A stretch of 64,000 bases of DNA, taken from assembly GCA_017619755.1 (NCBI GenBank), contig JAFZRU010000018.1:29698-93697 (forward strand), read 5' to 3'. Source of the DNA: Prevotella sp. Lineage in GTDB: Bacteria; Bacteroidota; Bacteroidia; Bacteroidales; Bacteroidaceae. Positions 1 to 64,000 of the stretch are shown here, piece by piece. The first letter of the stretch is position 1; every line of letters starts with the position of its first letter. The position numbers were made by a program, and so were the translations under genes. The notes beneath the pieces are model-generated. The model did no database searches, was not told where the DNA came from, and saw only the letters and a program-made list of their open reading frames with translations.

Positions 1-613
1 CAAAGACGATGAAGAGCGCTATGACCGAGAGGATGATGCCAACGACCAATGGATCCCATCCAAACGCCTCATGCATGGCACCACAGATGGTGTTGCTTTG
101 AATGGAATTATAGGATAGCCCGAAAGTGATGGTAATCAGCACAGCGAAAAGGTATGCCATCCATTTCTTGTGCAGTCCTTTTCGTATGTAGTAGGCAGGG
201 CCTCCGATAAACGAATCCTTGTTCCTTTGTTTAAAGAGTTGGGCAAGTGTGGATTCCACAAAAGCCGTCGCTGAGCCGAGCAGGGCAATGACCCACATCC
301 AGAACACCGCACCAGGACCACCGACGGCGATGGCTGTGGCCACGCCGGCGAGGTTGCCCGTTCCCACCCTTGTGGCGACGGAAACGGCGAAAGCCTGAAA
401 AGAAGACACATGCTTGTGGTTCTTGTTGCTGTCTTCAAGGTTGTCGCAACCCGATGTGACAGAGTCGGCCAGCAGTCTGAACATCTCGCCAATCATCCGG
501 AACTGTACGCCTTTGGTCTTCCATGTGAACCACAAGCCACACAGCACCAGGACACCTATCAGCAGATATGCCCATATCGCATCACTTATTTGGGAGATGA
601 TTTCGTCTATCAT
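1..613 (-). CDS. Alanine/glycine:cation symporter (AGCS family), N-terminal part
   Basis: The reverse strand reads open from an ATG at 613 to the window edge, giving about 204 residues of a polytopic inner-membrane protein. It starts MIDEIISQISDAIWAYLLIG and has the AGCS hallmarks: GVQFRMIGEM after the first helix, a GTGNLAGVA segment, GGPGAVFWMW, then ESTLAQLFK and GGPAYYIRKG. Members import alanine or glycine with Na+. Full proteins are about 450 residues, so more than half lies outside the window. A Bacteroidota -7 box (TAATTTTG) sits 40 bp upstream and supports the start. The family is clear; the exact substrate is not. Confidence 0.9.
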   Translation of the reverse strand, partial: MIDEIISQISDAIWAYLLIGVLVLCGLWFTWKTKGVQFRMIGEMFRLLADSVTSGCDNLEDSNKNHKHVSSFQAFAVSVATRVGTGNLAGVATAIAVGGPGAVFWMWVIALLGSATAFVESTLAQLFKQRNKDSFIGGPAYYIRKGLHKKWMAYLFAVLITITFGLSYNSIQSNTICGAMHEAFGWDPLVVGIILSVIALFIVF

Positions 614-652
614 ATTCTGAATAGTTTTTGTTCTGCGTGAAGGTAAGCCTTG

Positions 653-681
653 CAAAATTACAAAAGTATTTCCACAATCAA
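653..681 (-). promoter_or_regulatory. Bacteroidota-type promoter for the AGCS symporter
   Basis: On the minus strand TAATTTTG (plus positions 653-660) matches the -7 consensus TAnnTTTG. A TTG at plus 679-681 lies 18 bp further upstream. The expected start of transcription is about 646, giving a short leader. Confidence 0.5.
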
Positions 682-709
682 GACAAAAAGACCAATAATC
701 TCTTAAATA

Positions 710-853
710 GGGTGTCCAATATCATGTTATCAATTTATCAAGAATTATAGATATAGCATTACAATGGCTTGTATTGTTGGAAAATTGACTTCCACTTCGT
801 ACGTCGACCGTTGGTTCTTAAATTCTAAAATTCGTGATAGAAAAACAACATAT
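710..853. repeat. Truncated copy of the TIR element seen whole at 14933-15380
   Basis: Bases 710-785 match the left end of the 14.9-kb element (GGGTGTCCAATAT, then TATCAATTTATCA and GCATTACAATGG). Bases 820-853 match its right part (AATTCGTGATAGAAA, ACAACATAT). The right terminal GGACACCC is missing. The centre instead holds a short stretch of another dispersed repeat (CGTCGACCGTTGGTTCT). The 370-bp gap between the symporter and the sugar porter is otherwise AT-rich with no gene. Confidence 0.6.
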
Positions 854-908
854 CAGAAAAATATACCATTCCAAACACAATAATTGCAAATGCCCATCCG
901 TATTATAA

Positions 909-978
909 GAAGATGAAAGATGGGATATGAAAGATGATGGATGGAAGATGAAAAATGAAAAATGAAAAAATGAAGATA
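909..978 (+). repeat. Purine-rich GATGAAA-type low-complexity leader
   Basis: Irregular tandem units of the form GATGAAA / GATGGA / AAATGAAA run almost without pyrimidines other than T up to the start codon at 983. It probably lies in the leader of the sugar porter mRNA. It contains several out-of-use ATGs. Confidence 0.5.
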
Positions 979-982
979 TAGC

Positions 983-2278
983 ATGCAAGGATTTAGCAAA
1001 GGATTCACCTATTTCATCTGCTTGGTTTCAGCCATGGGCGGTTTGCTCTTCGGCTACGACTGGGTGGTGATTGGCGGCGCGAAGCCGTTTTATGAATTGT
1101 ATTTCGGCATCTCCTCCTCGCCGGTGATGCAGGGAGTTGCCATGACCACAGCATTGGTGGGGTGCCTGATAGGTGCTATGGTGGCCGGCGCCGCCGCCGA
1201 CAAGTATGGCCGCAAGCCACTGCTCATGCTGTCCGCCGTACTCTTCACGGTATCGGCCATTGCCACGGGTTTGTTCAACGACTTCACCATGTTCAACATC
1301 GCCCGCTTCGTGGGTGGCGTGGGCATCGGCGTGGCCTCTGCGCTCGCCCCGATGTACATCGCCGAGGTGAGTCCGGCGGAGATTCGCGGCCGCATGGTGA
1401 GTCTCAACCAGATGACCATCGTGCTGGGCATCCTGTCGGCTCAGATTGTCAACATGCTGCTGGCAAGAGACACCACGGTGGCAGAAAGCCAGACATGGAA
1501 TGTGGAATGGGGATGGCGCTGGATGTTCTGGGCGGAGACGCTGCCCGCCGCGCTGTTCCTCTTCATGAGCTTCTTCATCCCCGAAAGCCCCGTGTTCATG
1601 CAACTGAAAGCCGTAGGGACGAAGCTTGCCAAGAAGGAGGCCGGCCTCCGTGAACTGTTCCAGCACAAGTATGGAAAGGTATTGCTGTTGGGTCTTGTCA
1701 TCGCCGTGTTCCAACAGTGGTGTGGCACGAATGTCATCTTCAACTACGCCCAGGAGATTTTCGTGGGTGCTGGCTTCAACGTCGATGGGATGTTCATCAA
1801 TATTGTCATCACGGGCATAGCCAACGTGGTGTTCACCATCGTGGCCCTCTACACCATCGAGAAATGGGGTCGTCGCACATTGATGCTGCTCGGTGCCGGC
1901 GGCCTGGGGCTTATCTACCTCACTTTGGGCACCTGTTACTTCATGGGCGTGACGGGCGTCATGATGGTGGTGTTGGTGGTGACGGCCATCTCCGTCTATG
2001 CCATGACCCTCGGCCCTGTGACCTGGACGCTCTTGGCGGAAATCTTCCCCCATCGCGTGCGCGGCATAGCCATGGCCACATGCACCTTCGCCCTGTGGGT
2101 GGGTTGCTGCACATTGACCTTCTCTTTCCCCTCCATGAACGCCGCCTTGGGTAGCAGCGGCACTTTCTGGATCTACAGCGCCATCTGCATCTGCGCCTTC
2201 CTCTTCCTGCTGCGCAACTGCCCCGAAACCAAGGGCAAGAGTTTGGAGGAGTTGGAAAACGAATTGGTGAAGCAATAA
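983..2278 (+). CDS. MFS sugar porter (XylE/GLUT-like), H+-coupled sugar import
   Basis: A 431-residue inner-membrane transporter of the sugar porter family. Visible marks are GGLLFGYD in helix 1 (about residues 19-26), DKYGRKPLL (73-81), PESPVF (200-205, where the family usually has PESPRWL), the sugar-binding pair Q244-Q245 with N250 in VFQQWCGTNVIF, EKWGRRTLML, TWTLLAEIFPHRVRG and PETKGKSLEE near the end. It is shorter than E. coli XylE (491 residues), mainly through short loops. It likely imports a monosaccharide such as xylose by proton symport. The pentose guess rests on the GH43/GH8 genes at the other end of the window. It is convergent with the next gene, 16 bp apart. Confidence 0.9.
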   Translation: MQGFSKGFTYFICLVSAMGGLLFGYDWVVIGGAKPFYELYFGISSSPVMQGVAMTTALVGCLIGAMVAGAAADKYGRKPLLMLSAVLFTVSAIATGLFNDFTMFNIARFVGGVGIGVASALAPMYIAEVSPAEIRGRMVSLNQMTIVLGILSAQIVNMLLARDTTVAESQTWNVEWGWRWMFWAETLPAALFLFMSFFIPESPVFMQLKAVGTKLAKKEAGLRELFQHKYGKVLLLGLVIAVFQQWCGTNVIFNYAQEIFVGAGFNVDGMFINIVITGIANVVFTIVALYTIEKWGRRTLMLLGAGGLGLIYLTLGTCYFMGVTGVMMVVLVVTAISVYAMTLGPVTWTLLAEIFPHRVRGIAMATCTFALWVGCCTLTFSFPSMNAALGSSGTFWIYSAICICAFLFLLRNCPETKGKSLEELENELVKQ

Positions 2279-2294
2279 TAGTTTAAAGTACAGA

Positions 2295-3149
2295 CTATTG
2301 CAAGACCTTGGTGACTTCGGCGATGCTCTTTGACTCTACACTGCTGCTGTTTTCACCTTTTACGAACACATGGCCGGTCAGGTCATCCACTGCCGTCACG
2401 ACATATCCTGGCCGATATGTGTTGACCCATGTGGCCCAGACCTTGTCGCCAACCTTTATTTTCTCCTTGAAGGGGATGAGGCGCACGTCGGCCTTGTCGT
2501 ATGCTTCAATCTTGCTGCCGAAACCTAAGACCAGCACCCTGTCACCCTCCACGTGGATGAGCGTGCCTTTCAGCCATTCTTTATCTTTCTTGATGGCTAC
2601 CTGAGCACCACTCTGCCACTTTCCGTCTTTGAGGACGGCGAACGTCCCTGGCTTCAGAGACTCTCCCTTTCTTTTCTCCTCCAATGTGGGGCTGTTGGGA
2701 TTGTCGGGCCATCTCAAGTCGAGATAGCATACTTTCGGTTCCTCAGGGTTTTTGTCATCCACGACGACAGCCCTTTCCAGTCCGCTTCCCGACTGCCACC
2801 ATGTCAGCACCACATCCCCTTTTTTCGCCTTTGCGCTCTTGGGCAACGGGATGATGAGGGCGTTGGGCATCTCCACCACTTCGCCATAGTTGTTGAGCAC
2901 CGATTTCTCTTCGCCCACCTCTTTCACTGTGGTGTCGTAGAAGATGAGGACGGCCTCACGCAACGGCTCACCCTTCTCCACCGAACTGGGATAGTAGGTG
3001 AAGGGACTTAGGACGGTCTGTCCCACTTCCATCTTCAGTTTCACATCTTGTGGGAAATCCCACGGCCAGGCGTTGTCGTCTTGGGCAGTAGCAGGCATCA
3101 CGATGGTCAGTGCCATCAAGCACAAAATTGTTTTTGCTGTTTTTATCAT
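2295..3149 (-). CDS. Secreted protein with Tudor/SH3-like repeats, function unknown
   Basis: The chosen start is the ATG at 3149, which gives a clean signal peptide (MIKTAKTILCLMALTIVMPA, cleavage near TAQ) and has an AGAGG-like stretch 11 bp upstream. Longer reading is possible from 3197. The mature ~260 residues hold about three barrel-like units, each with a G-D-x-V or G-x-x-V strand start followed by W/Y-rich strands: near KKGDVVLTWW, LKPGTFAVLKDGKW and VGDKVWATWVNTYRPGYV. Such units resemble Tudor/Agenet-type folds. It lies 52 bp downstream of the next gene and may be cotranscribed with it. No enzyme motif is visible. Confidence 0.6.
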   Translation of the reverse strand: MIKTAKTILCLMALTIVMPATAQDDNAWPWDFPQDVKLKMEVGQTVLSPFTYYPSSVEKGEPLREAVLIFYDTTVKEVGEEKSVLNNYGEVVEMPNALIIPLPKSAKAKKGDVVLTWWQSGSGLERAVVVDDKNPEEPKVCYLDLRWPDNPNSPTLEEKRKGESLKPGTFAVLKDGKWQSGAQVAIKKDKEWLKGTLIHVEGDRVLVLGFGSKIEAYDKADVRLIPFKEKIKVGDKVWATWVNTYRPGYVVTAVDDLTGHVFVKGENSSSVESKSIAEVTKVLQ

Positions 3150-3201
3150 ATCGCTGAACATCCTCTTTAATGTAAAAAAACGCTGAAGGTTCTGCAAATC
3201 A

Positions 3202-4116
3202 TTACTTTGCCATGTAATAGAAAGACTGCAGTCCCTGGGCGGGGAAATGGTACATGTATTTCACGTATTCGGGCTGCTTGGTTGTCACCGTGTCGATAAT
3301 CTTTGTGAGCTGCTCAGGGCTGAGTTTCTTCAGGTTGAGTTGATAAGATTCATATTCTTTTTCGGCTACCATGGACAGGCTCTTGTTGTAATTGAGGTAG
3401 AAACTTCCCTCATCTTCCTTGATGTCCAAGTCCTCTGAGGTCCCTTCCAATTCAGGAAGCATTTGGCAGTCGATGTTGTAAATCGAAGGTATGGCAATGA
3501 CACCGTCCTTCAGCACACCCACTTGAAGATTCTCTCCATTGAGTTCGTCATATTCGTCGATAAAGACAACGTCCTTGTACTTGCCGTCCTTCACTACACG
3601 GCAATTGAGGTAATTGTCCTCTGCTTCCAGCATATCGGTCTTGATGGATGTGCTTTCGATGTTTCCGACACAGTCTTTGGAAATGTAAGCACTCTCAATT
3701 TCGCACCATTCGTTAAGGGTGTAAACCTTGTAGAAATTGCCTTCCTCGCCAAGCACAGGAAAGACCCTGCTTTCGTAGGCAATGATTTCCGGGCTTAATT
3801 CGTACCCGGATTTGCCAGGCTGGTCCGACCACTGGTAAAAATTTTCGCAAAAATCACTCTCACATTCAGACTCAATCCATCTGACTAAAGTAGGGCTGTT
3901 GGTGTCAGCCTTTTTGTAGAGTCCCACATCTTCGGTGGTCACCACCACGAATTGCTTGAATGGCGGAGAGGCTACTTTCATCACGCTTTCGGTCTTCTCT
4001 GTGGTCTCGGTTGTTTCTGCTTTTTCAACGGTCTTCTTGCCAGTGCAGTTTGCTGTCAACATGGGAATCGGCATGCTGCAAAGCATAACAAATAGTATGG
4101 TCTTGATGGTTTTCAT
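3202..4116 (-). CDS. Secreted or lipoprotein with bacterial SH3-like segment
   Basis: A 304-residue exported protein with a hydrophobic N-terminal signal (MKTIKTILFVMLCSMPIPML). A Cys at about residue 24 could be lipidated, but the preceding residue is Asn, so the lipobox is weak. After a Thr/Glu-rich linker comes an SH3b-like pattern (VGLYKKADTNSPTLVRW, then LGEEGNFYKVYT). The C-terminal half is acidic and unrecognised. Together with the downstream Tudor-like protein it forms a two-gene group of envelope proteins. No function can be assigned. Confidence 0.6.
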   Translation of the reverse strand: MKTIKTILFVMLCSMPIPMLTANCTGKKTVEKAETTETTEKTESVMKVASPPFKQFVVVTTEDVGLYKKADTNSPTLVRWIESECESDFCENFYQWSDQPGKSGYELSPEIIAYESRVFPVLGEEGNFYKVYTLNEWCEIESAYISKDCVGNIESTSIKTDMLEAEDNYLNCRVVKDGKYKDVVFIDEYDELNGENLQVGVLKDGVIAIPSIYNIDCQMLPELEGTSEDLDIKEDEGSFYLNYNKSLSMVAEKEYESYQLNLKKLSPEQLTKIIDTVTTKQPEYVKYMYHFPAQGLQSFYYMAK

Positions 4117-4241
4117 AATTGGTTGATAATTTGATTTTCCGCGACAAAGATAACACTATTTTTCCGATTGGCAATGAAAAATCAAAAGAGAGTTGCCAAA
4201 AAGGTGATTGTGGGCGATGAAGAAACAAACGTGAACTGATG

Positions 4242-5423
4242 TTATGTGTCATGGTTCACCATGGTTGCCACGCAGGAGTCCGACCAGACGTTTTCGGCGG
4301 TCTCTATCATGTCTATGATGGTGTAGATGGGCAGGATGATGCCCAAAACGGCGATGGGCGCACCTATCCCTGACATCAGCGAGAGGGTGAGGAAATAACA
4401 GCCCATGGGAACACCGGCGTTCCCTACGGCGGAGATGACGGAAATGAACATCCAAAGGAGGATAGTGCCCATGGTGATGGGCGTCCCTCCGTTCTGCATG
4501 ACAAAGAGCGAGGTGACGAGGATGAAGGCGGCACAGCCGTTCATATTGATGGTGGTGCAGATGGGTAGCACGAAGCGAGCCACGTTTTTCCTTATGCCGA
4601 GGCGGCTTTCCGCTGTCTCCATGGTGACGGGGAGCGTGGCAGCACTGCTCTTGGTGAAGAGGGCCATCAGCACGGCCGGCATCATCTTGCTCAAAACATA
4701 GATGGGGTTCTGGCCTCTTGCCAACAGGAAGAGAGGAAGTACGACAAAGAACTGGATGACATTGCCACCCAACACCACCAAGACGTATTTGCCGATGGAG
4801 CTGGCCACCACACCCGCCGACACCTGTGCCGACAGTTGGGCGGAGAAGGCGACGATGCCCAGGGGAAGTGTCCATATCAGGCAACGGATGAGCAGGTGGA
4901 GCAATTCCTGAAGACCCAACAGCCCCTTCACGATCACAGCTTTGTTCTCCGACTCCGGCAGTTTGGACAGGCCCATGCCGATGACAAAGGCCAGAAGGAG
5001 CAGCGAGAGGACGTTCCCTTCCAAGAAGGGTTTGACGATGTTGTTGGGAATGATGTTGATGATATGTTCGGCATACGACATCTGGGGAGCTTCGACTGCC
5101 TCGCCACTCTGAGTGATGGCTTCCATTGGCAAGTTGCCGGGTGCGATTAGCACATAGAGCAGGGCGCCTACGGCAGCAGCGGCGAAAGTGGTGAGCAGCG
5201 TGTAGGTCAGTGTGCGTCCGAAGATTTTCCCATAGCCTTTAGAACCGAAGGTGGTCAGGGTGGTGATGATGGCCAGTACGATGGTGGGCACCGCGAGCAA
5301 CTGGAAGAGCCGGGTATAGACCGTGGCCAAGAATGTCATCAGTTGGTCGAGCCAGGAGATGCCGAACAGCCCTAACACGGCTCCGATGCCGAGTGCTCCT
5401 ATCCAGATGATGGTTCTTTTCAT
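4242..5423 (-). CDS. Dicarboxylate/amino acid:cation symporter (DAACS, GltP/GltT-like)
   Basis: A 393-residue inner-membrane symporter. The first in-frame ATG (5423) is used; the reading frame extends to a TTG at 5462. Family features are an N-terminal helix pair (RTIIWIGALGIGAVLGLFGI), the serine-rich re-entrant loop motif KSSAATLPVTM, the cation/substrate motif PICTTINMNGCAAF (equivalent to the glutamate transporter NMDG segment) and NAGVPMG near the C terminus. It should import a dicarboxylic amino acid or C4-dicarboxylate with Na+ or H+. It lies downstream of the DUF3857 gene and could be read through from it. Confidence 0.88.
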   Translation of the reverse strand: MKRTIIWIGALGIGAVLGLFGISWLDQLMTFLATVYTRLFQLLAVPTIVLAIITTLTTFGSKGYGKIFGRTLTYTLLTTFAAAAVGALLYVLIAPGNLPMEAITQSGEAVEAPQMSYAEHIINIIPNNIVKPFLEGNVLSLLLLAFVIGMGLSKLPESENKAVIVKGLLGLQELLHLLIRCLIWTLPLGIVAFSAQLSAQVSAGVVASSIGKYVLVVLGGNVIQFFVVLPLFLLARGQNPIYVLSKMMPAVLMALFTKSSAATLPVTMETAESRLGIRKNVARFVLPICTTINMNGCAAFILVTSLFVMQNGGTPITMGTILLWMFISVISAVGNAGVPMGCYFLTLSLMSGIGAPIAVLGIILPIYTIIDMIETAENVWSDSCVATMVNHDT

Positions 5424-5493
5424 ACGTCCTAAAAGGGTGACGGCCTCTTGACTGAGCGTCAAGAGAGCCGTCAGAAATGCCCCTGTTGTGTTG

Positions 5494-7470
5494 TTATTTC
5501 TTTTTAATGATCAGTTGCTCGCTGGTATATTTCGAGAGCATGTCGAAGATTTGGCGCAATTCAGGATAGTTTTTCTCCGGGTGGGAGATTTTGTTGATGT
5601 TGACCTGGCTGGACATCTGAACACGTCCCTCGATGAAAGAGGTGAGGATACGCCCTTCGATGCCCTTGTCGGGAGTGGTGATGGCGGTGTTTCTGGGTTC
5701 GCCGTCCATCACATACCCTTCGGGCAGGGTGATGGTGATGATGATGCGTTCACTGCCGATGTGGGGGAACTCCGCCGGCATCTTCCTTGTCTCAGCGGTG
5801 AAGGGGTTCTCGATCATCTTGTCGGGGAACGGACAGATGCTGATTTGGCCATCAGTCACCTGGCCCTTTTTGGTGTAGTCGGACTCCTCTGTTTCACCTC
5901 CCTCGTTGCGAACGGTCTTCTTGCCGGAGAGCGTGCCGTCGGTGGAGAGTTTGGCGTCGATGATGGTGACCTTCTCCGATTTCGAGGCATACTGCAGGTT
6001 CACCCACTCGCTCTTCTTGTCCTTCTGCACTAATCGTGCTTTCTCCACCAGCAGCGCGTCCGGCAGTACGTTCAGCCAACCGTTCTTGTTCGAAGCGTCA
6101 AGATACATGTTCCCACCCGAAGGCATGATGACGCCCACGAGGAATGTCGAGAGCTTCCGAATGGAGGGGAAGTTGTAGGGCAACTGTCCCAGGTCGCGCG
6201 TCCTGAGCATCACGGGGGCAGCCTTGAGTCCTACGTCGTGTAACGACTGGATGAGCAGCAGGTTGATGTCGGCATTCGAGCCACTGCCTTTTTTCAGTGT
6301 CTCGGAAGTTAATGCTGGGCTCAACTCGTACTTGCCATTCCATTTCACCTTGCTCATCACCAATTTATACACCTCCGCCACACGCTCGCGGAGGTTGGCC
6401 TTCTCTTCTATTTTGGCCTCTTTCAATTCGTTGGCCAACGGACTGTGGTCGTTCAGGTGAATACCCAAATCGTCGGAGTTGAGAATCATCTCGTCTATCT
6501 GGTCCCATGTCTTGGCATAATCCATCTGCGCCATGCCGGGCAGGCGATACTGCTTCAGTTCGGCAGTGATGCCGGCACAATAGTCCTGGGCGTTCCACAC
6601 ATAGTCGTCCTTCGGCAAGCCCATCAGGTTGCGACCCACATAGACATAGTGGTTGGTGGTGACTGACATGGGATTGGCCAAGGGGTCGCTCACCACCTTG
6701 AATTTCAAAGAACCGGCAGTACAGGTATAGGTCAGGCGCTGGATGCCGTGGTCCTCGATGTTGAATATCAGGTAACTGGGAATGTTCATGTCCAACTTGG
6801 CATAGACCACGGGGATCTCGCATTGGGCAAACCAGTCGTGCAACTCCCAGAAGATTTGGCTGTGGATGTTGTACTCGTATTCTATCACGGTGCCTTCCTT
6901 CACGTTGGGTACGGTGAACTCCATCAGGTAGTTTTGTTCGTCAATCTTCTTGTTGACGATGTCGCTTTTCTTCAAGGAGGTCTTCACCACCTTGCCGCCC
7001 TCCATGTTGAAGGCGGTGGCTTTGATGTCCTCCACGTTCTCGTCGGCGTCAGTGCCAAAGATGCCTTCCATCATTGCACCAGACTCCCCCTCGAAATAAG
7101 AATCGGAACTGCCACCGGGTTTGGGAAGGGCGAAGCCCGTGGCTTTCAAGCCGCCGATGTTATTGCCTACCGACATGTTCCTCTGATAAGGAACGACCAC
7201 CTTGGCAAACCTGGCTCCACTGGGTTTCAACACCTTGATGCGGCACTTCTCTCGATAGTCAGCCAGATAACTGGTGGTCTGTATGGTGTATTCCACATCG
7301 GTCAGTCGGCAAAGCACCACGGCCTCTGCGTCAGGCTCTGCCTCATAGACCTTCATCTCCATCTCTTCCTTGGTGGGCTTGCCGAACTTCATGTTCACAT
7401 CGTTCTGTGCTGTCGCCGTCATAAAGGGCCAGAACAGCAGAACAAACAGTTTGAATACGTCTTGTCTCAT
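5494..7470 (-). CDS. DUF3857 / transglutaminase-like exported protein
   Basis: A 658-residue protein with a signal peptide (cleavage near TATAQ). The N-terminal ~300 residues match DUF3857 (VLCRLTDVEYT, GTVIEYEYNIHSQIFWELHDWFAQ). A transglutaminase-like core follows at about 370-480, then a C-terminal beta-rich domain. In the core the usual catalytic Cys (G-D-C type motif before the DFALLL-like helix) is replaced (GSGSNADINLLLIQSL). The His strand lacks His (TFLVGVIMPSGG), while YLDAS keeps the Asp. It is therefore probably a non-catalytic fold, as in many DUF3857 proteins. Its promoter appears to be at 7956-7987, so the leader would contain a dispersed repeat. Confidence 0.82.
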   Translation of the reverse strand: MRQDVFKLFVLLFWPFMTATAQNDVNMKFGKPTKEEMEMKVYEAEPDAEAVVLCRLTDVEYTIQTTSYLADYREKCRIKVLKPSGARFAKVVVPYQRNMSVGNNIGGLKATGFALPKPGGSSDSYFEGESGAMMEGIFGTDADENVEDIKATAFNMEGGKVVKTSLKKSDIVNKKIDEQNYLMEFTVPNVKEGTVIEYEYNIHSQIFWELHDWFAQCEIPVVYAKLDMNIPSYLIFNIEDHGIQRLTYTCTAGSLKFKVVSDPLANPMSVTTNHYVYVGRNLMGLPKDDYVWNAQDYCAGITAELKQYRLPGMAQMDYAKTWDQIDEMILNSDDLGIHLNDHSPLANELKEAKIEEKANLRERVAEVYKLVMSKVKWNGKYELSPALTSETLKKGSGSNADINLLLIQSLHDVGLKAAPVMLRTRDLGQLPYNFPSIRKLSTFLVGVIMPSGGNMYLDASNKNGWLNVLPDALLVEKARLVQKDKKSEWVNLQYASKSEKVTIIDAKLSTDGTLSGKKTVRNEGGETEESDYTKKGQVTDGQISICPFPDKMIENPFTAETRKMPAEFPHIGSERIIITITLPEGYVMDGEPRNTAITTPDKGIEGRILTSFIEGRVQMSSQVNINKISHPEKNYPELRQIFDMLSKYTSEQLIIKKK

Positions 7471-7580
7471 TGTATTGAATTTTTAGTTGTTATTCTCACT
7501 TTGGTTACACTCGTTGATTATTCTAAAGGCACAGCCTCCCAATACTTCATCTGGTTTTCTATTTTTTCGAGCTGTTAGAA

Positions 7581-7861
7581 TGGATTTTGGTGCAAAGACG
7601 GCCTGAAAATCGCGATTAAGCGAGAGCAGACGAAAACTTGTTTTCAGTATGCCGAGCAAGAGCGATTTATAAAAAGGCCAACGAGATACCAGCCCGGGGC
7701 AACGCCCCGGGTAAATGAAGGAGTAGATTCCGCCCTGAAAGGGCAAAAGCCTTATAGATGTCATAATGCTTTTGCCCTTTCGGGGCGATTGTTGGCTCAC
7801 TCTTTTCCCCAAGGCGTTGCCCCGGGCTAATTGCTTTTGGCCTTTCAGGCCGTTTTCATTC
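7581..7861. repeat. Large palindromic dispersed repeat, copy A (with internal segment in left arm)
   Basis: The element has two GC-rich arms in inverted orientation: AGATACCAGCCCGGGGCAAC at 7685-7704 and its near complement ending GTTGCCCCGGGCT. Between them is a second pair of hairpins built on GGGCAAAAGC...GCTTTTGCCC. The outer ends carry GGCC...GGCC boxes. In this copy a ~70-bp segment (from AAATCGCGATTAAGCGAGAG to GCAAGAGCGATTTATA) sits in the left arm between two GGCC sites. It fills most of the 565-bp gap 7471-8035. Open frames across it are by-products of the repeat. Confidence 0.75.
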
Positions 7862-7955
7862 TTCCAGATCGCTTTCTTTTGCCCAAATTGTAGATGTAAA
7901 TCGTTGAGTGTCAACATAGTCGTTCTTCCGAAACTGGAATTGTGTCATATCGATG

Positions 7956-7987
7956 CAAAGATACGACAAAAATTCGTAACTTGCAAA
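7956..7987 (-). promoter_or_regulatory. Consensus Bacteroidota promoter reading toward 7470
   Basis: On the minus strand TTTG (7987-7984) is followed after 20 bp by TATCTTTG (7963-7956), an exact match to TTTG-N20-TAnnTTTG. Transcription would start near 7949 and cross repeat copy A before reaching the DUF3857 gene at 7470. Confidence 0.6.
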
Positions 7988-8035
7988 GTTTATCGAAAAA
8001 ATCACCCTGCGATGATGGAAAAATGAGCACCAATG

Positions 8036-8060
8036 GAAAAAGACCCGTCACAGACGGGTC
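8036..8060 (-). terminator. Intrinsic terminator overlapping the receptor stop codon
   Basis: A perfect 8-bp stem GACCCGTC/GACGGGTC with a 3-nt loop (8042-8060) is followed on the minus strand by a short T run (8041-8036). The TGA stop of the upstream receptor gene (8048-8050) lies within the hairpin. Confidence 0.75.
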
Positions 8061-10594
8061 TTCTCTTCGTTTCCGGCACCGGTGCCACGGTATTTCGAGC
8101 GTGTGGCGTTGAAATTATAGCTAAGGGTCAGTCCCACACACTGCGTATAGCTATAGATATCCTGGGCTGTCTTGCCAATGGCATAATAAGTGGTTACCTT
8201 GGTCTTGGCTGTGCGGAAAATGTCGTTGGCATACAGTGTTCCCGTTAACCTTCCTTGCAAGAAACTCTTTTGCAGTCGGGCGTTCATCGCGAAGTTGCTG
8301 CCACGATACATGAAGCCCCAATGGTTGCTGCCTGAATAGCTCATTTGCAACAGTGCTTTCGTTGTCTCTCCAAAGACGAACCAGCTCTTCAGGTCGAAAC
8401 TGAACTCAGGCTTGTGCAATTTCTTCGGTGCGCCGTATTTCTCGGTATCGAACATCTGCTGATAGTAGTGCAGCGTGGCTGAGGGTTGCCAGAAACCAAA
8501 TTTTGGTGATAAGACGAGTGTAGCATAGACACGATCCTGATGGTCGAAATTGTCTGGCTGGAAAATGCCTATTTCTTTCTCCTCGTCATACACATTGCCA
8601 ACATGGGTGAAGAAGTTGTTCTCACGAGTGAAACCTGTCATGAAGTTCAGCCACGAATAGGTCAGGTTGAAGTCGATGATCTGACGAACCGAAGGACGTA
8701 ACAGTGGGTTACCACCCTCATAGAGCATGCGGCTGTCGTATATGACAATCGAACTCAACATATTATAGGGCGGACGGGTGATGCGCTTGGTGTAGCTCAA
8801 CTGTACACCCCATTTGCCTTTTTGCCATGCTGCCGAGAGGTTGGGGAACCAATCGTTATAGGTGCGACTGGGCTCGGACTGCCAGACGCCAAACGAACTG
8901 TAATTCGTAGAAACGTGCTCATAGCGCAGCCCTGCATTCAAGTGCCATTTTCCCAATTGCATCTCGTATTCGGCAAAACCGGCCACATTCTTTTCTTTCA
9001 TCTCATTGTCGGCCTCAGGTATGATGTTCTCCTGATTGAAATTGCGGCCGTGGCTTTGTGTGGACGTCACCTCCGACCCACCACTCAACATGCCTTTCCA
9101 GATGGGATAAGTCAGCACCAGTTTACCTGCCAGCATCGTGTTTTTCTCCGCGTTGATGGTGGTGATGGTACGGTCGCCCAGTTCTTGGCTGAACTCCAAC
9201 TGGTCGAGGTGGTCCTCCGATTCACGCCGCAGGCATGTGGCGTTCAGGTCGATGCCTAAATTCCCCACCTTTCCATTGTAATAGGTGTTCAGTTCCCAGA
9301 CCGGTTTGTCGAGTTCATCGGCAGCCGTTTCCAGGACGATGTCTCCGTAGAAGGCCCCGTTTTTCTGATAGTCCTGATTCATTTTTGTCTTCATGTGTGC
9401 AAAAAGACTTTTTTGCGACGAGAAACTCAGACCTACAGAATGGTCGGTGTTGAAATCGTAACTGAGGCCGGCCTTGTATTGAAAATTCGCCCAGCGACTT
9501 CTTAAGGGTAAATCTGCATGAATATCGAACATGTCCTTGCTGATGTGCAGTTCCTGCTTCAAGTCCTGGTCATTGCTGAAGTGCTCCCAGTCGAACGCCA
9601 CGTTGGCAAAAGCCTCCAGTCCGCCGGTGCGATACTTCAGTGTCAAGTCGTCGTAGTTGTTCAACTTGTTGTTCTGCCAGGTCTGGCTGGTAGCCATCAC
9701 GCTCAGTCCGTCGCCTTGTGTCTTGATCGTCTTGATGCGGATGACGGCGTCCACCTCGGCGTTGTACTGTGCTCCAGGGGCGGTGATGATGTCCACACTC
9801 TTGATGTCCACCGACTTCAACAGCTTCAGTTCGTTGGTGTTCGTCACCTTCTTGTTGTTGATGTAAATCTCCGGCTCGCCCTTGGACAACACGTTGAACT
9901 TCCCGTCGTGTCCCTGCACCAACGGCATCATCGAGAGCAGGTCGTCGGCAGAGCCGACGTCGTGCAGGATGGAGTGTTGCACATCGACCGTCATTCCTCC
10001 TTGGGTCATTTTGTATTGCGGGATTTCACCCTTCACCGTGACTCCTTGCACCATGTAGGTCTCCGGCTTCATGGAGATGGTGCCCAATCTGCCCACAGGG
10101 GCGTTTCTCGTCACCGTCTGGTAGCCGATGAATGTCACCTTGACAATGAGGCGCTGCGGCGGGCAGGGGATGACGAAGTCGCCGTTCTCGTTGCTCACGC
10201 CGCCGGTGATGTAGGCCGAGTCGGCGGGCGTCAGCAGCGACACCGTGGCAAAGGGCAGTGGAAGGCCTTTCTCGTCCACGATGTGTCCTGAGACCTTGGT
10301 GTCCTCTTTCTGCACGCACTCGACGTAGATGTCGTTTTTCTCCGAGGTGACGCGGATGGGGTAGAAGCCCACCACTTGTTTCACGGCTTCCTTCACCGTG
10401 GCGTTTCTCAGCGTGGTGGTGACGGTGAAGTCTTCCAGTTCGTCGAAGATGAAGTTGATCTTGTAGCTGTCTTGGGCGTTGTCTATCCAGATGAGGGCCT
10501 CGGAGAGCGATGTGTTCTTGAAGGGGTGGGATAGTTGTTGTGCCCCTGCTGTCGTGGCGATGAGGCACAACAGGATGATATGGAATTGTCGCAT
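8048..10594 (-). CDS. STN-domain outer-membrane beta-barrel receptor (TonB-dependent type)
   Basis: An 848-residue outer-membrane protein with a signal peptide (cleavage near AGAQQ). In order it has an STN/secretin-like signalling domain (about 25-105: SLSEALIWIDNAQDSYKINF...TVKEAVKQVV), a carboxypeptidase-regulatory-like beta-sandwich (about 118-200: VSGHIVDEKGLPLPFATV), a plug-like region (about 215-300) and a large C-terminal beta-barrel of the OMP beta-barrel-3 type. The STN domain and the sigma and anti-sigma genes directly upstream mark it as a transducing receptor: substrate binding outside is passed to the anti-sigma factor. It starts 10 bp after the anti-sigma gene and ends in its own terminator. 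The ligand is unknown. Confidence 0.87.
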   Translation of the reverse strand: MRQFHIILLCLIATTAGAQQLSHPFKNTSLSEALIWIDNAQDSYKINFIFDELEDFTVTTTLRNATVKEAVKQVVGFYPIRVTSEKNDIYVECVQKEDTKVSGHIVDEKGLPLPFATVSLLTPADSAYITGGVSNENGDFVIPCPPQRLIVKVTFIGYQTVTRNAPVGRLGTISMKPETYMVQGVTVKGEIPQYKMTQGGMTVDVQHSILHDVGSADDLLSMMPLVQGHDGKFNVLSKGEPEIYINNKKVTNTNELKLLKSVDIKSVDIITAPGAQYNAEVDAVIRIKTIKTQGDGLSVMATSQTWQNNKLNNYDDLTLKYRTGGLEAFANVAFDWEHFSNDQDLKQELHISKDMFDIHADLPLRSRWANFQYKAGLSYDFNTDHSVGLSFSSQKSLFAHMKTKMNQDYQKNGAFYGDIVLETAADELDKPVWELNTYYNGKVGNLGIDLNATCLRRESEDHLDQLEFSQELGDRTITTINAEKNTMLAGKLVLTYPIWKGMLSGGSEVTSTQSHGRNFNQENIIPEADNEMKEKNVAGFAEYEMQLGKWHLNAGLRYEHVSTNYSSFGVWQSEPSRTYNDWFPNLSAAWQKGKWGVQLSYTKRITRPPYNMLSSIVIYDSRMLYEGGNPLLRPSVRQIIDFNLTYSWLNFMTGFTRENNFFTHVGNVYDEEKEIGIFQPDNFDHQDRVYATLVLSPKFGFWQPSATLHYYQQMFDTEKYGAPKKLHKPEFSFDLKSWFVFGETTKALLQMSYSGSNHWGFMYRGSNFAMNARLQKSFLQGRLTGTLYANDIFRTAKTKVTTYYAIGKTAQDIYSYTQCVGLTLSYNFNATRSKYRGTGAGNEEKTRL

Positions 10595-10604
10595 GGCTGT
10601 GGTC

Positions 10605-11192
10605 TTATTCGATGGTGATGGTGGCGTCGGAAAGTGTGAGGTGTACTTTCTCGAAGTGGTTGATGCGGTTGAGAATGTCCTGGATGGAGTCGTTGGCCTC
10701 CCATTTCAGGTAGAAGCGGAGGGTGCGGGTGGCTTCGTTCTTGAACACCACTTTCACGCCGTAGTCCAGGCTGAGTTGCTGCATGATTTGTTGCAGCTCC
10801 ACGTTGTTGAACTGCTGGTCTTGCCTGATGGTGTCTCTCTCCTCGACTGTCGGTGTGAGAGCGGGAACGTCCGCAGTGGCGGCCTCTTTCTGCACCATGG
10901 GCTTCTGTTGGTTTTCCACGGCGGCTTTCTTTTCTTCTCGTGCCTGTCTCAGGTGATGGATGGCGGCGTAGGTGATGCCGGAGAGAGCGGCGACGATGAC
11001 GAGGATGGCCGCCCAGCGCACGGGCTGGTGTGTGCGCCGCCGGTTATGGCCATGGCGGCGGGCCTTGAACTGTTGCCACTCTTCATCCACGTCTGGCACG
11101 GGGATGTGGCTTTCGTCGAGCATCTGGTCGAGTTGCTCGTCGCTGTATTGCTCGGGATGGAGCAGCATACGGATTTGCTTTTCGTTCTTCAT
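10605..11192 (-). CDS. Short FecR-like anti-sigma factor (TM plus DUF4974-like domain)
   Basis: A 195-residue single-pass membrane protein. The cytoplasmic N terminus (1-~58) resembles the sigma-binding part of anti-sigma factors. One TM segment (about 60-78, WAAILVIVAALSGITYAAI) is followed by a charged linker, and the last ~70 residues (FNNVELQQIMQQLSLDYGVK to the end) match the DUF4974/STN-like C-terminal domain of FecR proteins. The periplasmic FecR domain proper, about 100 residues in usual members, is absent. It overlaps the sigma gene by 4 bp (ATGA), which implies translational coupling. It should hold the sigma factor inactive until the receptor downstream signals. Confidence 0.82.
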   Translation of the reverse strand: MKNEKQIRMLLHPEQYSDEQLDQMLDESHIPVPDVDEEWQQFKARRHGHNRRRTHQPVRWAAILVIVAALSGITYAAIHHLRQAREEKKAAVENQQKPMVQKEAATADVPALTPTVEERDTIRQDQQFNNVELQQIMQQLSLDYGVKVVFKNEATRTLRFYLKWEANDSIQDILNRINHFEKVHLTLSDATITIE

Positions 11193-11698
11193 GCTTTTCT
11201 GTTCTGTAAATGATGACGCAGTTTCCTCAGTCCTTGCACGATGTGTTTGTTGACGGCGGAGAGGCTGATGCCGAGTTGGCCGGAGATGTCCTTGTAGGAT
11301 TGGTCATCGTCGTAGTGCATGCGGATGACGCGGGCTGTCTGTGGCGTGAGCCGTTCGTCGATGTATTGCCTGACCATCGTGGTCAGTTCATCATCCGATT
11401 TTCCAAGCCAAGGGTCGGTGTCTGCCAGCGTGCCGGCCAGTGCCAGGCGCTTCTCGGCCTCCCTGTGTCGTTGTTGTTGTGCAATGATGTTGAGGCAGTG
11501 GTTTCGGACACAAGTCAGGAGGAACGTCCGTTGCGACTCCTCGCGCAGCATGATGCTGCCATCCCACAGGCGGGCGAACACGTCTTGTACGGCGTCTTTC
11601 GCCTCGTCCGCATCGCCCAGCAGGATGTGGGCCGCCCTGTACATCCTGCCGTATTCGGAATGGAATAGTCGCTCAAACTGTTGTTCCTTGTCTTGCAT
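11189..11698 (-). CDS. ECF RNA polymerase sigma factor (FecI/RpoE-like)
   Basis: A 169-residue ECF sigma factor. Region 2 is visible as DADEAKDAVQDVFARLWDG with the following TFLLTCVRNHCLN. Region 4 is YKDISGQLGISLSAVNKHI near the C terminus, a helix-turn-helix. It is the first gene of the sigma/anti-sigma/receptor operon and presumably directs RNA polymerase to its own and target promoters when the anti-sigma factor releases it. A -7-like TAAATTTG lies about 85 bp upstream (plus 11780-11787), though the -33 spacing there is poor. Confidence 0.92.
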   Translation of the reverse strand: MQDKEQQFERLFHSEYGRMYRAAHILLGDADEAKDAVQDVFARLWDGSIMLREESQRTFLLTCVRNHCLNIIAQQQRHREAEKRLALAGTLADTDPWLGKSDDELTTMVRQYIDERLTPQTARVIRMHYDDDQSYKDISGQLGISLSAVNKHIVQGLRKLRHHLQNRKA

Positions 11699-11818
11699 CT
11701 TTTTCTACTGTTTTTATCCCTTATACAAACAAGCATGGAGAATCATCACCCCCAAAAGATGTTTTTTTGGAATTTTCTGCAAATTTAGCAAACCAAAAAC
11801 GCCAAGAACCTGGTGCTG

Positions 11819-11864
11819 CTGTAGGGGTGGACTTTATGTCCATCCGCTCGCTCGTCAGGGCGAA
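11819..11864 (-). repeat. 46-bp hairpin repeat (GGACATAAAGTCC family), inverted copy
   Basis: This is the reverse complement of the units at 13416-13461 and 39912-39957. Each unit contains two small hairpins, CGCCC...GGGCG and GGAC-ATAAA-GTCC, and ends CCACCCCTACAG. It lies between the sigma-factor gene and the TPR gene. Confidence 0.7.
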
Positions 11865-11914
11865 TGTTCGTGGCAGCGGATGCCGGTACTTGGTGTCGGG
11901 ACTATATGAAGTGA

Positions 11915-13090
11915 TTATTCCGATAAAGACCCTTCATCCTCCTTGTCGGGAAAAATCTCTTTCATTTTTTCTTCCAATGTATTGTTTTCCAAATATTCTA
12001 CCAATTCGTCCAATTTTGATGATTTATTCACAAGAATATCACGGTTGTAACGGTAATGCTCCACTGTCCATTGCATGGCAAGCCTTTCCATCTCACGTGT
12101 CAGTTTTTTCACTTGATATGTTTGACCTATAATCAAGCATGCACACATATAAGCCGTTATTTCAGTGGGGGCATCCTCCAAATACTTGGCGTGGCATTCA
12201 TCGATTTCCAAAGTTAGTTCATCTGTTGATATGCACCATGCCATGGCATACTTGCCTGCATCTAAAGCATTGTCGGCAGACAATTTATGGTTAATATAAT
12301 AATCAGCGCACCAATAAGCGTCACCTCGATGATATATACAATCCTCCACGGTTTTCAATTCGTCCGCAGAACGGACACCACCCCCGGGTTTCTCCAATTT
12401 CTCTATTGTCTCGGCTGTCCTCTTCGCCTTCATCTTCTCATCAGCACCTTCATAATACTGCTGAAGATATTTGAGCTCGTCGATGTACTTTTCCGACCCT
12501 CTGCCATATAGTTGGTGGGTGAGGTCCAATGCACGCAATTGTATTTGAACAGCTTTTTTGTATTCATTCATTACGGCATAATTTTCCGCGGCATGAACAA
12601 GGATAAGCATCAAGTCATGTTTGGAAAGTTCTATCTGGTCACTTATTTGCAACACCTCCTTGCTTTTTTCCAAAGCCTTTGAAGGATTACCAGCCATTGA
12701 ATAATAAAGCGAGAGATTATCAAGTATGATGGCATATTGTTCGGAAACAAGACCATTTTTCTTGTAAACATCCGACAACTGGCATAGGACATTGATGGCA
12801 TCTTGTAACTGGTCATTGCGCATATAGCATTTTGCCAATAGTGCCATTGCATTCGTGTAATCAGGGTCGGTTTCTCCACCAAGATGTTTGTATATGGTAG
12901 CACTTCTCATGAATAATTCAATTCCTGTGGAATAACTACCTTTCTCGGTGAGTATCTTTCTTCCTAAAGAATCTGCTTTCAAAGCATACTCACGATTCAT
13001 CATCTCTTCTGGAACATTGGCTTCATACTGAGCAAAAACACTACCAGAAGAGAAAATGATGAACATCAAAATCAAAACAAAATACTTCAT
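11915..13090 (-). CDS. Exported TPR-repeat protein
   Basis: A 391-residue protein read from the ATG at 13090, which gives a standard signal peptide (MKYFVLILMFIIFSSGSVFA). From about residue 45 to 215 it shows TPR-like helical pairs (YTNAMALLAKCYMRNDQLQDA; AIILDNLSLYYSMAGNPSKA; AAENYAVMNEYKKAVQIQ). The C-terminal ~170 residues are helical and acidic without a known domain. A -7-like TATTTTTG at 13105-13112 supports this start. TPRs imply a protein-binding role in the periplasm. No partner is obvious. Confidence 0.75.
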   Translation of the reverse strand: MKYFVLILMFIIFSSGSVFAQYEANVPEEMMNREYALKADSLGRKILTEKGSYSTGIELFMRSATIYKHLGGETDPDYTNAMALLAKCYMRNDQLQDAINVLCQLSDVYKKNGLVSEQYAIILDNLSLYYSMAGNPSKALEKSKEVLQISDQIELSKHDLMLILVHAAENYAVMNEYKKAVQIQLRALDLTHQLYGRGSEKYIDELKYLQQYYEGADEKMKAKRTAETIEKLEKPGGGVRSADELKTVEDCIYHRGDAYWCADYYINHKLSADNALDAGKYAMAWCISTDELTLEIDECHAKYLEDAPTEITAYMCACLIIGQTYQVKKLTREMERLAMQWTVEHYRYNRDILVNKSSKLDELVEYLENNTLEEKMKEIFPDKEDEGSLSE

Positions 13091-13212
13091 ATCTCTTTTT
13101 TTCACAAAAATACTAATATTTTGCAATTACGAACCGTTGTTTAACATAGATTAACGCAAAAATGGATGTTTGAATCTGTTCCGAGATACAATTAAGGAGT
13201 GCCCTAACGGGC

Positions 13213-13250
13213 AGAACCAACGGTCGCGGATGCAAAGCAGACGCAACCAC
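13213..13250 (+). repeat. 38-bp perfect inverted repeat, left member
   Basis: AGAACCAACGGTCGCGGATG continues through GCAAAGCAGACGCAACCAC. The exact reverse complement is at 13956-13993. The unit is preceded by a small hairpin TGCCC-TAAC-GGGCA. A related, diverged copy is at 37361-37400. The pair brackets 705 bp with no convincing gene. Confidence 0.8.
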
Positions 13251-13415
13251 TAAAGACGTGGTCAAATCATACAAATCTGTTCAAATCAAACAAATCAAGC
13301 GAACTTGTTTCTAAGAAACGTCATCATTTTTTAGAATTCTAACGAAATAGTCACCAAGAGGCCCGTTGCAACTAAACACCGCGATGCCCGTTGCGTCAAC
13401 CTTCCTTTGGTGAAT

Positions 13416-13461
13416 TTCGCCCTTCCGGGCGAGCGGATGGACATAAAGTCCACCCCTACAG
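13416..13461 (+). repeat. 46-bp hairpin repeat (GGACATAAAGTCC family)
   Basis: Same unit as 39912-39957, with CGCCC-TTC-CGGGCG in place of CGCCC-TAAC-GGGCG, so the stem is kept while the loop differs. Confidence 0.7.
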
Positions 13462-13537
13462 ACGCACCAACCTCTTGGGTTGTATGTTGCATCGGTCTCC
13501 TAAATAGCCATTTGCCAATTTTTTATATCTTTTTTTT

Positions 13538-13792
13538 TCACGGCTTGCCGTTTTTATCAAGTATGAACGTGCCCAAGGCATCATCGAGTTCACTGTTCCT
13601 CAGCCTGTCAGTGAGGCGGAAAGTCTGCCCTTGGCCGAAGAGCACTACGCCTTTTGCACCGACATCATTGACCAAGGTGTTGGCACTATCCATACACTGG
13701 CCGACGTGTTGCGCAAATCCACCGTTTGGTTCTTTTGGTGGGATTGAGATAGCGATACTTGTTGGGCTAAATTGCAAATTTGCATATTTCAT
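13538..13792 (-). pseudogene. Possible gene relic, 84 codons, unrecognised
   Basis: A short frame on the minus strand whose residues 20-84 look protein-like (balanced composition, segments such as GAKGVVLFGQGQTFRLTDRL and ELDDALGTFILDKNGKP). It matches no family I can name. It begins inside an AT-rich direct repeat and lies between two 38-bp inverted repeats. It may be a remnant of a larger gene or a chance frame. The rest of the gap 13091-14214 holds only repeats and AT-rich DNA. Confidence 0.25.
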
Positions 13793-13877
13793 TTTTGCAA
13801 TTTAAATAATATTTTGCTTGATTATCAATGTGTTAATTTTTAATATTTCAAATTTGCATATTAATTTTTTGCAATTT
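13775..13877. repeat. 29-bp AT-rich direct repeat pair
   Basis: CAAATTTGCATATTnnTTTTTTGCAATTT-like sequence occurs at 13775-13803 and again at 13849-13877 with two mismatches, 74 bp apart. Each contains TTTGCAT/ATTGCAAA-like half-sites. Confidence 0.65.
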
Positions 13878-13955
13878 CCTTGTTAAAATGAATAGACCAT
13901 GATTTGTAAACTTGAAAGATTTGTAAGATTTGACTTTCGCTTCGCACGTCTATTT

Positions 13956-13993
13956 GTGGTTGCGTCTGCTTTGCATCCGCGACCGTTGGTTCT
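13956..13993 (-). repeat. 38-bp perfect inverted repeat, right member
   Basis: Exact reverse complement of 13213-13250. It continues into CTCGCC-GAA-GGCGACTACTTTT, a hairpin segment also seen at about 15432-15472 and 25582-25632. Confidence 0.8.
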
Positions 13994-14096
13994 CGCCGAA
14001 GGCGACTACTTTTAGATTCGCTATAGGGTGGATTTCGCAGCATTAGTTTTTGCCGTTGGAGAGTATGCGGATAATCATAAAAGAATTACAAAACAA

Positions 14097-14134
14097 AAAG
14101 CAGGCTGAAATCATTCAACCTGCTTTGATTTTTT
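14097..14134. terminator. Bidirectional intrinsic terminator downstream of the 173-aa secreted protein gene
   Basis: AAAGCAGG-C-TGAA / TTCA-A-CCTGCTTT forms a 12-bp interrupted stem at 14097-14126. A T run follows on the plus strand and CTTTTTGTTTT on the minus strand. It would stop the leftward gene at 14215. Confidence 0.7.
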
Positions 14135-14214
14135 AGTGTTAAGGAGGTAGCCCGTCCCTTTTTCTTGCAATTAAGTTGCGCCATGTGGATAGTGGCCTGT
14201 CTCCTTTCTATTCT

Positions 14215-14736
14215 TTATTCATAATACTCGATGGTGCGCTGCTCCTCCATTTCCTGTCCCATCATGGAAGCTTTGCGGCTGATCCAGTTGCCCTTTGCGT
14301 CAAACTTGTAGTTGGTGTACGGAGTTTCCATCTTCTGTCCACCCATGTCCATCACGGTCTTTACAAGCACACCCTTGTCGTCATAGACATTCGAGCTCTT
14401 GAAGGCACCCATTTGGGTCTCTATCGTCTGGCTCTTCACCTTGCCATTCTCCCAAGCGTATTTCATGGTAATCTCCATTTCCATTCCTTGGCCATTGACC
14501 TTCATCTTGGCCGACTGGATGTAGCCGTCAGCATCATAGACAGCATCGGTCATGCCATCTTGCTGCATCTTGCCATCTTGAGTGAACTTGATGAGCACGG
14601 GGGAGCCCATGCGGGAAGAGGAGATGGACTTCACTGCACCTTTGGCGTCGTTTGCTTCAACGTCATGGAACTTGGTCTGTGCTTGCAATGCGAATGGTAC
14701 GATGAAAAGTACCAACATCATGAATGCTTTTTTCAT
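14215..14736 (-). CDS. Small secreted protein with YD-like beta-repeats
   Basis: A 173-residue exported protein with signal peptide MKKAFMMLVLFIVPFALQAQ. The mature part has recurring short beta-hairpin units: AVYDADGYIQSAKMK, NVYDDKGVLVKTVMD and YKFDAKGNWISRKA. They resemble isolated RHS/YD-type or toxin_YwqK-like repeats. No catalytic motif is seen. Similar secreted proteins are common and uncharacterised in Bacteroidales. Its transcript should end at the terminator near 14100. Confidence 0.7.
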   Translation of the reverse strand: MKKAFMMLVLFIVPFALQAQTKFHDVEANDAKGAVKSISSSRMGSPVLIKFTQDGKMQQDGMTDAVYDADGYIQSAKMKVNGQGMEMEITMKYAWENGKVKSQTIETQMGAFKSSNVYDDKGVLVKTVMDMGGQKMETPYTNYKFDAKGNWISRKASMMGQEMEEQRTIEYYE

Positions 14737-14932
14737 TTCTTAATAATTTAGTTTAGTTGATAATAATGTTTAAAGTTAAACCTCCCCCTTTCCCTGACGG
14801 GGATCGGGAGAAACAATTGATTCCCCTATAAGACGTTTGTAGTTAAAAAAGGTTTAATGGATTCAAGAGGCAATTTTCATCCCCAAGATGACTTTTGTAT
14901 TCTTTCTCTTTGAATATTTCAAATTGCAATGG

Positions 14933-15380
14933 TAGGGTGTCCAATATTATGTAATCAATTTATCAAAAATTAGAGAATTTGGCATTACAATGGTTGCATT
15001 GTTAGATAATAATTCGTCCTTTGCGATGGATTTTGTGCAAAGACGGCCAGCAAGGCCAACGAGATACCAGCCCAGGGCAACGCCCTGGGTAAATGGTAAA
15101 TAACGGAGTAGATTGCGCCCTGCAGGGGCAAAAGCATTATGACATCTATAAGGCTTATGCCCTTTCAGGGCGATAATTGGCTCTCCCTTTTCCCCAGGGC
15201 GTTGCCCTGGGCTGATTGCTTTTGGCCTTTTCATAAATAGCTCTTGCTCGGCATACTGAAAACAAGTTTTCGTCTGCTCTCGCTTAATCGCGATTTTCAG
15301 GCCGTTTTCATCCGCACAGGACGAAAAATTCTTTAATTCTGAAATTCGTGATAGAAATAAACAACATATTGGACACCCTA
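14933..15380. mobile_element. MITE-like element with GGGTGTCCAATAT terminal inverted repeats
   Basis: The left end is TA-GGGTGTCCAATAT at 14933 and the right end ATATTGGACACCC-TA at 15380, a perfect 13-bp terminal inverted repeat next to TA on both sides. It holds no transposase. The interior is copy B of the large palindromic repeat (about 15025-15312), here with the ~70-bp segment in the right arm and in reverse orientation. A 144-bp truncated relative is at 710-853. TA flanks would fit an IS630/mariner-type transposase acting in trans. This is inference from two copies. Confidence 0.6.
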
Positions 15381-15520
15381 TTTACAAAAAAGATTTGTAA
15401 GATTTGTAAAGATTTGAAAGATTTGACATTCGTCGACCGTTGGTTCTCGCCAAAGGCGACTACTTTTGTGATTCGCTGAACAAATATTTGCGCGTATTAA
15501 CCGCATAGCACGTAAAGAAG

Positions 15521-16840
15521 TCATTTCTTTGTGGGAAAATCATACACCAAATACTGCATGTTAGGCTCGGTGGGATAATTGGTGAGCCGCCCTGAACGTG
15601 TCACAATCGACAAGATGCCGTTATACATGCCATTGCCAAATGTGTATTGCTCACCATAGATGTTGATATGGTGAACACGGCGGGCATCATAGTTCAGGAG
15701 TCGCTCTATGTCGTTGACCGGCATGCCATCTATCAGAACCAATGTTGGCAATAAACTATTGTATTGCTCCATCCATCCATGGACAATCAACCGTGGAACG
15801 CCATTGATGGTCGTTCTCTTGACGTTTTGCACGTATTCAAGCAACACCTCCTTGATCGTGAGAAACTGACGGTATTCGTCAAGATTATAGGTAAGTTCAG
15901 GTTTGGTGCCAAACGCAGTATCGTCATAATCCAATGGCGTGACCTCTTCTGCCGTTTCATCAGCATTGACACCCAACCGTAGTTCATGCTTGGCAGGGGC
16001 AATGGCTATCTGATGCCGCTGCATGTCAAGGGAGCGGTTTTCCACCTCGCTACGCTTGTAATGGAACACGAGATGCGGGAGCTTTTTCGGGAGCAAGGTG
16101 GCAAACGGACTGATCATCTCGATGGGCAGGCTCACGCCAGTTGATGACAAGGCTGAGAGCACCAACGGCTGCTTGCCATGGATGCCATAGGTGTAGAAGA
16201 GGGCAGTGGAGTCGTTGACCATCTTTCCCTCGAAATAATGTATCTGCTTTCCAATGATACTGATGGAAGGGCAAATCTGACTGCCACTGAAAGTGTTGCC
16301 CTCAAATGTGTTCTTGATACGCGCCTTGATGATATGGCCTTCCGTCTCGCGTATATCCACCTCCTTCTCGCCTACCAAGTCGGCAGTGGAGAAACGTTCT
16401 TCTTTTCCCGAACTGCGGTCGTCCACCCGTTGTCTTTCACCCATGGTCGAATAACTCAACGAGTCGGGATGTGTGATTTTAACCCATTCTATATCGTCGT
16501 CCACACTCTTAAGAAGGGGATTGACAATAGCAACAAGCTGGTGCGCCACTTTGGCGTCATCGCGAGTATAGACCGACAACACATAGTACCCGCTATGGAG
16601 GTGGGAGGGCAATTCAATCATGCCCGTTCCCTCACCACCTTGAAGACCCACCACGATGCCGGCCGCCAATCCATGCGTGTCACACAGTTCTGCGTATGCT
16701 ATCAAGGCATTGTCGGTGGTCACACGGACTTTCATCGCCTCACCTGCAAGATACCATTCGCGGTCAGTCTCAAAACTCGTGGCAAAAGCACTTAGGGCAA
16801 GCACCATTGCGGTTGTCAGTAATATCACTCTGTTTCTCAT
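15521..16840 (-). CDS. Exported protein with plug-like C terminus, partner of TonB/DUF4249 pair
   Basis: A 439-residue protein read from the ATG at 16840 with a signal peptide (cleavage near SAFATS). The N terminus looks like an MG2-type beta-sandwich (REWYLAGEAMKVRVTTD; LHSGYYVLSVYTRD). The C terminus resembles a TonB plug strand order (PTLVLIDGMPV, then YNGILSIVTRSG) without a following barrel. It is the last gene of an operon with the TonB receptor and DUF4249 lipoprotein upstream, 30 bp after the latter. A role in the same uptake or surface complex is likely but unproven. The rest of the gap behind it (15381-15520) carries a CGTCGACCGTTGG repeat. Confidence 0.7.
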   Translation of the reverse strand: MRNRVILLTTAMVLALSAFATSFETDREWYLAGEAMKVRVTTDNALIAYAELCDTHGLAAGIVVGLQGGEGTGMIELPSHLHSGYYVLSVYTRDDAKVAHQLVAIVNPLLKSVDDDIEWVKITHPDSLSYSTMGERQRVDDRSSGKEERFSTADLVGEKEVDIRETEGHIIKARIKNTFEGNTFSGSQICPSISIIGKQIHYFEGKMVNDSTALFYTYGIHGKQPLVLSALSSTGVSLPIEMISPFATLLPKKLPHLVFHYKRSEVENRSLDMQRHQIAIAPAKHELRLGVNADETAEEVTPLDYDDTAFGTKPELTYNLDEYRQFLTIKEVLLEYVQNVKRTTINGVPRLIVHGWMEQYNSLLPTLVLIDGMPVNDIERLLNYDARRVHHINIYGEQYTFGNGMYNGILSIVTRSGRLTNYPTEPNMQYLVYDFPTKK

Positions 16841-16870
16841 CTTCAATTCTTAATAACTTACAGTCGGTTG

Positions 16871-18061
16871 TTACTCACCAGCACCGTTTCTCAATGACCA
16901 GAAATCAGGTTCTTCTGCATACGCGCCTTTTAATCTGACATCAAGTTGATAGTCGTGTGCCCATGCCGTTCGCAACTTGCCTTGAGGCTTATATCTTTCA
17001 TCTATCCATTCGCACAGGTACATCTTTTCCTCCAACACCATTCTGCAACAAACCTTCTCGTCACAGTCGTTGAGCCACAAGCGTGCGTCTTTGCGTATAG
17101 GATGGTTGATGGAGAAATCCACGGATCTGAGGAAGAACCTGTATTCACTCGTGTTCAACGAGCATCCTACAAATCCAATCACGTGCTTGTGCGACGTGAG
17201 GCAACGGATGTTGGTGGGCAGGGCTGACGGTAGCGGAGTGAACAAACCACCCATCTCTGAACTAACCTGACGTCGTGCAAGTTCATACTCATATTCAGCC
17301 TTTGAAATGGCTCGTTGATGTATCAGACAACTATAATTGTAATACATGCGCTCGTCGCTACGGTCGATGTCGTACAACTTGAGTCGTCGGATATGCTGCC
17401 CTTCGTAATTGAGGCTTGTGCCAACCAAAATCTTCGAGCCTGTGGCATTCTTCCATCCCATCAAAGGAAACTGGTCGGGCTTATAGACTGGCACCATCAT
17501 TTGTGTGTCGAAATAGATGACGGTCGTGTAGTCAGGATGCACTTCCCATGTCTCGTCGTATGTCCATGAATAGTAATTCGTCTTGTTGGAATCAAAAGGA
17601 ACGTCGGGGTTGACAAGCACGTCGAGGTTGCTTTCCGGAGTGGCCTGCTCCACGTTCACACCTTCTATTCCCTCGGTGCGAAGTGGCTTCTGAGGCTCGG
17701 ATTCATAGACCTCCCCATCCACCTCGATATGCAGATAATATTCTGCATCAGGATTGAGGGCGCCAATCTGGCAGGAGTAATATCCATCGGTTTCCTGCGC
17801 CATGTATTCAGAGCCGTCACTCCCGTGTACAGACACTTTTGCTCCCTTCACCATCTGGGGCGTTTGCGAAGAGTTGACTTCCAGTGTACGCGACAGGATG
17901 AACTTGTTCATTTGGGAAGAACATATCGTGCCTTCCACCACAAGCATGTCGGAATACTCTGAGGAAATGTCTGCCTCGTATTCTTCCACACAGCCCGACA
18001 GTGAACATGCGCATGCCATCAGGCAAAGCACAAAATATAGTGATTTTATCCGTCTCATCAT
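16871..18061 (-). CDS. DUF4249 surface lipoprotein
   Basis: A 396-residue lipoprotein with signal MMRRIKSLYFVLCLMACACS and a lipobox around SLSGC (Cys 24). The following EEYEADISSEYSDMLVVEG and the DADGYYSCQ-like beta-sandwich segments fit the DUF4249 family, which is regularly encoded next to TonB-dependent receptors in Bacteroidota. It starts 3 bp after the receptor stop, so the two are cotranscribed and probably translationally coupled. By analogy with SusD-type partners it may form the lid or binding part of the receptor complex. The substrate is unknown. Confidence 0.87.
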   Translation of the reverse strand: MMRRIKSLYFVLCLMACACSLSGCVEEYEADISSEYSDMLVVEGTICSSQMNKFILSRTLEVNSSQTPQMVKGAKVSVHGSDGSEYMAQETDGYYSCQIGALNPDAEYYLHIEVDGEVYESEPQKPLRTEGIEGVNVEQATPESNLDVLVNPDVPFDSNKTNYYSWTYDETWEVHPDYTTVIYFDTQMMVPVYKPDQFPLMGWKNATGSKILVGTSLNYEGQHIRRLKLYDIDRSDERMYYNYSCLIHQRAISKAEYEYELARRQVSSEMGGLFTPLPSALPTNIRCLTSHKHVIGFVGCSLNTSEYRFFLRSVDFSINHPIRKDARLWLNDCDEKVCCRMVLEEKMYLCEWIDERYKPQGKLRTAWAHDYQLDVRLKGAYAEEPDFWSLRNGAGE

Positions 18062-18064
18062 CTC

Positions 18065-21043
18065 CTAATTGAATCGTATGTTAAGTGAAACAAAAGGAAT
18101 GGCAGTGCCAAACACAGATAACTTATACCCTTTCACTTGATCGCCTTCGGTGACATAATAGATCGAATAGGCGTTTTTGCGCGCAAGGGCATTATATACG
18201 CCTATGGAGAACGACGTGTGAAGAAAACTTGTCAGTTTGTGGGTCGGCTCTATGTTGAACGCAAGGTCCAAGCGCATGTAGTCTGGTATGCGGCATTTGT
18301 TACGCTCTGTATAGAAGGGCATGTATTTCTTATAATACGAGTCGTAATATTGGCCGGCGGGCAAGGTGGTCGGACGACCGGTGGCATAATTGAAGTTGCT
18401 CGAAAGGCTGTATCTCTCGGTAAACTTGTAGTTGAGCACGGCTTTCACCTCATGGGGCCTGTCATATTCTGCCGGGTACCAATCACCATTGTTCAGAGGG
18501 ATTGGTACACGCTTGTCGTCCTGACGGAGCAAGGAGCGTGAGAAGGTGTAACTGACCCATCCGTTCATCTTTCCTAAAGGCTTCTTCGCCTGTAGTTCTA
18601 TGCCGTATGCTTGTCCCTTGGTGGAAATGACATCGGTCTCAAGGTGGTGGTTCATCAGCAGTACCGCAGAACTGCGATAATTGAGATAATCGCTGATATG
18701 CTTGTAGTAAACCTCCGCAGAGAACTCATATATTTTGCTGGCAGTCTCATGGTAGATGCCTGCGGCAACCTGCCAGCCATTCTGGGGCTTGATGTTGAGG
18801 TCGGAAAGTTTCCATATATCAGTGGGAGACATGATCAATGTGTTCGACACTTTATGGATATATTGGTGCATCGTGTTGAAACCTGCCTTCAACGAAAGGT
18901 TTTCCTGTAGGGCATAGCGAGCCGACAGGCGCAGCTCGGGGGCATGGTAGGTCTTGATGACGCCAGTTTCATGGCGTGTCTCCATCAATGTTTCTTCTGA
19001 AGGAAGTTCACCGTCATGATAGATGTTCACGTCACGAGGACCAAGTGCGTTGAATATGGAATAGCGCAAACCAGCAGAAACCGACAGCTTTTCCGTGAAC
19101 GACCGCTCGTAGTCAATGTATGCCGCGCTCTCCAATGCCTTTTCCTTCTGCAGCTCATCTGTGTTGATGCATGATTCCTCACCTATTGGCTCATACTTGC
19201 CTGACTGCACGGTATAGTGTTGCATGGAGAGGCCGTAAGAGAGAGCCTGCTTTTCAGACAGTCGCTGGCGAAAATGCAATTTACCCCATAGCTGGTCGAT
19301 GCCGAAACTTAATCGGGCTGCCATGGTGGGTGCGTTCCTGTCCTCGTTGAAATAGTCGTAGTGGTCAAGTCCGGCAGAGAAAGTGACAGTCATTCTTTCA
19401 TTCAGCATGGAGCGCCACTCTGTGGAAACATTGCGGTTTTGATAGCCATATTTGTCCTTTGTGCTGAACGAGAACTTGTCATTGCTCCAATATCCATATA
19501 CCTTGAGGCGATGCATGTTGTTGAGCCTCCATGTCAGTACGCCACCAAGGTCATAGAAGTTCGCAGTACCGTTCTTGTAGCCGCTTTTCTCTGATAAATG
19601 ATCGAGAATCCAGTCACTATATGTCGTACGGCCATTCAACAGCAGTGATACATGGTCCTTTACAATTGGTATCTCAAGGTTCGCCTTGCTGGTGAGCGCA
19701 CCAATACTTGCCGTACCGGTGAGTTTCTGCATGTTCGCCTCCTTTGAGGTCACTTTCAATACACTGCTTATTCTGCCACCATATTCTACAGGAATACTTG
19801 ACTTGAACAGTTCCACATCCTCTACTGCATCTGAATTGAACGATGTGAATAGACCGAACAGGTGTGTTGGATTATACACCGTGCCTCCATTGAAAAGTAT
19901 GAGGTTCTGGTCTGTGGCACCTCCTCGCACATTATATCCGTTTGAAGCCTCTCCAACGGTTGTGACACCTGGCATGGTGAGCACGATCTTCATAATGTCC
20001 GACTCGCCCAAGGCTGATGGAATGTTCTTCAGGATTTGGGGCTTGAACTTCTCAGAACCTATCATCATGTTGTTCACTGCCGACTGCCGACCACCAACAA
20101 CGACTATCTCGGCAAGTTCCTGGTCGTCGGCAATACTTGCTCTTGCTTTCTTCGCCGGCACGAAATAAACCTTTGTTCTTTTCGAAGCAGCTGCCAATGC
20201 AATGGAATCATTGTCAAGAACAGGAATGCCGGCAACAAGCGTCGTGTCATCCATGGTTGTTTTTGAGGTCGTCGGCGGATTCGAGGGACTTCCTTCTGCC
20301 GTTCCCGAGTGAATCTCTTCCGATTCACGATTGGCTACATCGGAAAGAGGATGTGCATTGGGTCTTGGAGAGCTTGATATGCTTTCCACTAATTTCACAA
20401 GGCTTTTCTCACGCTTTTTCTTGGAGAAAGAGAGACGGTTTTTCTTTGCATACTGTTTGATTTGTCTCTTCTGTTCGGGAAATAGTCTTGCCACATCCGA
20501 TGCACGCTTCACATGATGCTTTTCTCCATCTGAGGTAATGAGCGTATAATACTCTTCGGTGCTCAGTGTCTTTAGATATTTCTTTCCTTCGACAGTCTTG
20601 TCATGGCCATAAACCATCCACACACTATGATAAAGACTAATGCCGTTGGAGTCCCCATCAGAAAGCAGGGCCGCAAATCGTGTGCTATCCTCTGGGTCAT
20701 GCACATATATGTGGCCATCCATCTCGAACCAATCAACGAATTCTTGCTCAGGAAGGCACAACACTCTTCCTTCAGGAGAAAGAACGACGACACATTGCTT
20801 CAGTTGGTCGAAACGAAGTTGCACGTTGTCATAAACCACACCGTGGTAGCTGACACGGCCTATATACATATTGGAATTGCCTTTATAATAAGGCATGTCG
20901 TGCCACAACGTCTTGGGGTACTGGGGTTCTATCGCCCCCACATAAAGGCGAGCAAAATCAGAAGCAGAGGAGAAATAATCCTGTGCTCCAACTTGCTGTA
21001 TCACTGCCATCATGCAGACAAGTACCAACCCAAATCTTTTCAT
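18065..21043 (-). CDS. TonB-dependent receptor with unusual N-terminal domain
   Basis: A 992-residue outer-membrane protein with a signal peptide (cleavage near VGAQD). Residues ~25-215 form a domain unlike the usual carboxypeptidase-regulatory sandwich: RVSYHGVVYDNVQLRFDQ, then LITSDGEKHHVKRASDVARL and a very basic stretch with KQYAKKNRLSFSKKK. A low-complexity Ser/Thr linker follows (~220-305). Then comes a TonB-box-like EIVVVGG and a standard plug (GVTTVGEASNGYNVRGG, NLILFNGGTVYNPTHLFGLF) and a 22-strand-type barrel. It is the main gene of a four-gene operon with a 32-aa peptide upstream and the DUF4249 lipoprotein downstream. Confidence 0.88.
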   Translation of the reverse strand: MKRFGLVLVCMMAVIQQVGAQDYFSSASDFARLYVGAIEPQYPKTLWHDMPYYKGNSNMYIGRVSYHGVVYDNVQLRFDQLKQCVVVLSPEGRVLCLPEQEFVDWFEMDGHIYVHDPEDSTRFAALLSDGDSNGISLYHSVWMVYGHDKTVEGKKYLKTLSTEEYYTLITSDGEKHHVKRASDVARLFPEQKRQIKQYAKKNRLSFSKKKREKSLVKLVESISSSPRPNAHPLSDVANRESEEIHSGTAEGSPSNPPTTSKTTMDDTTLVAGIPVLDNDSIALAAASKRTKVYFVPAKKARASIADDQELAEIVVVGGRQSAVNNMMIGSEKFKPQILKNIPSALGESDIMKIVLTMPGVTTVGEASNGYNVRGGATDQNLILFNGGTVYNPTHLFGLFTSFNSDAVEDVELFKSSIPVEYGGRISSVLKVTSKEANMQKLTGTASIGALTSKANLEIPIVKDHVSLLLNGRTTYSDWILDHLSEKSGYKNGTANFYDLGGVLTWRLNNMHRLKVYGYWSNDKFSFSTKDKYGYQNRNVSTEWRSMLNERMTVTFSAGLDHYDYFNEDRNAPTMAARLSFGIDQLWGKLHFRQRLSEKQALSYGLSMQHYTVQSGKYEPIGEESCINTDELQKEKALESAAYIDYERSFTEKLSVSAGLRYSIFNALGPRDVNIYHDGELPSEETLMETRHETGVIKTYHAPELRLSARYALQENLSLKAGFNTMHQYIHKVSNTLIMSPTDIWKLSDLNIKPQNGWQVAAGIYHETASKIYEFSAEVYYKHISDYLNYRSSAVLLMNHHLETDVISTKGQAYGIELQAKKPLGKMNGWVSYTFSRSLLRQDDKRVPIPLNNGDWYPAEYDRPHEVKAVLNYKFTERYSLSSNFNYATGRPTTLPAGQYYDSYYKKYMPFYTERNKCRIPDYMRLDLAFNIEPTHKLTSFLHTSFSIGVYNALARKNAYSIYYVTEGDQVKGYKLSVFGTAIPFVSLNIRFN

Positions 21044-21064
21044 GTTCCTATATTCCGCAACACT

Positions 21065-21163
21065 TTAGTTGAACAATTGTCCCATCTCTCGCTTCACCCC
21101 AACCCACGCACCATGTACTGCTACCATGAACAGTAAAATGAGGATGAATAATGATTGCTTCAT
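21065..21163 (-). CDS. 32-residue single-TM small protein heading the TonB operon
   Basis: The reverse strand from the ATG at 21163 reads MKQSLFILILLFMVAVHGAW, then 12 more residues ending in QLFN and TAA. A strongly hydrophobic helix follows a Lys, and the tail is short and basic. It lies 21 bp upstream of the receptor start and 40 bp downstream of the likely transcription start set by TAACTTTG at 21210-21217. So it sits exactly where a first operon gene would. It could be a leader peptide, a membrane microprotein, or a chance frame. Confidence 0.4.
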   Translation of the reverse strand: MKQSLFILILLFMVAVHGAWVGVKREMGQLFN

Positions 21164-21209
21164 AATCGATAGCATGTCTCCTTTTGGTCAGGGAAATAAT
21201 TTGAATGTG

Positions 21210-21217
21210 CAAAGTTA
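21210..21217 (-). promoter_or_regulatory. -7 box of the TonB/DUF4249 operon
   Basis: TAACTTTG on the minus strand matches TAnnTTTG. No clear TTTG stands at the -33 distance. Transcription would begin near 21203. Confidence 0.45.
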
Positions 21218-21368
21218 CAAAAAATCAGAGTTATACCATATTATGAGAGACAAAAAAAGAAAAATGTATCAAATTTCTCGTGAAGTGAATGCAAAAAAAA
21301 TCCCTATCAATGGATGCCAATAGAGATGGCCATTGGCGTCCATTGATGGGGATATGGATAACAGAACT

Positions 21369-21563
21369 TTAGTCTATGTCGAGGAAATCGTCATCATCTT
21401 GTTGCCAAACACTCATGATTTTCTCATCTTCGTGCTCATCATTATCTACGGCATAGCCACGGCGTTTTTCCTCCTCAATAGGGCTATCCGCAATAATATT
21501 TATTGGCTCCAGGAAAATCAATTCCGTGAATGGCGGTATGTATGTTTGTCTTTTCGTTTTCAT
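21369..21563 (-). CDS. 64-aa acidic small protein of the Prevotella/Bacteroides type
   Basis: Starts MKTKRQTYIPPFTELIFLEP and ends in a run of Asp residues. Small proteins beginning with a basic Lys-Tyr-x-x-P patch followed by a short beta-strand and an acidic tail are common next to secreted-protein genes in this group. It starts 15 bp after the large surface-protein gene ends, so it is the second gene of that transcript. No function is known. Confidence 0.5.
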   Translation of the reverse strand: MKTKRQTYIPPFTELIFLEPINIIADSPIEEEKRRGYAVDNDEHEDEKIMSVWQQDDDDFLDID

Positions 21564-21578
21564 ATTACCTCTCTTTCA

Positions 21579-24170
21579 TTATTTCACCACAAATTTCTTA
21601 CCTCTAACAATATAGATTCCCTTTTTCAGATGGTCACCAACGACTCCCACTTTGACACCTGACAAATTATAGACTGCGGTGTCTGCGGATACAGGGAGTG
21701 GCACAAACTCAGTCATATCAATATCACTAATACCTTCCCCATTGTCGATCACCCCGTCAAAAGCTATCTTCACTGATGACGACGAGTCATCAAAAATGCT
21801 GTGATCAAGTGTAATCCAACCTCTGAAGCCCTTGATGGGAGTGTCCTTGTTGATTTCATAAAACTTGCCACGACTCAACACGTATGAACCCTTGGGAGCA
21901 AAAATGCCATTAGCGGTAGAGCCCGTGTATATCCCATTGGTCACGGCAAATTCCGAGAAGCCAGGCGTGCGGACATAAGTCACATACGCATGTCCGTCAT
22001 TAGCATCATTATAGGACGAGACGGTATAATCCTCTGTATAATCATTCAAATCCACCACCTGATGCTCATAAGAACTCGAAGCCTCGGAATCCTCGGGATT
22101 CACAGAGAAGAAATTACGCCCCAGGCTATAAAAAGTCTTCTCTCTGCCAAGTGGGTCTTCACCCGTGATGGGGTCGGCTTTTGGCCATAACAGATAAAAT
22201 TTTCCTGGATGTACAACTGTATCAAGGGGGTTTACTGGCTTCAGTTCTACAGTCTTGAAGTCAATCACGTTTGAATTCCAGGACATGTTTCCGATGCTGT
22301 TCAATTCTGCAAGCACGGCATCTTCGCCAAAAGCACTCCTGACCTGCTCGCCTGTCAATGGTATGGGGCAGGAGAAAGAATTCCACATGTCTTTTTGGAG
22401 CGTTCTCTCTAAACTCACTGCTCCGCTGTATCTGCCATCGGGCTGGGCGCTTGGCCTTTCCTCAATCTTGGTTTCATCATACACTAAGTAATCCAAATCC
22501 TCCTCTTCCTCATACAAGAACACCGGAGCAAGACCCATGTATGAAATTTTGATGTCGTCTGCACACAGCCAGTCGGTATCATAATAATGTTTTTTGTTAT
22601 TTCTTGACTTATATGTCGTGCTTTTGGTCGCATAGTCTTTTCTGAAGCCCAATGTCAGCTTTTTATAAATTTCACCTTCCTCACCCTCTTGATTATAGTT
22701 TTGGGGGTCGATATAGATCAGGAACTTCCTGCGGTAATCATCGCTATGATATGTCAGCACTTTCCCCATGTTAATGTTAAATGCTTCATTATCCCTTTCG
22801 TAATTACCCGCAAAATTAATGTTATCATAGATGTCAACCTCACTGTTGGCTGTTTTATGCACCAATTCAACTTCCCCATAACCATAGCGGGCACGAATAT
22901 TGGACTGCATTTGTTCCTGTGTTAAAGTGACACCACCCGCCTGGGCATACATGTATGCCTTATGGTTGGATGGGCCAAAATTGATGCCACAACCCTCAAT
23001 TTGATACCATCCTGGCTGCGGCAGTTTGAAAGTTACCGAGACAGTTCCAATGCCTTCGAAAGACATGAAGCCAAACTTGGCATTTTTCGCATTTCTAATA
23101 TCTTGAAAAGCTTTCTTCAACCTGACAGGAGCATCCCACGCCTCATTGAAAAATTTACCCTTTTGGTTATTATTTCTTTCAGATTCCCCCCAAGTAAATC
23201 CATATCTTCCTTCTCCTTGGGCTGGAGTGGTGGAGGTTGGTGATACTACCCAAAAGGAATCAAAATCTTTTGAATTACGGGTGAAGTCACGGTCGGGTAC
23301 CAAACTGGACACACTTGGATTGAGCCCTATTACTTCTTCGGTCAAAATGCGGAGGAACTCCTCTTTGGAAATGATACGCCACTGATACAGTTCCTTGATG
23401 GGAACCATGTCACCATTGACTAATACCTCCGTATCATTTTCATAAGGCAATATCTCATTGGGACTGGTTGCCTGCCCTGCTGTGGTCCAACAACTACGGT
23501 CATCGTCAAGATGGACGTAAAATCCACACCCTTTGTCATTAGTACCTCCATTTGTTCCTCCGTATTCGGTGGTGCCATCACTGCACCATTCACCATAGCC
23601 AGCACCCAAATAGAATTTCAGATCTTTCACCTTCTTTTTTAGATAATTCTTGTTGGAGTTTTCGTGCTGTTGATACATATAATAGGTGTGGTATTCCGAG
23701 TTGGGATCCGTTTCTACTCGCACGAAAGACCATTTCTCATAATCCTTATTTCCATCTAAAATAGTGGTAAAACTATAGTCGCTCGCCCTTGTCCATCCTT
23801 CTCCCCTGGTCACCGTGGGAACATTGCAAATCAGAGAGCGTTTATTATTATTCGTTTGTTCTGCAATTCCAGACTCAATGTGTCCTTTTGTTTCGCTATC
23901 CCTATACAACATCATCTGGCGTCCGAAATCCTCGAAAAACAAACGGGCTTCCATTCCCCACATGCCACCCTCTATCACGAAACGGCCTGTTCCCACGTTA
24001 TAGAGGTAAATCTCTTGAGGAGTTGATGACGAATTTTGCAAAAAGGCTTCCACGTCAATACCTTTCCAATGCCTACTCGTGGAATGGGCATGGGTAGTTT
24101 GAGCGTAAAGGCAGTTTGCGTGAACCAAAGTCAGCAAAACTATTGTAATATTCAAAAGAATTCTTTTCAT
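21579..24170 (-). CDS. Large secreted cell-surface protein with C-terminal sorting-like tail
   Basis: An 863-residue exported protein (signal peptide cleaved near LYAQT). The mature part contains several beta-rich modules I cannot name: a glycan-binding-like domain near KLPQPGWYQIEGCGINFGPS, and a later segment with GKFYLLWPKADP and FAPKGSYVLSRGKFYEI. The last ~30 residues follow the pattern VYNLSGVKV-x-HLKKGIYIVRGKKFVVK. This is the tail commonly seen on Prevotella/Bacteroides surface proteins and related to type IX secretion C-terminal domains. It has its own consensus promoter at 24215-24246. It is probably an adhesin or glycan-binding protein. No enzyme motif is visible. Confidence 0.72.
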   Translation of the reverse strand: MKRILLNITIVLLTLVHANCLYAQTTHAHSTSRHWKGIDVEAFLQNSSSTPQEIYLYNVGTGRFVIEGGMWGMEARLFFEDFGRQMMLYRDSETKGHIESGIAEQTNNNKRSLICNVPTVTRGEGWTRASDYSFTTILDGNKDYEKWSFVRVETDPNSEYHTYYMYQQHENSNKNYLKKKVKDLKFYLGAGYGEWCSDGTTEYGGTNGGTNDKGCGFYVHLDDDRSCWTTAGQATSPNEILPYENDTEVLVNGDMVPIKELYQWRIISKEEFLRILTEEVIGLNPSVSSLVPDRDFTRNSKDFDSFWVVSPTSTTPAQGEGRYGFTWGESERNNNQKGKFFNEAWDAPVRLKKAFQDIRNAKNAKFGFMSFEGIGTVSVTFKLPQPGWYQIEGCGINFGPSNHKAYMYAQAGGVTLTQEQMQSNIRARYGYGEVELVHKTANSEVDIYDNINFAGNYERDNEAFNINMGKVLTYHSDDYRRKFLIYIDPQNYNQEGEEGEIYKKLTLGFRKDYATKSTTYKSRNNKKHYYDTDWLCADDIKISYMGLAPVFLYEEEEDLDYLVYDETKIEERPSAQPDGRYSGAVSLERTLQKDMWNSFSCPIPLTGEQVRSAFGEDAVLAELNSIGNMSWNSNVIDFKTVELKPVNPLDTVVHPGKFYLLWPKADPITGEDPLGREKTFYSLGRNFFSVNPEDSEASSSYEHQVVDLNDYTEDYTVSSYNDANDGHAYVTYVRTPGFSEFAVTNGIYTGSTANGIFAPKGSYVLSRGKFYEINKDTPIKGFRGWITLDHSIFDDSSSSVKIAFDGVIDNGEGISDIDMTEFVPLPVSADTAVYNLSGVKVGVVGDHLKKGIYIVRGKKFVVK

Positions 24171-24214
24171 TTAATCATGAGTTAAGTTAGATTAGGATAA
24201 TGGCTTAAACCTTA

Positions 24215-24246
24215 CAAAGTTATTGCATTATTTTTTAATATCCAAA
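24215..24246 (-). promoter_or_regulatory. Consensus promoter of the 863-aa surface protein
   Basis: TTTG (24246-24243) is followed by a 20-bp spacer and TAACTTTG (24222-24215) on the minus strand, an exact consensus match. The predicted start is near 24208, giving a ~38-nt leader. Confidence 0.65.
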
Positions 24247-24337
24247 CGTATCATAGCCATTTAACGTTTTTTGTGTTGTAATTGATTGGCCTTAACAACT
24301 TTTATATGGCAAGTGGCTTGCGGTAATCTATTCGACT

Positions 24338-24476
24338 TGTACGAATGAAACGGCCTGCAAGGCCAACGAGATACCAGCCCAGGGCAACGCCCTGGGTTAA
24401 TAACGGAGTAGATTACGCCCTGACTGGGCAAAAGCATTATAGATGTCATAATGCTTTTGCCTTTTCCAAGGGGTTG
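24338..24476. repeat. Large palindromic dispersed repeat, copy C (truncated)
   Basis: It opens with ACGAATGAAACGGCCTGCAAGGCC, which is the reverse complement of the right end of copy E. It then continues with the ordinary left arm (ACGAGATACCAGCCCAGGGC) and the GGGCAAAAGC/GCTTTTGCC hairpin, and stops at the stop codon of the dockerin gene at 24477. The ends of the two arms are thus exchanged relative to copy E. Confidence 0.7.
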
Positions 24477-25388
24477 TTAATTGGCATCATCTGAATGATC
24501 TCCACCTATGGGGTCATCACCATTTGGGTCTTCCACCACATTCAAGTTAATGCTTACCGACTGCCCGGTCATCGTATCGGTGACAGAGACTGACCCGCCA
24601 GCACCACTGATGTCACTGATGCAGATACTTGAATCCGAAACAGCCACTTCCATGTCCTCCTCATTGTAGTATTCAACTTGGTAGTTTCCACTGCCAGAAA
24701 TGATGTTCACGCAGTCGGAGCCACCCTTGAACACGGTCAATTCCGAACAATCCACTTCAAAAATATCATAGACCGTGACATTGATATAGGCCGTGCCTTG
24801 CCACTCGTTGTCGTACACCGTGATTGTCGCAGAGCCAACCCCCAAGCCTGTCACCACAACGGATGTTCCGTCAAATGAAGCATCAGCAACCTCCGGGTCT
24901 GAACTTTCAAAATCATAGTTTCCACTACCTGACACTACCTCTATCGCATAATCTTGCCCAATGGCCAAGTTCACGTCACCCCCATCCATATCCAGTACAA
25001 ATTCTTCATAGATGACAACATATATTTCCGCTGTGCGACCGGTTTGGTAATCGGTCACGGTGACCGTCACATCCCCTGCTTTCAAGGCTGAAAAGTAGAT
25101 GACATTGTCACTGAGCGAGACCTCCACCACTTCCGGGTCGGAACATACCACAGAATACTCCCCACTGCCGGAGGTGATTTCCACAGAACTATCGTCATAC
25201 ACGTGCATTTCAACGTAGTCGCAGCACACCTCCAATTTGGTGTCGCCATTGAGTATGATGTCCACTAATGATGTCACATCGGAGATGGTCACCTTACCGT
25301 CCCCATTCACATCTCCCCTGATGGGGCATTGTGCGCTTGCCGAGAAGGCAAGAGTGGCAAAAACCAAAAAAGTAAATAATTTCTTCAT
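24477..25388 (-). CDS. Secreted dockerin-like protein with three Ig-like repeats
   Basis: A 303-residue exported protein (signal MKKLFTFLVFATLAFSASAQ). Directly after it is a dockerin-type Ca2+-binding motif, RGDVNGDGKVTISDVTSLVD, here at the N terminus. Three Ig-like (BIG2-type) repeats of about 75 residues follow, each opening with a (V/I)(I/T/V)SGSGnY segment and containing DPEV or equivalent: ITSGSGEYSVVCSDPEV, VVSGSGNYDFESSDPEV and IISGSGNYQVEYYNEED. The tail is acidic with GGDHSDDAN. It is probably surface or matrix exposed. A cohesin partner is not visible here. Confidence 0.75.
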   Translation of the reverse strand: MKKLFTFLVFATLAFSASAQCPIRGDVNGDGKVTISDVTSLVDIILNGDTKLEVCCDYVEMHVYDDSSVEITSGSGEYSVVCSDPEVVEVSLSDNVIYFSALKAGDVTVTVTDYQTGRTAEIYVVIYEEFVLDMDGGDVNLAIGQDYAIEVVSGSGNYDFESSDPEVADASFDGTSVVVTGLGVGSATITVYDNEWQGTAYINVTVYDIFEVDCSELTVFKGGSDCVNIISGSGNYQVEYYNEEDMEVAVSDSSICISDISGAGGSVSVTDTMTGQSVSINLNVVEDPNGDDPIGGDHSDDAN

Positions 25389-25497
25389 TGATGATAGTTA
25401 TTAAAGTTAAACAAAATAGTGCATGATTGAGGGTGAGTTAAATTAGTTTAGTTTACGATGAAGGCGAGATATGTGCCTACATATCACTTCTGTTTTG

Positions 25498-25527
25498 CAA
25501 AAATACAACATTTTTCTGAAACGACAA
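25498..25527 (-). promoter_or_regulatory. Promoter of the dockerin/Ig-like protein
   Basis: TTG (25527-25525), 19-bp spacer, TATTTTTG (25505-25498) on the minus strand. The leader would be about 100 nt. Confidence 0.55.
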
Positions 25528-25581
25528 TCATCTCATTATGTTTTTAACACTAACCATGAAAGGTGTAACTGTCCATCGAAT

Positions 25582-25710
25582 CGCAATAGTAGTCGCCTTC
25601 GTCGACCGTTGGTTCTCGCCGAAAGCGACTACTATTTCATTTAATTCCTAACGCCAAGAGGTCGATGTTCACGTAGGGATTTACTTCATGTAAATCCTAA
25701 CGCCAAGAGG
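25582..25710. repeat. Hairpin repeat cluster on the left side of the defence locus
   Basis: Bases 25582-25632 form AGTAGTCGC...GCGACTACT around CGTCGACCGTTGG. Bases ~25638-25660 are a half unit ending CCTAACGCCAAGAGG. Bases 25667-25710 are a full 44-bp unit, GTTCACGTAGGGATTTACTT then CATGTAAATCCTAACGCCAAGAGG, with a GGATTTAC-TTCAT-GTAAATCC hairpin. The same half-plus-full arrangement recurs in the same orientation at 37250-37329. The gap 25389-25814 holds nothing else apart from the promoter at 25498-25527. Confidence 0.75.
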
Positions 25711-25814
25711 CCAATACAGGGAAAATAATGCTTTGCCATAATCATTTATGGCAAATGCCAAGGCTCCTTTCTCGATTTGCTTGATTTCCATTGTTATGAC
25801 TGTAAATCATTATT

Positions 25815-26438
25815 TCAACCCACTTCCACCAGCACACGCTCCAACCTCAGTCCGAGGCGCAACCTCAGGTTGATGGTCATCATTTGCTCGTATTTTGTGT
25901 TGACGCCGGAGTAGGCGTTCACATACAACCCATCCCCGACATCCTTTTGCGAAGCCCTATGTTTGAGGTTGTCAAAAAGTCGGTCACTGATGATATTTTC
26001 TCCCATCATTCTGATTTTCAGGTCGCGCACACGTTTGGCATCCGCATATTTCACCACTTCTACAAGAGTGTCGGTCACCGTGCGGTGGCAAGTCACCCGA
26101 CCGTCGGGGTAGGTTACCTTCACCAAGCAACGTCCGGCTCCTGTTGGTGTTCCGCCTTCAATGGTCTCGTTCGATTTTTTCCGCTCTACCATTATTACTT
26201 CTCCTTGCTTTCGCAGACGACACGAGAAACTGGTTCGCAGTTTTTTTAGCATTGGTGTCAGCTTTTGGTTCAACAAGAAGACAGCTTCTTGTGTCACATA
26301 TTCACGTTCCATCTTTCTCAATGCCGCCTTTTGCTCTTCGCTTGCTTCCAATCCCAACTCCTCGAGTAACTGGAAAACGTTATGCAATTTGTCAAGTCCT
26401 TCTTTTTTATCCATAGCCATAACTTTCTCTTGTTCCAT
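25815..26438 (-). CDS. Unknown ~207-aa protein, paralogue of the gene upstream; last gene of the defence locus
   Basis: Read from the ATG at 26438; a GTG at 26441 is also possible. Residues ~15-100 are helical with EEQKAALRKMEREYV. Residues ~115-207 form a compact domain with CLVKVTYPDGRVTCH, VEVVKYADAKRVRDLKIRM, ISDRLFDNL, GDGLYVNAYSGVNTKYEQM and a closing TINLRLRLGLRLERV. The same order of segments is present in the neighbour at 26441-27040, so the two arose by duplication. The C-terminal domain resembles an uncharacterised domain that accompanies DNA-modification genes in Bacteroidales. It could act as a DNA- or complex-binding accessory. The function is not known. Confidence 0.65.
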   Translation of the reverse strand: MEQEKVMAMDKKEGLDKLHNVFQLLEELGLEASEEQKAALRKMEREYVTQEAVFLLNQKLTPMLKKLRTSFSCRLRKQGEVIMVERKKSNETIEGGTPTGAGRCLVKVTYPDGRVTCHRTVTDTLVEVVKYADAKRVRDLKIRMMGENIISDRLFDNLKHRASQKDVGDGLYVNAYSGVNTKYEQMMTINLRLRLGLRLERVLVEVG

Positions 26439-26440
26439 CA

Positions 26441-27040
26441 CTACACCCTTTCTATTTTGAGGTTCAAGTGCAGAAGTTTGTTAATTGTGCATAGTTGGTC
26501 GAATTTGAGGCCTGTTGACGACAGCGTGTTCACATAAAATCCATTACCCACAGGTTTTTGCGCCCTGCGGTATTCGTACCGTTCATACAGTTTTTTGGAT
26601 ACAAGGTCGTTGCCGTTCATACGAATCCCAGCTTGTCTCACTTTTTCCGGCCCAATGATTTTCACTACATCCACCATCGTCTGTGACACCATTGGATGGC
26701 ACACCACTTTTCCATCTGGAAAAGTCACTTTGATGACGCCTTTTTTCTGACGGTTGGAGTATGCTGCCGACGTCGTTGTGCTTTGGGGTACTACGACGGG
26801 TCGTGAAATGGGAGATTCGATATGCACACCTGTTTCCGGGTCGTAGGTCATATCGAGCACGAAGTCTCCATAAAAATCTGCCATTAGCAATGCCAATAAC
26901 TCTTTTATCTTTGGAATCACCGTGTTGTCTATGTACTCTCCCTCCATCCTTGTGATGGCTTTCATTTGCTCTTGACTCACGGGCATGCCAAGCATCTTTA
27001 GCATTTCCATGGCCTGATAGGCTTTCTCCAATTCATCCAT
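26441..27040 (-). CDS. Unknown 199-aa protein, paralogue of the gene downstream
   Basis: N-terminal helical part (SQEQMKAITRMEGEYID at about 20-37), a linker with PRISRP-like proline-rich sequence, then the same C-terminal domain as the downstream paralogue: VIKVTFPDGKVVCHPMVSQT, DVVKIIGPEKVRQAGIRMNG, LVSKKLYERY, GNGFYVNTLSSTGLKFDQL and INKLLHLNLKIERV. It starts 7 bp after the HerA-like gene. Its stop codon adjoins the next start (TAGTGATG), so all are cotranscribed. Retention of both copies suggests different partners or a heteromer. No catalytic motif is seen. Confidence 0.65.
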   Translation of the reverse strand: MDELEKAYQAMEMLKMLGMPVSQEQMKAITRMEGEYIDNTVIPKIKELLALLMADFYGDFVLDMTYDPETGVHIESPISRPVVVPQSTTTSAAYSNRQKKGVIKVTFPDGKVVCHPMVSQTMVDVVKIIGPEKVRQAGIRMNGNDLVSKKLYERYEYRRAQKPVGNGFYVNTLSSTGLKFDQLCTINKLLHLNLKIERV

Positions 27041-27047
27041 ATCGTTT

Positions 27048-28646
27048 TCAAATTAAATGAGACACTTTGATTTTTTGCCAGTGCTTGCCTATGCCCAGAG
27101 CCATATTGTAGGCATCCTTTGTGATGAGTTCTCCTTTCTGCAATCCTGCGATGGCTTGTTTCACTTCTTGAAGGGCTCCCCCGGATAGTCCGAAGAGGTC
27201 TCGCAGCACATTGTCGTTCTGTTGTTGCTGTTTTATGATGAGAGGATATTGGGCATTGGCGTAGAAGTCGAAATGGCGGCTTTTGAAACTCTCCATATTT
27301 TGCGTGGCGAGGATGATGCTCATACCTTTGTTTCGCCCCACGGCGATGAGGTTTTGCAACGGCTTGTTCTCGAAGCTTAGCATGTAGTGCGCCTCGTCGA
27401 TGATGGTGAAGTGGCGTACCTCCACACGGTTGTCGTTGGAGGCTTGCTTGGGCAACTGCTCGTAGATGTTGTTAAGTTTGGAGATGACAAAATAGATGAT
27501 GGCTTTTGCCATGATGCCGTCTTTTTGGTATCCTCCGAGGTTGATGATGTAGCAGTCGTTCATCAAGTCGATGGTGTCTTCTGAGGCGAAGGTGCGGTTT
27601 CTCACTAATTGGAGGAGTACGGAGACGATGCTGTCGGCATCGTTCTGCTTTCTTTCTGGCAGGAGGGCGATGTAATTATCAAGCACCTCCTCGAAAGTGA
27701 CGGGTCTGAAAGCCTTGGCTTGGTATGCATTGATGATTGCTTGGCTGAGGCGGTTGTCCATATTGGCACTGATGCGTGCCGCCGAGATGGCACACAGCGA
27801 AGTGGCAAGCGAGGTGGCGTAAAGGTTCACTTCGTTGATAGGTCTGCCAGTGAAGTCCTTGAAAGGTGTGAACGGAAGCGGTTGCTCGATGGGGTTGAGA
27901 ATGGCTTTTCGGTCGGTGTTGAATTTCTGAAGCCATTCATCATTCTCCGGGTCGGAGAATTCACCCTTGTAGTCAAAGAGAAGGAAATTGACCGGATAAT
28001 GGGTGTCAGACGATGCTGCCCGAAGTTGGTTGATAAGTACGGCGAGTAGATTGGTTTTCCCAGAGCCGGTGGTCCCCGCCACGAGTATCTGCGTGTTGGC
28101 GATGCTGCGGCTGTTGATGTCGAGTTGTGCCGGATTGCCATTGTCGTAAGTTCCAATGTTGAGCAACAACTCTGGGATGTCATCAGGCGTCTTTCCCCCT
28201 CTGAGGGGTGAGAAGCGCAGCCACTCGTCCACGCCTCCCTCTTTCATGAGAAGGTCTCTGCCATGGAGCATTTCTTGTGCGAGTACCTTGCTGACGAAGA
28301 TACTGGAGTTCCATTCAGCGTCCACGTCCTTGAAGCGTAATTTGAGCAAGGCCAGGAACACGGCTCTGAGGTTGGCTTTGGTGAAGAATGTGCCGGGGAG
28401 CGGTTCGGAATTTTTGGACATTTGTAGCTCCATGGCCACCTTGATATTGCGAGGTGCCGGGTCGCTCAACCCTATGAGGAGGCATGTGCGCATCACCGTA
28501 CTCCAGTTGAGGGTAATGGGTCTCACGTTGTCTGAATATTCGTTGAGGTTGATGTGGCTCTCCAAGAGTTGTTTCACGTTGGCGAGCATGCTTTGCATGT
28601 CTCTCACCCATCGAAGACCGTCGAGTTTTATCTGTTCTATTTTCAT
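27048..28646 (-). CDS. DndE-like / HerA-family ATPase fusion
   Basis: A 532-residue protein read from the ATG at 28646, 7 bp after the DndD-like gene. Residues ~1-150 follow the DndE pattern: NWSTVMRTCLLIGLSDPAP corresponds to the NVLCR-x-ALCLSL-DP-P segment, then FLALLKLRF and EMLHGRDLL. DndE binds nicked DNA in phosphorothioation systems. The rest is a HerA/FtsK-type hexameric translocase ATPase: Walker A TTGSGKTN at about 175-182, FLLFDYKGEF, Walker B FTIIDEAHYML at about 395-405, and the ILATQNMESF sensor strand. HerA ATPases in defence loci pump or thread DNA for an associated nuclease. The DndE assignment is by eye and should be tested by profile search. Confidence 0.72.
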   Translation of the reverse strand: MKIEQIKLDGLRWVRDMQSMLANVKQLLESHINLNEYSDNVRPITLNWSTVMRTCLLIGLSDPAPRNIKVAMELQMSKNSEPLPGTFFTKANLRAVFLALLKLRFKDVDAEWNSSIFVSKVLAQEMLHGRDLLMKEGGVDEWLRFSPLRGGKTPDDIPELLLNIGTYDNGNPAQLDINSRSIANTQILVAGTTGSGKTNLLAVLINQLRAASSDTHYPVNFLLFDYKGEFSDPENDEWLQKFNTDRKAILNPIEQPLPFTPFKDFTGRPINEVNLYATSLATSLCAISAARISANMDNRLSQAIINAYQAKAFRPVTFEEVLDNYIALLPERKQNDADSIVSVLLQLVRNRTFASEDTIDLMNDCYIINLGGYQKDGIMAKAIIYFVISKLNNIYEQLPKQASNDNRVEVRHFTIIDEAHYMLSFENKPLQNLIAVGRNKGMSIILATQNMESFKSRHFDFYANAQYPLIIKQQQQNDNVLRDLFGLSGGALQEVKQAIAGLQKGELITKDAYNMALGIGKHWQKIKVSHLI

Positions 28647-28653
28647 GGTTTCT

Positions 28654-30663
28654 TTATATCGTTGTGTGCATTCCGAAATAATCATTTGTCACGGTGGTGC
28701 ATTGCGCGTCCTTGTCGCGGTGCAGCGTGTATGTTTTCCCCACGTAGGGTGCTATCTTGGCGAAGTCGTGCTCGGCGGTGATTTCCGTGTCGGTACTCAG
28801 GAGGATGGTTTGCAATGCGAGGTCGGGGAAGTAGTTTTCCAAGATGATGTCGCGGCTCTCTTTGTCGAGTACGCCCATCACGGTGTCAATCATCACGGGC
28901 GGTTCATAGTCGCCTAAATCGTAAAGCACCTTGAGCAGCACCTGCATCACCGTTTGTTTCGCACCAGCATTGAGTTGGTTGAGATAGATTTCGTTGCCGT
29001 TCCTGTGGTAGATTTTAAACGAGATGTCTTCGCTTCCTTCTTGTGAGAGTTCCACCTTTCCCACATATCCTGCGTATGCCACGAGGTTGAGGTTGAGTTG
29101 CTCACGCATCATTCGCTCGATGCTTGCCTTTTTCGCCCTAAGCAGTTTTACGGAGAGCTTGTTGAAGAAATCGGGCAGTTTGCACAGCAGGTCGTATTTG
29201 GGGTCCGGAACCAAAGGGATGTCGTAGTCGTAACGGCTGATTTTCTTCTCCAAATCCTTTATTTCCTTCTTCAGGGTGTCTATTTCGGCCTTTGTCTGAA
29301 GCATTTTCTTGCTGTTGGCTTCGTATCTCTCCATGAGTGAATAGTCGTGTCCGCTGATGGCCCTTCGGCATTCTTCCAGTTGTTCACGCCGTTGGGGCAT
29401 GCTCGTGAGGTCGAGATTGATGCGCTCACGCTTCTCGTCCAGCAAGATGAAGGGATTGGTGTAGGATGAGTTGATGAGCGTGTCAAGCACTTCGGTATCC
29501 ACCGGGGTGAGGAAGGGGTATTCGTCTGTCACATCGTTGTGTTCTTTCTCGGCTAACAGTTCCTCCACGATGGCCATGGTGTCCATTTCACCGATGGCGG
29601 GATGGTGCCGGGCTATGATGGCTACTACCTTTTGGGTCAGTTCTTCCATCTGCTCCTCGTTCCATTGGCTGCCGTGAGCCTCCGCCACCGCTTTCTTGGC
29701 ATTGAGCAACACCTCCATTTCTGTGCGGATGCTCTCTGCCAACCGTGGGATGATGACATTGGTCTCCAAATCCTTCACCAAGTTGTCTGCTTCTTGGCGG
29801 TATTCCTTCTCCCTTTTGCCAAACTGCTCTATGTCTTCTTCCAAGCGTCGCATCTTGTCGCGTGTCACCTCGTCGGCGTTGCGCCCTTTTATGAGTTGGT
29901 CGTATTCCTGCTTGTTGTCATGGGCATAGGCCAGACAATCGGCATATTGTGCCTCTAACTGTGCCAGGATTTCCTCCTTGTTGTGCTTTTCCCTGACAAG
30001 GTTTTGGTATTCCTTGCGTTGGTTCTCGTTCTCCATTCGTTCGGCTTTTTTCTCGGCCAACATCTCGTCGGAGCTTTTTCGCATCTGATAGTATTTGCTG
30101 AATCCCATCACAGAGTTGACAATCTTCTCTATCAGTTTGTTAATCTGCTCCTCTTTAAGCAGTTCGCTGGTTTTCATGGCATCGAAGAGGAAATATCTGC
30201 TCAAGTCTTCAGGCAGGTTGGCTGCGATGAGTTTATTGATGCTGGACTTGTTTTCTTCCCTTTCTTTTGGAGGTGTTCCTGATCCGTAACGGTATGTACT
30301 TCCAGCCATGTTGAGAGTGACGGACTCCAGCACCCTTCCTTGCGTGTGTTGGTAAGCTCTTGTCAACTTGTAAGGTTGCTCCGCTCCGAGTACGAAGCCG
30401 GTGAAGTCTATCTGTAGCACGATTTGCTTGTTTTCCATTCCCTCTGCCACTTTCACTCCTGCGTTGAAGAGTTGCTCAAATATGGCGGCGTTTTTGATTT
30501 CGAGGCCATATAGGGCATGGTAGATGGCATCGAAGAGGGTGGTTTTGCCACAGCCGTTGCCACCTCCCACGAGGATGATGGGGCGGTCGGCTGACACGTC
30601 GAGGTTCAAGTCGAGGTGCTTGTAGGTCTTGTAGTTTTCGGCGTAAATCCTTGTTATTTTCAT
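28654..30663 (-). CDS. DndD-like SMC/Rad50-type ATPase
   Basis: A 669-residue protein read from the ATG at 30663, which overlaps the stop of the 72-aa gene by 4 bp (ATGA). Walker A is GGGNGCGKTT (about 31-40), then a DndD-style FLFDAMKTSELL at about 150-161. A long coiled coil runs ~185-495 with a break near PFLTP. The ABC signature is LNQLNAGAKQTVMQVLL, and the Walker B/D-loop is PVMIDTVMGVLDKESRD, followed by LALQTILLSTDTEI, a sequence typical of DndD. DndD supplies ATP hydrolysis in DNA phosphorothioation complexes. Here no dndC or dndB is present, and a methyltransferase lies upstream instead. Confidence 0.85.
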   Translation of the reverse strand: MKITRIYAENYKTYKHLDLNLDVSADRPIILVGGGNGCGKTTLFDAIYHALYGLEIKNAAIFEQLFNAGVKVAEGMENKQIVLQIDFTGFVLGAEQPYKLTRAYQHTQGRVLESVTLNMAGSTYRYGSGTPPKEREENKSSINKLIAANLPEDLSRYFLFDAMKTSELLKEEQINKLIEKIVNSVMGFSKYYQMRKSSDEMLAEKKAERMENENQRKEYQNLVREKHNKEEILAQLEAQYADCLAYAHDNKQEYDQLIKGRNADEVTRDKMRRLEEDIEQFGKREKEYRQEADNLVKDLETNVIIPRLAESIRTEMEVLLNAKKAVAEAHGSQWNEEQMEELTQKVVAIIARHHPAIGEMDTMAIVEELLAEKEHNDVTDEYPFLTPVDTEVLDTLINSSYTNPFILLDEKRERINLDLTSMPQRREQLEECRRAISGHDYSLMERYEANSKKMLQTKAEIDTLKKEIKDLEKKISRYDYDIPLVPDPKYDLLCKLPDFFNKLSVKLLRAKKASIERMMREQLNLNLVAYAGYVGKVELSQEGSEDISFKIYHRNGNEIYLNQLNAGAKQTVMQVLLKVLYDLGDYEPPVMIDTVMGVLDKESRDIILENYFPDLALQTILLSTDTEITAEHDFAKIAPYVGKTYTLHRDKDAQCTTVTNDYFGMHTTI

Positions 30664-30878
30664 TGCGGCAGGTTGTTGAGGGCTTTCTTGATGATTTGGT
30701 TGAGTTTCTTTTGCTCCACCACGTTTTGCTTGTTGCGCTCGTCGTTGTAGGGCTTCAGAATGTATTCCTTTAGCCATTCTTCATCGATGCCGCTGTCGCG
30801 GCACGACTGCTCTATCAGTTCCATATCTTCCTTTCTCACTCCGTAATGCAGGAAGGTTCGTTCAATTCCTCTTGGCAT
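30660..30878 (-). CDS. 72-aa small protein of the DNA-modification locus
   Basis: MPRGIERTFLHYGVRKEDME begins a short, mostly helical, charged protein with DEEWLKEYILKPYNDERNKQ and a C-terminal KKLNQIIKKALNNL helix. It sits 12 bp after the helicase-nuclease gene and overlaps the DndD-like start, so it is firmly part of the operon. Small helical proteins in the same position occur beside DndD-like genes elsewhere. By that analogy it may regulate or bridge the ATPase. No motif gives a function. Confidence 0.7.
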   Translation of the reverse strand: MPRGIERTFLHYGVRKEDMELIEQSCRDSGIDEEWLKEYILKPYNDERNKQNVVEQKKLNQIIKKALNNLPQ

Positions 30879-30890
30879 GATTCTATCGTT

Positions 30891-33266
30891 TTATAAGGTT
30901 TTCTTGTTCTCTTGTTCCGGGAAAAAGGCCTCCCACCCTGTGGTGTCGGCGGTGGTGTTGATGGGGTGGGGCGAGTAGTACCACACGCCGTTGCGCTCGA
31001 TGATGACGCCGCCGCTCAGATGTTGGTCGGCGCGTGAAGGCTCCTGCATGTATTTCAGTAGGGCGTTGTGCTTGGCGGGGGCTTCTGCATCGCTCATTTC
31101 GCTCTTGGTGTCGAAGAGCATCACCATTCCGTTTTTCAGGCGAATGATGAAGTCGATGTAGAAGAGGGACTCCTCGCCGCCGGAGGTGGTGTATGGGATG
31201 GAGTAGTGCTGCTTACCCTCGTCGCCATTCTTGTACCACCAGTCAATACTTGCGGCATTGTCTTCGAGGAAGTCTCTGAAGCGTTGCTCTGGCGTGGAGG
31301 CTCCTTTCAGTTCGATGAAAGGAAGCAGTGCGTGGTCTGTTACACGGAGACGTGCTTGATGTGTCTCCTCCTTGTAGAGCCGCTCTGCCGGCACTTCCCA
31401 TGTGTAGTCCTCGAAAGAGCGTTGCCTCGCCTCCCTTTGCCGCTTTTGCAACTTGCGCAAATAGAGGTCGAGAGCCTTTTGGATGATGTTGGTGAACTTG
31501 GGCTTGTTCTGGTGATATAGCACCACTTTTCTTGCGTCGGTTTCGAAGAGTTCAAACAACTCTTCCATGGCTTGCAGGAGGTATCCGGCGAGTACGCCCG
31601 TGCTATGTGCCTTCTCAAAGTTGGTGAGCAGGCTACGGCAGTAGTCGGTGTAGATGCGGCTCACCTCGCCGGCACTCCTGGCAAACTTGTGCCGCTCGTT
31701 CACGTCGATAAAGCCCTCTTCGTTTTGGAATACGAGGTTGGTGGGTATTTCCACGTTCACGTTCCTCACGTCCAAACGTATCAGTCCCGCCACTTTCTGG
31801 CGGTTGATGGCCGCTTGGTTTTCCGGTGCCGGTGGGTCGGGGTTCGGTTCGCTGTCGCTCCCGTCTCCATTCAGTTCTTGCAGGGTGAAGATTTGTAGCG
31901 GGGTGTTCAGAAGCCAGTTGCGGCGGAAGCAGTCGAGAAGCACGTGTTTGAAGTCGGGACCCAGACGGTTGCGGTCGCAGCTTTTATAGACGCTATAGTA
32001 GGATTTCAACTCCACGTTGTGAAGCCCGTCGCGGCGGACGGCCTGCAGCACGCCCTTGTTCAGGTAGTCCATGTCCTCCGCCACAATCTGGATGCGGTCT
32101 CGGCTGATGTCGGTATAAACATATCCCACATTGAGGGTTTCAATGGTGTAGAACCGCTGTTGGGGCATCCTCAATATCCGTCCCACGGTCTGAATGGTGA
32201 AGGTGTCGCTTTGCATCTTGCGGAAGATAAGCAGCACGGCGGCGCGGGGGCAGTCCCACCCCAAGGCGATGGCCTGTTTGAACAGCAGGGCCTCCACGGG
32301 GTTGTCGAACTCCTCAATGCCCTCCAAGTTGCACTTTTCTTTAGAGAGCCAGACGGCCAAACGTCCACTTTCTTCGCTGATGCCGTGAACACCGCGTAGG
32401 TAGGCTTTCACCTGCTCGGCGATGGCGGTATCTTCAGCAGTCATTGTTTCGCTCGTGTCGTTGGGAAGTTGGATGAGCAGGAGGGGGTTGATGCTTATGC
32501 CGAGCTGGCGGTAGGCAGCGGCTAATTGCTCACGTTTCGCCACGGCTCGTGACAGCAGATGTTGGTTGAGTTCCCGCTCGTCGGTGTACCCATCTACAAG
32601 GTCGGGGTTGAGCACTACCTGTTTTTTAATCATCTCCTCTGCCACCACCGCCTCTCGGGGGATGGTGACACGGTAGTCGGAGGAGGTCTTCGGTGTGGCG
32701 GAAATGCGGATTTCCAACTTGGGCTGTAGTGCATGAAGCACTTTGGCTGACTTGTCGGCGGTGCGCGACCAGAAGAGATGCTCCTCGTCAATCACCACCA
32801 CCAAGGGCAGGCCGTGCTCCTCTTGTGTGCGGCGGACGAGTTCGAAGAGCGACGCCCCCTGCTCTGTGTCGCGCACAATGACACCGTTGGCCTTGTTGAT
32901 GCTCTCCCAGTTGACAAAGAGTATCTCGCCAGGCTTCAGCCAACCGTCGGACTGGTCCAACTCGTCGTACATTACCGGGCGCAGGAGATGGGTGTCAGTG
33001 AAAAAGCCCTTCATCTTGAAGTAGCTCTGCTGGTGGAGTTTGTTTGGGGCAATCCACATAAAGGCTGCCTCGCGGTATGGGCAGTCGGCACGAGCGTGAA
33101 GTTCGCTCACCAACTCACCGAGAAACTCTGAGGTCATCACCGTCTTGCCAGAGCCAGTGGGAGCCTTGAAGACGAGCTGCTTGCGGTGGCCGGGCAGCTT
33201 CAGCAAACGGATGGATAACTCCAAAAGTTCATATATTGCATCTTTTTGGTAGTTGAGTTGCTTCAT
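30891..33266 (-). CDS. Type III restriction-like helicase-nuclease (Res)
   Basis: A 791-residue superfamily 2 helicase with a C-terminal nuclease. Motif I is APTGSGKT (about 35-42), motif II is the variant DEEH (about 166-169), motif III SATP and motif VI QTVGRILRMPQQR (about 380). The C terminus has a PD-(D/E)XK-type core: FYIDFIIRLKNGMVMLFDTK, with Asp then D-T-K, and GGVIIERNGVWYYS after it. Type III Res proteins translocate or slide on DNA and cut when paired with Mod. It is 14 bp downstream of the methyltransferase. It is shorter than classic type III Res (~950-1000 residues). Confidence 0.88.
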   Translation of the reverse strand: MKQLNYQKDAIYELLELSIRLLKLPGHRKQLVFKAPTGSGKTVMTSEFLGELVSELHARADCPYREAAFMWIAPNKLHQQSYFKMKGFFTDTHLLRPVMYDELDQSDGWLKPGEILFVNWESINKANGVIVRDTEQGASLFELVRRTQEEHGLPLVVVIDEEHLFWSRTADKSAKVLHALQPKLEIRISATPKTSSDYRVTIPREAVVAEEMIKKQVVLNPDLVDGYTDERELNQHLLSRAVAKREQLAAAYRQLGISINPLLLIQLPNDTSETMTAEDTAIAEQVKAYLRGVHGISEESGRLAVWLSKEKCNLEGIEEFDNPVEALLFKQAIALGWDCPRAAVLLIFRKMQSDTFTIQTVGRILRMPQQRFYTIETLNVGYVYTDISRDRIQIVAEDMDYLNKGVLQAVRRDGLHNVELKSYYSVYKSCDRNRLGPDFKHVLLDCFRRNWLLNTPLQIFTLQELNGDGSDSEPNPDPPAPENQAAINRQKVAGLIRLDVRNVNVEIPTNLVFQNEEGFIDVNERHKFARSAGEVSRIYTDYCRSLLTNFEKAHSTGVLAGYLLQAMEELFELFETDARKVVLYHQNKPKFTNIIQKALDLYLRKLQKRQREARQRSFEDYTWEVPAERLYKEETHQARLRVTDHALLPFIELKGASTPEQRFRDFLEDNAASIDWWYKNGDEGKQHYSIPYTTSGGEESLFYIDFIIRLKNGMVMLFDTKSEMSDAEAPAKHNALLKYMQEPSRADQHLSGGVIIERNGVWYYSPHPINTTADTTGWEAFFPEQENKKTL

Positions 33267-33279
33267 CTCTTTTGGCTTT

Positions 33280-35064
33280 TTAGTTGATATTTTCTTCCTC
33301 GGCGGTATCGAAGAGACTGTTGGGGATTTTTTTCACTTCCTTTGGTGGGTCAAGGGGCTGCTCGGCACGGCGGGGGAGCACTTTCTTGTAGGCGTCATAA
33401 ATGGCGGCTGGGAGGGCTATGAGTTGAACCTTGTCCTCTACTTCCCAGAACTCATCATCGAAGGCGTAACGCTCGGGGGAGAAAATATAAATTTTCACGC
33501 GACTGCCACCCAAGTCCATCTTGGAGATGGCAAGAGACAGCTGTGAAGCCAATGTCTCTTCATACACCACGAGCATGTGCTTCCGACCATCGCAAAAATA
33601 ACGAACAAGTTCCTTTTGCAGGACAAGGTTGCCAAAAATGCCCCGCTCTTCATACAAGTCTTCCTTGATGCAGAGCATGTCGGTGGCGGCGGAAACCAAG
33701 GCACGCATGTTGCGAAGCGTGCGGGAGCGAGGAAGCAAAGCGGTGCGGTAGTAGCGAAGGCTGTTGCCACTCAAGCCCTCCACATACTGACCCTTTGGGG
33801 TTGTGTAACCGCAAATCACTCGTTTGTTGCGCTCGTAGGTCACCTGCTCGCAAATCCCATTCTCGTTGTTAGTCACCAAGATGCATTGACGATGGCCACC
33901 ATCCTCAGAGTTTAACTGCATCGTGGCATGTAGGGTTGTGCCAGAGCCGGCGAAAAAGTCAAGGATGAGGGAAGACTTGTCACTTGCAATTCGAAAAATA
34001 AAAGATATAAGCGTTGAAGGTTTTGGATAAGAAAAGATAAATTGTTGTATAACGCTGGACAATTCTGTTTTTGCTGTTCTTGTACTCCCAACCATATCAA
34101 ATGTCCAAATTGTACTTACAGGTGTAGGGGTTAGATTATCTGCATATATACGAAAATTTGCAGACCAACCCTTCTTGCCTTTAATCCATTCGATTCTTTC
34201 AATTTCATCATTGTATTTTTCTTTACTCCATCGCCAACATCCATTGTCACCATTTGTTTCTTTAGGATAAATAATTGACCCGTCAGGAGCTTCAATGCCA
34301 TAATAGAGGCTATCACTTTTATGACCACCCATCAATCTTAATGGTTTCAAATAGTACTTTCTACCTTTGTCGTCAATTTTGTTATAGTGTTCAGGTATAT
34401 TTTGGGGTTTAATACGTTTCAATATGAAATCTTTCTTTGCATAAACGAGAATAAAATCGTGCCTTACTGTAAACCCTTTTACGTCCATTCTTGGACTATC
34501 AGTTTTCTCCCAAATAACATTACCAATGAAATTATTGTTACCTAACACCTCGTCACACAGCAATTTTAGTTGTGCTTGCTCATTATCATCGATGGAGATG
34601 AATATCACCCCCTTTTCCGACAGCAGTCTTTTAGCTATTTTGAGTCTTTTGCTCATGAAAGAGAGCCATTTGGAATGTCGGTAGCTGTCTTCCGTGTCCA
34701 CATAGCTGTCGTTGTAGATGAAGTCCTTGTTTCCTGTGTTGTATGGTGGGTCGATGTAAATGACATCTATTTTTCCCTCGTGTGTGTAGGATAGCACGGT
34801 GAGTGCTTCGAGGTTGTCACCTTCTATAAGTACATGATTGGGGGCATCGGGAGTCTCGCTTTTGATGGCTCTTTCTTTCACTTCTTCCAAAAAGGGCAGT
34901 TGTTCTCTCATTCGCTCCTCCACGTTCTCGGTCTTTTCCTCCCACACCAATCCATATTTTTTCTGGTGGAGCAATTCCACCAAACTGGATTTCTCCTCAC
35001 GGGTCAAACCCTCGAGGTGTTGGATTTTCTTGATGAGTGCTGTTCTGTCAATAGGTTGGCTCAT
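33280..35064 (-). CDS. Type III-like site-specific DNA methyltransferase (Mod), probably N6-adenine
   Basis: A 594-residue protein from the ATG at 35064; the frame runs to a TTG at 35094. Motif IV is IYIDPPYNTG (about 102-111) and comes before motif I, LDFFAGSGTTLHATM (about 370-384). This is the beta-class order used by type III Mod enzymes, and DPPY indicates N6-adenine. HLEGLTREEKSSLVELL-type N-terminal helices and EGDNLEALTVLSYTHEGKID are also typical. The middle (about 180-370) should carry target recognition. It is the first gene of the seven-gene locus. Base content through the recognition part (34000-34550) is more AT-rich than its flanks, which fits exchange of specificity domains. 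Confidence 0.9.
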   Translation of the reverse strand: MSQPIDRTALIKKIQHLEGLTREEKSSLVELLHQKKYGLVWEEKTENVEERMREQLPFLEEVKERAIKSETPDAPNHVLIEGDNLEALTVLSYTHEGKIDVIYIDPPYNTGNKDFIYNDSYVDTEDSYRHSKWLSFMSKRLKIAKRLLSEKGVIFISIDDNEQAQLKLLCDEVLGNNNFIGNVIWEKTDSPRMDVKGFTVRHDFILVYAKKDFILKRIKPQNIPEHYNKIDDKGRKYYLKPLRLMGGHKSDSLYYGIEAPDGSIIYPKETNGDNGCWRWSKEKYNDEIERIEWIKGKKGWSANFRIYADNLTPTPVSTIWTFDMVGSTRTAKTELSSVIQQFIFSYPKPSTLISFIFRIASDKSSLILDFFAGSGTTLHATMQLNSEDGGHRQCILVTNNENGICEQVTYERNKRVICGYTTPKGQYVEGLSGNSLRYYRTALLPRSRTLRNMRALVSAATDMLCIKEDLYEERGIFGNLVLQKELVRYFCDGRKHMLVVYEETLASQLSLAISKMDLGGSRVKIYIFSPERYAFDDEFWEVEDKVQLIALPAAIYDAYKKVLPRRAEQPLDPPKEVKKIPNSLFDTAEEENIN

Positions 35065-35130
35065 GGTCGCACTCCTCCTTTCGTCGGGATACAATCATGG
35101 CTGACAGATATTCGTATTAGATAGTTCATA

Positions 35131-35324
35131 ACCGGCCAGTTTTGTTCTCTAAATGAAATCTGTTAGTAGCAAAAATGCGGACACAAAGAAGCGCACCCAC
35201 TCCCTCTGTCTCGAAAATCGGGTAACTGGCCGGTAAACCCTTGTAGCAAAACATCAGGTAGATGGGTACGCCATAACGGCGTATCCTCTGCCTAAGATTT
35301 GCTACAAATTCACTTGGCCAGTGT
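35131..35324 (-). other. Structured leader of the methyltransferase operon with a 67-bp hairpin
   Basis: TTGTAGCAAA (35241-35250) and TTTGCTACAA (35298-35307) are perfect complements. Inside them AGGTAGATGGGTACGCC pairs almost fully with GGCGTATCCTCTGCCT around an ATAAC loop. Three GGCCAGT-containing boxes flank it: ACCGGCCAGTT near 35131, ACTGGCCGGT near 35225 and TTGGCCAGTG near 35315. The first two are inverted relative to each other. A further hairpin, ATAAGAT-ACG-ATCTTAT, lies near 35346. No gene is seen between 35065 and 35823. The hairpin would be transcribed from the promoter at 35493-35523. Confidence 0.6.
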
Positions 35325-35492
35325 TTAGATTTTCAAACCTCAGTCATAAGATACGATCTTATTTATTCCGCGAAGATGTTGGATTGGCGTGAAGCCTCTC
35401 CTTGCCTGTCAGACATTCTGTTGGGCATCCGCTGTCGCCCCTTTCCCTTTCCGCTTTTCAACTTGAAGGTGCGAATGCTGTTTAGGCGAGGG

Positions 35493-35523
35493 CAAAGTTA
35501 TGAAATTTTGTGGTAACTCCCAA
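35493..35523 (-). promoter_or_regulatory. Probable promoter of the seven-gene defence locus
   Basis: On the minus strand TTG (35523-35521), a 20-bp spacer and TAACTTTG (35500-35493). The start would be near 35486, leaving a ~420-nt untranslated leader before the methyltransferase ATG. Confidence 0.5.
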
Positions 35524-35823
35524 GGCATTTGAGCAAAAGTTTTGATTGTCCCCCTCTTTACACATGCATGCGCACGTGTTTGTGGGTTGTTTTTTTATTT
35601 TTTCTTCTTTAGGGGGATGCAAGGGGGATTTTCTTCTTTTTTCTTTTTTAGTCATTTAAAGGCGATTTTGCAAGTTGTTGAAAATCAACTTGTTGGCGGT
35701 GTGTATTTGTGAAAACTTCGCAAAGGGGAGTGAAAACTTCGCATTTTGAACAGCTTTTTTGTCGCTTGATGAAGATTCGTTGGGGGGCGAAAAAATCAGT
35801 TGACGGAGTTCGTCCATATCAAA

Positions 35824-36516
35824 ATGACATACTATCGCCGTCATCCTGACATAACTTTGCAGGCGAAAACAGAAAATATCTCACCATCACCCATCGCCAT
35901 GCAAACAGCACAACTCATCCAACAGTCGCTCGCGCCATTCGACAAGAAGATTGATGGCCTCATCCATCTTTATCTGCTCTCCCTGTCCGACGCCAAAGGG
36001 CAGGTAAGTCTCAGTGTGGGAAGGATGGCCACGGAATTAGGCATTCATCGCAAATCATTGTCCGTCGTGCTTGACCACCTGAAGAGCAACGGCTTCATCC
36101 AAAAAGAGGAGACCCAGGGCGAACTCCTTTCCGTCATCACCCTGACAAAGAAACGCCCTGTTCGCCCGGCCATCTCCATCGACGTGCGCCGCAAAGCTTT
36201 CATCGAGGGCCTTGATGCCCATGCCTCCCAATATCCCGCCGATATGCTCCAGGCTTTCGCCGACTATTGGACCGAGCCCAACCGCTCGAACACCCGCATG
36301 CGGTGGGAACTACAACCCACATGGAACCTGTCCATGCGGTTGGCCACCTGGGCACGCAAAGCCATGTCGTTCGCCCGTTCGATGTGCAGCCAGCACCGCA
36401 CCACCTCCGCCGAATATGTGGCACAGGCCCAGCAATGGGCGGAGGCGGAGACCCTGCGCATCATTCGCGAAGCAGAACAAGAAAGAAAAAACACCCGTTC
36501 ATTAATACACCAATAA
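35824..36516 (+). CDS. Winged-helix protein with replication-initiator-like C terminus
   Basis: The frame opens at a TTG at 35800. The first ATG (35824) is used, but an ATG at 35899 is also plausible because a -7-like TAACTTTG lies at 35852-35859. A winged HTH is visible as SLSVGRMATELGIHRKSLSV followed by HLKSNGFIQKEE. The C-terminal part has FADYWTEPNRSNTRMRWELQ and ATWARKAM, a signature found in DnaT/DnaD-like primosomal proteins and small replication proteins of Bacteroidales mobile elements. It is divergent from the methyltransferase operon and 4 bp upstream of the next gene. A role in replication or regulation of a mobile element is inferred. Confidence 0.65.
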   Translation: MTYYRRHPDITLQAKTENISPSPIAMQTAQLIQQSLAPFDKKIDGLIHLYLLSLSDAKGQVSLSVGRMATELGIHRKSLSVVLDHLKSNGFIQKEETQGELLSVITLTKKRPVRPAISIDVRRKAFIEGLDAHASQYPADMLQAFADYWTEPNRSNTRMRWELQPTWNLSMRLATWARKAMSFARSMCSQHRTTSAEYVAQAQQWAEAETLRIIREAEQERKNTRSLIHQ

Positions 36517-36520
36517 TACC

Positions 36521-37228
36521 ATGACCCACAACCAACCCATCGCCATCGGCCAAGTGATAGCCGCCAAGTCGGCAAGTCGCCAAGAACAAAAAATGCAGCT
36601 CTCTCCACTCCAAAGAACGGAAATCGACCACTTCACACACATCTTCCCGACAGAGACGGAACTGTTGGCTTTCTTCGCACCGGGGAAATGGGAGAAAGCC
36701 CTTTCCAACAAGAGGAAATGCTTGTGTTTCGGCACCGTGACGCTCAACGTCGTCAAGGACTATTACGGTGGCAACATCGCACGCCAAATGGTGAAAAACA
36801 ATCTCGTGGGGCTTTACACCCTCGCACGACCCAACGAGAGCATCAACTTGCATGCTTTGGACCTGACCGCCGGCATGTTCTTGGGGAAGTTCGGCAACTA
36901 CCTGCCTGTCTTCGGCATGCTCTACTATTTCGCCTCTTACCTCATTTCTTTCCGCAGCACTTACTCATCGTTTGACTTGCAAGACGTGCTGAGGCAGTGC
37001 GAGCAGAAATTCCTTCCAAGATGGTGTGAGGCTTTAGGGCGGTTGAATGAAACCAAAGACCCTGATAGGGGGACGAAGGTCACAGGGCGCGCCGCCGCCA
37101 TACAATACCTCAGACGCGAATATGTGAACAAAGGGCTCGACGTCAGGGAATCCGCCCTCGTCCGTTACGGGGCTGTCTCCATGGAGGATGTGGCCTTCAT
37201 CGAGAGCGGCGAAGAGATAGCGTTCTGA
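36521..37228 (+). CDS. Unknown 235-aa protein paired with the wHTH gene
   Basis: A soluble protein with no recognised domain. Notable segments are CLCFGTVTLNVVKDYYGGNI, then MFLGKFGNYLPVFGMLYYFASYL, a helical patch that could be a protein interface rather than a membrane segment, and an acidic C terminus. It follows the wHTH gene by 4 bp and must be cotranscribed. Similar two-gene sets of a DnaT-like protein and a protein of this size occur on integrated elements of Bacteroidota. On that basis alone it may belong to the element that carried the defence locus. Confidence 0.5.
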   Translation: MTHNQPIAIGQVIAAKSASRQEQKMQLSPLQRTEIDHFTHIFPTETELLAFFAPGKWEKALSNKRKCLCFGTVTLNVVKDYYGGNIARQMVKNNLVGLYTLARPNESINLHALDLTAGMFLGKFGNYLPVFGMLYYFASYLISFRSTYSSFDLQDVLRQCEQKFLPRWCEALGRLNETKDPDRGTKVTGRAAAIQYLRREYVNKGLDVRESALVRYGAVSMEDVAFIESGEEIAF

Positions 37229-37285
37229 GACGATTCTGCAGGGTTGTAATTCCCAAAGCCAAGAGGCAAATGTCAAGAGGGCAGT

Positions 37286-37329
37286 GTTCACGTAGGGCAT
37301 TACTTCATGTAATGCCTAACGCCAAGAGG
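37286..37329 (+). repeat. 44-bp hairpin repeat on the right side of the defence locus
   Basis: GTTCACGTAGGGCATTACTT then CATGTAATGCCTAACGCCAAGAGG. It matches 25667-25710 in the same orientation except at stem positions, where both strands change together (GGCATTAC/GTAATGCC versus GGATTTAC/GTAAATCC). An inverted, diverged copy with a third stem (GGAAT/ATTCC) lies at about 37572-37620. A GAGTGCCC-TAAT-GGGCAGAACC unit follows at 37361-37400. Confidence 0.75.
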
Positions 37330-37635
37330 AAGAGCAGTAATAGCTCAGCGATTCAATTATGGAGTGCCCTAATGGGCAGAACCAACGGTCGACGTGCGAC
37401 TACTTTTTTGATGAATAAATACCGTTGAGAACAAGAGTCAAAAAAAACCGCTTTGCTTGATAAAAATTATAAAAGGTATAAAAATTTTTCGTCAGCAAAA
37501 TTCGAAACGCTGGACGCTTGGGAAAACGCCTGAAGGCGGGAACAAAAAGGGAGAAAAACAGTCTAACAATCTGTGGATTTAGGAATGCATGAAGTAATTC
37601 CCTACGCGAGCACCGCCCTCTTGACTTGTTGCAAG

Positions 37636-37790
37636 AAATTTCGACGTGGCGTTGCCCTGGGCTGGTATCTCGTTGGCCTTTATATAAATCGCTCTTGCTC
37701 GGCATACTGAAAACAAGTTTTCGTCTGCTCTCGCTTAATCGCGATTTTCAGGCCGCCTTTGCACAAAATCCATCCGCACGATTTTTTTCG
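37636..37790 (-). repeat. Large palindromic dispersed repeat, copy D (half element)
   Basis: Only one arm is left (GGCGTTGCCCTGGGCTGGTATCTCGT), joined to the ~70-bp segment and the GGCC and TTTGCACAAAATCCATCC end. Read in reverse it is nearly identical to the left part of copy A. It and the hairpin repeats before it fill the 750-bp gap 37229-37977. Confidence 0.7.
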
Positions 37791-37977
37791 TCCTTCAAGG
37801 TTGTATTTTTTGCTTTATATCCGTTATATAAGAAAGGCGCGATGATCGCAACAAGGAGGAGGCTGGTGTCTCGCTGGCCTTGCAGGCCGATAAAGACCTG
37901 GCTTGTGGAGCGTATAACATTTTTTTATTATTCAAATGACTTCAATATCAGATTTATTACCTACATTTGCAACTATT

Positions 37978-39858
37978 ATGAGAACAAGACTATTTTTCAT
38001 CATGGCGTTCCTGCTGATGGGAACCGCCATACAGGCCGACGACAAGCACGAGGCACCCATCAAGCACGTCACCGTTTTTACCAATGGCGCACAAGTAGAG
38101 CGGTCGCTGTCGCTCAACCTCACGGCAGGCGAACAACTCATCACCTTCACCGGCCTCTCCCCATACACCGACGTGAAAAGCCTGCAAATGAGGGCTCGCG
38201 GCAAACTGACCGTCATCGGCGTGAACTACCGCAAGGCCCATCCCGACAGTCTGCAGCAAATGCGGAAACTGAAGGAGGCTCAGCAAAAAGTGAAGGACGC
38301 TGAAGACCAAGTGCATCAGTTGAAAGCACAGCGGGAAGTGGTGGAGTCCCAGTTGGAGATGGTGAAGACCAACTGCTCCGTGGGCAACCGCACCGCCATC
38401 ACCCCGCTCGCCGGCATCAAGGAACTCAACAACTACTACTCCCAGGAACTCCTCGCCCTGAAGAAGAAACTGATTTCCATCGATGAAGACATAAAGAAAG
38501 CCTCCGAGGAAAAGCAACGGCTGGCGAACACTGCGGACTCCATTGCATTCCTGCCGCTTTCCAGCGTCACAGAGGTGGAGGTGAAAGTGAACGTCCCCCA
38601 GGCCTGCCGGGCGGAATTCGACCTCTCCTACTATGTGAAGAATGCGGGGTGGTATCCCACCTACGACGTCAGGTCGGAAAGCACGTCGCATCCCCTGCAA
38701 CTCTCCTACAAGGCCAATGTCTTCCAAAACACCAAGGAGAAATGGAACAACGTGCCGGTGACGCTCTCCTCCGCCAACCCCAACCGTTCGAACGTCGCAC
38801 CCGACCTGCGCACCTATTGGCTTGACTATGGCCGCCAAGCGCCACGGTATGACCAAAGCGACAACGACACCGGCGTTTCCGGCACTGTGATAGACGAAAA
38901 GGGAGAACCAATCATAGGTGTCACGGTGTCGGTCGTGGGTACAAAACTCACTACGGTGACCGACTTTGATGGGCATTACTCCATCACACTCCCCAAGGAC
39001 AAGAAGCAACTGCGGTTCAACTACATCGGCTACAAGCAAACGACGATGAGCGTCGTCGGCCCCACGTTGAATGTCAGGTTGAAGGAAGACGACACTGCAC
39101 TCAATGAAGTGGCGGTCGTGGGATATGGGACGGCCAAGAAAGAGAAAGTCTCCGCAAAGCAAACGGCCAGGATGGTGGAGCCAAGGGAAGAAATGGCCAT
39201 GGAGCAACTCGAAGAGAGCGAGATGCTGGCCGTGCAGGAACAGAAGGCGCAGTTTGGCTATGAGTTTGACATCAAGCAGCCGCTCACCTTGCTCTCCAAC
39301 GGCAAAGTCACCGTCACGGAAATCGCCCGCTACCAACTGCCGGCCACCTATCAGTATGTGGGCATACCCCGTGCCGACAAGGAGGCCTTCCTCGTGGCGG
39401 ATGCCACGGGATGGGACAAATACAACCTGCTCGAAGGGGAGGCCAACGTCTATTTTGACAACTCCTTCGTGGGTAAGACCATCCTCGACCCCACCTTGCC
39501 TGAGGACACCCTGCATTTCTCCTTGGGTCGTGACAACTGCATACGCATCCAGCGCACCAAGGTGGCTGACAAGTCCACGCGCAAGTTGCTTGCCTCGCAA
39601 CAGGAACAGGACATGACCTGGCGCATCACGGTGAAAAACACCCGCAACGAGGACATCGCCATGACGCTGAAAGACCAAATTCCCGTTTCCCAAAACTCCG
39701 CCATCACCGTGACCACGGAGGAGTTGAGCGGCGGCAGCCTCGACAAGGAGAAAGGCATCGTCACATGGAATCTCCACCTAAAGCCCAACGAGCAAAGGGA
39801 GTTGCTGGTGCACTACAGGGTGAAATATCCCAAGAACCGCCGGCTGGTCGTGGAATGA
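37978..39858 (+). CDS. MuiA-family (DUF4140/DUF4139) exported protein with embedded SusC-type domain
   Basis: A 626-residue protein. The ATG at 37978 gives the signal peptide MRTRLFFIMAFLLMGTAIQA; the frame also opens upstream at 37936. DUF4140 spans about 25-125 (HVTVFTNGAQVERSLSLNLT), followed by a coiled coil (85-175). DUF4139 follows (VEVKVNVPQACRAEFDLSYYV) and resumes to the end (QIPVSQNSAITV). Between the two halves, about 300-400, lies a carboxypeptidase-regulatory-like domain, GTVIDEKGEPIIGVTV to LNEVAVVGYGTAKKEK, which is the N-terminal module of SusC-type receptors. The family was named for mucoidy inhibition. Its biochemical role is unknown. Confidence 0.85.
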   Translation: MRTRLFFIMAFLLMGTAIQADDKHEAPIKHVTVFTNGAQVERSLSLNLTAGEQLITFTGLSPYTDVKSLQMRARGKLTVIGVNYRKAHPDSLQQMRKLKEAQQKVKDAEDQVHQLKAQREVVESQLEMVKTNCSVGNRTAITPLAGIKELNNYYSQELLALKKKLISIDEDIKKASEEKQRLANTADSIAFLPLSSVTEVEVKVNVPQACRAEFDLSYYVKNAGWYPTYDVRSESTSHPLQLSYKANVFQNTKEKWNNVPVTLSSANPNRSNVAPDLRTYWLDYGRQAPRYDQSDNDTGVSGTVIDEKGEPIIGVTVSVVGTKLTTVTDFDGHYSITLPKDKKQLRFNYIGYKQTTMSVVGPTLNVRLKEDDTALNEVAVVGYGTAKKEKVSAKQTARMVEPREEMAMEQLEESEMLAVQEQKAQFGYEFDIKQPLTLLSNGKVTVTEIARYQLPATYQYVGIPRADKEAFLVADATGWDKYNLLEGEANVYFDNSFVGKTILDPTLPEDTLHFSLGRDNCIRIQRTKVADKSTRKLLASQQEQDMTWRITVKNTRNEDIAMTLKDQIPVSQNSAITVTTEELSGGSLDKEKGIVTWNLHLKPNEQRELLVHYRVKYPKNRRLVVE

Positions 39859-39911
39859 GAAATGTGACATTGCTTCATGGCGGTTCCGCATAGGCGGCCT
39901 CGTGGAGAGCA

Positions 39912-39957
39912 TTCGCCCTAACGGGCGAGCGGATGGACATAAAGTCCACCCCTACAG
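39912..39957 (+). repeat. 46-bp hairpin repeat (GGACATAAAGTCC family)
   Basis: TTCGCCCTAACGGGCGAGCG, then GATGGACATAAAGTCCACCCCTACAG. Same unit as 13416-13461 and, inverted, 11819-11864. Confidence 0.7.
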
Positions 39958-39987
39958 TTGCACCCGTTAATGGCTGCTTATACAGGA

Positions 39988-40020
39988 CAAAAAAAGAAGC
40001 CGCGTCTCACGACGCAGCTT
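39988..40020 (-). terminator. Strong leftward intrinsic terminator
   Basis: The stem AAGC-C-GCGTC / GACGC-A-GCTT (39997-40020) is followed on the minus strand by seven T residues. It may end both the candidate small RNA and read-through from the regulator gene at 40302. Confidence 0.75.
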
Positions 40021-40178
40021 TACAAACTTGATGAAATAACAATATGTATGAATAAAATTTCAAGAAAAACATCTGTCGTAGTAAGTCATGGAAACAGGTG
40101 CCAAAGTTTTTGGCCCGACACCTTGTAGCCTTTTCGTTCGTCTTTGTGTATGGTTGTAGTCTTTTTACTATTGGATTG
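39988..40178 (-). ncRNA. Candidate ~190-nt small RNA downstream of the hybrid regulator
   Basis: A -7 box TACCTTTG lies at plus 40192-40185 and a strong terminator ends at 39988, with no convincing gene between. The predicted RNA holds a hairpin AGGTG...CCAAA-AAC-TTTGG-CACCT (about 40095-40122), a second stem CTTGAAAT...ATTTCA-TC-AAG (about 40026-40065) and the terminator stem. The -33 box is poor. A promoter-to-terminator layout of this size resembles known Bacteroidales small RNAs, but I cannot identify a family. A weak 111-codon frame covers part of it and is not credible as a gene. Confidence 0.4.
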
Positions 40179-40301
40179 ATGCTGCAAAGGTATGCATTCT
40201 TTTCAGAAACGCGATTCTTGCATGTCTCAAAAGTTTTTCTGTTCGTCTCAACCTTCATTTTTCGCTCAAAAAGGCACTTTTGGTGTGGTTTTTTGGCATT
40301 T

Positions 40302-43300
40302 TCAGTAATCTTTTCCCTTGTCCTCTTGCACAGTGTTTTCATTTTTATTCATGAATTTGGCGGCATATTCCGAGGGTGGCATGCCGTATTGCTTCTTGAA
40401 AATGGTGGAAAAATGCGACTGGTTGGTGAATCCCACGGCGTAGGCCACCTGCGAGAGGTTGGTCTTGTTCTCCCGTATGAGGCGGGCGGCCTCCTCCAAA
40501 CGTATGTTGCGGATGAAGTCGCTGGGTGAGATGCCGGTGATTTCCTTCATCTTGCGGTGGAGCTGTGCCCGACTGACGCCGGTGTCGGCGGCGAGACGCT
40601 CCACGTTGAATTCGGAATTGGGGAGGTTTTCGTTGACGGATTTCATGATGCGCTCCATGAACTGTGCGTCAGCTCCCTTGACATCCACCTCTTCCCTCAG
40701 GTCCTTCTGCTCCAGTGCGCCGGAGAACTTCCCGCGCAGCCGCCTGAAGTTGGCGATGAGCTGGTCGATGAGCACGTGCAACTCTTCCATGTTGAAGGGC
40801 TTCGCCAAGAAGGCGTCGGCTCCCTCCCGCAACCCCTCCAACCGGTCGCTCACCTCGGCCTTGGAAGTGAGCAGCACCACGGGGATGTGGCTCACCTGGG
40901 TGTTGCCCTTGATGTGCTTGAGGAGTGCGATGCCGTCCATCTGCGGCATGATGACATCGGAGACTACGATGTCATAACTCCCTTTGAGCAGCGCTTCGAG
41001 GGCTTCTTTGCCATCTTGGAACGTGTCGATGCGGTACCATTGGCTGAGTTCGCTTTTGATGTAGGCAGTCACCTCGTGGTCGTCGTCCACCACCATCACC
41101 TTGATGTTGGTGTTGGCCTTGCCGGTGCTGGCATTCTTCGAGGCGTTCTCTTGCTCTTGGTTCCTTTCTATCTCCTCCGGCTTGAGGTGGCTGGTGCCAA
41201 GAGGTATTTGCACTTCGAGGCAAGCCCCGGTGCCTCCGTCGGTGCGGTTATAGGCTTTGATGGAGCCACCGTGGAGGTTGACGATGGCCTTGCTGAGGTT
41301 GAGGCCGATGCCAGAGCCTTCGGCGTGCCCCGGCCCCTGGTAGAAGCGGTCGAAGAGTTTCTTGGTGTCCACGTCCTTGAAGCCCGCTCCGCTGTCGATG
41401 ACTTTCATCACGGCGTGTGAGCCTGTCTTTGAGAGTACGATTTTGATTTCTCCGTTCTCTCGGACATATTTGAAGGCGTTGGCCAGCAGGTTGGACACCA
41501 CCTTGTCGAAATTGGAGCGGTCCACCCATGCCATCAACTTGGGCTCGTCGTGCTCGAAGGTGTATTTGATTCCCCGCTGTTCCGCATTGAACTGGAAGAG
41601 GGCCTTGATGCTTGCAATGAAGGCCACCAGGTCGGTCTCTTGGCAATGCAGGTGCATTTGGTTCTTGTCGATTTTGCGCTCGTCGAGGATTTGGTTGACA
41701 AGGAGCAGGAGCCTTTGGGCGTTGCGGTCGATGGTGTTGATGTAGTTCTGGCTCTCCGTGTCATTGGCCGTCACCCTGAGTTTTTTCAGCGGTCCGAGGA
41801 TGAGTGTCAGTGGAGAGCGTATGTCGTGAGTGGCGTTGATGAGGAAGCGCATCTTCTCCTCCTCCGCCTCTTGTTTGCGCTTCTGTTCGATTTGCCTGTA
41901 GATTTCGCGTCCGATGATGAGCAGGATGGCGAGGTATAGCAAGTAGGCCCACCATGTGGAGTACCAAGGATGGTCCACGATGATGGTGAAGGTGGATGCC
42001 TTCTCCGAAGTGACACCGTTGATTTCCGCTTTCACCTCGATGACATACTTTCCCGGGTCTTGCTTGTTGAAGGTGATGGCGTTGCTTCCCTCGTTGGTTG
42101 AGCTCCATTCCCCTCCGTTGACGCGGTAGATGTAGCGTATGTGGTCGGTGTCCTTGTATTTGAACAGCGAGTATTCCATGGTGAAGGTGTTGTCCTTGTA
42201 GGGAATGTGCATCACGTTTCCTTGTGGGAACACCCTGCTCCCCTCCACGATGAGGTTGCTGAGGTACACGGTGCCCGGTGGCGGCGTCTTGGTGGTGACG
42301 TGGTCGGGGTTGAAAGTGGTGAGGCCGTCTTCCGTTCCGAAGGCGATGAAGTCGTCTCCGTTGTAGTAGGCCGCCCCTTGCATGTATTCGTTGGTGCCCA
42401 GTCCGTCGCCGTTGATGTAGCTGTTGAATTTTTTCTTTTCAGGGTCGTATTGCCAGATGCCCATGGTGGTGCTGACCCACACCCTCGATTTCTTGTCGCA
42501 GACGATGGCGCAGATGAGTTTGTCGTTGAGGGGTGTGGAGTGTGGGAAGGGTGCGAGGCTTTTTTTCTCCATGTCCAAGAGGTACAACCCCTCCTCGGTG
42601 CCTACGACGATGTTGCCGTGGTTGTCTTCGCACAAGGCGTTCACCTGGTGCTTGCGCAGCCAATCCTGCTGCCCCAAGGGTATGAAGTCGAGTGTCTCGG
42701 GGTTCATGCAGTTGAGGCCGTCGGCGGTGCCAATCCACAGGTATCCCCTGCTGTCGTACAACAGCGAGCGCACCCATGCGTTGACGAGGCTTCCACGGTG
42801 GTAGGTGTGCCCCATCTCGATGACCTTCGTCTCTCCCGTCACCTTGTTATATATGTAGAGTCCCCTGGCGTAGGCGGAGATGAAGAGCTTTCCTTTCCCG
42901 TCGTCGGTGAGGCAGTAGATGTTTCCTCCTTGTATCTCAAGTTTTTTCACGGCGGCGGCGCTGTTGAAGTCGTAGGTGTAGAGGGCGTTGACGGTGGTCA
43001 GCCACGTGCCTCCCTGCTTGTCGCGGTAGATGCAGTATGTTCCTTCCGGAGCATCGGGGTGGCTGTTGATGCCTCCCCACTTGTTGAAGCGGTAGAGGCC
43101 GTCATTGGGCACGGCGCAGAGCGTCCTCCCCTCGTCGTCGGTGATGATGGACGACACGCCGGAGCCGATGGCGTGGTTTTGGCCGGAGATGCTCCAGTAG
43201 CTGAACGACGGCTCTCTCTGGTTGATGAGGTAGAGCCCTTTCTTATAGCAGCTGATCCAAAGGTTGTGCGAGCGGTCTTCCGTGATGTCGTTGATGGTGG

Positions 43301-44225
43301 AGGTGACGAGGCTGAAGCCGTCGGCGTGCTCGTTTCCCAACTGCATGAGCACCTTGTCCCTGTTCCAGTTGCGCAGGATGCCGTTTCCCAGCGTTCCCAC
43401 GTGCAGGTTGCCCTCATGGTCCACCATGGCGCAGTTGATGGTGGCTTGCCCGTTATATACTTTCAGGGTGAATTGCGCGTCGCTGATGGTCTCTGTGTTA
43501 TAGTCGTAGAAGAGAAATCCCTCCCTGCATGCGATGAGCATCCTTTGCTTGTCGTAGGGGATGAAATTCACGGGAGGCCCGAAGGGGGATGTGTAGTTCT
43601 TGGTCTGCAACTTCCCTCCCCTCGTGCGGTATCTTGAGAAGACGTTGGTGTGGTCGAGCCTCCACAGGTCTCCGTGTTCGTCTTCGAGCATTTCGCGGTA
43701 ATAGGTGTCAGAGTTCCCCTTGGAATACAGTGGGTGTGGTGAGAAGGTGTTGCCCTGCTTGTCGAGTTTGAACACGCCATATCCCATCGTCCCGGCGAGG
43801 ATGTCGCCGCTGCCCGTCTCGATGATGGAATAGACGCGGGGGCGGATGTTGCGGGGGTCCTTGATGGTGTAGTTGATGAAATGCCCTGTGGTGTAGTCGT
43901 ATCGTGTGATGCCGCTGGCGGTGCCCACCCATAGCCGGTGCTTGCTGTCCACCATCAGGCGGCATGCGATGTCGTCGGCCAGCGAGGTGGTGTCGTTGCG
44001 GTCGTGGTGGAAATGGGTGAAGCGGTAGCCGTCGAACATGCACAACCCGTAGTCGGTCGCCGTCCAGATGTAGCCGAAATGGTCTTGTATGGAGCAGTTG
44101 ACAAGGCTGCTGGGCAGTTTCCCCGACTTGTAGAGCAGTCCGGTGTCTGCGGCGAGGGCGGTGCAAGTGACCCCGGCACACAGGAGCAGGGTGCAGAGGA
44201 TTTTCTTGAAAGTATTGTTTTCCAT
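40302..44225 (-). CDS. Hybrid two-component system sensor/response regulator (HTCS)
   Basis: A 1307-residue inner-membrane regulator from the ATG at 44225, after a TTG at 44228. In order: signal/TM, a periplasmic two-propeller region with Reg_prop repeats (YIWTATDYGLCMFDG, RLWVGTASGITRYD, YLWIGTADGLNCMNP), and a Y_Y_Y domain (~690-770). Then a TM helix near 780 and HisKA with ATHDIRSPLTLILGPL. HATPase follows (NLLANAFKYVRENG, GSGIGLNLSKAIV), then a receiver (VMVVDDDHE, Asp in DIVVSDVIMP, Lys in FLAKPF) and an AraC HTH (VERLAADTGVSRAQL...VAYAVGFTNQSHFS). HTCSs sense a glycan breakdown product directly and activate utilisation genes. The target locus is not obvious from position. Confidence 0.95.
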   Translation of the reverse strand: MENNTFKKILCTLLLCAGVTCTALAADTGLLYKSGKLPSSLVNCSIQDHFGYIWTATDYGLCMFDGYRFTHFHHDRNDTTSLADDIACRLMVDSKHRLWVGTASGITRYDYTTGHFINYTIKDPRNIRPRVYSIIETGSGDILAGTMGYGVFKLDKQGNTFSPHPLYSKGNSDTYYREMLEDEHGDLWRLDHTNVFSRYRTRGGKLQTKNYTSPFGPPVNFIPYDKQRMLIACREGFLFYDYNTETISDAQFTLKVYNGQATINCAMVDHEGNLHVGTLGNGILRNWNRDKVLMQLGNEHADGFSLVTSTINDITEDRSHNLWISCYKKGLYLINQREPSFSYWSISGQNHAIGSGVSSIITDDEGRTLCAVPNDGLYRFNKWGGINSHPDAPEGTYCIYRDKQGGTWLTTVNALYTYDFNSAAAVKKLEIQGGNIYCLTDDGKGKLFISAYARGLYIYNKVTGETKVIEMGHTYHRGSLVNAWVRSLLYDSRGYLWIGTADGLNCMNPETLDFIPLGQQDWLRKHQVNALCEDNHGNIVVGTEEGLYLLDMEKKSLAPFPHSTPLNDKLICAIVCDKKSRVWVSTTMGIWQYDPEKKKFNSYINGDGLGTNEYMQGAAYYNGDDFIAFGTEDGLTTFNPDHVTTKTPPPGTVYLSNLIVEGSRVFPQGNVMHIPYKDNTFTMEYSLFKYKDTDHIRYIYRVNGGEWSSTNEGSNAITFNKQDPGKYVIEVKAEINGVTSEKASTFTIIVDHPWYSTWWAYLLYLAILLIIGREIYRQIEQKRKQEAEEEKMRFLINATHDIRSPLTLILGPLKKLRVTANDTESQNYINTIDRNAQRLLLLVNQILDERKIDKNQMHLHCQETDLVAFIASIKALFQFNAEQRGIKYTFEHDEPKLMAWVDRSNFDKVVSNLLANAFKYVRENGEIKIVLSKTGSHAVMKVIDSGAGFKDVDTKKLFDRFYQGPGHAEGSGIGLNLSKAIVNLHGGSIKAYNRTDGGTGACLEVQIPLGTSHLKPEEIERNQEQENASKNASTGKANTNIKVMVVDDDHEVTAYIKSELSQWYRIDTFQDGKEALEALLKGSYDIVVSDVIMPQMDGIALLKHIKGNTQVSHIPVVLLTSKAEVSDRLEGLREGADAFLAKPFNMEELHVLIDQLIANFRRLRGKFSGALEQKDLREEVDVKGADAQFMERIMKSVNENLPNSEFNVERLAADTGVSRAQLHRKMKEITGISPSDFIRNIRLEEAARLIRENKTNLSQVAYAVGFTNQSHFSTIFKKQYGMPPSEYAAKFMNKNENTVQEDKGKDY

Positions 44226-44279
44226 CAATTCAGTGTTGGAATGAATAGTCGTCCACTTGTTATTTCATATATGCTATTG

Positions 44280-44310
44280 CAAAGATATGCACAATTCTTG
44301 GCTTGCACAA
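44280..44310 (-). promoter_or_regulatory. Promoter of the hybrid regulator
   Basis: TTG (44310-44308), 20-bp spacer, TATCTTTG (44287-44280) on the minus strand. The leader is about 50 nt. Confidence 0.6.
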
Positions 44311-44398
44311 CTGTTGCAAGCCTTTTTGATATAAAAGACAAAGAGTTAGTTACATTTGTGGAGGCAAGGAAGGGTGGGGGAGGGCTGCCTTGCCGTGT

Positions 44399-45400
44399 TC
44401 ATTCGTGGAGCAGTTCGTCGATTTTCTCGGTGAGTTGTTTGGCGTTGAGTCCCCTGGCCACCACTTTGCGGTTGCGGTAGAGGATGTTGTCTGGCACGTC
44501 CGTGAGGCCGGTCTGCTGCATGGCGGGGCTGTCGAAGAGCTTGCCGTCGAAGATGCATGGCCATGAGAGGGTGTCGCGCTCCACGATACGCTCGCAGGCC
44601 TTCTTGTCGGCATCGATGCAGATGCTCACCAAGCGAAGGCGCCCGTTAGAGGTGCGAAGCTTGCGCTTCAGCTGGCGTTGTATGTCCTGGCTGACATAGT
44701 TCCAACTGCTCCAGGTGCTCAACACGGCGAGGTCGCCACCAAGGTCGGCATCGCTCACCTCGCCGCCCTTGAGGCCCGGGCCGGAGAAACGGGGGGCTGG
44801 TGCGCCGGCCACGCCGTTGCGCAACTGCTGAAGCTGCTTGCGCACGATGATGAGCGCCCCGTTTTTGGGTTGCTCCTTGAGCATCTTGGCTGCCAGTTTC
44901 TCCGCCTTCTCATAGTCGGGTTTGTCGGTTTGGATGAAGAATGTGCGCAGCAGATAAAGGCTCACGGGGGAGGAAAGGTTGTCGTTGATGAATTGCTCTG
45001 CTTTCTTCACCACGTCCGGAGGTGCCACGTGGGCTGTCTGGAGACGGAATTTGGTCATCAGTTCGTTGGCCTTCGTCCCGCTCACCTCCATCTCCTTCAT
45101 GTTCGTCGCATCGGTTTTGATATCTACGGACTTTCCCGGCTGGGCGAAGATGGGTTGTTGGGAGAAATTGGGGAATACAAGCATGAGGGTGACGGCGCGG
45201 TCGCAGGGACGCTCGTAGGTGAAACGCCCGCCCACCACGTGGATGGTGTCGATGCCATCGACACCTCCCTCAGGGCTATAGACGTAGAACTCGCCCTGGT
45301 TCATGTTGAGAAAGCGACCGGAAATCTTGAAATGACCACTGTCCACGCCGCAGGCCGCGAGCAGCGTCAGCGTGACAAGGGAGAGGAGAAGATGTCTCAT
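44399..45400 (-). CDS. DUF4369/thioredoxin-fold lipoprotein without redox cysteines
   Basis: The ATG at 45400 gives a 333-residue lipoprotein (MRHLLLSLVTLTLLAACG, lipidated Cys 17). The longer frame upstream runs through tRNA-Leu and is not real. Residues ~25-130 match DUF4369 (FKISGRFLNMNQGEFYVYSP, GGRFTYERP). The C-terminal ~150 residues are a TlpA-like thioredoxin fold (LAVLSTWSSWNYVSQDIQ, VSICIDADKKACERIV, TDVPDNILYRNRKVVARGL). The W-C-x-x-C active site is replaced by WSSWN, so it cannot work as a thiol oxidoreductase. It starts 16 bp after the tRNA and may share its transcript. Confidence 0.8.
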   Translation of the reverse strand: MRHLLLSLVTLTLLAACGVDSGHFKISGRFLNMNQGEFYVYSPEGGVDGIDTIHVVGGRFTYERPCDRAVTLMLVFPNFSQQPIFAQPGKSVDIKTDATNMKEMEVSGTKANELMTKFRLQTAHVAPPDVVKKAEQFINDNLSSPVSLYLLRTFFIQTDKPDYEKAEKLAAKMLKEQPKNGALIIVRKQLQQLRNGVAGAPAPRFSGPGLKGGEVSDADLGGDLAVLSTWSSWNYVSQDIQRQLKRKLRTSNGRLRLVSICIDADKKACERIVERDTLSWPCIFDGKLFDSPAMQQTGLTDVPDNILYRNRKVVARGLNAKQLTEKIDELLHE

Positions 45401-45416
45401 GCTGGGAAAAACAAAG

Positions 45417-45502
45417 TGCCGCGAGCGGGACTCGAACCCGCACGGCCATTCCTGGCCAAGGGATTTTAAGTCCCTCGTGTCTACCAATTCCACCATTGCG
45501 GC
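45417..45502 (-). tRNA. tRNA-Leu (TAA)
   Basis: An 86-nt class II tRNA. The acceptor stem is GCCGCAA with TCGCGGC and discriminator A, the anticodon stem AGGGA-CTTAAAA-TCCCT gives anticodon TAA, there is a long variable arm (TGGCC...GGCC), and the T arm is GCGGG-TTCGAGT-CCCGC. CCA is not encoded. Position 6:67 is an A-C mismatch. Confidence 0.93.
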
Positions 45503-45552
45503 ATATGGGAGGCTTCGTGACGTGGCACGACAAGCCTCTCCATATCAGGCTG

Positions 45553-45560
45553 CAAAGTTA
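45553..45560 (-). promoter_or_regulatory. -7 box for tRNA-Leu and the lipoprotein
   Basis: TAACTTTG on the minus strand, 50 bp upstream of the tRNA. The -33 element is not clear at the usual spacing. Confidence 0.45.
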
Positions 45561-45652
45561 AGATGTTTTGGCCGAACAACCACCACAAAAGTGTTAAATT
45601 TTGTAATTTCCCCCCACTCTATTGAAAAATACAAAGTTTTTTTTGTTTTTGC

Positions 45653-45682
45653 ATTGCATTTACGATTTATTTCGTATATTTG
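45653..45682 (+). promoter_or_regulatory. Promoter of the 1195-aa surface protein
   Basis: ATTG (45653-45656), 18-bp spacer, TATATTTG (45675-45682). Transcription from about 45689 leaves a ~100-nt leader before the ATG at 45789. Confidence 0.6.
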
Positions 45683-45788
45683 CAAAATCTTAGCACATCA
45701 TCATCCCGAAAGGGAAAAATGATGCTCGCTTTTACCCATCTGTCAATCTAATTACATAATATTTACTAACATTTAATCTTCAACCTTT

Positions 45789-48700
45789 ATGAAAATTACA
45801 AAATTACTCGTATTAGGCGCAGTGCTTCTATTGGGAAGCAATGCAGCACAAGCCGTTGACGAGAACGTTTGGACGGAGCCCGTGCCAACAGAGTTCGCGT
45901 CATTGGTTGTGGGTGAGACCTATTACTTCTACAATGTGGGAAGTGGATTGTTCTTCACCCAGGGAAATGCCTACGGCACACAGGCAAGCGTGGGCAAAAT
46001 CGGCCTCCAAGTGAGAGTGGAGCAGCAGAGCGATGGAAGCTACACCCTCACCGACTATGTGAAAACCCAGAGCGCATGGAAGATGTGGTGGTTCGTGGCA
46101 GACCTCAACATCATGTACGTGGATTACAACGGCCAGGCCGACTACCTTTGGGAAATCACCGACATGGGCAACAAGGTCTATAGGCTGTCGCCCTCTGCCA
46201 ACAACCCCAACTGGAACGACAACAGGAAGTTTGTGGGACTCGACCGCACCTCCGACCCCGAGAACACCGCACTCACCTCCGACTGCACGGAGGATGGAGG
46301 GGCGTTCATCGACTGGAAACTGGTGCCGGTGGAGGCTGGAGAGGCATACGAGGCACAGATGAACATCTACGAGGCCGCCATGCAACTCAAAGACATCCTC
46401 AACCAGGCAGAGGAAATCGGCGCCAGCGTGGCCGACCAGGTGGCTGTCTATAACAACACCGGCAGCAGCCTTGACGAAATCAATGCCGCCATCCAGGCCG
46501 CCAAGGATGCCATCGAAGCCCGCGAGCTTGAGTTGGCTCAGCAAAACTATCCGAATTCAACGGTTGCCAAGCCCACTGATGTGACGAAACTGTTTATCAG
46601 GAACCCCACCTTCGCAGGAAACGACCTCACGGGATGGGATGGCTCTGGCTGGGGTGCTTACAACGGCAAGGAGAACGCCGAGCGCTACAGTATGAACTAC
46701 GACACCTACCAGGATCTCGAGGGCTTGCTTGAAGGCGTTTACATGTTCAACGCCAACTCCTTCTACCGTGCAGGAAACTCTGGGCCGGCCTACAACAACT
46801 ACAAGGCGGACAATGAGGAGTCGAAATACGCCAAACTCTATGCCGCCACCACCGACGTCACCGCTGAGACAAGCATCGCTTCGCCATTCTCGGCAAGCCT
46901 GACAGCAAAACTGTCCACCGGCAACTGGAGTTCCGTTACCGACAACGAACTCCAAATGACCTTCTGGATTCCGAACGACATGGTGGCCGCCGACGCCTTC
47001 TTCAAGGATGGAAATTGCACAAACAACGAGGTGTATGTCGCCGTGACCGACGGTAAACTCAGGGTGGGAGCACGCAAGGACACCACCATCGAGGGGGACT
47101 GGAGCATCTTCGACGACTTCTCACTGACCTATTACGGCAAGGGAAGCGACGCCATAAAACTCCTCAAAGACATGTACTTGGACGAACTTGCGGGACTGGA
47201 CTTTGAGGACGAATTCTACTCCGATACCTATGATGACGCCTACAATGCCGCTCTTAACTCGTTGAAGAACGCCACGACTCTCGCCGGTGTCACCGCCGCC
47301 AAGAACGCCATCGATACAGCAATAGCCGACTTGGAGAAGAACATCGACCTCTGGAAACAACTCTCGGACCTCCGCACTGAAGCCTTCGAGGCCGCTGCCA
47401 ACACCGACTACATGGAGCTCTATCGCAACAAGTGCAGCAAGTGGGCCAATACCGACTACACCAACTTGGTCAATGCGCAAGCCGCCACCAACGAGGAGCT
47501 TGAGGCGGAAATCGAAAAGGTGAAGGCCTTGATCGAGGATGTCTATCACCACCCGGATGGCGAGGATGTGGACATGACCAACCTCATGGTCAACCCCAAC
47601 TTCACCCAATACGGAGAAGGATGGACCAGGGTGGCCGCCAACGGTGGTAACGTCACAGCGGGAGGTCTGGCCAGCAACCCATGCTATGAGGCTTGGAACA
47701 ACGCCAACTTCGACATCTACCAGAACGTGCAGAATGCACCGCGTGGCGTATATCGCATCTCCGTGCAGGGCTTCTACCGCTACGGCCGTGGGGGAGCTTT
47801 CGCCTCCTACCTCAATGGAGAATACTACACCACGAAGGAGACCTGCCCGGTGTTCGTCTATTTGAACACCAACATGACACCGTTCACCAACATCTTCGGC
47901 GACCCCGTGCAAATCTACGACCAAGCGTTCTACAGCGGCTCCAATGATTATGCCACAGAAACGCTTTCCGACGGCACGACGGTCTATTTCCCCAACGGTA
48001 TGTCCAGCGCCTCCATTGCCTTCGGAGCAGGCATGTACACGCAGTCTGCTTACGGACTCGTGGCCAATGATGGCGACGTGATGCGCATCGGTGTGAAAGG
48101 CTCCACCAACCAAAAGGGTGACAGCTGGGCCATCTGGGACAACTTCAAGATCACCTACTGCGGCTTCAAGGCCGACGTGGTGAAGCCCGTGCTGCAGGAA
48201 GCCATTGCTGAGGCAGAGAACTCTCTTAACGAAGCCATCGGCAGCAATGTCGTGGCCGACCTCCAGGCCGCCATCAACCAGGGCAAGGCCGTGGTGAACG
48301 GCACCAACGGACAGGCCATGTTCGAGGCGCTGATCGCCCTCTACGACTTGAAGGAAGCCGTGACCACGTCCAAGAACATCATGGCCAAGCTTGCCGCCGC
48401 CAATGAAGAACTGGCCGCTGCCGTACCCAATGCCGTGGCCACCCAGGACATCATTGATGAGGCCAACGCACTCCACAGCACCATCAGTGAGGGAATTGCC
48501 AACCACTCCTACGCCGATGACGACGTGGATGGATTGATTGAGGACATCAACACCATGATCCACCGTTTGGGCATTCCGCAGAACATGGCCAGTGCAACAG
48601 CCGCCAACCCCGTGGATTGCTCCACCATCATCATCAACCCGGCATACGACAATGGCAACGACAATGGATGGACGGGTGATGCAGCAGTCAACGGCTCGTC

Positions 48701-49376
48701 CAAGAACGCCGAGAAGTTCAACACCAACTTCGACTACTACCAAGTGCTCACCGGTCTGCCCGAGGGTACCTATCGCGTCGTCCTCCAAGGCTTCTATCGT
48801 GCCGGTGGTTATGTCCAAGACTATAACTCCTACGTCGAGAACGCCCAAGAGAACAACAACGCCATGCTCTATGCCACCAGTGGTGACAAGACCACGAGCG
48901 TGGGCTTGAAGCGTCTCGCTTCCGAGGCCATCACCACGGAAAGCCTCGCTGACGGATGGGCATATTGCAATGAAGCAGGCCAGTTGGCCGTGCCCAACAC
49001 CATGGCTGCCGCCGGTGTCGCCTTCGACACCAACAAGGGCGAGGGACCGGAGAAACTCTACGCTGGCAACACCGTGTCGGCAAAAGTTGGAGCGGACGGC
49101 AAACTTATCATCGGTCTGAAGAAGGAAGTGCAGATTGAGAACGACTGGACCATCTGGGACAACTGGCAGCTCTTCTATCTCGGCAAGAGCTTCGGCGATG
49201 TCAACAACGACGGCGACCTCAACATCTCCGACGTGATGGCTACGGTCAGCCACATCTTGGGAGACACACCTGAAAACTTCTCCAAAGATGCCGCAGACGT
49301 CAATGGTGACGGAGCCATCAACATCACCGACGTGATGAGCATGGTGGACGCCATCCTCGGTGGTGCATCCAACTGA
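45789..49376 (+). CDS. Large secreted protein: three carbohydrate-binding-like repeats and C-terminal dockerin
   Basis: A 1195-residue exported protein (signal cleaved near AAQAVDE). After an N-terminal lectin-like beta domain (YYFYNVGSGLFFTQG), three copies of a ~200-residue module occur. Each starts with an NPxF/NPxY segment (FIRNPTFAGNDLTGWDGSGW; LMVNPNFTQYGEGW; IIINPAYDNGNDNGW). Each then has a GVYxxxxxxFYR segment (GVYMFNANSFYRAG; GVYRISVQGFYRYG; GTYRVVLQGFYRAG) and ends with W-x-I-(F/W)-D-(D/N)-(F/W). Helical FIVAR-like linkers separate them. The C terminus is a full dockerin-like pair, GDVNNDGDLNISDVMATV and ADVNGDGAINITDVMSMV. It probably binds glycans at the cell surface. No catalytic domain is seen. 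Confidence 0.8.
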   Translation: MKITKLLVLGAVLLLGSNAAQAVDENVWTEPVPTEFASLVVGETYYFYNVGSGLFFTQGNAYGTQASVGKIGLQVRVEQQSDGSYTLTDYVKTQSAWKMWWFVADLNIMYVDYNGQADYLWEITDMGNKVYRLSPSANNPNWNDNRKFVGLDRTSDPENTALTSDCTEDGGAFIDWKLVPVEAGEAYEAQMNIYEAAMQLKDILNQAEEIGASVADQVAVYNNTGSSLDEINAAIQAAKDAIEARELELAQQNYPNSTVAKPTDVTKLFIRNPTFAGNDLTGWDGSGWGAYNGKENAERYSMNYDTYQDLEGLLEGVYMFNANSFYRAGNSGPAYNNYKADNEESKYAKLYAATTDVTAETSIASPFSASLTAKLSTGNWSSVTDNELQMTFWIPNDMVAADAFFKDGNCTNNEVYVAVTDGKLRVGARKDTTIEGDWSIFDDFSLTYYGKGSDAIKLLKDMYLDELAGLDFEDEFYSDTYDDAYNAALNSLKNATTLAGVTAAKNAIDTAIADLEKNIDLWKQLSDLRTEAFEAAANTDYMELYRNKCSKWANTDYTNLVNAQAATNEELEAEIEKVKALIEDVYHHPDGEDVDMTNLMVNPNFTQYGEGWTRVAANGGNVTAGGLASNPCYEAWNNANFDIYQNVQNAPRGVYRISVQGFYRYGRGGAFASYLNGEYYTTKETCPVFVYLNTNMTPFTNIFGDPVQIYDQAFYSGSNDYATETLSDGTTVYFPNGMSSASIAFGAGMYTQSAYGLVANDGDVMRIGVKGSTNQKGDSWAIWDNFKITYCGFKADVVKPVLQEAIAEAENSLNEAIGSNVVADLQAAINQGKAVVNGTNGQAMFEALIALYDLKEAVTTSKNIMAKLAAANEELAAAVPNAVATQDIIDEANALHSTISEGIANHSYADDDVDGLIEDINTMIHRLGIPQNMASATAANPVDCSTIIINPAYDNGNDNGWTGDAAVNGSSKNAEKFNTNFDYYQVLTGLPEGTYRVVLQGFYRAGGYVQDYNSYVENAQENNNAMLYATSGDKTTSVGLKRLASEAITTESLADGWAYCNEAGQLAVPNTMAAAGVAFDTNKGEGPEKLYAGNTVSAKVGADGKLIIGLKKEVQIENDWTIWDNWQLFYLGKSFGDVNNDGDLNISDVMATVSHILGDTPENFSKDAADVNGDGAINITDVMSMVDAILGGASN

Positions 49377-49415
49377 AAATGACGACGGCCATCTGAAAAT
49401 TTGGTCAAGAACATG

Positions 49416-49445
49416 GAAGATGCAGCCTTTTCAGGCTGCATCTTC
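49416..49445 (+). terminator. Intrinsic terminator of the 1195-aa protein gene
   Basis: A perfect 12-bp stem GAAGATGCAGCC / GGCTGCATCTTC with a 6-nt loop, followed by TTGT. The T run is weak. Confidence 0.75.
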
Positions 49446-49564
49446 TTGTAAGGAGGTGTTGGAGACTTGGTGACATCATGAGGGTTTTTGTCACAAAAAG
49501 CTTTCAAAATCGCATATTTTTGAAGATTTTTTTCCTAAAAGGGTGTTATTTTGAAAAAGTTGAT

Positions 49565-49572
49565 TATTTTTG
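49565..49572 (+). promoter_or_regulatory. -7 box of the acyltransferase pair
   Basis: TATTTTTG matches TAnnTTTG 24 bp before the ATG at 49596. No good -33 box is found at 19-21 bp. Confidence 0.45.
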
Positions 49573-49595
49573 CATTTCATTAAGATAGAAATGTC

Positions 49596-50423
49596 ATGAC
49601 AGAGATATCAGAGCAGACGATTAACATCGAACGCATCCTGAAGGACAAGATGGGTGAAAAGGCGAAATACGTGCCATCATTCGCTGTGAACTGGCTCAAG
49701 CGCATCGTTCACCAGGACGAGGTGAACAAGTTCTTGTGGGAGAGCCGCGACAAAGTGGGCGTGGACTGGCTCGAGGAATGTGTGCGCTACCTCGACATGA
49801 CGCTGCAGATAGAGGGCGAGGAGAACCTGCCGCCGAAGGACGACGGGAAGCTCTACACCTTCGTGAGCAACCATCCCTTGGGCGGAGAGGACGGCGTGGC
49901 GCTCGGCGCCTTCATCGGCCGCCACTACGATGGCAATTTCAAATACTTGGTGAACGACCTGCTGATGAACCTCCCCGGCTTGGCCCCCGTGTCCATCCCC
50001 ATCAACAAGACAGGTAGCCAAGGCCGCAACTTCCCCGCCTTGGTGAATGAGGTGTTCAACAGCGACAGCCACGTCATCATGTTCCCCGCCGGCCTTTGCT
50101 CGCGCAAGACCAACGGCGTGATACGCGACCTGCCGTGGAAGAAGACGTTCATCTCCAAGAGCGTGCAAAGCCATCGCGACGTGGTGCCCATCCATTTCGG
50201 AGGCAGCAACTCCGAGCGCTTCTACCGCATCGCCAACATCTGCAAGACGCTGAACTTGAAGGTGAACATTGCCATGCTCTTCCTCGTGGACGAGATGTAC
50301 AAGAACGTCCACAAAACCTTCCGCGTGGCCGTGGGAAAACCCATCCCGTGGCAGACTTTCGACAAGACACGTACGCCGGCCCAGTGGGCACAGGTGGTGC
50401 AAGACAAGGTATATGAACTGTGA
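49596..50423 (+). CDS. PlsC-type O-acyltransferase, probably glycine/ornithine-lipid O-acylation
   Basis: A 275-residue membrane-associated acyltransferase of the lysophospholipid acyltransferase superfamily. The catalytic H-x5-D motif is SNHPLGGEDG (about 90-99), and the later substrate motif is FPAGLCSR (about 166-173; FPEG in most relatives). PVSIPINK lies between them. Its stop overlaps a GTG that could start the next gene, an N-acyltransferase. The same two-gene order encodes the O- and N-acyltransferases of glycine-lipid synthesis (GlsA/GlsB) in Bacteroides. The pathway assignment is from that context. Confidence 0.82.
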   Translation: MTEISEQTINIERILKDKMGEKAKYVPSFAVNWLKRIVHQDEVNKFLWESRDKVGVDWLEECVRYLDMTLQIEGEENLPPKDDGKLYTFVSNHPLGGEDGVALGAFIGRHYDGNFKYLVNDLLMNLPGLAPVSIPINKTGSQGRNFPALVNEVFNSDSHVIMFPAGLCSRKTNGVIRDLPWKKTFISKSVQSHRDVVPIHFGGSNSERFYRIANICKTLNLKVNIAMLFLVDEMYKNVHKTFRVAVGKPIPWQTFDKTRTPAQWAQVVQDKVYEL

Positions 50424-50443
50424 AACGACCTAAAACAATCGCC

Positions 50444-51454
50444 ATGGAGCCAATCATCCCCCCCGTTGACAAAGAACTTATCAAGAAAGAGCTGACGCCT
50501 GACAAGCGCCTGCGCATGACCAACAAGAGCAACAACCAAATCTATGTCGTTGACATACACGATTCTCCCAACGTGGTCAGGGAAATCGGGCGTCAGCGCG
50601 AGGAGGTGTTCAGAGAGGCGGGAGGAGGCACCGGCAAACCCCTCGACTTGGATGAGTTCGACTTGATGGACAACTGCTACAAGCAGCTCTTGGTGTGGAA
50701 CCCTGAGGAGGAGGAAATCATCGGCGGCTACCGCTACAAACTTGGTACGGAGGTGGACTTCGACGAGAAGGGGCAACCCATCCTCGCCACCAGCCACATG
50801 TTCCACTTCTCCGAGAAATTCATCAAGGAATACCTCCCGCAGACCGTCGAACTCGCCCGCTCATACGTTACGCTGCCCTACCAAAGCAGCCGAAGGGGGG
50901 CGAAGAGCCTCTTCGCACTCGACAACCTGTGGGACGGCTTGGGCGCCCTCACCGTCATCATGCCCAAGGTGAAGTATTTCTTCGGGAAGATGACCATGTA
51001 CCCCTCTTACAACCGCAGGGGGCGCGACATGATTTTGTATTTCCTCAACAAGCATTTCGGCGACAAGGACGACCTCATCACCCCCATGCACCCGCTGAAG
51101 ACGGAGACCGACCCGAAGGAACTGGCTCGTGTGTTGTGCAAGGACGACCTGCGTGAAGACTACCGGCAGCTCTGCCAGGAAATACGCCAGCTCGGCATCA
51201 ACATCCCGCCATTGGTGAACGCCTACATGGGCCTCAGTCCCACCATGAGGATGTTTGGAACGGCCATCAACGACGGCTTCGGCGATGTCGAAGAGACAAG
51301 CATCCTCATCGCCGTGGACGAAATCTTGGAGGAGAAACGCATACGGCACATCGACTCGTACATCCGCGAGCACCCGGAGGTGATGCAGTTCACTTCTGGT
51401 GGCGACGTGGGACGCATCCTCGCCCACCGCTTCGACAAAAGCTCCATCCATTAA
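50444..51454 (+). CDS. GNAT-type N-acyltransferase (hemolysin/OlsB/GlsB family)
   Basis: A 336-residue protein. The ATG at 50444 is chosen; a GTG at 50420 overlapping the upstream stop is possible. It has the OlsB/GlsB-type acetyltransferase-5 core: VREIGRQREEVFREAGGGTG, DLDEFDLMDNCYKQLLVW, EEIIGGYRYKLG and ARSYVTLPYQ. This family transfers a 3-hydroxyacyl chain from acyl carrier protein to the amino group of glycine or ornithine. Together with the upstream O-acyltransferase it should make diacylated amino-acid lipids of the membrane. The substrate amino acid is inferred as glycine for this phylum. Confidence 0.82.
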   Translation: MEPIIPPVDKELIKKELTPDKRLRMTNKSNNQIYVVDIHDSPNVVREIGRQREEVFREAGGGTGKPLDLDEFDLMDNCYKQLLVWNPEEEEIIGGYRYKLGTEVDFDEKGQPILATSHMFHFSEKFIKEYLPQTVELARSYVTLPYQSSRRGAKSLFALDNLWDGLGALTVIMPKVKYFFGKMTMYPSYNRRGRDMILYFLNKHFGDKDDLITPMHPLKTETDPKELARVLCKDDLREDYRQLCQEIRQLGINIPPLVNAYMGLSPTMRMFGTAINDGFGDVEETSILIAVDEILEEKRIRHIDSYIREHPEVMQFTSGGDVGRILAHRFDKSSIH

Positions 51455-51472
51455 ACAGCCAACGACACTTCC

Positions 51473-53887
51473 ATGAAAAAGACACTCTCCTTACTGCTCC
51501 TGCTGCTCCCCTTGGTGGCATGGAGCCAACAAGGTGTGGTAACGCCCCATCCACTCGACACCCGACATTTCCTACTCGATGGTTCCTTGTCCGATGAAGC
51601 CGTGGAAGGCAATCCATTCCTTTTCAACAATTTCCAAAAGGCGGCGGCGCAACTCGCCGATGGAACAGACGACGAACCCATGGTGCTTTACATCGCCCCA
51701 TGGGTTTATTGGGTGGACGACCCCGACGACCCCCGCGTGGCGGTGGGAGAGGGCGGACGAGAGCCTTTTGGCATGACCATCCGCTGCCAGCACCTCCACC
51801 TCGTGGGATTGGGTGAAACCCCGGGTGACGTGGTGCTTGCCTCACAGCGAGGACAGACGCAGGGGGCGGTGGGCAATTTCACCATGTTCGACTTCCACGG
51901 CGACGGCTTGCAGGTGAGCAACCTCACCATGGGCAACTACTGCAACGTGGACTTGGACTACCCGGCACGGCCGCAACTCGGCAGGAAGAAGCGCAGCACC
52001 GCCATCACCCAGGCCCATGTGGCATACTGCCACGGCGACCGCGTGGTGGCACGCAACGTGCGCTTCATCAGCCGCCTCAATATGAACCCCCTCAACGGCG
52101 CCAAGCGCATCCTCTACGACCATTGCCACATGGAGTGTACCGACGACGCGCTCACCGGCAACGGGGTCTATCTGCACTGCGACTTCGACTTCTACGGACA
52201 GAAGCCTTTTTATACCACGCACCCCGCCGGAGCGGTGATGCTCGACTGCGACTTCCACTTGCGGGGAGGGGCTGCTGACGCCTATTTCTGCAAGGCTCCC
52301 GGCCCCCTCACGCTCATCGACTGCCGCTTCCACACCTCACGACCCGTCACCATCGGATGGACCCCTTATCCCACTCCATGGCTCCGCTGCCAACAAGCCA
52401 ATGTCACCCTCAACGGAGAGCCGCTGTTCGTGGGCGCCGACCACCCGGAATGTACCATTGACATCAGCAACCTGCCAATCTTGAAGGCATATAAGGATGC
52501 TGGAGGCTACAACGTGGATGGTCTGCTCGCCGGAGACGATGGGTGGCGACCTTTGGGCAGCGGGCCGGCCAACGCCGCCGCCACCAACCTCACGATTGCT
52601 CCTCGCACCGCCACCGTACAGACGGACGGTGAGCCACTCCTGCTACAGGCCAACCTCCGCCGACACGGAGGATATGCTATAGGTGAGAAGCCTCTTTTGA
52701 AATGGAGCGTGACTGGAGGATCGGCGGGCTGTGTGACGCTGACCGACCAAGGCGACGGCACCTGCCTCGTCACGTCGCATCACCAAGGCGACGAGCCGAT
52801 GGACATCGTGGTGACAGCCACCACACCCGACGGTCTGCAAGGAGCGGCGGGCGTGACGTTGCTCGCTGCACCACTGCCGCCGCCCACCCTGAAAGGCAAG
52901 CCTGCCATCAAGGTGAAGGACGGTGTGGCCACGCTCAACTACCAACTGGAAGACGGGGCGCACGGAGACCGTAGCGACGTGACTTGGCTTTTAGCCGACG
53001 ACAAGGAGGGACGGGAGGCCGTCACCGTGGCCGTCACCACTGGCGAGCCATTGCGTCAGTACTGCCTGAAGGGCAGCGACGCCGGAAAAGTGCTGATGGC
53101 AAGAATAAGACCCCGCCAGGCACGGAGCGACCATGGTGAGACGGTAGAGGTGGTGTATGGAAAGGTGAAGCGCATAAAAGCTGATGACAAGGAACTGACC
53201 ACCGACTTCTCCGACTTCCCCTGCCAGTGGCAGCCCTTGGTGAAGGAAGGTTTCTGGACGGTGGACGGCTACAAACCAGCCGACACGGCGGAATATCCAT
53301 GGTTCTTCGACCCCTCGCGCCCCATGTGGGCGTATGGCGAGGGCTTCAACGGAGCAGTGGGGAAGGGTTTGTTGCAGGCGCAGCGCGGCGCCAGGATGAT
53401 GTTCACCCCCGTCGCCAAGACCTATGGCGACATGGAGGTGACGCTCGACGTGGACCCCACGAAGACCGCCGGACAAGGTTTTGGTAGCGCGACTGGGCAA
53501 TACATGGATGTCTGCTTGAAATTTGACACACGCACGCTCACTGGATACGCCTTGCGCATCATACGCACCACGAAACACGCGAAGGCGGTGGACTTCCAAT
53601 TGATGCACTACGACCACGGCGTGACCACGCCCCTTGGCGAGGCAGTGAGCGCCACCTGCTACCGCACGGGATGCCATATCAAGGTGAGTTGCCATGGCGA
53701 CTTGCTCACGGCCTATGTCACCACCGACACCCCACTACCAGAGCCAGACGACCCCGCACTGCGCAAGGAGGTGCATCTTTCGGCACGGGTCAGCCCGGAC
53801 ACCCACGGCGGCTTCTGCCTCCAGCACACCGGCTCCTGCGGGGAGAGCACCACCATGCTTCACCGACTGAGCATCAAGTGGCTATAG
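51473..53887 (+). CDS. Secreted right-handed beta-helix protein, pectinesterase-like
   Basis: An 804-residue exported protein (signal MKKTLSLLLLLLPLVAWSQQ). Residues ~50-340 form a parallel beta-helix with a pectinesterase-like layout: HLHLVGLGETPGDVVLASQ, FDFHGDGLQVSNLTMGNY, GDRVVARNVRFISRLNM, DHCHMECTDDALTGNG and AVMLDCDFHLRGGAADAYF. The canonical CE8 QDTL is not clear, so esterase activity is uncertain. Then come Ig-like segments (~400-560) and a C-terminal lectin-like domain (~590-800) with YMDVCLKFDTRTLTGYALRI. It starts 18 bp after the N-acyltransferase and may be read from the same promoter. Its TAG stop is part of the CTATAG array. Confidence 0.65.
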   Translation: MKKTLSLLLLLLPLVAWSQQGVVTPHPLDTRHFLLDGSLSDEAVEGNPFLFNNFQKAAAQLADGTDDEPMVLYIAPWVYWVDDPDDPRVAVGEGGREPFGMTIRCQHLHLVGLGETPGDVVLASQRGQTQGAVGNFTMFDFHGDGLQVSNLTMGNYCNVDLDYPARPQLGRKKRSTAITQAHVAYCHGDRVVARNVRFISRLNMNPLNGAKRILYDHCHMECTDDALTGNGVYLHCDFDFYGQKPFYTTHPAGAVMLDCDFHLRGGAADAYFCKAPGPLTLIDCRFHTSRPVTIGWTPYPTPWLRCQQANVTLNGEPLFVGADHPECTIDISNLPILKAYKDAGGYNVDGLLAGDDGWRPLGSGPANAAATNLTIAPRTATVQTDGEPLLLQANLRRHGGYAIGEKPLLKWSVTGGSAGCVTLTDQGDGTCLVTSHHQGDEPMDIVVTATTPDGLQGAAGVTLLAAPLPPPTLKGKPAIKVKDGVATLNYQLEDGAHGDRSDVTWLLADDKEGREAVTVAVTTGEPLRQYCLKGSDAGKVLMARIRPRQARSDHGETVEVVYGKVKRIKADDKELTTDFSDFPCQWQPLVKEGFWTVDGYKPADTAEYPWFFDPSRPMWAYGEGFNGAVGKGLLQAQRGARMMFTPVAKTYGDMEVTLDVDPTKTAGQGFGSATGQYMDVCLKFDTRTLTGYALRIIRTTKHAKAVDFQLMHYDHGVTTPLGEAVSATCYRTGCHIKVSCHGDLLTAYVTTDTPLPEPDDPALRKEVHLSARVSPDTHGGFCLQHTGSCGESTTMLHRLSIKWL

Positions 53888-53941
53888 ACTCTATAGTTTC
53901 TATAGCTACTATAGCTTCTATAGTTTCTATAGCCCCTATAC
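53882..53941. repeat. 9-bp tandem array of CTATAG palindromes between convergent genes
   Basis: CTATAG begins at 53882, 53891, 53900, 53909, 53918 and 53927, and CTATAC at 53936. The period is exactly 9 bp with varying 3-bp spacers. The first unit gives the TAG stop of the rightward gene and the last gives the TAG stop of the leftward dGTPase gene, so the array is the whole intergenic space. Confidence 0.85.
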
Positions 53942-55273
53942 TATCGGCAGAGAGATGCCATTGATTTTCTGGTAGATGTCGAGGGCATAGACGTCGGTCA
54001 TGCCGCTGATGTAGTCGATGACGGCCATGAGGCGCGTTTCGAGGTCGGGGGAGATGATGTCGTACTGGCTGCTCACACGGTTGATGAGTTGCTGCGAGTA
54101 GTAGCGGTCGGGGCTTACCACGGCTTCGGTCATTTTCTCCATGAGCGTCTCGATGATTTTGTAGCCGGAAAGTTCAACGTCGAGCACTGGCTTGCTGTTG
54201 TAGATGCGGCTGCGCGACACCTTCTCGCAACGTTTGTAGGCTTCGCGGATGTCGGGACGCACATGGTCGAGAAGGCTGCCTGTCAGTTCGCCACGGAGGA
54301 TGGCCTCCTCGTTGTCGGCAAAGGCTTGTGCACATGCATGCTCCAAGAGGCCGATGACCGAGGCCCTCATATACACCACTTGTTCGTTGCGGTCGTCGAT
54401 GCCCTCGTCGATGATGCGTTGGAGCATCTTCTCACGCACCTCCGGGGAGAAGAAGCCGAGCAGCAGGTCGGAGGTTTCCTCGAAGGAGAGGATTTTCAGT
54501 TTGTGAGCATCCTCGATGTCCATGATTTCATAGCAGATGTCGTCGGCGGCTTCCACGACATACACCAAGGGATGGCGGGCGTAGCGCACGCCGGACGGAG
54601 TCTCCTCTATCAGCCTTAGTCCCAAGTCGGAGGCAATCTTCCGGAAGGTCCCCTCCTCGGAGTGGAAGAAACCAAACTTCCCCTTTTTGCCCGCCATGGT
54701 TGACGTGTGGGGGTATTTGACGATGGAGGCCAAGGTGGTGTAGGTGAGGACGAAGCCTCCCTCGCGGCGTCCCTTGAAACGGTGCGCCAAGAGGCGGAAG
54801 GCGTTGGCATTGCCCTCGAAATGGGTGATGTCGCTCCAGAAGGTCGTGCTCACCTGCTCCTCCAATCGAGAGCCGGGGCCTTCGGTGAAGAAGGTCTGGA
54901 TGGCTCTCTCGCCGGAGTGTCCGAAGGGTGGGTTGCCCATATCGTGCGCCAAGCAGGCGGCGGAGACGATGGAACCGATTTCCTCGAAGAGCGTGCCGCG
55001 CAGCTCAGGGTGCTTGTCGGTGAGGCGGCGGGCGATGTCGTTGCCGAGCGACATGCCCACGCTCGATACCTCCAAACTGTGGGTCAGGCGGTTGTGTACG
55101 AAGATGCTTCCGGGCAGCGGAAACACCTGCGTTTTGTTTTGAAGGCGGCGGAAGGGTGCGGAGAAGAGCAGCCGGTCGCTGTCGCGCTTGAATTCCGAAC
55201 GGTCGTCGTGACGCTGCACATGGCGGTCTTCCTGCCCCAAACGTTTGTTGGAGATGAGATGGTGCCAGTCCAT
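53936..55273 (-). CDS. dgt: dGTP triphosphohydrolase (dGTPase)
   Basis: A 445-residue HD-domain enzyme from the ATG at 55273 (MDWHHLISNKRLG). The N-terminal FKRDSDRLLFSAPFRRLQNKTQVFPL and FVHNRLTHSLEVSSV carry the first His. The HD motif is CLAHDMGNPPFGHSGE (about 120-135). The second half contains VEAADDICYEIMDIEDAHKL with the last metal Asp. It hydrolyses dGTP to deoxyguanosine and triphosphate and so affects nucleotide pools. Family members have been linked to phage resistance. It lies 4 bp after the upstream GH43 gene. Confidence 0.93.
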   Translation of the reverse strand: MDWHHLISNKRLGQEDRHVQRHDDRSEFKRDSDRLLFSAPFRRLQNKTQVFPLPGSIFVHNRLTHSLEVSSVGMSLGNDIARRLTDKHPELRGTLFEEIGSIVSAACLAHDMGNPPFGHSGERAIQTFFTEGPGSRLEEQVSTTFWSDITHFEGNANAFRLLAHRFKGRREGGFVLTYTTLASIVKYPHTSTMAGKKGKFGFFHSEEGTFRKIASDLGLRLIEETPSGVRYARHPLVYVVEAADDICYEIMDIEDAHKLKILSFEETSDLLLGFFSPEVREKMLQRIIDEGIDDRNEQVVYMRASVIGLLEHACAQAFADNEEAILRGELTGSLLDHVRPDIREAYKRCEKVSRSRIYNSKPVLDVELSGYKIIETLMEKMTEAVVSPDRYYSQQLINRVSSQYDIISPDLETRLMAVIDYISGMTDVYALDIYQKINGISLPIV

Positions 55274-55277
55274 GGGT

Positions 55278-56930
55278 TTATTTGAACACAAAGTCCTCGA
55301 GGATGCAGAGCGACTTCTCCGGCGTGTCGGAGGAGAAGGTGAAGAAGATGGCGTGCTTGCCGGTGAGTTCCTTGAGAGCGGGGAGGTCGGCAGACAGTTC
55401 GGTAGATTGCTGGGGCATGTCGCTCTTCAGTTCGATGGTGCCTAAGAGTTGTCCGCCCTTGGAGGCCCAGGGGCTGTCGGCCATCACCTGGATGGTGCCT
55501 TCTACTCCTTCCGGGATGAGGCGCAGGAGGAGTTGGAGGTCCTTGCCTTTCGTACCTGTGAAATTGAAATACTTGTATCCCACGATGGAGCCGTTGGTGT
55601 TGTTCACCACGCGGTTGGTGTTGTTGCGGAGGGCGTAGGGAGCCTCAAACTTGTCGTCGGTGCCGTAGGAACTTTCCACGTAGGAGCCGTAGAAGACGTT
55701 GTTGGGCCACTGGTGCTCGGCCACCTTGGGGCCGGTGAGCCAGCAGGCGATGCCGGCGGAGTGACGCTCCAGCGGGTCGAGGCCGTCAAGAGAAAAACCT
55801 TCAGAGTTGTATTCTCCCTCCGAGATGGTCACCTTTCCGCCGGTGCCCTCTTCCACCTTCACGTCGATGGGAGCCACCATGGCTTGCCTTGCAAACTCGT
55901 CGAGACCTGTCTGCCGGTGGTAGAACACATACCATTTTCCGTTGATTTCGCAGATGCTACCGTGGGTGTTGCCGGAGACCACAGCCGAGGCGATGGTGTT
56001 GCCTTGCTCGTCGGTTTCACGGGCGCGGCCATCGATGATGGTGCCGCCGTAGGTCCACGGTCCCAAGGGTTGGTCGCTGTAGGCGTAGGCGAGGGTGTAG
56101 TTGGTGTCGGGCAGTCCGAATTCTCCGTCTTTCGTCCAGCGGCTATAGATGAACACGTACTTGTCCTTGATCTTGCGGATGGAGGAGGCCTCGAAGAAAC
56201 GGAAGTCTCCCGGCTGGTTCTTACCGGAAACCATGTCCTCCACCACCTTGGCGTCAGGCTTCACCGTGGCCATCGTAGCGGGGTCGAGTTCGGCGCCGTA
56301 TGACCGCTCGAAGCCCCAGTAGCCATAGACGCGGCCATCGTCATCGACAAAGACGGCGGGGTCGAAGCGCAGCACGCCATCGGTCAGCCCCGGGTCGTCG
56401 GCGTTCCAGTTGCACACCTCGAAGGGACCGTCGGGACGGTTGCTCTTGGCTATGAGTCCGTTGCGCGGCCCCACTTGGTCATTGGGATAGAGGTAGTAGG
56501 TTTTCGTGCCGTCGGGGGCGGTCACCAAGGTGACGTCGGGGGCGAAAAGCACGTCGGCGGTGCCGGCGGAGTCGAAAGGCTCGCCCTTGGCGTTCTTATC
56601 CACTCGCAGGATTTCTCCGTCGTAACGCCAGTGGTTCAGGTCGTCTGTGGAGGCTGACCACACCACGAGCTCCAAGCCGCAGTAGTCGGTGATTCGGCTA
56701 TCGTGGGAGCCATAGATATAGACACGCTGCTTTCCGGGGTTGTCGGGGTCCTCGAAGACGTAAGGCTCGCCGTCGGGGATGTGCTCCCACATGGGAAGGA
56801 AGGGGTTGCCCACGGTGGTCAGTTCGCTTTTCGCGGGGGTGCCTGTCTCGGTACAGGCCGTCAGTGCCAGGCAACAAGCTGCCGTGGCGACGGTGGTGAG
56901 GATGGTGCCTCCAACAGTTTTCTTTCTCAT
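55278..56930 (-). CDS. GH43-like glycoside hydrolase lipoprotein
   Basis: A 550-residue surface or periplasmic lipoprotein with lipobox LALTAC (Cys 26). A five-bladed beta-propeller covers ~45-370, starting NPFLPMWEHIPDGEPYVFED. LFAPDVTLV, FDPAVFVDDDGRVYGYWGF and RFFEASSIRKIKDKYVFIY carry the acidic residues expected of GH43, with Asp in FAPDV/FDPAV and the acid Glu in FEASS. The C-terminal ~150 residues are a CBM6-like sandwich (VVNNTNGSIVGYKYFNF). It likely removes arabinose or xylose units from plant glycans. It has its own consensus promoter and is divergent from a second GH43 gene. Confidence 0.82.
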   Translation of the reverse strand: MRKKTVGGTILTTVATAACCLALTACTETGTPAKSELTTVGNPFLPMWEHIPDGEPYVFEDPDNPGKQRVYIYGSHDSRITDYCGLELVVWSASTDDLNHWRYDGEILRVDKNAKGEPFDSAGTADVLFAPDVTLVTAPDGTKTYYLYPNDQVGPRNGLIAKSNRPDGPFEVCNWNADDPGLTDGVLRFDPAVFVDDDGRVYGYWGFERSYGAELDPATMATVKPDAKVVEDMVSGKNQPGDFRFFEASSIRKIKDKYVFIYSRWTKDGEFGLPDTNYTLAYAYSDQPLGPWTYGGTIIDGRARETDEQGNTIASAVVSGNTHGSICEINGKWYVFYHRQTGLDEFARQAMVAPIDVKVEEGTGGKVTISEGEYNSEGFSLDGLDPLERHSAGIACWLTGPKVAEHQWPNNVFYGSYVESSYGTDDKFEAPYALRNNTNRVVNNTNGSIVGYKYFNFTGTKGKDLQLLLRLIPEGVEGTIQVMADSPWASKGGQLLGTIELKSDMPQQSTELSADLPALKELTGKHAIFFTFSSDTPEKSLCILEDFVFK

Positions 56931-56958
56931 TTCAAGTAGGTGTTAAGGTAATGATATG

Positions 56959-56989
56959 CAAAGATAGTGCAAGGTGAGCGAAATGCAAA
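56959..56989 (-). promoter_or_regulatory. Consensus promoter of the GH43 lipoprotein
   Basis: TTTG (56989-56986), 19-bp spacer, TATCTTTG (56966-56959) on the minus strand. The leader is about 20 nt. Confidence 0.65.
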
Positions 56990-57027
56990 ATAAAAGACGT
57001 AGTTTTTTATTTTCATTTCCGAACCGT

Positions 57028-57081
57028 AGCCTATCTTCGCGCCAGCAGAGTAGTGCAGCCTATCTTCGCGCCAGCAGAGTA
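57028..57081 (+). repeat. Two 25-bp direct repeats between divergent GH43 genes
   Basis: AGCCTATCTTCGCGCCAGCA-GAGTA occurs at 57028-57052 and 57057-57081 without mismatch, a 29-bp period, close to three helical turns. It lies between the two divergent promoters, where an activator site would be expected. Confidence 0.75.
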
Positions 57082-57140
57082 CGACTTTTCCATGAGAAAA
57101 AGACATCTTCCAAGTTTTTTGCATGGAAACGTGCTATTTG

Positions 57141-57172
57141 TTTGGCTTCCATCGTTTTTTTTCGTATCTTTA
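57141..57172 (+). promoter_or_regulatory. Promoter of the rightward GH43 gene
   Basis: TTTG (57141-57144), 20-bp spacer, TATCTTTA (57165-57172; G to A at the last position). The start would be near 57179, which excludes upstream start codons of the long frame and supports the ATG at 57244. Confidence 0.55.
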
Positions 57173-57243
57173 CGGCGCAAATGCAAAACCAAGTTGTTAT
57201 GACAAGTGAAAAGGAAAGAAGATACTTCCAACTCTATTTTGGG

Positions 57244-58779
57244 ATGAAATATGGTATGTGCCGCATGACGGCCCTTCTCCTGCTCCTCCTTTCCGGGGTG
57301 TGGGTGGCTTTCGCACAGGGTCGCCTTGACTGGGGCGACCAAGGCAATGGCACGTACAAGAATCCGGTGCTCAATGCCGACTACTCCGACCCCGATGTCA
57401 TCCGCGTGGGCGACATATACTACATGGTGGCGAGCGACTTCCATTACATCGGCATGCAGGTGTTGGAGTCCGCCGATATGGTCAACTGGCGGTTGGTGAG
57501 TCAGGTGTATGCACGTTTCGACCTCCCCGGATGGGATGCCAACAACCATTACGCCGGTGGGTCGTGGGCGCCGAGCATACGATGGCACAACGGACGTTTC
57601 TATATCTATTTCTGCACACCCGACGAGGGGCTCTTCATGACCACAGCCGACAGCGCCGAAGGACCATGGGCACCATTGCACTGCGTCAAGGCGGTGGAGA
57701 AATGGGAAGACCCTTGTCCGCTGTTTGACGATGACGGCAAGGTGTATTTGGGGCGCAGCCGACATGGTGCCGGCCCCATTATCGTACACCGCATGTCGGA
57801 CGATGGACGCGAACTGCTCGACGACGGCGTGACGGTTTATACCGGTCCCGTGGCGGAAGGTACGAAGTGGATGAAGCGCAACGGATACTACTACCTCGTC
57901 ATTCCCGAAGGTGGAGTGGGAGAGGGTTGGCAGACGGTGCTGCGCTCTAAAAACGTATATGGGCCGTATGAGAAGCGCGTGGTGCTTGAACAGGGTTCCA
58001 CGATGGTGAACGGCCCTCACCAAGGAGCCTTGGTGGACACACCCGAAGGGGAGTGGTGGTTCTATCATTTCCAATCGACCCCCGCCTTGGGGCGCGTGGT
58101 GCATTTGCAGCCCGCAAGGTGGTGCGACGACTGGCCGCTGATGGGTGTTGACATCGACGGCAACGGCATTGGCGAGCCTGTGGCGGTGTGGACGAAGCCT
58201 GCAACGGGCGTAGAGGCTTCGCCGTCGCTTCCCGACACCTCCGACGAGTTTTCCTCCCGACAGTTGGGGCTGCAGTGGCAGTGGTGCCACAATCCTGACA
58301 ACGCCCATTGGAGCCTCGACGAGCGTCCCGGATGGTTGACACTTGACGCCCTGCCCGCCAACAACTTGAAAGAGACCCGCAACATGCTCACGCAGAAAGT
58401 GATGGGGTATGTTGGGGAAGCAACCACAATGATGGACTGCCGTCGTTTCGCTCCCTCCACACATGGTGGTTTGCTGTGTATGGGGAAATCTTTCCGGTGC
58501 ATGGCAGTAGGACCAGAGGGCCTCTACGTAGAGGTCGATGGCCGACGTGAACTGCTCATAGAAAAAAAGCCCGCCCGCGTGTGGCTCCGCATCACCCTCG
58601 ATGCCGTCACCAACCTTCATCAGTTCAGTTACAGCACCGATGGCAAGCGCTTCATCCCTGCCGGTGAGCCTTTCCAGATGCAGGCCGGCTACTGGAAGGG
58701 GATTCGTGTTGGACTTTTCTGCCACGGCGAGGCTGGGAAGGCGCAATTCGACTTCTTCAAGTATGAGATTGTAAGGTAG
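57244..58779 (+). CDS. GH43 beta-xylosidase/arabinofuranosidase-like enzyme, secreted
   Basis: From the ATG at 57244 the protein has 511 residues and a good signal peptide (MCRMTALLLLLLSGVWVAFA). The longer frame from 56974 crosses the promoter. The propeller has the three GH43 acidic residues: Asp in NADYSDPDVIRVGDIYYM (catalytic base), Asp in WEDPCPLFDDDGKVYLG (pKa modulator) and Glu in VAEGTKWMKRNGYYYL (acid). WAPSIRWHNGRFYIYF is also typical. The C-terminal ~190 residues are a concanavalin-like beta-xylosidase domain (FSSRQLGLQWQWCHNPDN). It probably releases xylose or arabinose from xylan fragments. Confidence 0.88.
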   Translation: MKYGMCRMTALLLLLLSGVWVAFAQGRLDWGDQGNGTYKNPVLNADYSDPDVIRVGDIYYMVASDFHYIGMQVLESADMVNWRLVSQVYARFDLPGWDANNHYAGGSWAPSIRWHNGRFYIYFCTPDEGLFMTTADSAEGPWAPLHCVKAVEKWEDPCPLFDDDGKVYLGRSRHGAGPIIVHRMSDDGRELLDDGVTVYTGPVAEGTKWMKRNGYYYLVIPEGGVGEGWQTVLRSKNVYGPYEKRVVLEQGSTMVNGPHQGALVDTPEGEWWFYHFQSTPALGRVVHLQPARWCDDWPLMGVDIDGNGIGEPVAVWTKPATGVEASPSLPDTSDEFSSRQLGLQWQWCHNPDNAHWSLDERPGWLTLDALPANNLKETRNMLTQKVMGYVGEATTMMDCRRFAPSTHGGLLCMGKSFRCMAVGPEGLYVEVDGRRELLIEKKPARVWLRITLDAVTNLHQFSYSTDGKRFIPAGEPFQMQAGYWKGIRVGLFCHGEAGKAQFDFFKYEIVR

Positions 58780-58820
58780 GGTTGGGTGAATCTCAATTAT
58801 TCGACAATTTTTCGTGCTGT

Positions 58821-59040
58821 ACGGATGGATTTTGTGCAAAGACGGCCTGAAAGGCCATCGAGATACCAGCCCAGGGCAACGCCCTGGGTAAACAACGGAT
58901 TAGATTACGCCCTGCAGGGGCAAAAGCATTATGACATCTATAAGGCTTTTGCCCTGTCTGGGCGATAATTGGCTCACCCTCTTCCCCAGGGCGTTGCCCA
59001 GGGCTGATTGCTTTTGGCCTTGCAGGCCGTTTTCATTCGT
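58821..59040. repeat. Large palindromic dispersed repeat, copy E (no internal segment)
   Basis: The simplest full copy. The left end is GGATGGATTTTGTGCAAAGA, then GGCCTGAAAGGCC, the arm AGATACCAGCCCAGGGCAAC, the central GGGGCAAAAGC/GCTTTTGCCC hairpin, the right arm CCCAGGGCGTTGCCCAGGGC, GGCCTTGCAGGCC and TTTTCATTCG. It occupies the 305-bp gap 58780-59084. Confidence 0.75.
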
Positions 59041-59084
59041 ACATGCTTGGGTAACTTTTTGTTTCTTGGCATTGACAACGATGA

Positions 59085-59735
59085 TTATTTGCATGCTTTT
59101 ATCAGTTCCTCAATCCAAGCCTTAAAACGCGGGCATTTTGCCATTATCTCTTTCATTCCCACCACCAAGGCAATCAAGTTGCCTTCCAACACTTTTTCAT
59201 AATCATTCTTGATGGACATAAGTCGTTTGGAAGGTGCACCCTCTGGCGTGGAATTGATTTCTTCAGGATTCTCAAAAGCGTTGATTATCTGATGGGTTTC
59301 AAGGGCGTTTTCTTTTGTAAAATAGGTTTCAAATCCTTTGTTTGAAGAAAAGAGGAGGGCTTCAAACTCATGTAGTTGAATGTAGGGGATAAAACGATGG
59401 TCTTTGATGTCATCCTTGATGCATTTTTCCATTTCTGCAACTTGATCCTTGTGGTTGGCCATTTTCTCCCATTTTTCTTTTTGGGGTATTTCAGGTATCC
59501 TGAAGAAATCAACAAACATGGAGACTATGAAATCGTCTTTTTGTGAGCGTAGCAATTTAACAGCGTCGTTTTTCAAATGCTCGTAATTGACAAAACCACC
59601 TCTTCCTGACTTGCTTGTCCTTATTAATATTGGTGTTACGCTATAGATTCCAAATTGTTGAAGATATGGAGCAATCATGGAATTGACAAATTCCTGCTCT
59701 GTTTGGCCTTCTACAATGATGTAAAGTCTTTTCAT
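59085..59735 (-). CDS. DUF4276 protein with TOPRIM-like N terminus (candidate defence effector)
   Basis: A 216-residue protein from the ATG at 59735, overlapping the ATPase stop by 4 bp (ATGA). It begins MKRLYIIVEGQTEQEFV, the V-E-G-x-T-E motif of TOPRIM-type metal-binding nucleases. SMFVDFFRIPE (Asp pair) follows, and IQLHEFEALLFSS is the mark of DUF4276. Overlapping pairs of an OLD-like ATPase and a TOPRIM-like protein are found in phage-defence systems such as PARIS and OLD-type loci. A nuclease activated by its ATPase is the likely role, by analogy. Confidence 0.8.
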   Translation of the reverse strand: MKRLYIIVEGQTEQEFVNSMIAPYLQQFGIYSVTPILIRTSKSGRGGFVNYEHLKNDAVKLLRSQKDDFIVSMFVDFFRIPEIPQKEKWEKMANHKDQVAEMEKCIKDDIKDHRFIPYIQLHEFEALLFSSNKGFETYFTKENALETHQIINAFENPEEINSTPEGAPSKRLMSIKNDYEKVLEGNLIALVVGMKEIMAKCPRFKAWIEELIKACK

Positions 59736-60823
59736 GGTTGTCCTCCAATGATGTTTTTTTCCCAAATATCACCAATGTTGTAATCCTCCAACCAAATGTC
59801 AAGTGCTTCTTTACTACACCTGTTGAAAACAGTTTGATTATCTTTTCTGTCCACAACGATGATGTCTTCTGGCTCGAAGCAGTTTACTAAATTAACTGAT
59901 TGAGTAGCCAGAATGACTTGTTTGCTTTGAGCGGCGTGACGCACCAATGCTGCAAATTTGTTGATGGCTGAAGGATGAAGACCCAATTCTGGCTCGTCAA
60001 TGATGATGGTGTCAGGTAAATTGGGTTGCAAAAGCAAAGTGGTTAAGGCAATAAAGCGAAGTGTTCCATCAGAGAAACTATTGGCATCTAAATAGGCGTC
60101 GGAGTCTTTTTCCTCCCATTCCAATGTTATCATTCCCTTGTTGTTAGGATTCTCTCGTAATTTGAAATGGTTGAAATAGGGAGCAATGGAGCGTATGACT
60201 CCTTCTATCAAATTGAAGCATTGAGGTTCGTTTTGCTGCAATCGATACAGGAATGCGGCAAGATTGGAGGCGTCATGACGAAAGAATTCATTATCACCTA
60301 TCATGCATTCTCTTCTCATCGATGATGTGATACTGGTGTCATGAAAGTGATACACAGTAAAACTTCTTAGAAAATTCATCAAGTATCCAGCTCGCCATTT
60401 GGGGCTGTTGAGAATGCCCGACTCTTCCACCGCATTGTCCCACACGGTTTTATTCCATTGATTTTGATAATCTTTGGAAGTCTCTCCCTTGTTGTTGAAA
60501 TAGTCGCCGGAGGTTTCTATGAAGGCTTTGTTCCCTATGGCTGGCTTTAACTTGAAAAAGAATGCGTTATTGTTGTTGAAGTCGATAAGGCTGCCTATAT
60601 GGTCAGAATGTTTCAATCCTTGAAAGAGAAATCTTTCTATCCCTCCTCTTTCAAGAACATGGATGCCAAGCCGTTGATTAAGAAGTGCATTCACCAACTC
60701 GAAGAAAGAGATGAAATTGCTTTTTCCCACTCCATTTGAGCCTATCAGCACATTTAGGTTGCTTAATCTTATATCCGCATCACGGATAGACTTGTAATTT
60801 TTTAAAAGTATTCGTTCTATCAT
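59732..60823 (-). CDS. AAA (OLD/ABC-type) ATPase paired with DUF4276 protein
   Basis: A 363-residue ATPase from the ATG at 60823; the longer frame crosses the promoter. It starts MIERILLKNYKSIRDADIRL with Walker A LIGSNGVGKSNF (about 26-37). An insert region follows (60-250), then the signature SFSDGTLRFIAL (about 265), Walker B PDTIIIDEPELGLHPSAI and the switch strand VILATQSVNLVNCF. This is the AAA_21/OLD-type layout. It should sense invading DNA or a phage protein and control the partner nuclease. A TATCTTTG box at 60849-60856 sits 26 bp upstream. Confidence 0.85.
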   Translation of the reverse strand: MIERILLKNYKSIRDADIRLSNLNVLIGSNGVGKSNFISFFELVNALLNQRLGIHVLERGGIERFLFQGLKHSDHIGSLIDFNNNNAFFFKLKPAIGNKAFIETSGDYFNNKGETSKDYQNQWNKTVWDNAVEESGILNSPKWRAGYLMNFLRSFTVYHFHDTSITSSMRRECMIGDNEFFRHDASNLAAFLYRLQQNEPQCFNLIEGVIRSIAPYFNHFKLRENPNNKGMITLEWEEKDSDAYLDANSFSDGTLRFIALTTLLLQPNLPDTIIIDEPELGLHPSAINKFAALVRHAAQSKQVILATQSVNLVNCFEPEDIIVVDRKDNQTVFNRCSKEALDIWLEDYNIGDIWEKNIIGGQP

Positions 60824-60848
60824 TTCTGATTGTCGGTTGTATCGTTTG

Positions 60849-60856
60849 CAAAGATA
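60849..60856 (-). promoter_or_regulatory. -7 box of the ATPase/DUF4276 pair
   Basis: TATCTTTG on the minus strand matches TAnnTTTG exactly. A good -33 TTTG is lacking. Confidence 0.5.
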
Positions 60857-60949
60857 ACAAATTTTCTTGAAATTTCTACACCAATGGCGATGGATTTGCA
60901 TGCCGCCCCCCCACTTTTCGCAAAGATGAAAAAAAATGTGGCCCAAGAT

Positions 60950-60980
60950 TTTGTTTTCCGAACTTCTTTCACTACCTTTG
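60950..60980 (+). promoter_or_regulatory. Consensus promoter of tRNA-Arg
   Basis: TTTG (60950-60953), 19-bp spacer, TACCTTTG (60973-60980), 10 bp before the tRNA. This is the clearest promoter in the window. Confidence 0.75.
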
Positions 60981-60990
60981 CACACGCTTT

Positions 60991-61062
60991 GGTCTGATAG
61001 TTCAATGGATAGAACAAGTCTCTCCTAAAGATTAGATCCGGGTTCGATTCCCGGTCGGACCA
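60991..61062 (+). tRNA. tRNA-Arg (CCT)
   Basis: A 72-nt tRNA with acceptor GGTCTGA/TCGGACC, discriminator A, anticodon loop CTCCTAA (anticodon CCT) and T arm CCGGG-TTCGATT-CCCGG. CCA is not encoded. Confidence 0.93.
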
Positions 61063-61140
61063 CGAAACGGAACGCAAATGCTTGACTGACAAGTGTCTGC
61101 GTTTTGTTTTTGATAAAGGCATTCACTCAACCGCAAGCAC

Positions 61141-62352
61141 ATGGCATCAAGACAACTCCTGACAATCCTCCTGCTGGCCTCCACGCTTTCCCTGCCGGCC
61201 CAACTCATCATCGATGCTCCCGCTGATGCTCCTGCCTCTACTGGGGAGGAGTGGCTCGCCGGCACCCGAGGACGGCTGGAACGGCTTCTCAACGACCCCC
61301 TGCTCACCACCACGCAGGCAGCAGTGATGGTTTACGACCTCAATGCCGGACAGCAGGTGTTCGCCTACAACGAACAGCAACGGATGTGGCCGGCACAAAG
61401 CCTGCAGTTGGTCACCGCCGTCAGCGCACTCGACATGCTCGGTGCGGACTATGGCTTTCACACCTCCATCAGCTATCGAGGGCGAATAGAGGGCGACATC
61501 CTCCGAGGTGAACTGTACTGCGTGGGAGGCTTCGACCCCACGCTCACCCGCGACAACCTGCGTGCCATGGCCGACAGCATCCGTCGCTTCGGCATCCGTC
61601 GCATCGAGGGCATGGTGGTGGCCGACGTGTCGATGAAGGACACCCTTTCCTTGGGCAACGGATGGTGCTGGGACATCCCCTACGAGCGGCTGACACCTCT
61701 CTTGGTGGACCGCAAGAATGAGTTCGTAGGGCGGTTGGCACGGGAGATGCTCAACTGCGGCATAGAGCTCGATGTCACCTATGCGCATGGCAAACTTCCC
61801 CAGGGCTGCACGGAGATTTGTCGTCATCGCACACCCATAGGAGAGGTGCTAAAACCCATGCTCAAGAAAGCCGACTGCCTCTATGCAGAGGCGATGTTCT
61901 ATCAGATAGCGAAGGCCAACACCATGAAGGAGGCGAAGGCCGCCGATGCCTCACGTGCCATCAAGCGTCTCGTGGGGCGCTTGGGTCTCGACAACACCAA
62001 CTATACTTTCGCTGATGGTAGCGGCATCTCACTTTATTCGTACGTCACCGCCGAACTGATGGTGCGCTTCCTGCGTCATGCCGCCGACAACCAGTGGATG
62101 CTCAACCTCTTGTACCCCTCGTTGCCCATAGCCGGAGTGGATGGCACCCTTCGCGGGCGGTTGACCTCCAGGCCATGCCGTGGCAACGTGCATGCCGTGG
62201 CGGGTGGAAGCCCCGGCGTGAGTACGCTGACAGGCTACTGCCGTGCCTCCAACGGGCACACCCTCTGCTTCGCCATCATCAACCAAGGATTGACGCAATT
62301 GGGCGAAGCAGAGACCTTCCAGGACCGCGTGTGCCAGGTGTTGTGCAGGTGA
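61141..62352 (+). CDS. PBP4/DacB-family (peptidase S13) protein with lost catalytic motifs
   Basis: A 403-residue exported protein (signal cleaved near LSLPAQ) with the S13 layout: VMVYDLNAGQQVFAYNEQQR, LVTAVSALDMLGADYGFHTS, GELYCVGGFDPTLT, LYAEAMFYQIAK and ADGSGISLYSYVTAELM. All three penicillin-binding motifs are altered. S-x-x-K is replaced at 86-89 (PAQSLQL; Gln where Ser and Lys should be). S-D-N is A-D-C at 244-246, and K-T-G is V-A-G at 353-355. It cannot act as a D,D-carboxypeptidase by the known mechanism. It may bind peptidoglycan or regulate another enzyme. Standard PBP4 of this group is ~450-500 residues. Confidence 0.85.
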   Translation: MASRQLLTILLLASTLSLPAQLIIDAPADAPASTGEEWLAGTRGRLERLLNDPLLTTTQAAVMVYDLNAGQQVFAYNEQQRMWPAQSLQLVTAVSALDMLGADYGFHTSISYRGRIEGDILRGELYCVGGFDPTLTRDNLRAMADSIRRFGIRRIEGMVVADVSMKDTLSLGNGWCWDIPYERLTPLLVDRKNEFVGRLAREMLNCGIELDVTYAHGKLPQGCTEICRHRTPIGEVLKPMLKKADCLYAEAMFYQIAKANTMKEAKAADASRAIKRLVGRLGLDNTNYTFADGSGISLYSYVTAELMVRFLRHAADNQWMLNLLYPSLPIAGVDGTLRGRLTSRPCRGNVHAVAGGSPGVSTLTGYCRASNGHTLCFAIINQGLTQLGEAETFQDRVCQVLCR

Positions 62353-62367
62353 GGGCTGTTTCAGAAC

Positions 62368-64000
62368 TCACTTGATCAGTTTCCTGACCGTCTTGAGGAG
62401 TTGTTTGGACGGAACGGCCTCCCCGTTGTAAGGTATGAGATACCATTTCACAGTCCAGGAGAGTGATTCACCTGGAGCCAGTTTGGTGTAAGCCCCTTGG
62501 CTTTCCAGTTCGATGTAGGTCTTTCCCCTGTTGACATACACCTGTATCTCCGCCTCGTCGGGTGCCGGTTGGTTGGGTTTAAGGTCCTCGAATTTCTTCA
62601 CCATGAGCAATCCCTTGTTGAGGTATGCCAACCAACCCTTGCCGTCGGCGTTGATTTTTCGATTGTCGTTGGCTTCGTCCGTGGTGTACCATGCAGCTTT
62701 GTAGGCCGTTTTGAAGGGGATGACCCCAGCCGGCGTGATTTGTTCTGCGGGAGCGTCGAAGAAGATGAGACCCTCGTTGAGCACGCGAGTAATCTCCCAT
62801 GGCGCCACTTGTTTCTCCTTTCCGCTTTCGTTGATGATGGTGTAGGTCACTGTAATGGCCTCCGATTTCGTGTCGGTGCTGAACGTCTTTTTGATGCGGA
62901 AGCCTAATTTCTGCGACACGTTACTGGTAAGCACCAGGGTGTTGCCGTCCTGCTCCATCGTGTATGCTTGCTTGTCGTATTCCTGCACGGGCGGCCAGTT
63001 CCACTCCTTTTGCGGACTGGTCCAGAAGGTGCTGCCGTATGCCTCCCGCATGGGCAGTTGTGAGATGGCCTCCTGACCCTTGTACTTGAAAGACAGGACT
63101 TTTCCGCCTTCTGATGGGTCGATGGTCATTTTCACGTCGCCCGTCTGTAGATAGCATTTGGGGAAGATGACGCGGTAGTGTCCGCTGAGGTGCATGAAGG
63201 CGAAGAGTCGCAGCAGTCCGTCATAGTAGGCATCGAAATATCCGTCTTCGAAAGGTTCGTGCTTGGCTTCCCACAACGCCTTCACAAACTCCTTGCTCTT
63301 CTCATGGGAACACATCATCGATGCAGCCGCCGTGGTGGCCACCAGTCCGATGCTGTGGCGCAGTTTGCGGAATCCTCCTGCTGGCAGGATTTCGTTCCCC
63401 TCTGGCAATGTGCCATCGACGCGGTATTGGTCGAGGAAGGAGTCCACTCCCTGGCTGTAGAAGAAGTTTTGTATGCGCTCGCCATATTGCCGCTGCCATT
63501 CCTTGTCGGCGCAGCTCCACTCGTAGTCGAGAGCGATGTTCATGGGTACGCGCCATGAGTCGTAACGGAAGTTGCTGCCGCCGTTGCGGGGAGGAGTTGG
63601 CGGTTGACCCTGTTGTCCTTGAGCCTGTCCGGATGGCCTCCCTGGGAAGCGGGGCATCTGCATCTCTGAGCCGTCATACTGGCACATGTCGGGATTCAGG
63701 CCTGTCTTCTCATTGATGGCCTTGTGAAGGAACTCGCGGCTCTTCTTGGCACACTCATTCCAATAATCGCTGCGCCCGTCGTCGGCCCATCGTGCCCACA
63801 CCTCGTAGAAAGCGGGGATGTGATAGGAGGGGTCGGTATAGCGTTGTCCGAAACCGTCAGGCGTGAAGGTGATGAGCTTTGTCTCTGGGTCGATGAGGAA
63901 CATTTTCTGAGGCCCCGACTGCTGCTGTCCTCCAAAGCCACCGAAGCCACCAAAGCCTCCCCGTTCCGGCTCGTATTCCTTGGGCATGGTGCAGTTGAGG
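62368..64000 (-). CDS. GH8 xylanase-like enzyme fused to a DUF4380 domain, C-terminal part
   Basis: The frame is open to the window edge; an internal Met at 63987 is not the true start. The visible ~544 residues begin inside a GH8 (alpha6/alpha6 barrel) domain: KMFLIDPETKLITFTPDG, PSYHIPAFYEVWARW, FRYDSWRVPMNIALDYEW (with the Asp of the GH8 family) and AYYDGLLRLFAFMHLSGHYR. This matches reducing-end xylose-releasing exo-oligoxylanases. From about visible residue 300 onward a beta-rich domain follows (GGKVLSFKYKGQEAISQL, QVAPWEITRVLNEGLIFF), like DUF4380, a mutarotase-like fold. A Gly/Gln/Pro-rich loop interrupts the GH8 part. It probably cuts xylo-oligosaccharides. It is convergent with the PBP4-like gene. 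Confidence 0.82.
   Translation of the reverse strand, partial: LNCTMPKEYEPERGGFGGFGGFGGQQQSGPQKMFLIDPETKLITFTPDGFGQRYTDPSYHIPAFYEVWARWADDGRSDYWNECAKKSREFLHKAINEKTGLNPDMCQYDGSEMQMPRFPGRPSGQAQGQQGQPPTPPRNGGSNFRYDSWRVPMNIALDYEWSCADKEWQRQYGERIQNFFYSQGVDSFLDQYRVDGTLPEGNEILPAGGFRKLRHSIGLVATTAAASMMCSHEKSKEFVKALWEAKHEPFEDGYFDAYYDGLLRLFAFMHLSGHYRVIFPKCYLQTGDVKMTIDPSEGGKVLSFKYKGQEAISQLPMREAYGSTFWTSPQKEWNWPPVQEYDKQAYTMEQDGNTLVLTSNVSQKLGFRIKKTFSTDTKSEAITVTYTIINESGKEKQVAPWEITRVLNEGLIFFDAPAEQITPAGVIPFKTAYKAAWYTTDEANDNRKINADGKGWLAYLNKGLLMVKKFEDLKPNQPAPDEAEIQVYVNRGKTYIELESQGAYTKLAPGESLSWTVKWYLIPYNGEAVPSKQLLKTVRKLIK

Follow-up and report, generated by a model that had tools for sequence, protein, structure and literature searches.

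In published models, DndD and DndE work with the modification enzyme DndC, according to the available text of Rakesh et al. 2024 (PMC10853773), which also describes a DndE-HerA fusion next to a DndD-related ATPase, as in the phosphorothioate loci of HerA clade 3 (DndC-DndD-DndE/HerA). The same text arranges PbeA-B-C-D of the PbeABCD/CxC systems as helicase, small protein, ABC ATPase and DndE; for these systems, the accessible part of PMC6459918 reports that pbeB, pbeC and pbeD are indispensable and pbeA is partly needed, and that virus replication is inhibited, with no cleavage detected. Pairing of Dnd or Pbe machinery with methylation has been proposed earlier in the consulted parts of both papers, and a type III Mod can methylate alone (PMC6459918, same part). 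Here, we describe an operon in a 64,000-nucleotide stretch of Prevotella DNA (the window) that joins a type III-like Mod and Res pair to Dnd ATPases and that probably encodes an anti-virus system reading methyl marks, not sulfur marks. The first-pass annotation had suggested such a coupling of Dnd ATPases to a methylation mark; the gene set agrees with it, although the idea itself had already been put forward in the two papers. Methylation pairing and the DndE-HerA fusion are therefore already known, and the m6A type III combination is a variant of them whose mechanism is only proposed. We did not find this combination in the literature searched, and an earlier listing, for example in supplementary data, is possible.

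The operon comprises seven minus-strand genes (25815..35064; all features below lie on this strand) in the order Mod, Res, SP (a small protein of 72 aa), DndD, DndE/HerA, P6 and P7. As the first-pass annotation had claimed, the genes are closely spaced; the ORF coordinates of the window place neighbours at most 13 bp apart, with spacings from Mod to P7 of 13, 12, -4, 7, 7 and -1 bp when the start of DndE/HerA is set at its second ATG (28646; the ORF opens at 28685). The first two genes resemble type III restriction-modification systems of the EcoP15I class in the Mod and Res pair, its motifs and the exchangeable Mod region, whereas SP, DndD and DndE/HerA are additions to that plan. Mod (33280..35064) is a type III methyltransferase by the PADLOC model MTase_III (343 bits; PADLOC served throughout as a source of protein models only, without its system rules), its profile matches the EcoP15I Mod (191 bits) as well as 6k0w and 7dsu, and its DPPY and FAGSG motifs are those of a beta-class methyltransferase (DPPY and FxGxG). 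Its specificity is probably N6-adenine, which we assume from general knowledge of type III Mods. Res (30891..33266) matches ResIII (45.7 bits) and PADLOC REase_III (72 bits) and carries the motifs DEEH, SATP and GRILR together with D-x(13)-DTK (residues 705-721, 31104..31154), of which D705 and D719-T-K are invariant in all nine aligned sequences, window included. We take the last motif, which is C-terminal, to be of the PD-(D/E)XK type and, from motifs and family matches, Res is a predicted SF2 helicase plus PD-(D/E)XK nuclease. None of the solved type III Res structures matched the Res profile, and the PADLOC models of PbeA gave no match to Res at E 1.

SP (30660..30878) belongs to the Pfam Sp-DndD type; PF20306 matches the window copy with E 1.3e-4, under the gathering score, and 7/8 SP family members, with a best E of 6.2e-7. 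PF20306 may correspond to the PbeB family. The DndD-clade ABC ATPase (28654..30663) scores 204 bits with PADLOC DndD against 171 for the best PbeC model, and 170 bits with TIGR03185, under its cut-off of 246; its Walker A and IDTVMGVLD region are conserved in the alignment. In the tree, the DndDs of the Mod-Res-linked set form a single branch (support 100/99), long and separate from the DndC-type DndDs. The CxxC hook is absent from all 15 DndD clade members (L045 has CLC), whereas it is found in 3/3 rows taken as PbeC, among which only L047 was scanned. A placement of the window DndD in the CxC/Pbe clade was ruled out by the tree and the cysteines, the root being drawn for display only and one PbeC row lying on a very long branch. 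The operon resembles PbeABCD/CxC in having a helicase-nuclease, a small protein, an ABC ATPase and a putative DndE, and methylases lie near some of those systems (consulted parts of PMC6459918 and PMC10853773), yet PbeA is an HKD-SF2 protein whereas the window has a type III Res with D-x13-DTK. The methylases that Rakesh et al. name in the available text are of cytosine type, those near pbeAC have no type stated in the accessible part of PMC6459918, and a HerA fusion like the one here is not described with the CxC form in that text of PMC10853773. On plasmids, eight records carry a DndD at 23-42% identity, two of them covering at least 80%.

The DndE/HerA protein (27048..28646; 532 aa) has a clear HerA part, with 97 bits to the C-terminal part of DndH (PADLOC), a match to the DptH chain 7es4 (E 7.1e-11) and the motifs GTTGSGKT and DEAH. 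This HerA domain is most like the DndH C-terminus and so recalls DndFGH, but it is the only part that matches DndH, the matching DndH models run to about 1,400-1,700 positions, and DndF and DndG had no match among the nine proteins scanned (PADLOC). As for the N-terminus (DndE-like part, residues 48-134, 28245..28505), profile searches with the window protein listed no DndE model, TIGR03184 was matched by one of the 14 family members (L022, E 0.011), and the profile-profile match to DndE exceeded 150/150 column shuffles, narrowly, at 25.3 against a shuffle maximum of 24.2. No DndE chain among solved structures matched the family, whereas the DndE part of DndC-type loci matches 7x4e. Profile searches thus bear out the Mod/Res-type pair, the DndD-like ATPase and the HerA ATPase of the first-pass annotation; of its DndE-like/HerA label, the HerA part stands and the assignment of the N-terminus to DndE is weak.

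The five genes from Mod to DndE/HerA recur. A neighbourhood survey found the same order complete in 14 of 23 loci, so the two halves are not joined in the window only, and 20 loci have all or part of Res upstream, the remaining three ending within 2 kb. Within the order, the operon is spread over three families (f1, f22 and f40); it also occurs in L069, a mobilizable-element-like record. Because gene order is repeated across loci, chance co-location was rejected. A mobile element around the window copy was set aside as well, since blastp (E 1e-6) found no relatives of the mobilization and integrase genes of L069 and L047 in the window or in 22 loci; the search covered the window and 24 loci and was positive only in the two source loci, although distant integrases would escape it. 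P6 (26441..27040) has a common N-terminal and an exchangeable C-terminal part, and P7 (25815..26441) is its paralogue, 33% identical. Topoisomerase C-terminal repeats (139 bits) occur in a P6 relative from L014, and relatives of both also adjoin other restriction systems. Because five of the 14 complete operons (L010, L020, L041, L045 and L069) show neither, P6 and P7 were ruled out as core members and are regarded as optional accessories.

DndC was found beside none of the 23 Mod-Res-type loci, and beside 8/8 loci of the separate, distant DndD group, so that dndC adjoins related loci only in that group. Across 12 genomes with the operon or its remains (four of them with completeness of 90% or more and contamination of 5% or less, the other eight incomplete or partly contaminated), no DndC rose over the cut-off, with two weak matches below it; the model gives 422 bits on the true DndC of L028. 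DndB was likewise found in none of the 12, against a weak control in which 2/14 control genomes matched, none over cut-off. The earlier remark that neither gene is present at the locus thus holds, and a phosphorothioate system was set aside. Such a system could still borrow DndC from elsewhere in the genome, given that phosphorothioate systems are built around DndD and DndE and that DndC-type loci are present in at least six same-genus genomes (L028, L047-L051). Against the searches of the 12 genomes and the long separate DndD branch, we judge this highly improbable. DndC-DndD-DndE/HerA loci themselves, carried by three same-genus genomes (L028, L050 and L051, nearly identical) and by L027, share the DndD-like ATPase adjoining a DndE-HerA fusion but have DndC where the window has Mod, Res and SP, their DndD and HerA are only about 22-25% identical to those of the window, and their DndE part is detected, with 40-45 bits, itself under the cut-off of 72.

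Comparison of loci reveals exchange within Mod. Residues 176-345 (34030..34539), taken as the target-recognition domain, are 20% identical between L017 and L018, against 93% in the remaining Mod and 97% in Res; conversely, the window and L009 share 80% identity in this region against 39% in the DndE-like part. The Mod region is exchanged between loci independently of DndE/HerA, so Mod probably sets the target, with the Dnd part acting on DNA of any sequence. Two blocks, Mod-Res and SP-DndD-DndE/HerA, coevolve, since identities correlate at 0.81 for Mod core and Res, 0.92 for SP and DndD, 0.91 for DndD and DndE and 0.87 for DndD and HerA, and at 0.47-0.68 across the blocks (36 pairs of nine loci, with shared ancestry still in the figures).

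The weaker correlation across blocks would suit two independently acting units in one operon, an ordinary type III system and a defence unit derived from Dnd. Some relatives of Mod-Res (L031-L034 and L036-L038, of which L032 and L037 have a broken Mod) show no Dnd genes nearby, and the L031 pair, in a genome that also has the full operon, nests among operon-linked pairs with no Dnd genes beside it; therefore, a partner may be dispensable for Mod-Res. In a distant genus, two genomes carry relatives of DndD and DndE/HerA as scattered single genes, and Res was not found there at E 1e-8; therefore, the Dnd half can exist apart. However, the tight or overlapping spacing, the order kept in 14 complete loci, with Res upstream in 20/23, and the likeness of that order to PbeA-B-C-D (available text of PMC10853773) make independent action unlikely in our view. 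Alternatively, SP, DndD and DndE/HerA may be modification cofactors that bring Mod to its sites by scanning DNA, with Res alone restricting, much as DndD and DndE partner DndC in the published models (PMC10853773, same text) and in all eight loci of the distant DndD group. Such a role sits poorly with the Mod-Res pairs that lack Dnd neighbours (although Mod is broken in two of them), with the exchange of the Mod region without a matching change in DndE/HerA, and with a type III Mod methylating alone (consulted part of PMC6459918), and we consider it rather improbable.

Our preferred explanation, to which we give an even chance, is that Mod, Res, SP, DndD and DndE/HerA make up a five-gene system against invaders, to which P6 and P7 are optional additions. 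In its favour are the recurrent gene order, the lack of DndC beside the 23 loci, the single DndD branch, the exchange of the Mod region apart from DndE/HerA, the block correlations, the conserved ATPase and nuclease motifs and the Pbe analogue; the weak DndE assignment, the L031 pair and the scattered Dnd relatives speak against it. Mod would mark an asymmetric site in the host genome by adenine methylation, its exchangeable recognition region setting the sequence; unmethylated foreign DNA would be sensed, and probably can be cut, by Mod-Res in the type III manner. SP, DndD and DndE/HerA would be a second unit, blind to sequence, that combines a Rad50/SMC-like clamp with a DNA-pumping ring and that may be recruited by Mod-Res to unmethylated DNA and capture it. 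Captured DNA might then be blocked in replication or transfer, in line with the need for PbeBCD in arresting virus replication, or be fed to Res, so that Res, DndD and HerA would act jointly on foreign DNA; P6 and P7 probably tune recognition or recruitment.

More tentatively, and with less than even confidence, we envisage a two-tier reprogrammable immune machine in which sequence choice lies with the exchangeable Mod region, and the DndD clamp and DndE/HerA pump are licensed by m6A status instead of phosphorothioate to jam invader DNA besides Res cleavage. P6 and P7 would be swappable adaptors common to type IIG and BREX systems, and it would not matter to the Dnd effector core which kind of self-mark is used. 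Since one genus or order naturally contains Mod-Res alone, DndC-DndD-DndE/HerA and the joined form, the defence roles of DndD, DndE and HerA can be tested directly by gene removal. If the proposal is true, one Mod region would suffice to change the recognised sequence, and the Dnd ATPase core would be a general effector attachable to different self-marks.

The seven leftward genes of the operon (window 25815-35064, minus strand) are as closely packed as the first-pass annotation had claimed, with spacings of 13, 12, -4, 7, 7 and -1 bp, and profile searches of the seven proteins named a Mod, a Res, a small protein, a DndD-like protein and a HerA. Mod is a type III methyltransferase, and its profile matched solved type III Mods, EcoP15I included. 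Res is an SF2 helicase with a REase_III match of 72 bits, in which the SF2 motifs are present and D-x13-DTK is invariant in 9/9 aligned sequences, window included; its profile gave no match to a solved type III Res. The 72-aa small protein (SP) is of the Pfam Sp-DndD type: matches were obtained for 7 of 8 members, the strongest at E 6.2e-7 and the window's own at E 1.3e-4, under the gathering score. DndD of the window is a DndD-like ABC ATPase, and the profile nearest to its HerA ATPase is the DndH C-terminus. Profile searches with the accessory proteins P6 and P7 of the window gave no family match below E 0.04. Divergent from Mod lie two plus-strand genes (window 35800-37228), the first with weak helix-turn-helix matches, which are a possible regulator candidate; in L040, another complete operon, a partly related protein (48% over about 110 aa) lies upstream of Mod.

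No DndE model was among the listed profile matches of the window's DndE/HerA protein, and TIGR03184 was matched by only one of 14 family members (that of locus L022, E 0.011, residues 36-129, almost the whole model). PADLOC models gave nothing for any of the 14, and the family profile matched none of the solved DndE structures. An initial comparison of DndE and family profiles gave a weak match (local E 0.014, probability 3%). One built on 10 DndE sequences scored 25.3 in an unchanged register (hhalign probability 11%), higher than each of 150 column-shuffled copies (maximum 24.2) and than the reversed copy (12.4). We label the N-terminal part DndE-like, not DndE.

The Mod/Res and DndD/HerA halves are not joined in the window only. 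The loci collected for this DndD or HerA clade number 23, the window included (L039 was dropped, its contig being identical to that of L015), and the full order Mod-Res-SP-DndD-DndE/HerA occurs in 14 of them: the window, L009, L010, L015-L020, L040, L041, L044, L045 and L069. One gene is in pieces or cut short in three of these (DndD in L017 and L019, Res in L041), and since L014, L017, L018 and L019 are close copies, some of the 23 loci are not independent of one another. An upstream Res is present in 20 of 23 loci, as a 51-aa fragment only in L024 and cut by the contig end in L014 and L043; in the remaining three, L021, L022 and L023, the contig stops 109, 2001 and 0 bases past the first recognised gene. 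L046 has the first part of DndD only and no HerA, and L024 is in pieces. At E 1e-10 the clade is found in 11/150 genomes of the genus sample and DndC-type DndD in 5/150, a sixth genome with the latter (G010, locus L028) falling under that limit; HerA is found in 7/393 genomes of an order sample and 3/395 of a phylum sample, both of which include the window's own genome. L015 comes from a genome (G924) that shares its genus with the window. In G708 and G700, genomes of one distant genus, DndD and DndE/HerA relatives are scattered single genes (L025, L026, L052, L053), set aside from the 23 loci, and no Res was found there at E 1e-8.

The reported absence of DndC and DndB was borne out. DndC adjoins 0/23 operon loci versus 8/8 loci with the separate DndC-type DndD, and none of those eight contains Mod or Res matches. 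Among 12 genomes that have the operon or remnants of it, four of them with at least 90% completeness and at most 5% contamination, DndC over the cut-off was found in none (two weak matches lay under it), nor was DndB found. In an ATPase tree that took in six of the eight DndC-type loci (L051 and L054 left out), operon DndD forms one branch (support 100/99), nearer to DndC-linked DndD than to PbeC when PbeC is taken as outgroup. Operon DndD is without CxxC, with CLC in one member. L027, L028, L050 and L051 read DndC-DndD-DndE/HerA, the last three nearly identical, and in L047-L049 PbeA- and PbeC-like genes come after DndC-DndD-DndE (of these three, L047 was scanned with PADLOC).

L069 (MT835906.1), an unverified 15.6-kb record from faeces that bears the label Bacteriophage sp., resembles a fragment of a mobilizable element carrying the five-gene system as its cargo (L069 2144-15253): genes for MobC/NikA, a relaxase and a tyrosine integrase come immediately before Mod-Res-SP-DndD-HerA, and a DUF2971 gene closes the stretch. 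A MobC-like gene (38% identity) is present in L047, and we presume, from position, a relaxase and an integrase ahead of its DndC-Pbe set. A blastp search of the window at E 1e-6 with these L069 and L047 genes gave no relatives.

Mod-Res relatives also occur with no Dnd genes in view (L031-L034, L036-L038), with a broken Mod in L032 and L037 and only 1.8 kb after Res in L033; contig ends truncate the relatives L029, L030 and L035. Most of those without Dnd genes fall outside Dnd-linked Res in the Res tree. L031 falls within, suggesting a secondary loss; its genome also has the complete L010 operon. Over 36 pairs from 9 loci, uncorrected for shared ancestry, identities correlate at 0.81 between Mod core and Res and at 0.77-0.92 inside SP-DndD-DndE-HerA, and lower (0.47-0.68) across the two blocks.

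P6 and P7 have an N-terminal part in common with their relatives, whereas the C-terminal part varies; a relative in L014 has Topoisomerase C-terminal repeats there instead (139 bits). No P6 is seen in 5/14 complete operons. Its relatives occur in 24/150 genomes of the genus sample, often as the C-terminal part alone. We opened 14 such places, of which L055-L060, L063, L066 and L067 are described here (the other five being L061, L062, L064, L065 and L068). P6 adjoins large partner genes at six (L055-L060); three partner proteins from two places were scanned, namely an HKD+Snf2 protein and a type IIG enzyme at L055, where the P6-type gene of the window's own genome lies beside them (L055:9517-10182), and a type IIG enzyme at L058. 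L063 carries the BREX genes BrxC and BrxL, and L066 an Mrr nuclease domain fused to the P6 C-terminal part next to an AIPR gene, an arrangement that L067 resembles (seen without a scan). P6 and P7 look like general restriction accessories, and the P6-type proteins recurring beside other restriction systems are possibly an undescribed shared adaptor domain. At L010:10647-13901 the position of P6/P7 is filled by a helicase of 1084 aa that is weakly similar to PbeA (E 2.5e-15). Extra genes lie within or just before the operon at four loci: L010:3437-4447 (RhuM by search), L011:3745-4741 (an HNH gene by search), L020:6705-7601, which we take to be Abi-like, and L022:4611-6053, presumably a HigBA-like pair.

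The central Mod region (residues 176-345) has been exchanged between loci. Between L017 and L018 identity is 20% in this region, against 93% in the Mod remainder, 97% for Res and 99% for HerA; their DndE-like parts are 86% identical as read because L017 starts in another frame, and match at 99/100 from residue 38 onward. The window and L009 are 80% identical in the Mod region versus 39% in the DndE-like part (residues 48-134), 52% in DndD and 47% in Res. Since the DndE-like part does not follow Mod-region swaps, we infer that the target sequence would be set by Mod and that the Dnd part would be sequence-blind. This differs from the proposal for Dnd systems that target specificity comes from DndE diversity (PMC10853773).

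The best reading of these sequences is that Mod would mark self, that Mod-Res would recognise unmarked DNA, and that SP-DndD-DndE/HerA would act as a sequence-blind unit for its capture and pumping. The nearest experiment concerns archaeal PbeABCD, in which pbeB, pbeC and pbeD are indispensable, loss of pbeA leaves low-level resistance, and virus replication is inhibited with cleavage not detected (PMC6459918). A possible pairing of PbeABCD with methyltransferases was raised by Xiong et al. 2019, who found base-modifying genes within 10 kb of 155/320 solitary pbeAC (PMC6459918). Rakesh et al. 2024 likened PbeA to type I/III restriction subunits, and described a HerA-DndE fusion adjoining a DndD-related ATPase and CxC systems accompanied by cytosine methylases (PMC10853773), whereas the present operon has a type III Mod/Res; a word search of that paper's main text turned up neither a type III Mod/Res nor an adenine methylase accompanying these genes. 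Given the published suggestion that Pbe may be paired with methyltransferases and the DndE-HerA fusion beside a DndD-related ATPase (PMC6459918, PMC10853773), we rate the present type III set as a variant of a methylation pairing already proposed in print, not as a new principle.
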